Shown: one piece after another, positions 1 to 27,930 of the stretch
Position numbering within the stretch: the stretch's first letter is position 1
Layout of the letters: the number at the start of each line of letters is the position of its first letter
IMG/VR virus record: IMGVR_UViG_3300042691_018194
Location: 1-27,930 of that record
Reading direction: 5' to 3' (one strand)
Source of the DNA: a virus
Length of the DNA stretch: 27,930 nucleotides
The notes under the pieces: model-generated
What the model saw: only the letters and a program-made list of their open reading frames with translations
Told to the model about the DNA's origin: nothing
The model's database searches: none
Program-made: the position numbers and the translations under genes

Positions 1-936
1 CACGGCAGCGTCGCGCATCGGGCCGCCGCGCTTGCCCAGCGCCGGGAACAGCCAGCCGCTGGCATCAGGCCGCAGGCTGTCCAGGATGGCCGCAGCCTCC
101 TCGCACACCGGCACGAGGTGCGGCAGGCCGTTCTTGGTGCGGGGCCACCACAGCAGGCGCTCTTTGCTTTTCCACTGCTCGGCCCGGAGCTCGACGATCT
201 CGCGCACCCGCTGGCCGCTGAGCGCCAGCAGCGCGACGGCCTTGTGCGACCGGCTGCGGCCGGTGCGGGCCCACGTCAGCAGCTGCACCAGCTCGGCCTC
301 GTCCAGGTAGCGCGTGCCCACGCCCTCGGCGTTGGTGTCGCGCGGCACAGCCTCGACCGGGTTGGCCTTGATGCCCCAGTCCATGGGCGCCGCGGCCCGG
401 TAGTCGTGGGTGGCCTGCATGCCCCAGCGGAAAGCCGCGCCCAGGTACATGCGATGCTTGTCGGCCTGCACGCGGGCGCCGCGCTCGTAGATGGGGCGGA
501 TTGCCGCAGAGATGTCGGCGGGCGTGATGTCGCGCGCCAGCCGGCTGCGGCCGATCTTGCCGCCGGCCAGCTCCAGGATCCGGGCCACCTGCTCGGCGCT
601 GGGCTTGCCGGCGGCGCGCAGGCTGTCGACGTAGCCGTCCAGCATGGCGCCCAGCGTGGCGGTCTTCTCGACCGGCCTGTCGCTGCCGGCGGCGCCGAAC
701 TTGCGCCGGGCCTCGGCGATGCTGACGGCCGGGTAGGTGCCCAGCTTTTGCATGCGGCGGCGGCCGTCGACCGTGCGCTGGGCGTACCACTCGACCAGGC
801 CGGGGCGGATCATGCACAGCAGGCGGCCAGCGCCTCGCGGGCCCGGGTCGGTCAGCCTGGCCTCTGTTTTTTCGCCCTTCTCGACCCGGCGGCGCTCTGC
901 CGCGATGGCTGCGTCGGTGATCATCTTGCCGGCCAT
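1..936 (-). CDS. int: Tyrosine recombinase integrase (C-terminus cut by window edge)
   Basis: The reading frame is open from an ATG at 936 to the window edge, giving 312 residues without a stop. The N-terminal part holds a phage/P4-type integrase arm-binding region (WYAQRTVDGRRRMQKLGTYP around residues 45-64), followed by a core-binding region. The catalytic domain begins near residue 200. Box I is visible as LALSGQRVRE, placing the catalytic Arg at 243, and the beta-hairpin Lys is probably K268 in TKNGLPH. The HxxR motif and the Tyr nucleophile would lie outside the window, so catalytic completeness cannot be judged. The enzyme would integrate the phage at the adjacent tRNA-Asn-like core. 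The gene starts about 150 nt from that core and reads away from it. Repeats just upstream of the ATG may bind the integrase itself. The longer plus-strand frame over the same DNA is a GC-rich shadow. Confidence 0.93.
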   Translation of the reverse strand, partial: MAGKMITDAAIAAERRRVEKGEKTEARLTDPGPRGAGRLLCMIRPGLVEWYAQRTVDGRRRMQKLGTYPAVSIAEARRKFGAAGSDRPVEKTATLGAMLDGYVDSLRAAGKPSAEQVARILELAGGKIGRSRLARDITPADISAAIRPIYERGARVQADKHRMYLGAAFRWGMQATHDYRAAAPMDWGIKANPVEAVPRDTNAEGVGTRYLDEAELVQLLTWARTGRSRSHKAVALLALSGQRVREIVELRAEQWKSKERLLWWPRTKNGLPHLVPVCEEAAAILDSLRPDASGWLFPALGKRGGPMRDAAV

Positions 937-950
937 GGTGCCCTCCTGCG

Positions 951-1194
951 TGCTGGCGGTTCGCTGGCTGTAGCGCGTCCGCTGCTGGCTGTAAAGGGTT
1001 GGCGGGCGCCTCGGGCGATTCGGCCGCACAGGGTGGTAAACCGCTGCACTGTCAGGGGAAATGGCTTGCCCGGTCTGGTGAGCGTTTTGCAGGTTCGAGC
1101 CCTGCTCGGGGAGCCAAATTCCACCAGCCCAAGCGCTTGAGATTGCACGCGAATTCCGGGGCGCCTCCGTGGCGCTGCTGGCGGTTCTGCTGGC
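951..1194. other. attP: Putative attP region with core and flanking arm-type repeats
   Basis: This gene-free interval separates the integrase start from the late-operon terminator. In its middle is a tRNA-like core (1089-1116). On either side lies a matching repeat: TGCTGGCGGTTC followed by GCTGGC occurs at 951-968 and again at 1176-1194, with one extra T between the two parts in the second copy. A related 10-bp direct repeat, GCTGGCTGTA, occurs at 963-972 and 984-993, two helical turns apart. Repeats on both sides of a core are what is expected of attP arm-type integrase sites; attL or attR would normally keep only one arm. The repeats are seen directly, and the binding role is inferred. I see no open frame with coding character here. 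Confidence 0.6.
1089..1116 (+). other. 3' end of tRNA-Asn (attachment core)
   Basis: The sequence reads as the 3' end of a tRNA. There is a perfect 5-bp T-stem (GCAGG/CCTGC), a 7-nt T-loop (TTCGAGC), a 3' acceptor strand TCGGGGA, discriminator G and an encoded CCA. The acceptor strand and discriminator match my recollection of betaproteobacterial tRNA-Asn, which begins TCCCCGA. No anticodon arm or D-arm lies upstream, so this is not a functional tRNA gene. It is most likely the identity block that restores the tRNA 3' end when the phage integrates. The assignment to Asn is less certain than the assignment to a tRNA 3' end. Confidence 0.75.
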
Positions 1195-1200
1195 GCCAAG

Positions 1201-1230
1201 AAAAAACCCCGCCAGGCGAGCCGGGCGGGG
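1201..1230 (-). terminator. Intrinsic terminator of the late/lysis operon
   Basis: Read on the minus strand, CCCCGCC and GGCGGGG form a perfect 7-bp GC stem around a 10-nt loop, followed directly by six T residues. It lies about 45 nt beyond the Rz stop codon and before the attachment region, so it should end the late transcript. A second, smaller hairpin (7-bp stem with a 3-nt loop, 1265-1281) overlaps the Rz stop codon but has no T-tract. Confidence 0.9.
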
Positions 1231-1273
1231 CAAGTCGGGAGGAACCCCCGACGACCAAGGACACAGCCCTATT

Positions 1274-1783
1274 CTAGGGCTCGGCCATCCTCACGGCGTC
1301 GTAGCTGCGCTCGCAGGCGGCGCCGGCTGTCCTGGCGGCGTCAGCATGCCTAGCAATTCCGTCCGCAGCCTCGTCAAGCCTGCGCTGCACGAGGGCGAGC
1401 AAATCGGCGGTGGCGTCGGCTGGCGGGCCTGCGCTGGTAGCGGCGGCAGGGCCGGCGGCTGGACGACCGGCGGCGGTGAGGGCGGCGATACGGTCGCGCA
1501 GCCGCTGGCCAGCAGCATCAGCGGCAGCAGCATCAGCGCGGGCGCGCTCCATGGCTTGGGTGGCTTCATCGGCGGCTTTCTGCACCTCGGCGGTGCGTCG
1601 TTGTTCCTCGGCTCGGGCCGAGGCTTCGGCCAGGCGCGCGGCTTCGAACATGTCGCGCAGCTGCTCGGCGTGCTTGGCCTTGGTGTCGGCGTGGGCGCGC
1701 TGCTCGGCGCCCAGGCGCAGGGTCTGCATGGTCAGGGCGGCCAGCAGGAGGCCGAAGCCGGCGACGATGGCGTAGATCTTCAT
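1274..1783 (-). CDS. Rz: Rz-like i-spanin (DUF2514-type)
   Basis: This 169-residue protein has one N-terminal membrane segment (about residues 4-22, YAIVAGFGLLLAALTM), then a long Ala/Arg/Glu-rich helical periplasmic part typical of an Rz inner-membrane spanin. With Rz1 it would fuse the inner and outer membranes in the last step of lysis. The length and the coiled-coil character fit the DUF2514 spanins of betaproteobacterial phages. The start is the ATG at 1783, which overlaps the TGA of the upstream 50-residue gene in an ATGA junction, indicating translational coupling. The nested Rz1 frame inside the gene strongly supports the call. Confidence 0.85.
   Translation of the reverse strand: MKIYAIVAGFGLLLAALTMQTLRLGAEQRAHADTKAKHAEQLRDMFEAARLAEASARAEEQRRTAEVQKAADEATQAMERARADAAAADAAGQRLRDRIAALTAAGRPAAGPAAATSAGPPADATADLLALVQRRLDEAADGIARHADAARTAGAACERSYDAVRMAEP
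1291..1569 (-). CDS. Rz1: Rz1-like outer-membrane lipoprotein spanin, nested in Rz
   Basis: This 92-residue frame lies entirely within Rz in another frame. It begins MKPPKPW, has a hydrophobic stretch (LMLLPLMLLA), then a lipobox-like ASGC placing the lipidated Cys near residue 24, and a Pro-rich mature part (SPPSPPPVVQPPALPPLP). This is the classic Rz1 architecture: a lipoprotein o-spanin that meets Rz across the periplasm. Position -3 of the lipobox is Ala rather than the preferred Leu, a mild deviation. Full nesting in Rz is as in lambda. Confidence 0.85.
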   Translation of the reverse strand: MKPPKPWSAPALMLLPLMLLASGCATVSPPSPPPVVQPPALPPLPAQARQPTPPPICSPSCSAGLTRLRTELLGMLTPPGQPAPPASAATTP

Positions 1784-1932
1784 GGCTTGGCGACCCGCAG
1801 GCCGTGCTTGACGATGAACTCGCGCACCACGACCTCGCAGAGCTGGCCGCAGCCCAGGCGGGCCAGCAGCGTGACATAGACCGGCACCCAGGGCTCCACG
1901 CGAACGGTGAGCGTAATGCGCCCGGCTGCCAT
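1780..1932 (-). CDS. Small phage protein between endolysin and Rz, unknown function
   Basis: This 50-residue frame starts at the ATG at 1932, two bases after the endolysin stop codon, and ends in an ATGA overlap with Rz. The tight packing argues that it is a real, coupled gene. The protein has a basic N-terminus, a mildly hydrophobic middle (VPVYVTLLARLG) and two Cys (positions 28 and 32). It has no signal peptide and no clear membrane helix. Its place in the lysis cassette suggests a regulator or accessory of lysis, but no family is recognised. Confidence 0.65.
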   Translation of the reverse strand: MAAGRITLTVRVEPWVPVYVTLLARLGCGQLCEVVVREFIVKHGLRVAKP

Positions 1933-1934
1933 GC

Positions 1935-2540
1935 CTACCCCAGCGCCTTGCCGGCCGCGTCGGCAAGCTGGGCGCGGTGTTCGAGTCCGACCGTGCCGCC
2001 GTTCACGCGGCGGGTGATGCGGCGCACGTCGCCCATCACGCCGTCCGGCACGTTGCCCTCCCACCAGGCCACGGCCGAGCGCAGCGCGATGCGGGGTTGC
2101 AGCAGCATGTCGGGCTGCTCGACCAGCGGCAGGCGCAGGACAGCGGCCAGCGCGGTGTAGTTGTCCCGGCCCGTCACCTGGATCAGCCCGCGGCCGCGGT
2201 ACCGCCAGCCGTCACCCGAGGACTCGTCGCCGTTGCCCATCCGGCCCGCATAGACGCGGTTCGCCAGGGCCTGCGGGTTTCGCGCGTAGGGCACGGCGCT
2301 GGCCGCGGTCGGGAACCGGGTCGGCCAGACCTCCATCATGCGGCCGGCCGAGTAGGACAGGCCCTCCTCGATGCGCGTCAGCATTGCCGACTCGTGCAGC
2401 ACCTGGCCGAGGAAGTCGTCGATCTCGGCGGTGCCGAGACTGAAGCGCTCGGGCGCCGCCTCCTCGCGGAAGACCGACGCCCAGGCCTGGGCCGTCATGG
2501 TAGAAAGGCCGCAGCGCACGAGGATGGTGAACCAGTCCAT
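1935..2540 (-). CDS. Endolysin, glycoside hydrolase family 19
   Basis: This 201-residue chitinase-like muramidase of the GH19 fold is a common endolysin type in proteobacterial phages and cuts the peptidoglycan glycan chain. Visible landmarks are HESAML (residues 49-54, first catalytic Glu E50), EEGLSYSAGRM (second catalytic Glu at E58 or E59), and the substrate-cleft stretch YRGRGLIQVTGRDNY (114-128). There is no signal peptide or SAR segment at the N-terminus, so export should depend on a holin, and candidates lie just upstream. The ATG at 2540 gives the family-typical N-terminus (ILVRCGL...AQAW). No strong ribosome site is visible; GGTGG lies about 13 nt upstream. Confidence 0.9.
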   Translation of the reverse strand: MDWFTILVRCGLSTMTAQAWASVFREEAAPERFSLGTAEIDDFLGQVLHESAMLTRIEEGLSYSAGRMMEVWPTRFPTAASAVPYARNPQALANRVYAGRMGNGDESSGDGWRYRGRGLIQVTGRDNYTALAAVLRLPLVEQPDMLLQPRIALRSAVAWWEGNVPDGVMGDVRRITRRVNGGTVGLEHRAQLADAAGKALG

Positions 2541-2594
2541 GGCGCGATTCTGCCACCAGCGGCGCGGCGCCGGGAAGCCGTGAAGGGTTAGCAC

Positions 2595-3191
2595 ATGCTC
2601 GACGTTCAGACCGATGTCCTCGCCGCCCTGGCGAAGCTGCAGACCATCACCGAGGCCCGGCAGTTCCGGTTCGCGGTGGCGAAGGCGCTGACGAAGACGG
2701 CCGTCGAAGTGCAGGCCGAGGTGCGCAAGAACATGCCGTCGCGCTTCACCATCCGGCGACCGTGGACCCTGCAGGGCATCCGCATCGTGCCAGCCACGAA
2801 GGAGAGCCTGACGGCCTCGGTCTACAGCCGCGACAAGTTCATGGCGCTGCAGGAGACCGGCGGCACGAAGAACCCGCTGGGGAACTTCATCGCCATCCCG
2901 ACGCGCGCCGTGCGCCGCACGAAGCGGGACTCGATCAGGCTGAGCGATCGACCGAAGGCGCTGGGCGACAAGGCCCACGTGGTCGACGTGAACGGCGACA
3001 AGTACCTGGCGCTGAAGAAGCCGCGGCGGGGCAAGAACGGCAACGAACTGCGCCTGCTCTACCTGCTGGTGCCGCGCGCCCAGCTTGAGGAACGGCTGGG
3101 CCTGAACAAGGACGGCCAGCGCGTGGCGCGGGCCCGGTTCGTGGAGAACCTACGGGTGGCCCTCGCCGCCGCCGTGGCCACCGCTCGCTGA
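2595..3191 (+). CDS. gpZ / HK97 gp10-like tail-completion protein candidate, on the opposite strand
   Basis: This is the only convincing plus-strand gene in the window (198 residues). A GAAGGG ribosome site precedes the ATG at 2595. Features resembling phage minor-tail Z/gp10-type proteins are an N-terminal helix with FAVAKALTKTAVEVQAEVRK (residues 26-45), basic beta-rich middle segments (SVYSRDKFMALQETGG, AIPTRAVRRTKR), a second Lys-rich block, and a C-terminal helix. These proteins act at the head-tail joint or tail terminator. The family call is from remembered sequence pattern, not a search. It starts 54 bp from the divergent endolysin gene, and its last 42 bp overlap the convergent membrane-protein gene. 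GC-rich codon use matches its neighbours. The normal Z slot between the FII-like gene and gpU is empty, so it may be a relocated Z or an independently expressed moron. Confidence 0.65.
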   Translation: MLDVQTDVLAALAKLQTITEARQFRFAVAKALTKTAVEVQAEVRKNMPSRFTIRRPWTLQGIRIVPATKESLTASVYSRDKFMALQETGGTKNPLGNFIAIPTRAVRRTKRDSIRLSDRPKALGDKAHVVDVNGDKYLALKKPRRGKNGNELRLLYLLVPRAQLEERLGLNKDGQRVARARFVENLRVALAAAVATAR

Positions 3192-3431
3192 CAGGTGCCT
3201 GCGCAGGTCGGGCGCTGCCAGTGCCAGCGCGGAGCCGAGCCCCGCCATCAGCGCGGCGCTGGCCGTAGCCGCGTCGTGCTGCAGCAGCTGCAGGCCCATG
3301 GCGCCCCAGCCAAGGCCGCCGACGATGAAGCCCAGCTTGCCGACGAAGCCGTCATTGAAGCGGGTGGAGAGGACGGCCGCCATCATGGCGACGGCCACCA
3401 GGGCGCACAGCAGCGCCAGCAGCATAGTCAT
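3150..3431 (-). CDS. Small membrane protein, possible second holin or antiholin
   Basis: This 93-residue protein has three hydrophobic segments (about 1-20, 33-51 and 55-75), a short loop STRFNDGFVGK between the first two, and a hydrophilic His/Gly-rich tail (SASGGHGGGEGHP). It starts at the ATG at 3431, three bases after the stop of the upstream holin-like gene, and precedes the endolysin in the transcript. Size, topology and place fit a holin or antiholin partner, but no family is recognised. Its 3' end overlaps the convergent plus-strand gene by 42 bp. Confidence 0.65.
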   Translation of the reverse strand: MTMLLALLCALVAVAMMAAVLSTRFNDGFVGKLGFIVGGLGWGAMGLQLLQHDAATASAALMAGLGSALALAAPDLRRHLSASGGHGGGEGHP

Positions 3432-3434
3432 GGG

Positions 3435-3755
3435 TCACTCCTTCCGAGCGGGAAGCCAGGATTCAACCATGCGCCGCATGCTGCCATCCCTCACCCATTC
3501 GAGGGCGGCCGCAGCGAGCGACATCCCTAGAAGCCCCACCAGGAAGGCCGCGCCGCTCGCGTAGTGCGGCGCCTCCAGGCCCAGCCAGTGGACCAGGGCC
3601 GGCGACAGGAAGCCGGCCATGACGGACCCCGCCAGGACGTTGATCAGGCGCTCCCACCAGGCGGCGCCCGGCGTGAACTTGAGTGCCGTCACCAGCGCGC
3701 CGAGCGCGCCCACGAAAAACGGGTTGCCGGCGATCTTCTCGGTGTCGATGTCCAT
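3435..3755 (-). CDS. Putative holin, three transmembrane segments
   Basis: This 106-residue protein has three predicted membrane helices (roughly residues 14-30, 38-59 and 67-88). A Trp pair (AAWWERL) lies between helices 1 and 2, and the C-terminus is basic (RRMVESWLPARKE). Three helices and a charged tail fit a class I holin, which forms the inner-membrane hole that releases the endolysin. Similar proteins precede the endolysin in other betaproteobacterial phages. It is followed three bases later by a second small membrane gene, and the pair may act as holin and antiholin. Which member forms the hole cannot be told from sequence. Confidence 0.7.
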   Translation of the reverse strand: MDIDTEKIAGNPFFVGALGALVTALKFTPGAAWWERLINVLAGSVMAGFLSPALVHWLGLEAPHYASGAAFLVGLLGMSLAAAALEWVRDGSMRRMVESWLPARKE

Positions 3756-3764
3756 GCGCGGATC

Positions 3765-4133
3765 TCAGAACTGGGTGCGGTAGAAGGCGGCCACCTGGCC
3801 GCGGGGACCGACAGCCAGGGCCCAGCGTGCGCCGTAGGCCCCGGCCGCGGCGCCGGCGGCGGTGACGGCGAAGTCCTGCACGCTGCAGGTGTGCCGCTCG
3901 GGGCGGTCGCGGTCGTAGACCTCTTTCAGGGCGCCAGCAGCCACGCCAGCAGCGAAGCCGGCCCAGGCGTTGCGCTGCTGCAGGGTGACGGCTGCAGCGA
4001 TGCCGGCGCCGGCCGCGAAGTGCATGGCCTTGTCCGGACCGCGCCAGGCGTCGCGCGCCGTGCAGGCTGCGGCCACCGGGGCGGCAGCCAGAGCCAGCGC
4101 CGCGGCCAGCGCCATGGTCAGGCGGGCTCTCAC
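3765..4133 (-). CDS. YfiM/VanZ-like secreted or lipid-anchored protein
   Basis: This 122-residue protein starts at a GTG (4133) that overlaps the stop of the fibre gene (GTGA); an ATG at 4115 is an alternative start. It has a long Ala/Leu signal-like segment ending APVAAAC. The mature part carries DKAMHFAAGAGIA, then AGALKEVYD, then SVQDFAVTAAGAAAGAY. This spacing of D-K-x-x-H-F, K-E-x-x-D and D-x-x-x-T-x-x-G is as I remember it in YfiM-type putative lipoproteins. The role is unknown; such genes occur at the tail-fibre/lysis boundary of phages and may act in the envelope. Whether the Cys after AAA is lipidated is uncertain. Confidence 0.65.
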   Translation of the reverse strand: MRARLTMALAAALALAAAPVAAACTARDAWRGPDKAMHFAAGAGIAAAVTLQQRNAWAGFAAGVAAGALKEVYDRDRPERHTCSVQDFAVTAAGAAAGAYGARWALAVGPRGQVAAFYRTQF

Positions 4134-5122
4134 GCCGCCTCCAGGGCCGCCACGCGTGCCGTCAGGGCCTCGATGGCGGCGGCCTGCTGCTTGACCACGG
4201 CCAGCAGCAGCACGGCCACGCGGTCGTACTGCACGCCGTCAGGCACCAGCGGGCCGTCCTCCTCCAGCGTGGTGTAGTGCACGAGACGCGGCGCGACCTC
4301 GGCCACCTCCTCGGCGATCAGGCCCACCCAGTCGATGCTCTGGTCGTCGGCCTCGGCGTTCGACTTGTAGACCACCGGCCGCAGCTCCATCACGGCGTCC
4401 AGGTAGGAGGCCGGCAGGTCGCGGACATCGGTCTTGTAGCGCAGGCTCGACGTGCTGCGCAGCAGCTGGTTCGCCGGGCTGCTGCCGCTGTTCAGGAAGG
4501 CGTTCGCCGCGCTGGCCGTGGTGCCGATCGACGGGAAGAAGACACTGCCGCCGCCGTTGATGCGCACGGCTTCGGCGCTCGTGTTGTCCACGATGGAGAA
4601 GGCGCCCGTGGTGGCGACGTTGCGCAGCGTCCAGGAGCCGATGCCCGATTGCGCCAGCACGATGTTCACCGCCGTACCGGATGCCTGCTCGGCCTGAATG
4701 TTGCCGCTGACGGTAAGTCGCTCGGGTGGTGCGCTCGTGCCGATGCCGACATTCCGCGACGAGTAGATGCCCAGGCACTGAGTGCCGCCGGTGTCTGCGA
4801 TGGCGAAGTGGCCCGAAGTGGCAACGTTGCGCAGCGTCCAGATGGCGATGCCAGACTGCACCAGGTTCAGGTTCACCGAGGTGTTCGTCGGCTGCTCGAC
4901 CTGGGCGTTCCCTGTCACGGTCAGCTTCTGGCTCGGCGAGCTGTTGCCGATGCCGACATTCCCCGATGCCCCGTAGATCGAACCGAATGGGTTGAGCGGC
5001 ACGTCGCCGTCGCTGCTGCCGCCCAGCACCGACCGCAGCACCTGCAGGTCGTTCGTCAGCTTGGTGATGTCCGCGGCCGGGCTGGTGGTCGCGGGGTTGA
5101 TCGTGCTGCTCTGCCAGGCCAT
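4130..5122 (-). CDS. Tail fibre with tandem repeat and C-terminal S74 intramolecular chaperone
   Basis: This 330-residue protein has a short N-terminal helix region (residues 1-40), then two tandem 69-residue repeats (55-123 and 124-192), each beginning NVGIG and containing WTLRNVAT. A short linker leads to the peptidase S74/CIMCD domain from about 222 to the end. The S74 self-cleavage motif S-x-x-R-x-K is seen as SSLRYKTD (S225, K230), with Ser in place of the usual Asp after the first Ser. The domain continues with GLIAEEVAEVAP and YDRVAVLLLAVVKQQ and ends in a coiled coil (AAIEALTARVAALEAA). The chaperone normally trimerises the fibre and then cuts itself off. The fibre would contact the host surface. 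It lies 10 bp after the collar-domain fibre gene. Confidence 0.88.
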   Translation of the reverse strand: MAWQSSTINPATTSPAADITKLTNDLQVLRSVLGGSSDGDVPLNPFGSIYGASGNVGIGNSSPSQKLTVTGNAQVEQPTNTSVNLNLVQSGIAIWTLRNVATSGHFAIADTGGTQCLGIYSSRNVGIGTSAPPERLTVSGNIQAEQASGTAVNIVLAQSGIGSWTLRNVATTGAFSIVDNTSAEAVRINGGGSVFFPSIGTTASAANAFLNSGSSPANQLLRSTSSLRYKTDVRDLPASYLDAVMELRPVVYKSNAEADDQSIDWVGLIAEEVAEVAPRLVHYTTLEEDGPLVPDGVQYDRVAVLLLAVVKQQAAAIEALTARVAALEAA

Positions 5123-5132
5123 GCCGGCTCCT

Positions 5133-5816
5133 TCAGGTCTTGATGATGTAGTTCGCCACCAGCGTGGGCTGCACGTTGTTGTGCGCGCTGCCGCCGCCGG
5201 TGGAGTCGGTGGCCACTACAGCCTGGCTCGGGGTGTTGCTCGAAGCGCGGTTGATCGAGCCCGCCGAGTGCGTGATGGCAGGCATGGCCTGCGGCACCGG
5301 GTGGGTGTGCGCGGGCATCTCGGTGATGCTGAGGGTGTGGGTCTGCGCGCCGCCTGCCGCGCCCAGCGTGGCGCCGTTGACACCCGAGCCGCCGGTGGTG
5401 AGACGGCTCGCCGCCGTGCCGCCCATGTCGTCCTTCCCGGCAGGCACGCGGCCGCGCATGTCGGGGAGGTTGAAGGTCGTGGTGCCGTTGCCGGCGCCGT
5501 AGGCCGTGCCGATGGCCGTGAACAGGTCTGCGTAGGTGGTGCGGCTAACGGCGGCGCCGTCGCACAGCAGGTAGCCGGACGGCGCCGTCGCGCCCGCGTA
5601 GGGCAAAAACACGCCAGGCGGCAGACTCACAGGGAGTTGCGCCGCCGGCACTTTGCCGCCGCTGTCCAGCGCCGCGATGCCATCTGCCGCGCCACGGCTG
5701 GCCGCGATGTCATTCACGGCCTGCACCGCCGCCAGAAGCGCCGGACGCGCCAGGCCCGGCGAGTCGGTGCCCGCATCCAGGTTCGCAGTCGGAATGCCAC
5801 CAGCTGGCCAAGCCAT
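5133..5816 (-). CDS. Tail-collar-domain fibre protein
   Basis: This 227-residue protein has an N-terminal helix-like region (residues 25-60, LARPALLAAVQAVNDIAASRG) and a phage tail collar domain from about 68. The domain shows the hallmark PSGYLLCDGAAVSRTTYADLF, then GTTTFNLPDMRGRVPAG, then a His-rich MPAHTHPVP that in T4 gp12-type domains binds metal. It ends NNVQPTLVANYIIKT, a typical collar-domain terminus. Such proteins form short fibres or tip adhesins. The start ATG (5816) overlaps the gpJ stop codon by one base (TGATG), so the two should be coupled. It is probably an accessory receptor-binding protein working with gpJ and the S74 fibre. Confidence 0.85.
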   Translation of the reverse strand: MAWPAGGIPTANLDAGTDSPGLARPALLAAVQAVNDIAASRGAADGIAALDSGGKVPAAQLPVSLPPGVFLPYAGATAPSGYLLCDGAAVSRTTYADLFTAIGTAYGAGNGTTTFNLPDMRGRVPAGKDDMGGTAASRLTTGGSGVNGATLGAAGGAQTHTLSITEMPAHTHPVPQAMPAITHSAGSINRASSNTPSQAVVATDSTGGGSAHNNVQPTLVANYIIKT

Positions 5817-8800
5817 CAGTACCTTTCGCCGTGCCCGAAGGCATCCACGTCAACCACGCCCGCCTTTGGAGAGCCGGCGCTGTCGAAGACCCGCAGCGTC
5901 ACGCTCGTCTCGGACTTCCCAGTCACCGTGAAGCGGTCGCCGCTGGCGGCCGATTGTAGAGTCACCTGCACGGTCTTGATGCCCACGAAGGCCGGCGCCC
6001 ACGAGACAGTCGCGCCGGCCGGAGGAACTGCGACATCCTCCAGGTGCACCACGCGGTCGGGCACGTCGATATTCACCAGCAGCTGCGTCAGCCACGGCCT
6101 GTAGGCGGGGTCGGCGGTCGCCAGCGACACGCGCACGCGCAGGTAGCGGAACCGCAGCGTACCCAGGCCCAGGCGCGTCCAGCCGGACCACGCCACGCCG
6201 TCCAGGCTGGTGCTCACCTCGTATCCCGCCGAGATCACGCCAATCGGGCCCTGCCACGTCCAGCCCGAGCCGTAGGCGGTCCACGGCTCGGTGTAGAGCG
6301 ACCACGGCCGGGCGCTGTCTGCCAGCAGCTCGATGCTGGGCTCCAGCGTCACCAGCGACGCCGACTCGTAGCCGACATCGATGGTCTCGCTGGTGTAGGT
6401 ACCAGCGGTGGGCCGGTCGACGGTCTGCCAGGTGTTGCCGTAGGCAGCCCATGGCAGCGTCATCGTGTTCCACGGCGCCACGTAGAACGGCGCCGTCGCC
6501 GCGCCCTCGAACAACCACCGCCCGCGGTAGGCCGTCCAGGGCATGGTCATGTCGGCCCAGGTGTACGGGCCCACGATGGTCACGCCCCGCTTGTCCACGA
6601 AGCCGTCCCACGAAACCGCAGTGTCCCAAGTCGCCTCAGCATCCCAGCTGGGCGCCTGGTACAGCCTGATCTCACCGGTCTGGTCCTTGGGGCCGTTGAA
6701 GCCCCCTGCCCCATCGTCCACCTGCAGCACCACGTTGATGCCGCTGATGTCGGGCAGGTCGGCGACGGCCTCGTTCCTGCTGTAGTTGCCGCTGCTGTCG
6801 CGCGCCTTGACCATGTAGCGCGCGCCGCGCGGCGCCAGGCTCTGCAGGTCGGTGGCGGTGGTGGTGCCCACCACAATGCCAGTCTCCCAGGTCGCGCCCT
6901 GCCGGACCTCGTACAGGCCGCCCACTTGCACGTCGATGTCCGGCACCGGGCGCCAGGCGTGCGAGACGGTCTCGCCCAGCCGCGTCACCACGTAGCCGGT
7001 CACGTCAGCCGGCGGCGCCGTCTTGCCCAGCACCACGATGCTGGCCGTGGTCGGCAGCCGGCTCCGCTGGCCGAAAGGGTTGATCGACCAGACGCGCAGC
7101 TCGTAGCCGCCAGGCGTCACGTCCAGCAGTTCAATGCTCGGCGAAGTCACGACGCGCTCGGGCGCCTCGTTGCCGCCAGCGCGCAGGTAGGCCACCGCGT
7201 AGCTGGTCGCGCCCTGCTGCGCCTCCCAAGAGGCATCCAGCCGGCTGACAACGCGACCAGCCTGCAGCACCAGGGCCTCAGACAGCACAAGGCCGGTGGG
7301 CGCCGCCGGGATGACGGACAGCACGCTGATGCTGCGGGGCGTCAACGCCAGGCCCTGCTCGACCGCCGCGTACTTGCTGGGGTTGTGCGCCAGCGCGACG
7401 ATCTCGAACTCGTGGCGCTCGTTCTCGACCACCGACACCACGCGGAACAGCTGCGCCTCAACGGCCGCGCTGGACAGCACCCAAAGTGAGCCGGCGGCCG
7501 GCGCCTCGGGCAGCGGCGGCGAAAAGGCCAGCGACGACACCGTGCCGGCGCCGGTCGTCACCGTCGACTCCATCACCGTGCCGTCCGCGCGCAGTGCGCT
7601 GAAGGTGTAGGTCTGGCCGCCGGCCAGCGTCACCGGCGCGTCCAGCGTGGCGGCGGTGGTCGTGGCGGCCACCAGGCGGCCACCCAGGCGCACGCCGGCG
7701 CGGGCCGGGTCTGCCACCTTGATGATCTGGCCCGGGGCCGCGATCGCGCCCTCCAGGCCGGTCTTGAAGCTGACGGTCTCGCTCTCGGTCTGCTCGGACA
7801 GCAGCAGCCAGCGGCCGACCCGGTGCGCCTGGCCGCGCGACGTGCAGCCCACGGCCAGCACCTCGGCAGTCACGACACCGAAGCGCGCGATGGCGTCGGC
7901 GTCTTCGACATACTCGACCTTCTGGCGGTACAGGTCGTCGGGGTCGTTCCAGGACACCAGCGCCACCGAGTGCCGGACCTTGGCCGAGGCGCCCGAGTAT
8001 TCGAAGTTGCCCTCGATGACGTTGGCCGGCGTGAACAGGTAGGCAGCGTCGGCCGGCGCGTCCTGCGCCACCGTGATGGCGGCGCTGGCCCAGAACGGCA
8101 TGCCGCGGAACACCGAGGCCAAGTCGTTGACGACCTTGTAGGCCTCCTGGCGGCTCTGCAGGTAGACGTTGCAGGTGAACCGCGGCTCCAGGCCGCCGAA
8201 GCCGTCAGGCACCAACTCGTCGCAGTAGCGGCCGATGGCGTACAGCGCCCACTTGTCGACCTGGGCCTCTGGCACGAAGGCGCCCAGCCCGTAGCGTTCG
8301 CTGGTCACGAGATCGTAGAAGGCCCAGGCCGGATTGTCCGTCCAGGCGATCTTGAACGTGCCGTCCCAGCTGCCCGAGTAGGTGCGCCGCACCGGGTCAT
8401 AGTTCACCGGCACGCGCACCCGCAGCAGCTTCACGTCATAGGCGCGCGTCGGGATGCTGCTGAACTGTGAGGCGTCGCACTTCAGCGCGATGTAGGCGCT
8501 GTTCGGGTAGCGCAGCTTCGAGTAGACGATCTCGGTGGCCACGTCCCAGACGGTCTTGTTCTGCCGCCTGGCGGTGGTGCTGTCCTCACTGAGCCGAACC
8601 ACGCGCACGGCCCACGGACCGGAGCCGGTGACGGGCACGACATAGGTCCGCTGGTACCGGCTGCTGGCCTTGCCCGAGATCCTGATGGTGGTGCTGCCGA
8701 CATCGTAGGTGCCGACCAGCGAGAGCGTGGCAGGGCCGCCCAGGTTGATGACGCGGAACTCGTAGGGCGCCGACGACAGCACCAGCGGCAGCGTCTCGCC

Positions 8801-9547
8801 ATAGACCCGGGCTGTGTTGACGTTGCCCGACACCAGGTTGCCGGGGCTTGCCACGATGGAGCCGGTGGCGAACGTTGACCAGGCGCCGGTGCCGCTGCGG
8901 TACTCGATGCGGTAGTCGATCTGCTCGTAGAGCTCGCCGTCGAACTCGCGCGAGAACCGCGCCTCGACCTTCAGCGTGCCGGTCGTCATCGACGCCGAGC
9001 CGGTACCGACGCCCGCAGCCGTGCTCTGCATGCCGAGCACGTCGCGGCCAGCCAGGACCGGCAGGAACGGCCCGCCGCCGGTCTGCAGGTCGATCCGCAG
9101 GCGCACCGACTCGCCGCCGACATCGCCCGTCTCTTCGTCCTGGAAGGACAGCTGCGGGATGCCGATGGTGACGCCGATGGCGTTGATATTCGGGTTCGTG
9201 AAGGCGCGGGTGATAGGCGTGTTCTCCAGCACCTCGGTGCCCACGCTCGTGCTGCTCTCGACGGCATCGAAGCCCGGCACGTAGGCCTGGCTTTGGGTGC
9301 CGCGGCGCTCGACCCAGACCGCGCCCTGGAAGTTGTAGCTGCCGTCGCGGTTCTGCAGCGGGGTGTCGTTCAAGTAGATCGACCGCGCGCCGTCGACCAG
9401 GCCCTCGATCTCGCCCTCGGACAGCAGGTCAACCACGCGCGCATAGGCCTTGCTGCGCAGGCTGTCGCTGGCCTCAGTGGGCGTGCGCCCCTGCTGCTGG
9501 CCGCCGCCCTTGCCGCCGCCACCGGCGCCACGGATGACGCGCGTCAC
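5816..9547 (-). CDS. J: Tail tip host-specificity protein, gpJ family
   Basis: This 1243-residue protein is the size of lambda gpJ (1132) and follows K and I. The N-terminus has the gpJ signature: a Gly-rich start (GGGGKGGGQQQGRTPTEA), LRSKAYARVVDLLSEGEIEGLV, SIYLNDTPLQN and NFQGA. The middle has the hub-like region (DLVTSERYGLGAF, ALYAIGRYCDELV) and fibronectin-III-like domains from about 760 (APTGLVLSEALVLQAGRVVSRLDASWEA...). The C-terminal third carries an unusual Trp-rich repeat (see findings) before the last domain, ending VDAFGHGERY. The central fibre decides receptor use, so this region is probably the main host-range determinant. The start overlaps the gpI stop codon (ATGA). Confidence 0.95.
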   Translation of the reverse strand: MTRVIRGAGGGGKGGGQQQGRTPTEASDSLRSKAYARVVDLLSEGEIEGLVDGARSIYLNDTPLQNRDGSYNFQGAVWVERRGTQSQAYVPGFDAVESSTSVGTEVLENTPITRAFTNPNINAIGVTIGIPQLSFQDEETGDVGGESVRLRIDLQTGGGPFLPVLAGRDVLGMQSTAAGVGTGSASMTTGTLKVEARFSREFDGELYEQIDYRIEYRSGTGAWSTFATGSIVASPGNLVSGNVNTARVYGETLPLVLSSAPYEFRVINLGGPATLSLVGTYDVGSTTIRISGKASSRYQRTYVVPVTGSGPWAVRVVRLSEDSTTARRQNKTVWDVATEIVYSKLRYPNSAYIALKCDASQFSSIPTRAYDVKLLRVRVPVNYDPVRRTYSGSWDGTFKIAWTDNPAWAFYDLVTSERYGLGAFVPEAQVDKWALYAIGRYCDELVPDGFGGLEPRFTCNVYLQSRQEAYKVVNDLASVFRGMPFWASAAITVAQDAPADAAYLFTPANVIEGNFEYSGASAKVRHSVALVSWNDPDDLYRQKVEYVEDADAIARFGVVTAEVLAVGCTSRGQAHRVGRWLLLSEQTESETVSFKTGLEGAIAAPGQIIKVADPARAGVRLGGRLVAATTTAATLDAPVTLAGGQTYTFSALRADGTVMESTVTTGAGTVSSLAFSPPLPEAPAAGSLWVLSSAAVEAQLFRVVSVVENERHEFEIVALAHNPSKYAAVEQGLALTPRSISVLSVIPAAPTGLVLSEALVLQAGRVVSRLDASWEAQQGATSYAVAYLRAGGNEAPERVVTSPSIELLDVTPGGYELRVWSINPFGQRSRLPTTASIVVLGKTAPPADVTGYVVTRLGETVSHAWRPVPDIDVQVGGLYEVRQGATWETGIVVGTTTATDLQSLAPRGARYMVKARDSSGNYSRNEAVADLPDISGINVVLQVDDGAGGFNGPKDQTGEIRLYQAPSWDAEATWDTAVSWDGFVDKRGVTIVGPYTWADMTMPWTAYRGRWLFEGAATAPFYVAPWNTMTLPWAAYGNTWQTVDRPTAGTYTSETIDVGYESASLVTLEPSIELLADSARPWSLYTEPWTAYGSGWTWQGPIGVISAGYEVSTSLDGVAWSGWTRLGLGTLRFRYLRVRVSLATADPAYRPWLTQLLVNIDVPDRVVHLEDVAVPPAGATVSWAPAFVGIKTVQVTLQSAASGDRFTVTGKSETSVTLRVFDSAGSPKAGVVDVDAFGHGERY

Positions 9548-10107
9548 GTGGGCACCTCCTGCGTGGTCAGGCCCGCCGAGATCACGGCCGAGCCAATGAC
9601 CAGCCGGCCGTAGCCCACCGGCACCGGCACGCCCTGGGCGGTGGTGTTGACGGCCCCCGCGAAGACGTAGCTGGCGCGGCTCTTGTTCTCCTCGTCCTGG
9701 GTGCCGGCTTGCAGCTTCGGCACCGGCGTCAGCATCTGCGCGACACCGCCCAGCGTCAGCGCGATGCCGGCCTGCGTCAGCCAGGCATTGCCGGTGTAGA
9801 CGCCGACCACGATCAGCACGACGCCGATGATGGTCTGCAGCAGGCCGCCTCGCTTGGCGCCCTCCAGCACCGGGATGATGCGGATCACCTCGCGGTCGCC
9901 GCTGGGCTCGTAGAAGTCCGGGGCCCCGGCCAGCGGGCGCCGGCCGACGATCACGCGGTAGCGCTGCGCCGTCTCCAGCACCACGCGGTCGAACTCCGGG
10001 AAGTTCGCCCGCAGCGCCCGCACGGCCTCGGCGGCGCTGGCGACCGCGAAGCGGTGCACGCGCCCGAACTTGGCGCCCAGCGCGCCGTACAGCCGGACCT
10101 CACGCAT
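9544..10107 (-). CDS. I: Tail assembly protein, gpI family
   Basis: This 187-residue protein starts MREVRLYGALGAKFGR, with the N-terminal ubiquitin-like region typical of gpI (AAEAVRALRANFPEF). A central hydrophobic Gly-rich segment follows (LLQTIIGVVLIVVGVYTG...IALTLGGVAQML, residues 90-125), then PVPVGYGRLVIGSAVISAG near the end. In lambda, gpI is needed to build the tail-tip initiator complex, though it is not clearly present in the virion. The gene overlaps K by 8 bp upstream and J by 4 bp downstream, so the three are likely translated in a coupled way. Confidence 0.93.
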   Translation of the reverse strand: MREVRLYGALGAKFGRVHRFAVASAAEAVRALRANFPEFDRVVLETAQRYRVIVGRRPLAGAPDFYEPSGDREVIRIIPVLEGAKRGGLLQTIIGVVLIVVGVYTGNAWLTQAGIALTLGGVAQMLTPVPKLQAGTQDEENKSRASYVFAGAVNTTAQGVPVPVGYGRLVIGSAVISAGLTTQEVPT

Positions 10108-10801
10108 GGCCGGCCCCCACGTAGCGCAGCGTCGTCACAGTGTGCTTCCTCCACATGCCGCCGAAGACATCCCGCGATGATAGGCGGCCGTGCAGGTGGT
10201 GCAGGATGAAGTCGTCGCCCAGGTAGATCGCCGCGTGGTTCGGCACCGGCGACTGGATCTGCATCAGCAGCACGGCACCCGGGTGCAGCTCCTCGCAGGG
10301 CTCGAAGCCGGCTGCGCGGAAGTTCTGGCGGTAGAGATCCTGGCCGCGCAGCCACCAGTCATCGTGCCGCTCGAAGTCCAGCAGCTCGACGCCGCGCTCC
10401 TGCCGGTACCAGTCGCGAATGATGGCGTAGCAGTCCAGGACACCATGCACGAACTGCCGGCCCACCAGCGGCGCCCGGTAGCCCGAGGGCCTGATGCTGC
10501 GCCAGACCAGCGCCGGGAGGCCGACGATGTGCCACTCGAGCCCGGAGGCCTCGCAGCCCACCAGGTCGGCCTCGCTTGGGTCAGGCGTCGCGTCGGGATG
10601 CGAGTGCACCACCGCGACGATCTCGCCGGTGTCCTCGGCGCAGGCGTAGTCGCCCGGGTCGATGCTGAACTGATCGGCGCCCAGCGCGGTGTTTCGGCAC
10701 GGCCAGTAGATGGAGCGGCCCTTGACCACTACAACCAGGCCGCAGGCCTCGCGCGGGGCCTCGGCCTGGGCGTGCCGCTCGGCGTCCTGCTGCCAGCTCA
10801 T
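10100..10801 (-). CDS. K: Tail tip hydrolase, gpK family (JAMM + NlpC/P60)
   Basis: This 233-residue two-domain enzyme has an N-terminal MPN/JAMM metalloprotease-like domain (about 5-105) showing EACGLVV (E18) and VVHSHPDATPDPSEAD (H66, H68, D79). A C-terminal NlpC/P60 peptidase domain (about 112-233) shows the Cys in GVLDCYAIIRDWY (C124) and the His in NHAAIYLGD (H189). In lambda-type tails gpK is needed for assembly, and the NlpC part may open peptidoglycan cross-links during DNA entry. All expected catalytic residues appear present. The ATG at 10801 overlaps the gpL stop codon (ATGA); frame upstream of it is not coding. Confidence 0.93.
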   Translation of the reverse strand: MSWQQDAERHAQAEAPREACGLVVVVKGRSIYWPCRNTALGADQFSIDPGDYACAEDTGEIVAVVHSHPDATPDPSEADLVGCEASGLEWHIVGLPALVWRSIRPSGYRAPLVGRQFVHGVLDCYAIIRDWYRQERGVELLDFERHDDWWLRGQDLYRQNFRAAGFEPCEELHPGAVLLMQIQSPVPNHAAIYLGDDFILHHLHGRLSSRDVFGGMWRKHTVTTLRYVGAGHA

Positions 10802-11493
10802 CGCACCAGGCCCGCAGCCGGAAAGCCGCCGAACGGCAGCTCGGCGTTCTGGCCAAAGCGCGCCTTGCAGCTGCTCAGCCGTTTGCCGCACACGTCCAGG
10901 CCGGCCGACACCACGGCGTCGTCGTTCCGGTCGAAGTAGGCCGTGCCGGTGTAGCCGCACTCCGCGCCCCGGTACCGCCACGGGCACACGTTCTGCACCA
11001 CGAAGCGCCGCGGCAGTTGCACGCCGGCCACGTCGAAACTGGCGGCCAGCTCGAAGGTGATGGCGACCTTGTTCTCGCTGGCCTTGCGGTCGACAAAGTA
11101 GACGTCATCAGGCAGCGCTGCCGTGGGGTCGGCCGTGGGGTTCACGCCGCCCGGGAAGTTCACAGCATCCAGGTATTTCACCAGGGTGCGGCGGCGCGTG
11201 AACTTGGCGCCCAGCAGGTCGTCCAGCTCGCGCACCAGGGTGCCGAAGATGCCGGTGACGTTCGCCACCTTCGCCGTGGGCCTGGGCAGCTTGCCGCGGC
11301 CGCTGGTCTCAAAGCCCGTCACCTCGATGGGGAACGGGCTGTAGGTCTGGCCCTGCCACACCACCGCGGACTGCAGCGGGTTCACACCGTTATGCATGCG
11401 CGTCACGCCGCCGCCCAGGGCCGTGGCGTCCAGCTCGAACAGCTCCACCAGCTGGCCGGGGTCCAGCTTCTGCAGGTCTTGCTCGATGGGCAC
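10798..11493 (-). CDS. L: Minor tail protein, gpL family, Fe-S type
   Basis: This 231-residue protein has the gpL N-terminus (DLQKLDPGQLVELFELDATALGG), a central region and a Cys-containing C-terminal domain. Four Cys (170, 179, 202 and 209) are arranged CPWRYRGAECGYTG ... VCGKRLSSCKARFG, the pattern that binds an iron-sulfur cluster in lambda gpL. The protein is part of the tail-tip complex with gpM, gpI and gpJ. The start is GTG (11493), four bases after the gpM stop codon, and the stop overlaps gpK. Confidence 0.93.
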   Translation of the reverse strand: MPIEQDLQKLDPGQLVELFELDATALGGGVTRMHNGVNPLQSAVVWQGQTYSPFPIEVTGFETSGRGKLPRPTAKVANVTGIFGTLVRELDDLLGAKFTRRRTLVKYLDAVNFPGGVNPTADPTAALPDDVYFVDRKASENKVAITFELAASFDVAGVQLPRRFVVQNVCPWRYRGAECGYTGTAYFDRNDDAVVSAGLDVCGKRLSSCKARFGQNAELPFGGFPAAGLVR

Positions 11494-11497
11494 GGCG

Positions 11498-11833
11498 TCA
11501 GCTCCCGAACACCTGGCGGAAGGTCGCCGTCACGGTGTTGGTGGCGGCGTTGTCCGGCGTGTAGCTCCAGGTCGGGCAGATGAACTTGCCGACCGTGCCC
11601 CGAGGGCTGGTCCAGTCGAACGACTCGACACCGTTGCGCGCCTCCAGAAAGGCCAGGATGGCGTCGCGCTCGGCCGGCGTGCGCGTGCTGAAGCGCAGGC
11701 TCCACTCCTCGGGCGCGATGTTGATGCCGTCGCCGACCCGCTGCTGGTAGCCGTCGCCGAACTGCGCCGTGAGCACGCGCGGCTGCTTGCTCATCGGCGA
11801 TGAGAAGTCGGGGGCGATGGTGAACGTGGCCAT
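11498..11833 (-). CDS. M: Minor tail protein, gpM family
   Basis: This 111-residue protein matches the size of lambda gpM (109). Landmarks are RVLTAQFGDGYQQRVGDGIN near residue 20, then EWSLRFSTRTPAERDAILAFL, GVESFDWTSP and the C-terminal SYTPDNAATNTVTATFRQVF. Members form the first ring of the tail tip around the tape-measure C-terminus. It starts 9 bp after the tape-measure stop codon. Confidence 0.93.
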   Translation of the reverse strand: MATFTIAPDFSSPMSKQPRVLTAQFGDGYQQRVGDGINIAPEEWSLRFSTRTPAERDAILAFLEARNGVESFDWTSPRGTVGKFICPTWSYTPDNAATNTVTATFRQVFGS

Positions 11834-11842
11834 GCCGACCCC

Positions 11843-14320
11843 TTACGCTGCCGCCAGCAGGCCGCCGGGGCGCTGCTCTTGGATGATGGTCTGGCGCACC
11901 ACGGCGCCGATGGAGCGGCCGAGCTGGGCGGCCCGCGCGCCCTCGGACTGCACGGTGGTCTCGCCGCTCTCGACGTTGACGTTCACCACCACGCTGGTGC
12001 CGCCAGCACCGGCGCCGCCAGCCACCTCGACGCCGAGGCGCCCCGATGCCGTGCGCCGCAGCGGCATGATGGCCTCGGGGCCGGCCTCGCCCATCAGGCC
12101 GTTGCGCATGGTGCCGCCGGCCGCGAAGCGGAACGGGGTCGGCCGGGTGACGACGCCGCCGCTGGCAAAGGCCTGGCGGCCAGCCTCGAAGGCGCCGCCG
12201 TCAGCGAACCCGAAGTAGCCGGCCGCCGCCTTGATGGCGTTGAACACCGCCTGGCGCGCGATCATCTTCGCCAGGTCGGCCAGCACCGAGGCGGCGAACG
12301 ACCGGAAGTTGAACTTGCCGGTAGTCACGAAGTCGGCCAGGGCGTCGCTGGCGCTCTCGAAGGCGTTGCCGATGCTCTCGCGGATGATCTGGCCGGTGCC
12401 CTTGCTCTGCTTTTGCAGGTCCTCCATGCCGCGGCGGAAGCCCAGCAGCATGTCGTTGGGGTCGTCAGGGCGCCGCGCCGCAGCGTTGCCCCGGGCTTTC
12501 GCCATCTCGGCTTCCAGGGCCGTCAGTTGCGCGCGCAGGTCGGCGGCCAGCTGGTCGTTGCCGGTGGCCAGGGCCGCGATGATCTTCTGGCGGATCGACT
12601 GCGCCAGGTCGCCATACTTCAGTTCGATGTCGGCGATCTGCTTGTCGATCTCGGCGTTCTCGCGCGCCACCGGGTCGCGGATCAGGGCGATGCGGGCGGT
12701 CTCGTTGTCGGCCGCGAACTGCCGCACGGCGTTGCGCGTCTGCTCGTAGAAGCTGGTCAGCGACGTGAACTGCTTGTCGGCCTCGACGCGGCTGCGCTTG
12801 ATGGTCTCGATGGCCGACTCGCTCTCGGCCGCGCCCAGCTTGGCGCGCGCCGCCGCCAGCTCGCCCGCCATCTGCGCCAGCTTCACCTCGCGGTTCTTCT
12901 GCGCGACGGCCTGCTGCACTGGGTCGCCGGTCGTGATCTCCGTGCCCTTCTCGATGGCGATGCGGCGCTGGATCAGCGCGATCTCCTCGCCGACCTTGCG
13001 ACGGGTCACGGCCAGGCTCTCGTCGGCGAACTCCTGCTCGCTCAGCGCGCCGCTGGCCCGCATCTGCTCCAGGCGTCGCTGCTCGGCCTCGATGGTGGCG
13101 ATGCGCGCCTGGCTGGTGGCCTGCACCTGGGCAAGCTGCAGGGCGGCGCTGGGGCCGATCAGTGCGACGCGCTGCTTCTCCAGCAGCAGCTCGCGCTCCT
13201 TCTCGCGGGCAGCCTCGGCGGCCGCGGTGGCGCGCTCCTCCTCGGCCCGCTTGGCCGTCATGAGGATGTCGACCTCGGCCTGCGCGGCGTCGATGCCCGG
13301 CTGGTACCGGCTGCGGTTGTCGCTGCGCGCGCCGGCCTGGTTCGCGCGCAGGTCTTCGAGCCGCTGCTGGGCCTTCGCCAGGCGCTCGTCTGCGGTCTCC
13401 TCGCGGCCGATGCCTGCCAGCGCATCCCACCCGCTGGACGCCGCGCCCTTCACGGCCTTCCAGGCGCGCTCCAGGTAGCCCAGGCGAACCGTGCGCTCCT
13501 GCATGCTGGCGCTGAAGGCGTTGGTGGCCGCCACGATCGCGCCCTCGACGTCGCCCTGCTCCTCCATGGCGCGGATCAGCCGCAGCACCTCGGGCGTCAG
13601 GAAGTTGTAGGCGCGGTCCTTCTCCTGGGCCCAGGCAGCCACGCCCTGCCGCATGTTGCCGAATTCCTTGACCACCTCGGCGGCCGACCGGCCGCTGACG
13701 CGCTGCAGCTCGGCCATCGCCTGGGTGGCGGCCTGCACGCTGCGGGCGCCGAACTGGCCCGACTCGATGGCAGCCTGCGCGATGTCGCGGGCAGCGCCCT
13801 GCGTCATGTCGCCGGTCTCGCGGATCCTTCCGACCAGCACCTCGAACTGGCCGGCCGTCAGGCCCGCCTGGTTGCCGCTGAGCGCCAGCGCGCGGTTGAA
13901 GGCCGTGGACTGCGCCTCGCCGGCAGCAAAGGCCGCCACCACCGAGCCGGCTGCGATCGCCAGGCCGCCCACCGCCACCGAGGTGACGCTGATGGTCGAC
14001 GCGATCGCGCGCACCGCCGGCCCGATGCCGCCGAAGCTGTCTTTGATCTGGCCGCCCTGCTGCAGCAGGATCAGCAGCGGGTTCTGGCCGCCGGCCAGCT
14101 GCGTGGCGATGTCGGTGAACTGCGCCGGCAGCGTGCGCATGGCCGCGGCCGTCTGGCGTGCGCTGACGGTCGTGGCGTCCAGCGATTGCTTCACGCCGCG
14201 CTGCGTGGCCTGCAGCCCCTTGCTGGCCGCGTCGACCTCGCGGACGCTACGGTGCAGGCGGTCGACGGCGTCCTGGCCCGCGACGCCAGCAGTTATCTGG
14301 AACGAGGCACCGATGTCGAT
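11843..14320 (-). CDS. H: Tape measure protein, gpH family; start codon uncertain (AUC?)
   Basis: The frame encodes up to 825 residues (lambda gpH is 853). It includes FTDIATQLAGGQNPLLILLQQGGQIKDSFGG, a hydrophobic stretch (ASTISVTSVAVGGLAIAAGSVVAAFAAG), and long Ala/Glu/Arg coiled coils. The C-terminus has a TMP_3-like region (FRSFAASVLADLAKMIARQAVFNAI) and ends EQRPGGLLAAA. It sets tail length and is ejected with DNA. Tape-measure-like coding sequence (IGASFQITAGVAGQDAVDRLHRSVREVD) continues upstream of the first standard start, GTG at 14194, as far as the endonuclease stop codon, in the same frame. No ATG, GTG or TTG occurs there. GGAGG (14327-14331) is 6 nt before the ATC at 14320, which I chose as the most likely start. 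Alternatives are GTG at 14194 or readthrough from the endonuclease. Confidence 0.88.
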   Translation of the reverse strand: MDIGASFQITAGVAGQDAVDRLHRSVREVDAASKGLQATQRGVKQSLDATTVSARQTAAAMRTLPAQFTDIATQLAGGQNPLLILLQQGGQIKDSFGGIGPAVRAIASTISVTSVAVGGLAIAAGSVVAAFAAGEAQSTAFNRALALSGNQAGLTAGQFEVLVGRIRETGDMTQGAARDIAQAAIESGQFGARSVQAATQAMAELQRVSGRSAAEVVKEFGNMRQGVAAWAQEKDRAYNFLTPEVLRLIRAMEEQGDVEGAIVAATNAFSASMQERTVRLGYLERAWKAVKGAASSGWDALAGIGREETADERLAKAQQRLEDLRANQAGARSDNRSRYQPGIDAAQAEVDILMTAKRAEEERATAAAEAAREKERELLLEKQRVALIGPSAALQLAQVQATSQARIATIEAEQRRLEQMRASGALSEQEFADESLAVTRRKVGEEIALIQRRIAIEKGTEITTGDPVQQAVAQKNREVKLAQMAGELAAARAKLGAAESESAIETIKRSRVEADKQFTSLTSFYEQTRNAVRQFAADNETARIALIRDPVARENAEIDKQIADIELKYGDLAQSIRQKIIAALATGNDQLAADLRAQLTALEAEMAKARGNAAARRPDDPNDMLLGFRRGMEDLQKQSKGTGQIIRESIGNAFESASDALADFVTTGKFNFRSFAASVLADLAKMIARQAVFNAIKAAAGYFGFADGGAFEAGRQAFASGGVVTRPTPFRFAAGGTMRNGLMGEAGPEAIMPLRRTASGRLGVEVAGGAGAGGTSVVVNVNVESGETTVQSEGARAAQLGRSIGAVVRQTIIQEQRPGGLLAAA

Positions 14321-14332
14321 GATGGGCCTCCG

Positions 14333-15052
14333 TCAGGTCTTTGGCGCGTAGCGCCAGGTGAGGCCGTAGGCGGTCTTGCGTTTGCCCGCGCAGGCTTGGC
14401 AGATGTGCCCGCCCTGGGCGCGCTCATGGCCCTGAGACTGAAGCCACCGCGTAGCCGCCAGAACCATCGGGAAGACCTGTCCGGTCTCGATGCACTCGAC
14501 AGGCCGAGATTGAGCCGCGCTCAGCTTGGCCCGGACCTCGGGCTTCTGCATGGCGACCTTGTGCGCGGCGAGAGCCTTGGGCGACCGCGCGTTGGCCGCG
14601 ATCTTGGCTCGCACCTCGGGGCGCTGGTAGGCGGCGCGGATGGCGGCCGATCGACGGGAGAGCGTGACAGGAGAGGCCGCGATGCGCTGCGAGATCTCGC
14701 GCTGCTTGGCCCTGACCTCCGGGCGAAGGTGCGCCGCACGGATGGCCGCCTGACGCCGCTTCTCCGCCTCTTCGGTCAGCCTCGCGCCGTCTCCGCCAAC
14801 AGTCATGTTGACCAAGTTCGCGCCGAGGCGGGTGAGTTTTTCGATCAGCTCGACCTCGGCGAGAAGCGCAAGCTCCTCGGGCAAGCCGCTGGCCACCACG
14901 CGAACGGTGCGACCATGCTTGGCGACGACCCGCTGCCAGTAGACGCTGCGGCGGGACTCGCGCCACGCGCGATCTCCGCGGCCCTTGCCCACGTAGAAGG
15001 TGGCCCCGTCGTCTTTGCGGGCGTGGGTGTAGACGTAGAAGTCCTGGGCCAT
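14333..15052 (-). CDS. GIY-YIG homing-type endonuclease with NUMOD repeats
   Basis: This 239-residue protein lies between the tail chaperone and tape-measure genes, a place with no gene in lambda. The GIY-YIG nuclease domain fills residues 1-90: YVYTH and FYVGKG form the two signature strands, with GRGDRAWRESRR, then AEVELIEKL (probable catalytic Glu at 66 or 68) and LVNMTVGGDG. It is followed by three NUMOD3-like DNA-contact repeats, each centred on PEVRAK (111, 145 and 171). A C-terminal IENR/NUMOD-like module runs from 184 (VECIETGQVF...ICQACAGKRKTAYGLTWRYA). This layout is that of free-standing homing endonucleases. The ATG at 15052 is 8 nt after the chaperone stop codon. The stop lies in the tape-measure frame. 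It looks intact, so it may still be active. Confidence 0.9.
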   Translation of the reverse strand: MAQDFYVYTHARKDDGATFYVGKGRGDRAWRESRRSVYWQRVVAKHGRTVRVVASGLPEELALLAEVELIEKLTRLGANLVNMTVGGDGARLTEEAEKRRQAAIRAAHLRPEVRAKQREISQRIAASPVTLSRRSAAIRAAYQRPEVRAKIAANARSPKALAAHKVAMQKPEVRAKLSAAQSRPVECIETGQVFPMVLAATRWLQSQGHERAQGGHICQACAGKRKTAYGLTWRYAPKT

Positions 15053-15060
15053 GGCCGAGT

Positions 15061-15743
15061 TTATTCCTTCATCGCGTCCAGCGCCGCGATCTCCATCACC
15101 TGCAGCCCGGCGAACAGCTCGCCGTCTGGGTCTTCGATGCGAAGACGGCGCAGAGCCACGTCCACGCCCTGGTAGTCCAAGCCGACCGGGTGGCCCATGC
15201 CGCCGATGCGCCACTGTGTCTGCACGGCAAGAAACGCCAGGAGGGTCGGCCAGTTTTCGGGCAGCACCTCGAACACCTCGACCACCGCATCTGCCGCCTC
15301 CATGTCGTCCAGGGCCTCGGCAGGCAGCCCGAACGCCGCGATGTCGTCTGCCGCCTGCTTGCTGTCACCTCGGCCGCCGCGCGCCCAATGCTCGGCAGCC
15401 TGACTCAGTTTTTTCGGGCGACCCCCGAGTTGGCTGCGATGAACGCGCGCACGATGCTGGCCGCCGCCGTGGGCACGTCCAGCAGCTTCTCCAGGTTGCC
15501 GGCACTGAAGGGCACCTCGGCGCCGTCCTCGGTCACGCCGCTCCAGCCCTTGGTGACGCGGCGGGCCAGCTCCTTGTCGCCCAGCTTGCCCTGCGTGATC
15601 TCGGACTCCATCGCTTCCAGCGTGGACTGCGAGACGCGCTCGAACTCGGCGTCGAATGTTTCCTTGGTGAACTTGCCGCCGTCGCCGGCGACCATCACCT
15701 CGACGGGCCACAGGAAGGTGGCCGACTGCTTGATCTTGAACAT
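15061..15743 (-). CDS. GT: Tail assembly chaperone GT, made by -1 frameshift
   Basis: A -1 slip at A AAA AAC (15408-15414) joins the 112-residue G frame to a 115-residue downstream T frame, predicting a 227-residue GT protein. The T part begins LSQAAEHWARGG and has the DUF1799-type core LLAFLAVQTQWRIGGMGHPVGLDYQGVDVALRRL. It has no start codon of its own at its beginning. In lambda, G and GT at a fixed ratio chaperone gpH and recruit the tail tube protein. The slip site sits on the last two sense codons of G, immediately before its TGA, which is ideal for programmed slippage. The frameshift rate cannot be read from sequence. Confidence 0.92.
15405..15743 (-). CDS. G: Tail assembly chaperone gpG (zero-frame product)
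   Basis: This 112-residue protein begins MFKIKQSATFLWPVEV and contains GGKFTKETFDAEFERV, as in many gpG-like chaperones. It ends NSGVARKN followed by TGA. It coats the tape measure during tail assembly and is made in excess over GT. It starts three bases after the tail-tube stop codon. The last codons CGA-AAA-AAC are the slippery site. Confidence 0.92.
   Translation of the reverse strand: MFKIKQSATFLWPVEVMVAGDGGKFTKETFDAEFERVSQSTLEAMESEITQGKLGDKELARRVTKGWSGVTEDGAEVPFSAGNLEKLLDVPTAAASIVRAFIAANSGVARKN
15408..15414 (-). promoter_or_regulatory. -1 ribosomal frameshift heptamer A AAA AAC
   Basis: Read on the minus strand, the sequence CGA-AAA-AAC-TGA holds the canonical X XXY YYZ heptamer in the correct phase for G. 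After slippage the next codons are CTG-AGT-CAG (LSQ), leading into the T frame. A GC-rich stretch downstream (15365-15400) could fold as a stimulator, though I cannot define a specific pseudoknot. Confidence 0.88.
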
Positions 15744-15746
15744 GGG

Positions 15747-16682
15747 TCAGCTCACCACGATGCTGTATTCGTTGTTGCCCGACCCGCTCGGCACGAAGTT
15801 CATGCCCATCTGCAGCATGTGGATGCCGTCCAGGTCGGTGTAGTTCGGCGCCGTGAGCTGCACGCCGCTGGAGCTGATGGCAACCCGGTTGCCAGCCACC
15901 GTGCCGTGCGTGATGGCCAGCGCGCCCAGCGTCGCGTTGCGCGCGATCGTCCACCAGTCTTTCTCGGCCACCGTGGTGGCTTCGATGGTGATGCTGCCCT
16001 GCGTCTGGCGGTCGGTGAACAGCACGTTCTCGGCGCCGCCCACCAGGGTGCGGTGCACCAGCGAGCCGCCCTGGTCGATCGACAGCTCAGACATCACGGC
16101 CGCGAAGCTGTGCAGGCTGAACGGCGTGGTGTTGATGTTGTTGACCACCAGCGGCTTCTGGAACGGCGTGTAGGTCGGCGTCGGCAGCGCGGTGTCGGTG
16201 ACGGCGTTGTAGAGGCCGGTCAGCGTGAACTTGATGGTCGGGATTTCCTTCGCGCGCAGCGAGAGGGTCATCGTGCCGCGGGCGCCGGTCAGGCGGTGCA
16301 GCACGCCATCGACGTTGAAGTAGATGCTGGCCGACTCGAAGCTCTGCGAGATCGGCGCGTAGGTCACGGACACGCCGGCCGAAACGGTCTCGCTGTGCGC
16401 ACAGGCCCGCATCAGCGCGCCCCAGCCAGGCGCCGTACCGGCCGTGCCGCTGCCCGCCAGCTCGACCTCGAACTCGACCATGGCGCGGATGGCCGCCGGC
16501 AGCTGCTCGCTGCGGCCCAGGTACGGGCGCACCAGGTCGCGGTCGGCGAACTCGGTGTCCTGCGGGGTCAGCGTGAGGTTGCGCACCAGGATGGCGTTGG
16601 CCGCGCCGGTGGGCACGCTGTCGGTGCCGTAGGTGGTTTCGATCTTGGCGAGGATCACTCGCTTACGGGACAGCAGCGGCAT
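15747..16682 (-). CDS. V: Major tail tube protein, gpV family
   Basis: This 311-residue protein starts MPLLSRKRVILAKIETTYGTDSVP, the usual opening of betaproteobacterial phage tail tube proteins. Other landmarks are VEFEVELAGSGTAGTAPGWG (residues 68-87), GARGTMTLSLRAKEIPTIKFTLTG and ending NNEYSIVVS. It polymerises as stacked hexamers around the tape measure. Lambda gpV is 246 residues, so this one may carry extra surface beta structure. An AGGAG ribosome site lies 6 nt before the ATG. Its place before G/GT fits the lambda order. Confidence 0.9.
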   Translation of the reverse strand: MPLLSRKRVILAKIETTYGTDSVPTGAANAILVRNLTLTPQDTEFADRDLVRPYLGRSEQLPAAIRAMVEFEVELAGSGTAGTAPGWGALMRACAHSETVSAGVSVTYAPISQSFESASIYFNVDGVLHRLTGARGTMTLSLRAKEIPTIKFTLTGLYNAVTDTALPTPTYTPFQKPLVVNNINTTPFSLHSFAAVMSELSIDQGGSLVHRTLVGGAENVLFTDRQTQGSITIEATTVAEKDWWTIARNATLGALAITHGTVAGNRVAISSSGVQLTAPNYTDLDGIHMLQMGMNFVPSGSGNNEYSIVVS

Positions 16683-16685
16683 CGC

Positions 16686-16835
16686 TCACTCCTGGCCGGG
16701 CTCGGCGGCCGGCGTGGTGGGTTGGGGGTCGGGCTGAGGCCGCTCGGCCTCCTGCGTGCGCTCGACCAGCGCCCGGCGGCCGGTCTCGGGGTCGATCACA
16801 TAGCTGCCACCTTGGCCGTGGAATTCGTCGGTCAT
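16686..16835 (-). CDS. Small hydrophilic phage tail-region protein
   Basis: This 49-residue frame is short and easily missed. It begins MTDEFHGQGGSYVIDPETG, followed by RRALVERTQ and a Pro/Glu-rich tail (PQPDPQPTTPAAEPGQE). GAGGTGGCT precedes the ATG at 16835, giving a good ribosome site. The stop is 3 bp before the tail tube gene. Small proteins with this opening are, as I remember, found between U and V in related phages. The function is unknown, perhaps a tail-assembly accessory. The upstream intergenic gap holds one copy of the 49-nt repeated element. Confidence 0.75.
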   Translation of the reverse strand: MTDEFHGQGGSYVIDPETGRRALVERTQEAERPQPDPQPTTPAAEPGQE

Positions 16836-16844
16836 AGCCACCTC

Positions 16845-16893
16845 ATTCTAGATTTCGGGGATGTCGCAGGGGCGCGGCAGGGGGCGACTTTCA
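16845..16893 (-). repeat. Stop-to-start intergenic element, copy 1
   Basis: Read on the minus strand: TGAAAGTCGC, 10 variable bases, GCCCCTGCGACA, 11 variable bases, TAGAAT. Its first three bases are the gpU stop codon, and the ATG of the 49-residue gene follows 9 bases after TAGAAT. GTCGC and GCGAC can pair as a 5-bp stem. A second copy with identical block spacing is at 26116-26164. TAGAAT resembles a -10 box, but no -35 box lies at the usual distance. Confidence 0.75.
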
Positions 16894-17307
16894 GTCCGCC
16901 AGGCGATTGCGTGGGCGCCGGTGCCAGACCACGAAGCGCATGGCCGTGAAGCCGGCATCCTGGTCGGCGCCCTCGGTGTCGAAGTCCGTGCCGTCTTCGG
17001 TCACGTCGATGGCCAGCGCGCCCAGCGTCGGGTTGTCCATCATCGCCGCGAAGGCCGCCTCGGCGATCGGGTCGGCAACCTGGTCGGGCACCGTGCCGCG
17101 CGCGTAGACCTCGACCAGCACGGTCAGCCTGGCGTCGACGTAGCCGTTCGTGTTCTCGCTCACCTGCTCGCCGTCCGGCCGCACCACGATGGCCGGCGAC
17201 TCCTCGCGGCTCATCGCGTCCTCGCGGCTGCGGTAGACGCCGGTCGTGCCAGGCACCGCGGCCAGCAGGGTGGCGATGGCCTGCAGGATCTGCTCGCGCT
17301 TGGTCAT
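16891..17307 (-). CDS. U: Tail terminator / minor tail protein, gpU-like
   Basis: This 138-residue protein is close to lambda gpU (131) in size and lies just upstream of the tail tube gene, as U does. The N-terminus MTKREQILQAIATLLAAVPGTTGVYRSREDAMSREESPAIVVRPDGEQ is typical of this group: a helix, a loop with a basic strand, then the acidic EQVSENTN. The beta strands LTVLVEVYARGTVPDQV and the end AMRFVVWHRRP follow. The protein caps the growing tail. It overlaps the upstream fusion gene by ATGA, and its stop codon begins intergenic element copy 1. Confidence 0.82.
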   Translation of the reverse strand: MTKREQILQAIATLLAAVPGTTGVYRSREDAMSREESPAIVVRPDGEQVSENTNGYVDARLTVLVEVYARGTVPDQVADPIAEAAFAAMMDNPTLGALAIDVTEDGTDFDTEGADQDAGFTAMRFVVWHRRPRNRLAD

Positions 17308-19133
17308 GGCTTCCTCAGTTTCAGGGTCTTGACGGCGCCGTCGAAGGTCGCGCGCACCTCGCGCACCACGTAGGTGGCGGGCCCGACTACCACCTCGGCG
17401 CCGCGGACGATGCCCGGCCAGTCGGTGGCCCTCATGGTCACCTGGTAGGCGTCGGTCAGCACCTCGCCGCCCAGCACGTCCTCGGTGGGGCTGTCCAGCA
17501 GCACCCGGGCCGGGGCACCGCGCCAGAACGCCAGCGTGGCGAAGTCGGGCACGTTGAAGAAGGCGCCCAGGTCTTCCTGGAAGCCGAAGGTCTGCGGGCC
17601 GGTACCGGCCACGCGCGTCAGCAGCAGCTCCTTCAGGGCCCCGTCATCGAGCAGCCGCACCTCGCGCACGCGGTAGCTGCCCCCGTCGATCTGCAGCACG
17701 GCGCCGCGGCCGATGCCCGGGAAGCTGGCCGCCGGCAGCGTGGCCGCGTATTCGTCCGTCAGCACGCGGCCGCCCAGCACGTCCTCGGTCGGCGCGTCCA
17801 GGATGACGCCGGCCTGCAGCGTGCCCCAGACGGCCGGCAGCGCGAACGCCGGGTCGAAGAACAGCGCCAGCGACTCGACGCCGCGCGCCGGGCCCACGCC
17901 GCCGAAGGCGACGGCCGCCAGCGCGCCCAGCACTGCACCACCGCTGCCCGAGATCGGCGCCTGGTCGGAGACGCTGGCGGTACCGGCGCCGAGAATGCGG
18001 GCCAGCAGCACCGCGGAAGTGCCGCGCACAACCACGGCGGCGGCGCCCGCCGAGCTGGCGGCGCCGAGCGTCGCCGCGCTGCTGCCAGCGACGCGCACTG
18101 CACCAGCACCGGCAGCACCGGCCTGGCCGAGCGAGCCGGCCGCCGAGCCGGACACCGAAACGACGCCCGAGGCCGTGGCGACGACGCCGCGCAGCTGGGC
18201 GTCGGCGCTGCCGATTACGGGCGCCACGCCGACAGTGGCCGATCCGGTGGCCTGCACCTGGCCCAGCGTCGCGGAGCCCGAGCCGGTGGCGGCCAGCGTG
18301 GCGGCTCCCGAGGCCTGCACCGGCTGGGCCGCGGCGGCGCCAGAGCCGGCCACGTGCACGGCGGCGCTGGCCGCCTGGGTGGCCTGGCCCAGGGCGGCGG
18401 CTGCCGACCCGGCCACGCCGGCAGCAGCGGCGCCGCTGGACTGCACGGTGCCGAGCGTGGCGGCCTGGGTGCCCACGGCTGGCACCGAACCCACCGAGGC
18501 GTTGCCGGACGCGATGACGGTGCCCAGCGTGGCGGCGCTGCTGCCGGCGGCGCTGACGGTAGCTGCGGCCGAACCGGCGATCGCGCCCAGCGTGGCCGAG
18601 CTGGCGCCCGCCGCACTGACGGAGCCCGAGCCGGCAGCCGTGGCCGGTGCCAGGGCAGCAGAACTCGAGCCCGCGGCCAGGACGCCGCCCGCTGCAGCCG
18701 CGATGAACTCGCCGAGGATCTGGGCCGCCGAGCCGCTGATGCCGCTGCCCAGCGTGTCGAAGCGCGCGCTCTCGACTACGTTGCTGTCGCTGGTGCCGTC
18801 GCTCCAGACGAAGGCGATGCGGTAGCCGGTGCTGGCCGTCAGTCCGGTGGCGAGGCTGGGCCAGTCGAACGGCGCCGTGGTGACGGTAGGCGCGGCGACA
18901 TTGCCGGCCCACGTTGCCGGGTTGCCCTCGGCGTCGGTGCCGAGCTTGATCTGCGCGGCCGAAGGCGCGCCAGTGCCATCGGCATAGATGACGGCGTACA
19001 GCGTGGGCACCGCGGCCGGCGGCGCTTCGAAGAACTCGCCGGAAAGGATCGCCCCCGAAGGCCCGTCGTCCCACGCATCCGCGCCGCCTCGCGGCGCCGA
19101 GGGCGCGTCGTACAGGGGGAGCTTGTCGGCCAC
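17304..19133 (-). CDS. Fusion: FN3-like domain, 21-residue repeats and two tandem FII-like connector domains
   Basis: This single 609-residue frame has three parts. Residues 1-130 contain an FN3-like beta domain (ATGLTASTGYRIAFVWSDGTSDSNVV). Residues 134-417 are thirteen Gly/Ala/Ser repeats. Residues 419-508 and 520-609 are two related domains that share ILDAPTEDVLGG/LLDSPTEDVLGG, LTDEY/LTDAY, PGIGRGA/PGIVRGA and YRVREVR/YVVREVR. The duplicated domain resembles lambda gpFII (117 residues), the head-tail joining protein, and lies just before gpU. The start is GTG (19133), after the TAA of the upstream gene. The carboxyl half probably forms the head-tail connector ring and the rest projects outward. 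I see no convincing internal start that would separate the parts, and no frameshift. Confidence 0.85.
   Translation of the reverse strand: MADKLPLYDAPSAPRGGADAWDDGPSGAILSGEFFEAPPAAVPTLYAVIYADGTGAPSAAQIKLGTDAEGNPATWAGNVAAPTVTTAPFDWPSLATGLTASTGYRIAFVWSDGTSDSNVVESARFDTLGSGISGSAAQILGEFIAAAAGGVLAAGSSSAALAPATAAGSGSVSAAGASSATLGAIAGSAAATVSAAGSSAATLGTVIASGNASVGSVPAVGTQAATLGTVQSSGAAAAGVAGSAAAALGQATQAASAAVHVAGSGAAAAQPVQASGAATLAATGSGSATLGQVQATGSATVGVAPVIGSADAQLRGVVATASGVVSVSGSAAGSLGQAGAAGAGAVRVAGSSAATLGAASSAGAAAVVVRGTSAVLLARILGAGTASVSDQAPISGSGGAVLGALAAVAFGGVGPARGVESLALFFDPAFALPAVWGTLQAGVILDAPTEDVLGGRVLTDEYAATLPAASFPGIGRGAVLQIDGGSYRVREVRLLDDGALKELLLTRVAGTGPQTFGFQEDLGAFFNVPDFATLAFWRGAPARVLLDSPTEDVLGGEVLTDAYQVTMRATDWPGIVRGAEVVVGPATYVVREVRATFDGAVKTLKLRKP
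17883..18734 (-). repeat. Thirteen tandem ~21-codon repeats inside the connector fusion
   Basis: The unit is GSSAATLG, about 5 variable residues, G-x-A-x-V and 3 variable residues. Nine of the first eleven units are exactly 21 residues. Units 3 and 7 (counting from 0) are 24 residues and unit 11 is 25; each of these three carries an added Pro-containing tail (VPAV, APVI, APIS). So every fourth unit is long, giving a super-repeat of about 87 residues. Unit 12 is degenerate. The regular Gly and Leu/Val positions suggest a beta-helix or stacked strands. Confidence 0.85.
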
Positions 19134-19136
19134 GGC

Positions 19137-19946
19137 TTACCCGTGTGCGATCTTGCCGCCGCCGCGCACCGTGCCCGTGCTGGTGGTCGAGCACAGCATG
19201 ATGGGGAACAGGCAGGCATCGTTCGGCACTTCGACGAGGCCGAGCGCCGCCCAATCGTATTGCTCGATCTTGTTCGCGATGGCCGTCGCGACGACGGTTC
19301 GCGGCCTCGTCGCGGTGATCCCGAAGTTCCCGGCCGTGCCCGTCGTGGCAGAGAGCGTCACGGAGTTGACGGCCTTGATGAACTTGCCGGCGACGGCGCT
19401 CACCAGCGGGAACAGTCGTGCAGTGCGCGCCGTCGCGCCAAGGGCGACCCCAGCGAGGTTGCCCGTGGTGTCGTCGTTGTACGTGACGTTCGCGGTCGCG
19501 TTGACGTTGGTGGAGCCAGTGTCGGCGTACCACTCAAGCCACCATTGCACGTCGCTGTAGTTCGCGTCGCCCAGGCGGTCAGAGGAAAGCCCGGCCAGCG
19601 TCAGCGCGCCCTGCGCAGTCGTGACGGTGCCCGAGAGGCCGCCCATGTGCGCGAGGCGGTCGTGAATCTCGATGTTCGTCGTCGCGTTGCCGGTGGCGAG
19701 CCAGAGCCAAGCGAGGTAGCTCGTGACAGGCGCAGTCTGGTTCGCGAAGCCGAAGCACCCCGTCAGCGCCGACGTGCAGATCGCCGCGGTCGTCGGGATG
19801 GCCCCCTGCCCCGGCACACCGGTCGCACGCCAGAGGCTGAAGGTTTGCCCCGCGACGGCGTTCGCGAGCGAAGCCTTGTCGATGACGATGCGGCTGCTGT
19901 TGTTGGCCAGCGCGTCGATGAGTTGGTCGCGGGTGGTGATCGTCAT
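19137..19946 (-). CDS. Putative virion structural protein, unknown function
   Basis: This 269-residue protein begins with a helical MTITTRDQLIDALANNSSRIVIDKAS, which resembles small phage adaptor N-termini, and continues with a beta-rich, Trp-containing body (YLAWLWLATGNATT, DVQWWLEWYADTGSTNVNATANVTYND). Later segments are hydrophobic but show no clear membrane helix. Four Cys are present, three of them near the C-terminal LFPIMLCSTTS and the ICTSALTGC segment. Position inside the accessory virion block, between a LamG-like protein and the connector fusion, suggests a capsid- or tail-surface component. I do not recognise the family with certainty. Confidence 0.7.
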   Translation of the reverse strand: MTITTRDQLIDALANNSSRIVIDKASLANAVAGQTFSLWRATGVPGQGAIPTTAAICTSALTGCFGFANQTAPVTSYLAWLWLATGNATTNIEIHDRLAHMGGLSGTVTTAQGALTLAGLSSDRLGDANYSDVQWWLEWYADTGSTNVNATANVTYNDDTTGNLAGVALGATARTARLFPLVSAVAGKFIKAVNSVTLSATTGTAGNFGITATRPRTVVATAIANKIEQYDWAALGLVEVPNDACLFPIMLCSTTSTGTVRGGGKIAHG

Positions 19947-19953
19947 GGTTTCC

Positions 19954-20760
19954 TCAGAACGTGATTGTGACGCGCGGCCTGGCGCTGGTGGGGCCGATGT
20001 CGATGACGGTGGGCAGGCTCAGGGTAGGGATGGTGACGCCACCCCCCGCCGCAAACGGCACAGGGATGCTGCGCTCGCGGAAGAGTTGCCAGGGGTTAAG
20101 CGACAGCGCCCGGTTGTCTTCGCGCGAAAACTGCGCGGCGAACGTCGCCAGCAGCGGTATTGCCTGCGCGCGGTCTGAGTTGTTCGCGCCCGTAAACAGC
20201 GCAGCACTTGAGCCCGTACGGCTTGGCGCAGAGGTGTTGCTGGCGATCAGCACCCCGTCGTGCCATATCTCCATGCCCCGCAGGCCAGCGGACAGCACCC
20301 ACACGCCCCGCTCTCGCGGCGCAGCACCGTTGATGGAGCTGCTGCCGGAGTTGCCGCCCCATCTGAAATAGGCGTTCCCGTCGCCGGCGAACCGCATGAA
20401 GCAATTGAATTCAGCGGTGCCTAACGTCCCCGGAGTGCCGATTGCGAGCGTCGAAGCGTTGCGCCCGCCCGTGTATTCCTCTTCGTTGACGTAGATCAGC
20501 GTGAAAAGCTGACCTGTCGGGATGACAAACGACGAATCGGGGAAGACCGATAGGCCGCTCGGATAGACCGTGTTCGGAACTGTGAGGACGCGGCCCGCTT
20601 GGCCCACCGCCTGGCCGGGGTATGTCCACACGCGCCCGTTCGTCGGGTCCACGTTGCTGCCAAGCAGCACCGAAAGGTTGCCCGGAAAGCGCGCGCCATC
20701 AACCTCAACCGGGTCCTGCGGCTGCTCGTACCACGGGACGGGAACCCGGATCAGCGACAT
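19954..20760 (-). CDS. LamG/concanavalin-like virion surface protein
   Basis: This 268-residue protein has a jelly-roll-like pattern. Short strands with YFRWGGNSGSSSING, RGVWVLSAGLRGMEIWHDGVLIASN and SSAALFTGANN are typical of LamG/ConA-like folds seen in phage surface proteins. The N-terminus (LIRVPVPWYEQPQDPVEVDG) and the LSLNPWQLFRERSIPVPF motif near residue 220 recur in betaproteobacterial prophages. The end RPRVTITF is also common there. The likely role is carbohydrate or surface binding, or decoration of the virion. The domain call is by pattern and the binding target is unknown. The start is ATG at 20760, three bases after the upstream stop codon. Confidence 0.72.
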   Translation of the reverse strand: MSLIRVPVPWYEQPQDPVEVDGARFPGNLSVLLGSNVDPTNGRVWTYPGQAVGQAGRVLTVPNTVYPSGLSVFPDSSFVIPTGQLFTLIYVNEEEYTGGRNASTLAIGTPGTLGTAEFNCFMRFAGDGNAYFRWGGNSGSSSINGAAPRERGVWVLSAGLRGMEIWHDGVLIASNTSAPSRTGSSAALFTGANNSDRAQAIPLLATFAAQFSREDNRALSLNPWQLFRERSIPVPFAAGGGVTIPTLSLPTVIDIGPTSARPRVTITF

Positions 20761-20763
20761 CGC

Positions 20764-21180
20764 CTAGCTCGCGCGCTGCTCGTTGTAGATCGCGCTGATG
20801 GTGATGTTGCGCGTGGCGCTCTGCGGTGCGCGGCTGACCAGCTTGAACGCCTGGGCGCCGTTGATCGGCAGGCGGAACGTGCGCGCGGCCGGATCTTCGC
20901 CGGGGTCGTTGGCCGCCACCGTGTCAAGCCGGCCCAGCGCCATCGCGTGCTCGGGCGTGTCGAAGTTGGTGCCGTCCACGCTCCACGAGATCCACAGGTC
21001 CACCACGTCACCGCTGGCCGGTGTGCCGGCGTTGTCCACCAGCACGCGCAGGGTGGCCGCGATGGCCGTGGCGTGGATGGGCTCGCTGTCGCTCTCGTAC
21101 CGCGTGGTGTTGCTGTTCATGGTGAGCGAGGAGGCCGCGCTCCACGTCACCGCCACGTCGTGGTCGTTGGTCAGAGCCAT
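20764..21180 (-). CDS. Putative phage structural (jelly-roll-like) protein
   Basis: This 138-residue beta-rich protein contains ATAIAATLRVLVDNAGTPASGDVVDLWISWSVDGTNFDT and a C-terminal TRNITISAIYNEQ. The WSVDGTNFDT segment and Asn/Asp-rich turns are typical of small virion decoration proteins. No catalytic motif is seen. It is packed one base after the upstream gene, in a cluster of probable virion accessories. Whether it sits on the head or the tail cannot be told. Confidence 0.68.
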   Translation of the reverse strand: MALTNDHDVAVTWSAASSLTMNSNTTRYESDSEPIHATAIAATLRVLVDNAGTPASGDVVDLWISWSVDGTNFDTPEHAMALGRLDTVAANDPGEDPAARTFRLPINGAQAFKLVSRAPQSATRNITISAIYNEQRAS

Positions 21181-21181
21181 G

Positions 21182-21574
21182 TCACGCCCCCGGCGCGGGG
21201 TTCGCCGCGGTCTGCAGGCTGCGCGCCACCGCCAGGATCACAAGCATGGCGATGGGCATGGTGACGACGCCCGAGGTGATGGCGCCAGCGATGGCGGCCC
21301 GCGTGCCAGCGTCCAGCGCGAGGCCGCTGTCGGGGTCCACAAGCGGGATCGGCGTTTGCGAGGTCGCATCCACCGGCGCGTTGATGACTGGCACCTCGGG
21401 CGCGGTCTGCAGCACCTCGATGGCACCGCCTTCCAGCTTGACCGCCCACACCTGGCGCAGCGTCACGTCAGGGCTGGAGCCGCTGCCCGGGGCCGGGTAG
21501 CCGATCTCGATGCGAGGCACGCGCAGGTAGGGCACGCCCACGGCGCGGGTATCGTAGTTCGTTGACAGGCTCAT
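21182..21574 (-). CDS. Conserved phage protein with C-terminal membrane segment
   Basis: This 130-residue protein begins MSLSTNYDTRAVGVPYLRVPRIEIGYPAPGSG, an opening I associate with conserved phage proteins of unknown function. A central QTAPEVPVINAPVD region is followed by one hydrophobic C-terminal stretch (residues 95-120, AIAGAITSGVVTMPIAMLVILAVA) that could cross a membrane. It follows the small basic protein by 4 bp and is coupled to the next gene by 1 bp. The role is unknown. A membrane segment in a virion-cluster protein may point to a function in DNA entry or in exclusion, which is speculation. Confidence 0.7.
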   Translation of the reverse strand: MSLSTNYDTRAVGVPYLRVPRIEIGYPAPGSGSSPDVTLRQVWAVKLEGGAIEVLQTAPEVPVINAPVDATSQTPIPLVDPDSGLALDAGTRAAIAGAITSGVVTMPIAMLVILAVARSLQTAANPAPGA

Positions 21575-21578
21575 CAGT

Positions 21579-21830
21579 TCACCTCGTTTCGTCGTTCAGG
21601 TCGCCCCACTCGGAGCGCCCGCGGAACAGCAGCGGCGGCACGGGCTTGGCCCGCGGCGCCGTGGGCTTGTAGGACACCAGCCGCACGCTGCCGTCTCGGC
21701 GCCGCTCGCCGTAGAGAACGTGCGGGAACGGCCCCCAGCGCGAGCGCCGGATGACCAGGTAGCCCTCGCGGCCCTTGCGACCGCGGCGCCGGTGCAGTGC
21801 GATGGCCCATATGAGGCAGTTGCTCCGCAC
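21579..21830 (-). CDS. Small basic phage protein, partner of the NlpC-like gene
   Basis: This 83-residue protein starts at a GTG (21830), 6 bp after the stop of the NlpC-like gene. It contains EGYLVIRRSRWGPFPHVLYGE, then PPLLFRGRSEWGDL at the end. This pattern (YLVIRRS-R-x-G-x-x-P-H) is as I remember it in small proteins found next to permuted NlpC-like genes in betaproteobacterial phages. An overlapping frame with an ATG five bases upstream (21835) lacks such character and was rejected. The function is unknown. Confidence 0.68.
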   Translation of the reverse strand: MRSNCLIWAIALHRRRGRKGREGYLVIRRSRWGPFPHVLYGERRRDGSVRLVSYKPTAPRAKPVPPLLFRGRSEWGDLNDETR

Positions 21831-21836
21831 GGGTCA

Positions 21837-22274
21837 TCACTGCACGCGCGGCCAGCGCCAGGCGACAGCTGCCTCCAGCTGGCGAACGTCCCAGGAGTCG
21901 TGATCGGGCAGCCCGATGATCTCGGCCGTGGCCTGGGTGCAGATGGGCCCGCCCCAGCTCGGGCGGAACATGGGCAGAAGGAAGCGCACCAGGCGCCACC
22001 AGCCGTAGCCCTCGCGGTCGCGCCGGCGCAGGTAGTCGTGCGCGCGCTCGGCCGGCACATCGGTCTGGTACAGCCGCCACTTCGAAGCCGGCAGCGGCAT
22101 GGTCTTGGGCCGCACGCCGCCGTCCATCTGCGCCGAGCTCACACACCAGAACAGGCCGTCGCCCTGCGGCACGGCCACCTCGGTGTGCGAGCCGCTGCCG
22201 CCACGCGCCAGCCGCACCAGGCGGCCGAACAGGCGCGGGTCGTCGTAGCGGACAGCGACCAGCAGCGAGGCCAT
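21837..22274 (-). CDS. Permuted NlpC/P60 (papain-like) protein
   Basis: This 145-residue protein has the His before the Cys, as in circularly permuted NlpC/P60 or LRAT/YaeF-like folds. GSGSHTEVAVPQGDG gives the probable catalytic His (H30), and WGGPICTQATAEIIGL gives the probable nucleophile Cys (C113). There is no signal peptide. The family includes amidases and peptidases acting on cell wall or lipids. In a virion-gene cluster it could be a capsid-borne hydrolase, or may only use the fold. It is a second potential hydrolase besides the NlpC domain of gpK. The fold assignment is by motif only. Confidence 0.68.
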   Translation of the reverse strand: MASLLVAVRYDDPRLFGRLVRLARGGSGSHTEVAVPQGDGLFWCVSSAQMDGGVRPKTMPLPASKWRLYQTDVPAERAHDYLRRRDREGYGWWRLVRFLLPMFRPSWGGPICTQATAEIIGLPDHDSWDVRQLEAAVAWRWPRVQ

Positions 22275-22278
22275 GGCG

Positions 22279-22932
22279 TCAGGCGTTCGGCGCCGTCAGC
22301 GACTTGGCCGTGATGGTCACGGTCTGGCCGCTGTTGATGGTGGCGTTGTCCAGGGTCAGGTCCTGGGTGAACGTGATAGCGGCAGCGTTCGCCACGCCTG
22401 CCGTGCTGGTGGCCGACAGCGTGACGGTGGTGCCGCCCACGGCCACCACGGTGGCACCAGCGGGGACGCCGGTGCCGGCCACGTTCATGCCCACCACCAC
22501 GCCGGTCGTGGCTGCGAAGTTCAGCACGTTGCCGTTCGCCGCCGTGAGGGCGTTCGTGGTCAGCGCCACCTGCTGGCCGCACGTGCCCTGCTCGTGGCAG
22601 GTCGTGCCGGCGTTGTCGACGATGCGGTAGTAGGCGGCCAGCCCGCTGGCAGCTGCAGCCGCCTGCCAGGTGCCCGACAGCGACTTGACGCCGGCAGAGG
22701 CCGCAGCGGCCCAGTCGGCCGGCAGCGTCATTTCCAGGATCTGCGTGCCGGTCTGCGCGGCCGCGGGGTTCGCAGGCATCGAGCCGGTCAGCAGGCGCAG
22801 CTTCGGCTGCGCGGCCGTGCCGGTGACGCTGCCGCCCGAGCCGGTGCCGGCGCTGACGGCCTGGCCGTTCACGCCGACCTCGTAGGCCTCCAGCATGGAG
22901 TTGCGCACGCCGGTGGAGAGTTGAATGGTCAT
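22279..22932 (-). CDS. Putative capsid decoration protein with inserted domain
   Basis: This 217-residue protein has an N-terminal part (MTIQLSTGVRNSMLEAYEV, then AQPKLRLLTGSMPANPAAAQTGTQILEMTL) and a C-terminus (LDNATINSGQTVTITAKSLTAPNA) that match a common phage virion protein of about 140 residues. Between them, after HEQGTCG, sits an extra block of about 70 residues with GTGVPAGATVVAVGGTTVTLSATST, an Ig-like or beta-sandwich module often found in surface proteins. GAGG precedes the ATG at 22932, and a terminator-like hairpin lies just upstream. Probably a surface-exposed head protein. The start and ends are well supported; the function is inferred. Confidence 0.68.
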   Translation of the reverse strand: MTIQLSTGVRNSMLEAYEVGVNGQAVSAGTGSGGSVTGTAAQPKLRLLTGSMPANPAAAQTGTQILEMTLPADWAAAASAGVKSLSGTWQAAAAASGLAAYYRIVDNAGTTCHEQGTCGQQVALTTNALTAANGNVLNFAATTGVVVGMNVAGTGVPAGATVVAVGGTTVTLSATSTAGVANAAAITFTQDLTLDNATINSGQTVTITAKSLTAPNA

Positions 22933-22950
22933 CGGTGCCTCGAAATAAGA

Positions 22951-22977
22951 AGGGCCAGCCGGATGCCGGCCGGCCCT
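22951..22977 (-). terminator. Terminator-like hairpin after the capsid genes
   Basis: A 12-bp stem with one mismatch and a 3-nt loop (AGGGCCGGCCGG / CCGGCTGGCCCT on the minus strand) is followed by TTCTTATTTC. It lies between the 98-residue gene and the decoration protein gene, 18 bases before the next ATG. The T-rich tail is broken, so termination may be partial. It could reduce transcription downstream of the highly expressed capsid genes. Confidence 0.65.
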
Positions 22978-23000
22978 GGATGGCGAAGTGCTCGGGGGCG

Positions 23001-23297
23001 TCAGCCGAGGGCGGCCAGCGCCTCCTGGGCCTTGGCGAGATCGGCTTCGGCCGCCGCGCGCTTCTTGTCGGTGTCGGCCGCGTCGACGGCCGCCTGGGCG
23101 GCCACGACAGCCTTCTCGGCGGCGTCGCGTTCGGCCTTGGCCTTGGCCGCAGCCTTGGCCTTGCCGGCGTCCACCAGCACGCCAGAGGCCACAGCCTGGG
23201 CCACGGCCTCGGCGTCGGCTTCCAGCGTCTTGCCCGCGGCGTAGGTCTCGCCGTTGAACTCGATCGGGCCCAGTTCGGTGACGGTGAACTTCGGCAT
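23001..23297 (-). CDS. Small phage head protein in the FI position
   Basis: This 98-residue protein starts at the ATG at 23297, two bases after the capsid stop codon. Residues 1-45 form a short beta motif (FTVTELGPIEFNGETYAAGKTLEAD...ASGVLVDAG) recurrent in small phage head-region proteins. The rest is an Ala/Lys/Glu helix (AKAKAERDAAEKAVVAAQAAVDAADTDKKRA) that is probably a coiled coil. The gene takes the place of lambda FI, which helps terminase-prohead docking, but sequence similarity is not evident. The function is uncertain. A terminator-like hairpin follows. Confidence 0.78.
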   Translation of the reverse strand: MPKFTVTELGPIEFNGETYAAGKTLEADAEAVAQAVASGVLVDAGKAKAAAKAKAERDAAEKAVVAAQAAVDAADTDKKRAAAEADLAKAQEALAALG

Positions 23298-23299
23298 GA

Positions 23300-24259
23300 T
23301 CAGGCCACCGCGTCGCGCCAGAGGAAGCCCACGTCGCTGGCGACGATGAGCTCGCGGACCGACTCGCCGGCGCGCACGCGCTGGGCGCCGCGCAGGCCGA
23401 CCTTCGGCTCGGGCATGCTGCCAGCCACGCGCGAACCCCACTCGGCGGTGAAGCCGAAGGTGATGGCGTTGCCGCGGATGCTGGCCGCCGAGTTCAGGTG
23501 CAGCGCCGCGACGTGCTTGCCCCAGACGCGGGAGAGCGTGGCGGCCTGGCCCGGCTTGGCGGTGTTCACCCAGGCCTCGCCGATCAGGATGCGATCGACT
23601 TCCAGCAGCTGGGCCACCGCCTCGACCGTGGCCGGGCGGCCGGTGGCGCTGACGATCGCGGAGTTGCCGTTCGCGGCGGGCGCCAGAGCGGCCGTGATGC
23701 GGGGGTGCACGCGGAGGCGGCTCCACACGGCGCGGCTCATCACCAGCGTGTTCGGGCGCATCAGCATGCCGTCGAAGGCAGTCATCACCGCGGTGTACGG
23801 GTCGCTGTTGGCGAAGTCGCTCCACTGCGAGGTGCCCGACAGCGTGGTGCGGTTGGCGACCGGGTAGCTGGCCAGGGCCGTCACCGCAGCCGCCACGCGG
23901 ATCTCGCGATCCAGCGCGACCAGCTCGGCGATGCCCTCGGTGGCGCGGCCCAGCGGGTCATAGCCCGGAGGTGCCGAGGTGATGTCCTCGTTCGGCACCA
24001 GGTCGTCCAGACCGTAGTCCAGAACGAAGCTGGCGCTTTCGGTGCCCGAGAACTGCACCTCGTTGGGCTCGCCCTTGCGGCCGACCTGCGTCACCGGAAC
24101 GGTGAACATTTCGTCGCGTGCGAACTGCTGCCACTTGAACTCGCGGCTGGGCACCGGCGTGCGCGGCAGCACCTCGTCGGCGATGTAGCGCTCGTTCCGG
24201 TAGGCCAGGGCGATGCTGGTCAGCGTCTGCTGAATCGGGAAGGGGAAATTCATGCTCAT
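23300..24259 (-). CDS. E: Major capsid protein, gpE-type
   Basis: This 319-residue protein is close to lambda gpE (341). It begins MSMNFPFPIQQTLTSIALAYRNERYIADEVLPRTPV, typical of this capsid family. Later landmarks are REFKWQQFARDEMFTVPVTQVGRKGEPNEV, DYGLDDLVPNEDI, the A-domain-like LLEVDRILIGEAWVNTAKPGQ and the end VRELIVASDVGFLWRDAVA. It builds the HK97-fold shell, with the decoration protein at local threefold axes. TGAGGA lies 7 nt before the ATG. It follows the decoration gene, as in the lambda D-E order. Confidence 0.93.
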   Translation of the reverse strand: MSMNFPFPIQQTLTSIALAYRNERYIADEVLPRTPVPSREFKWQQFARDEMFTVPVTQVGRKGEPNEVQFSGTESASFVLDYGLDDLVPNEDITSAPPGYDPLGRATEGIAELVALDREIRVAAAVTALASYPVANRTTLSGTSQWSDFANSDPYTAVMTAFDGMLMRPNTLVMSRAVWSRLRVHPRITAALAPAANGNSAIVSATGRPATVEAVAQLLEVDRILIGEAWVNTAKPGQAATLSRVWGKHVAALHLNSAASIRGNAITFGFTAEWGSRVAGSMPEPKVGLRGAQRVRAGESVRELIVASDVGFLWRDAVA

Positions 24260-24281
24260 GATGAGTCCTCAGAAGTCTCGA

Positions 24282-24665
24282 TCAGCCCTGGATGCGGCCA
24301 GGCGACAGCAGCACTGCGCCCAGGTCGCCCACGACGCCCGCCACCATCGCGATGCCGATGATCGCGGCGTTCACACCAGCGCCGGGCGCGGCAGCCACAG
24401 CTCGGCCGGTCGCGTCGCTCGTCAGGTAGGCGCCCGCCGCCACGGTGCCGCCGTACTCGACGGTCGCCACGCCGGACAGCACCACGTCGACGACATCGCC
24501 GGTCGCCGGGGCCGCCACGTCATCGCTGACGCCGATCAGCAGGTCGGTCGAAGCCGCACCCACCACCACGGTGCGCTCGTCGGCACCGAACTTGACGATC
24601 CGGCTGCGCGCGACAGCTGCGCCGGTGTTGAAGGTCTTCACGAGACCCTGGTTTCGCATGGTCAT
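24282..24665 (-). CDS. Capsid decoration/cement protein, D-like
   Basis: This 127-residue protein has a Gly/Ala/Val-rich beta fold typical of capsid cement (DUF2190-type) proteins: ASTDLLIGVSDDVAAPATGDVVDVVLSGVATVEYGGTVAAGAYLTSDATGRAV. It stabilises the expanded shell. It lies between the protease/scaffold gene and the major capsid gene, exactly where lambda D lies. AAAGGAGGT, a near-perfect ribosome site, lies 4 nt before the first ATG (24665); a second ATG six bases on is the alternative. The strong ribosome site fits a protein needed in hundreds of copies. Confidence 0.88.
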   Translation of the reverse strand: MTMRNQGLVKTFNTGAAVARSRIVKFGADERTVVVGAASTDLLIGVSDDVAAPATGDVVDVVLSGVATVEYGGTVAAGAYLTSDATGRAVAAAPGAGVNAAIIGIAMVAGVVGDLGAVLLSPGRIQG

Positions 24666-24681
24666 GGTGACCTCCTTTCGA

Positions 24682-25128
24682 TCAGGCGGTCTCGCCGGCC
24701 AGCACTTGCGCGACAGCCTGCGAGGTGGTGAGGGTGCGGCCCTGGGCCTTGGCCTGGGCGACCAGCGTGCGGGCCTTGTCGGCCACTTCGGCAGCCTTGG
24801 CGGCGTCGAACGGCTTGTCGGCGGCGGCCTTCGGCTCGGCCTCCGGGGCCTCGGCCTGGGGCACGACCGGGGGCGCGTCGGCTGCGCGGGCGCTGGCCTG
24901 CGCGGTGCGGGTCTGGCGCTCGGCGGCCAGCACGGCCAGGGCCGCCTCGGCGCCGCTGGTCTTGCCGTCCGCGGCCAGCGCGTCGATCAGCTTTTCGTGG
25001 CCGGGCAGCGCCGCGGCGCGCACGTCGACCACGCGCTGCAGCTCGGCGCTGGCGCCTTCGCCGCGCAGCACGGCCGCCGCTTCGGGGTTCTCGGCCGCGA
25101 ACTTCGCGGCAGCTTCTTGCGGGGTCAT
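24682..25128 (-). CDS. Nested scaffolding protein, Nu3-like internal start
   Basis: Inside gene C, in the same frame, GTGAGGTTCAC precedes an ATG at 25128, with GAGG 6 nt before it. The product would be 148 residues beginning MTPQEAAAKFAAENPEA, Ala/Glu-rich and helical, ending QVLAGETA. In lambda, Nu3 is made the same way from within C and forms the prohead scaffold. The strong internal ribosome site at the start of the scaffold part is the main evidence, and expression is inferred. Confidence 0.78.
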   Translation of the reverse strand: MTPQEAAAKFAAENPEAAAVLRGEGASAELQRVVDVRAAALPGHEKLIDALAADGKTSGAEAALAVLAAERQTRTAQASARAADAPPVVPQAEAPEAEPKAAADKPFDAAKAAEVADKARTLVAQAKAQGRTLTTSQAVAQVLAGETA

Positions 25129-26106
25129 GTGAACCTCACTCGGGGTGGTTGCGGTTGCGACGGGCGGCACCGGCTCGTCTGCGGTGGCAGCTGGCACCGC
25201 ACCGGGCGCCTCGCTGTGAATGGCGGGCTCGGCGCCCAGGTCAGCGCCAGCGATCATCGCGCGGCGGCGCTGAGCGAACTTGTCAGGGTCGGTCGCCAGG
25301 CGGTCGGCCAGGTCGTCGACCGTGGCGAAGCCGTCGATCAGGCCGGCGGCCTTGGCCTGCTTGCCGACGAACACGCGGCCATCGGCCATGTGCTCCAGCA
25401 CCTGGTCGACGCTGACGCGGCGGTTCTCAGCCACGGTCTCGACGAAGGCCTCGTAGATGGCGTCGACCTGCTGCTGCAGGTACGCGGCGCCCTCTTTCGA
25501 CAGCGGCTTCGCGTCGGTGGCGATGCGCTTGTAGCGGCCGGCCACGATCTCGGTGGTGTCCTTGGCGCGCGGGTCGTAGGTGTGGCGCATCACGACACCG
25601 ATGCTGCCCACCAAGTCCGTGGCGCCGCTGGCGAAGACGGCGTTGGCCGCGCTGCCGATCCAGTAGCCAGCAGAGGCCATCATGCCGGTCGACACCGCCA
25701 CGACAGGCTTCTCGGCCGCCAGGGCCCGGATCTCGCCGGCCAGCTCGGGCAGGCCGAAGACGCTGCCGCCTGGCGTATCCAGGGCGATGATGGCCGAACG
25801 CACGCGGGTGTCGGCCCGCATGCTCTGCACCTGCTGGGTCAGCATCTGCGCCGAGGCGCCGCCGCTGATGCGCGTGAACAGGTTGGCCTTCGCCGCGATG
25901 ACGCCCTCGATGGGCAGCACCGCGACGCCGCCGTCGCGCATCGCGTATTCCTGCTGCTCGTTCGCCAGAGGCCGGCCCAGGCGGGCCTCGATGGCGTCGA
26001 TGTCGATCTTCTCGCCGCGGAAGTGCGCAGCGTAGATCGCCTGAATCTCGTCCAGGCGGTCGGGCATGATGGCCCAGGCACTGCGGAGTAGGTCGATCAA
26101 CGTCAT
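24682..26106 (-). CDS. C: Prohead protease of the S49/gpC family with scaffold C-terminus
   Basis: This 474-residue protein has an N-terminal S49 peptidase (about 1-270) and a C-terminal Ala/Glu-rich scaffold-like part (about 320-474). The nucleophile Ser is S145 in GMMASAGYW, after LDTPGGSVFGLPELA. The general-base Lys is probably K193 in GRYKRIATDAKPL. LVGSIGVVMRH is the conserved strand after the Ser. The protein processes the prohead, and the scaffold part is also made alone from an internal start. The ATG at 26106 lacks an obvious ribosome site (CCCGCCGTC precedes it) and follows intergenic element copy 2. Lambda gpC is 439 residues. Confidence 0.93.
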   Translation of the reverse strand: MTLIDLLRSAWAIMPDRLDEIQAIYAAHFRGEKIDIDAIEARLGRPLANEQQEYAMRDGGVAVLPIEGVIAAKANLFTRISGGASAQMLTQQVQSMRADTRVRSAIIALDTPGGSVFGLPELAGEIRALAAEKPVVAVSTGMMASAGYWIGSAANAVFASGATDLVGSIGVVMRHTYDPRAKDTTEIVAGRYKRIATDAKPLSKEGAAYLQQQVDAIYEAFVETVAENRRVSVDQVLEHMADGRVFVGKQAKAAGLIDGFATVDDLADRLATDPDKFAQRRRAMIAGADLGAEPAIHSEAPGAVPAATADEPVPPVATATTPSEVHMTPQEAAAKFAAENPEAAAVLRGEGASAELQRVVDVRAAALPGHEKLIDALAADGKTSGAEAALAVLAAERQTRTAQASARAADAPPVVPQAEAPEAEPKAAADKPFDAAKAAEVADKARTLVAQAKAQGRTLTTSQAVAQVLAGETA

Positions 26107-26115
26107 GACGGCGGG

Positions 26116-26164
26116 ATTCTAGGCGGCGGCCTTGTCGCAGGGGCGGTGCTGGCCGCGACTTTCA
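26116..26164 (-). repeat. Stop-to-start intergenic element, copy 2
   Basis: Same three blocks and spacing as copy 1: TGAAAGTCGC, 10 bases, GCCCCTGCGACA, 11 bases, TAGAAT. It begins with the portal stop codon, and the protease ATG follows 9 bases after TAGAAT. The variable segments differ from copy 1, so only the blocks and their distances are conserved. Confidence 0.75.
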
Positions 26165-27760
26165 GGGAGCCGGCCGCGGAGCCGGCGGGGGTGCGCCTGG
26201 GCGACCAGCAGCGGGGGCTGCCGCGGCGGCTGGGTCCTGCTCCAGGCCGTCCGCGATGCGTCGCTCCTTCACCACCTTCTGCATGGCGTGGCTGGTCTCC
26301 CAGTCGCCGCCGTCATAGGCGATCTTCTCCTCGGGCAGCGACGACAGGCCGATTGCCATGCGCTTCTCGGCCGCGTTCGCCTCCTTCTCGGGGTCGATCG
26401 CGCCGGGGCCGTCGCCGCTCCACTTCGAACCGCACCAGGCCTTGCGGATGGCCGGGTCAGCGAAGAAGCCCGGGGCCTCGACGCGGCCCAGCGTGACGGC
26501 CTCGGCGAACCACTCCTCATAGACCGGCTGGCAGAAGTTGTCGGCCAGCCAGGTGCGGCGGATCTTGAACGTGCGCCAGGCGTCCAGCAGGGCGGCGCGC
26601 GCGGCCGAGTAGCTGCTGCTGAAGTGCTTTGCCAGCACCTCGTAAGGCACGTTCAAGCCGATGCCGATCTGCTTCAGGCAGGCCGTGAAGAACGGGTCGA
26701 ACTCGGGGTTCGGGCGTCCCGGCGTGGGCGACTGGATCTCCTCGCCGGGCAGCAGCTGCACGGCCTTGCCGCTGTTGACGTGGCCGTCCCACTCCTGCGC
26801 CTGGCTGATCAGCTTCTGCTGGGCCTCGTCCTTGAACAGGTCTTGGAAGGCCTCGGTCTCCATGCGCACGAACAGCGCCATGGTCGCGCTGTTGACGGCC
26901 GCGTCCACCTCGGCGTTGGCGAAGCGGTCCATCTGCTTCAGCAGAGCGATGATCGGCGCCAGTGCGGGGATGCCGCGCGTCTGGCCTGGCCGCGTCTTGC
27001 GCATCAGGTGGATGACGTTCAGCCGGCCGCTGCTCGCCCCGCGGATGGTCACGCGCGTCCACTTCGGGGTCACCTGGCCGACCCAGCGGCCCGGGTGCCG
27101 GTTGCAGATGTGCACGGCCACCGGCTCGCCGGCCGCGTTCTTCTCGATGCCCTGCACCATCGACTCGGTGTCGCCCTTGTCGTCGGTGTTGCGCACGCGG
27201 TCGGCTTCGATGATCTGCAGCGCCAGGCGGTACGGCCAGCCGGGGCGCGTGACGCCGGCCAGGACGGGGAACGTGTCGCCGGACTCCAGGAACGACCGGA
27301 ACGTCAGGTCCTGCAGCTCGTAGAAGTTCTGCTGCGCGGTGGCGTCGCAGAACTTCGACTCGCACCACAGCTTGAACTCGCGCTCGATGATCTTCTGCCG
27401 CTCGCTGGCCTGCTCGGCCGACATGCCCAGGGCCTCGTGATCGATGCGCGACTGCAGCGTCAGGCCGGTGCCGACCACGTGCGACACCTGGGTCTCGATG
27501 GCGCCGGCTGCGATGGGCGAGTTACGCACCAGGTCGCGGCTGCGGCCCCGCAGCTCGGGCAGCGACAGCACGGTGTCGGCGTCGGCGTCGCCCTGGCCTG
27601 GCATCCAGCCCGAGAAGCGCTCGGCGTAGCCGGCGCCCACGTAGCCGCCCGACAGGGCCATCATGCCGCGAGCTTGGTGACGCTTCAGCGCCCAGCCAGG
27701 GGCCACGGACGCGATGGCGCGTTCCAGCAGGTTCGGCTTCGGGGGCGTCGGCTTGGGCAT
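26162..27760 (-). CDS. B: Portal protein, gpB-type
   Basis: This 532-residue protein is almost the size of lambda gpB (533). Landmarks are the N-terminal LSLPELRGRSRDLVRNSPIAAGAIETQVSHVVGTGLTLQSRID, the central FRSFLESGDTFPVLAG, LIMRKTRPGQTRG-like ...LMRKTRPGQTRGIPALAPIIALLKQ, and later VPYEVLAKHFSSSYSAARAALLDAWRTF, all typical of the lambda portal family. The C-terminus is Ala/Pro-rich and disordered (AAAAPAAGRPGAPPPAPRPAP). It forms the dodecameric portal through which DNA is packaged. The ATG (27760) overlaps the gpW stop codon (ATGA). Confidence 0.95.
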   Translation of the reverse strand: MPKPTPPKPNLLERAIASVAPGWALKRHQARGMMALSGGYVGAGYAERFSGWMPGQGDADADTVLSLPELRGRSRDLVRNSPIAAGAIETQVSHVVGTGLTLQSRIDHEALGMSAEQASERQKIIEREFKLWCESKFCDATAQQNFYELQDLTFRSFLESGDTFPVLAGVTRPGWPYRLALQIIEADRVRNTDDKGDTESMVQGIEKNAAGEPVAVHICNRHPGRWVGQVTPKWTRVTIRGASSGRLNVIHLMRKTRPGQTRGIPALAPIIALLKQMDRFANAEVDAAVNSATMALFVRMETEAFQDLFKDEAQQKLISQAQEWDGHVNSGKAVQLLPGEEIQSPTPGRPNPEFDPFFTACLKQIGIGLNVPYEVLAKHFSSSYSAARAALLDAWRTFKIRRTWLADNFCQPVYEEWFAEAVTLGRVEAPGFFADPAIRKAWCGSKWSGDGPGAIDPEKEANAAEKRMAIGLSSLPEEKIAYDGGDWETSHAMQKVVKERRIADGLEQDPAAAAAPAAGRPGAPPPAPRPAP

Positions 27761-27930
27761 CAGAAGTTCGGCGTCGGGGTGATGCTGCGGCCTCGGCCGC
27801 TACCGCGTGCCGACAGCTCTTGCACGCGCTGGTTCCAGAGAGTGATGCCCTGCTGGATGCTGCGCAGGTCGGCGCGGCGCAGGCGACGGCCGCCGATCTC
27901 GTACTCTTGGCCGCCCAGGACGGCAGTCTC
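27760..27930 (-). CDS. W: Head-tail connector gpW-like (N-terminus cut by window edge)
   Basis: The last 56 codons and the stop are inside the window and run open to its edge. The visible part reads GGQEYEIGGRRLRRADLRSIQQGITLWNQRVQELS, then a basic Gly-rich tail (ARGSGRGRSITPTPNF). The strand, helix and LRRADL...I...W order match gpW, whose members are only about 65-80 residues, so most of the gene is present. gpW binds the portal before tail attachment. In lambda, W lies directly before the portal gene, as here. Confidence 0.85.
   Translation of the reverse strand, partial: ETAVLGGQEYEIGGRRLRRADLRSIQQGITLWNQRVQELSARGSGRGRSITPTPNF

Follow-up and report, generated by a model that had tools for sequence, protein, structure and literature searches.

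The neck locus

The stretch of DNA analysed here, called the window, is a viral contig of 27,930 bases which carries on its minus strand a structural module of the lambda type, as delineated by ORFs and by Pfam and phrog matches. Genes are arranged in the order portal, S49 protease, capsid protein, accessory block, stopper ORF, tail terminator, tail tube, assembly chaperone, tape measure and gpJ-type tip. The capsid protein resembles gpE, and scores slightly under the Pfam cut-off. The stopper ORF runs from 19133 to 17304 on the minus strand, starts with a GTG codon, and resides between capsid and tail terminator, the gene position of gpFII-type stoppers. Its stop codon overlaps the start codon of the terminator gene as ATGA, both in the window and in the related metagenomic phage L005. 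The terminator is made of one domain of 138 residues. The ORF interrupted by the window edge may encode the adaptor, as suggested by its gene position. The features are as follows.

27760..27930, minus strand: truncated DUF6148 ORF at the gpW (adaptor) position, ending at the window edge (PF19645, 29.5 bits, cut-off 27)
26162..27760, minus strand: lambda-family portal protein (PF05136, 343 bits)
17304..19133, minus strand: whole stopper ORF, 609 aa, with N-terminal module, 21-residue repeat array and two gpFII-type domains (ORF and translation; near-identical contigs L003 and L004; L005)
18750..19013, minus strand: N-terminal module, residues 41-128 (48% identity with the corresponding region of L005)
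17901..18740, minus strand: repeat array rich in Ala, Gly and Ser, about 13 units with a period of 21 residues, spanning residues 132-411 approximately (autocorrelation)
17610..17888, minus strand: D1, first gpFII-type domain, residues 416-508 (PF05354, 38.3 bits, cut-off 26)
17748..17792, minus strand: PTEDVLGGRVLTDEY of D1, aligned with lambda gpFII residues 46-62, the gpU-contacting hairpin (alignment to lambda FII)
17589..17609, minus strand: D1-D2 linker AGTGPQT, residues 509-515 (sequence between the two domain matches)
17307..17588, minus strand: D2, second gpFII-type domain, residues 516-609 (PF05354, 44.3 bits; AlphaFold; Foldseek)
17445..17489, minus strand: PTEDVLGGEVLTDAY of D2, same hairpin segment (alignment to lambda FII)
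16891..17307, minus strand: tail terminator, gpU-like, single-domain (phrog_4204 tail terminator, E 1e-26)
15747..16682, minus strand: tail tube protein (PF18906 Phage_tube_2, 71 bits)

Between the stopper and the genes of the capsid side there are seven ORFs (19137-22932, minus strand), mostly unknown, one of which is weakly Laminin-G-like. Several relatives carry extra genes between stopper and terminator instead, some of them annotated as fibre proteins. As accessory genes are placed at either side of the stopper across the window and its relatives, this locus resembles a hot spot for insertions.

Two gpFII-type domains

The earlier note had placed two related domains at residues 419-508 and 520-609; their existence is confirmed, with limits now set at 416-508 and 516-609. 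D1 and D2 are identical at 46 of 93 positions (49%), and share, as had been claimed, the motifs PTEDVLGG, VLTD-Y, PGI-RG and VREVR. Their Smith-Waterman score is 202, the maximum reached in 2,000 shuffles being 56 (Z about 33). PF05354 scores over its cut-off in D1 and D2 separately, and at no other place in the window. The NCBIfam gpFII equivalog NF049848 also matches two stretches (44.3, cut-off 25). In a profile search against the PDB, for which a 54-sequence family profile was used, lambda gpFII is the best entry (E 0.0015), and the R4C joining protein is found at E 0.2.

Structure prediction was successful in part. The two-domain AlphaFold model, built from two sequences, has a pLDDT of 46 and is too poor for use. 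Adding single-domain rows was of no help, because MAFFT put all of them on D1, and D2 was hence modelled alone. The D2 model (mean pLDDT 84.8) features the beta-sandwich of stoppers, the prediction covering this domain alone; the N-terminal helix of the lambda type is short and of low confidence. The top four PDB matches of the model in Foldseek (8gtf_M, 8k37_M, 8xow_f, 9l0e_A) correspond to the R4C stopper, two lambda structures and the T1 stopper-terminator. The link to gpFII, which had been conjectured from the sequence, is thus borne out by PF05354, the NCBIfam equivalog, the PDB profile search, the predicted fold and the gene position.

The R4C stopper (roseophage protein vBDshSR4C_009, PDB 8GTF) is the best fold match of D2, with a TM of 0.74 by query length, and forms a ring above a six-fold terminator; it is single-domain and hexameric, whereas the window ORF has two domains. 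Lambda gpFII (PF05354; PDB 1K0H, 8K37) shares with the window ORF the sequence family, the predicted D2 fold and the gene position before gpU. In contrast to the window protein, in which two domains lie in a chain of 609 residues behind a repeat array, lambda gpFII is a stand-alone protein of 117 residues and one domain. Stand-alone, single-domain organization, usual in gpFII-type stoppers, is thus lacking in the window ORF; this is a variant feature, which falls outside the family model.

Both copies appear to be maintained. Among the stretches compared between window and L005, D1 and D2 are the best conserved, and dN/dS values of 0.37 and 0.46, respectively, denote similar constraint. A degenerate copy is not supported by conservation and dN/dS. 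In lambda, the hairpin formed by gpFII residues 46-62 enters the gpU ring, and the N-terminal helix lies around the barrel of the adaptor (PMC10721106). The short segment aligned with the hairpin is present in D1 and D2, and most near-invariant positions of the PF05354 family are kept in both. D2 deviates at a few near-invariant sites, such as position 82, which is F in the window and G in L005. Such deviations might be expected if one copy only entered the stopper ring, the other being peripheral or chaperone-like, for example holding the repeat arm. This arrangement is quite improbable, given the similar constraint on the two copies and the retention in both of the hairpin segment and of nearly all other near-invariant positions. 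Hairpin retention in excess of the domain average reaches significance in the window (p 0.005) but fails to do so in L005 (p 0.25), and was dropped as an argument.

Repeat array and N-terminal module

The long array that had been noticed between the N-terminal part and D1 is supported by autocorrelation, as identity at lag 21 is 0.344, beyond the maximum of 0.272 obtained in 1,000 composition-preserving shuffles. The same period is found in L005 (about 18 units) and in a third metagenomic phage, L113 (about 7 units). In both, as in the window, the 21-residue Ala/Gly/Ser array is followed by two gpFII domains, and in all three lineages it is placed before D1 only. The FN3-like domain described at the N-terminus was not confirmed, since no Pfam family, FN3 or other, is matched by this region in the window or L005 even at E values up to 10; the region is a conserved module, and L113 does not carry a similar one. 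That the N-terminal part decorates the neck is plausible. An accessory Ig-like domain located outside the ring is carried by another neck protein, the R4C adaptor (PMC10276861). The ORF found just upstream of the portal gene in L024 (1013-1576, plus strand), which by eye seems to be extended by a long beta-rich part ahead of its gpW-like end, recalls the latter.

One fused chain

The same ORF is encoded by L003 and L004, two near-identical contigs from other metagenomes, which are 99.99-100% identical to the window. The L005 protein measures 697 aa, is 74% identical to the window protein over the tandem, and has an equivalently placed start codon, which is ATG. L113 (IMGVR_UViG_3300023174_000397) features at 2713-3804, plus strand, a stop-to-stop frame of 364 codons, which encodes a third, more distant tandem stopper with a shorter array. 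An assembly artefact was rejected on the basis of the two matching contigs and of the independent L005 and L113, in which the same design, array followed by two gpFII domains, is found.

Internal starts and proteolysis do occur among phage structural genes, and the window also has a gene for an S49 protease. Separate production of the C-terminal part by either route, which would leave ordinary stoppers in the virion, is nevertheless scarcely credible. The reading frame across the tandem is unbroken in all three lineages, and no start codon preceded by a Shine-Dalgarno sequence lies at a boundary of D1 or D2 in the window or L005, the phages examined for this. The data support the fusion seen in the earlier note, D1, D2 and the N-terminal part being probably made as one chain.

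The window ORF encodes the stopper, or head-tail joining protein, of a siphophage of the lambda type, with its gpFII domain duplicated in the chain and fused behind an array of 21-residue repeats. Two full gpFII-family domains lie in one frame, at the gpFII gene position, and three phages have this design. A published duplicated stopper was not found in the open-access literature, and a doubled stopper behind a repetitive arm represents an uncommon version of a familiar component.

Relatives and history of the tandem

The fetched loci, retrieved mostly via tube and terminator genes, contain 80 distinct single-domain sequences, including a few partial ones and that of lambda itself, and 3 distinct tandem proteins. 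When whole contigs of 31 records were searched with the Pfam model, exactly one domain was found in 26, two in the L005 and L113 contigs, and none in three. Single-domain frames measure about 90-230 codons, too short to host an array plus domain as seen in the tandem proteins, and are thus considered to have no array. Tandem and array hence co-occur in 3 of 3 tandem lineages, and in none of the single-domain relatives examined. Annotated phages searched by tblastn with the tandem contain single-domain relatives only, and both halves of the query match one place in S-CBS1 and S-CBS3. Many single-domain stoppers of the S-CBS1-like group (L088, L074, L065, others) carry about 45 extra C-terminal residues. 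A Glutamicibacter match, obtained by scanning genome contigs, has no PF05354 match and is considered doubtful. A stopper-like protein of 258 aa from phage ISF9, found in BFVD, was not located in two stretches of the ISF9 genome.

In the tree, the D1 domains of window and L005 pair with each other, as do their D2 domains (support 99/96 and 100/99, respectively), which places the duplication before the separation of these two phages. D1 and D2 of L113 group with each other (87/78), and a topology which unites the six tandem domains in one clade is not rejected (p-AU 0.26). The tree fits either a single or a repeated duplication, and L113 may or may not share the event of window and L005. The single-domain stoppers of the related metagenomic phages L023, L110 and L114 share a clade with the tandem domains (100/99). 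These are of the same family, and reside at the same locus, as the window ORF, but feature one domain of about 94 aa in a stand-alone gene without repeat array. The tube of L023 is closer to that of the window (76% identity) than the tube of L005 (69%); in contrast, the terminator of L023, which has a single stopper, is 45% identical to that of the window, vs 67% for L005. Tandem stopper and terminator seem therefore to travel together, apart from the tube.

Number of chains in the ring

The stopper is the meeting point of the 12-fold head connector and the six-fold tail, and holds the DNA in. A natural duplicated stopper is a ready test of how many chains and hairpins are needed at the head-tail joint. 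In the lambda neck the stopper is made of six chains, located under the 12-chain adaptor and above the six-chain terminator (PMC10721106). Six copies have been found also for SPP1 gp16, correcting earlier counts of twelve; before binding its adaptor, gp16 is a monomer (PMC9701221). The R4C stopper is a hexamer (PMC10276861). The earlier note had proposed that six chains form a ring of pseudo-twelvefold symmetry, which would match the portal and adaptor, both 12-fold. The number of domains, twelve, corresponds to that of the adaptor, but known stoppers are present in six copies under 12-fold adaptors, and the symmetry mismatch would merely be shifted to the terminator, with twelve hairpins for six gpU chains. 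As the segment which contacts gpU in lambda is kept in both copies, this model is probably wrong.

The stopper sandwich has been described as tube-like (PMC11661146, PMC9701221), and pseudo-hexamers of three chains, each with a duplicated tube fold, are known. These are formed by the T5 tail tube protein pb6 (PMC5717097), the P74-26 tube protein (PMC10034513) and HFTV1 BTC (PMC12494034). The window ORF resembles them in having two homologous tube-fold domains in one chain (49% identity). They are, however, tube or tail-tip proteins, not stoppers, and the three-chain state of the window protein is one that we infer. The arrangement which fits best, with a probability of roughly 0.6, is a stopper ring of three chains, a pseudo-hexamer in which D1 and D2 alternate. 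The preference derives from the hexameric state of known stoppers, the precedents of duplicated tube folds, the presence of the hairpin segment and of near-invariant positions in both copies, and the single-domain terminator. Under the 12-fold adaptor, three chains would supply six stopper domains, and the ring would be three-fold in its true symmetry and six-fold in its pseudo-symmetry. The gpU ring, made of single-domain subunits and presumably hexameric, would receive a hairpin from each of the alternating D1 and D2. The array, which precedes D1 only, would project from alternate positions, forming three arms at the neck. Several observations count against three chains. The window tube is of the ordinary single-domain type, and nothing else in the phage shows three-fold rings; the N-terminal helix of D2 is of low confidence, the hairpin test in L005 is not significant, and D1 of L113 has a less typical hairpin.

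Six chains might instead form two stacked hexameric rings, one of the copies sitting on the adaptor and the other on gpU, in a neck one ring longer. Tube-fold rings stack naturally, the linker is short, and D1 and D2 are separate conserved lineages in window and L005, as expected if their roles differ. Yet specialised rings should each lose an interface, whereas both copies retain the hairpin segment along with almost every near-invariant position, and the duplicated tube-fold proteins found all form one pseudo-hexameric ring; stacking is unlikely. If the ring is made of three chains, the duplication route to pseudo-hexamers, known in tail tubes and tips, would extend to the neck.

Tandem and array may be parts of one linked innovation, a reading to which we give even odds. 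The duplication would have cut the joining ring from six chains to three (C3, pseudo-C6, between 12-fold adaptor and six-fold terminator), and the array, borne by the first copy, would provide three arms at alternate positions, not six crowded ones. From the co-occurrence of tandem and array we hypothesize that crowding of arms was the reason for the duplication: arrays on all six subunits would crowd the joint, and two domains per chain would halve the number of arms. Co-occurrence in all tandem lineages suggests in this way a testable reason, fewer fused arms per ring.

Other genes in the window

The ORF at 14333-15145 (minus strand), between the chaperone genes and the tape measure, looks like a homing endonuclease of the GIY-YIG type, with no Pfam family over cut-off. 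A DUF6441 protein encoded at 2595-3191 (plus strand) has a weak HK97-gp10 match, and is possibly a tail-completion protein. Its gene lies at a great distance from those of the neck, and is read from the other strand; lambda Z is located between FII and U.
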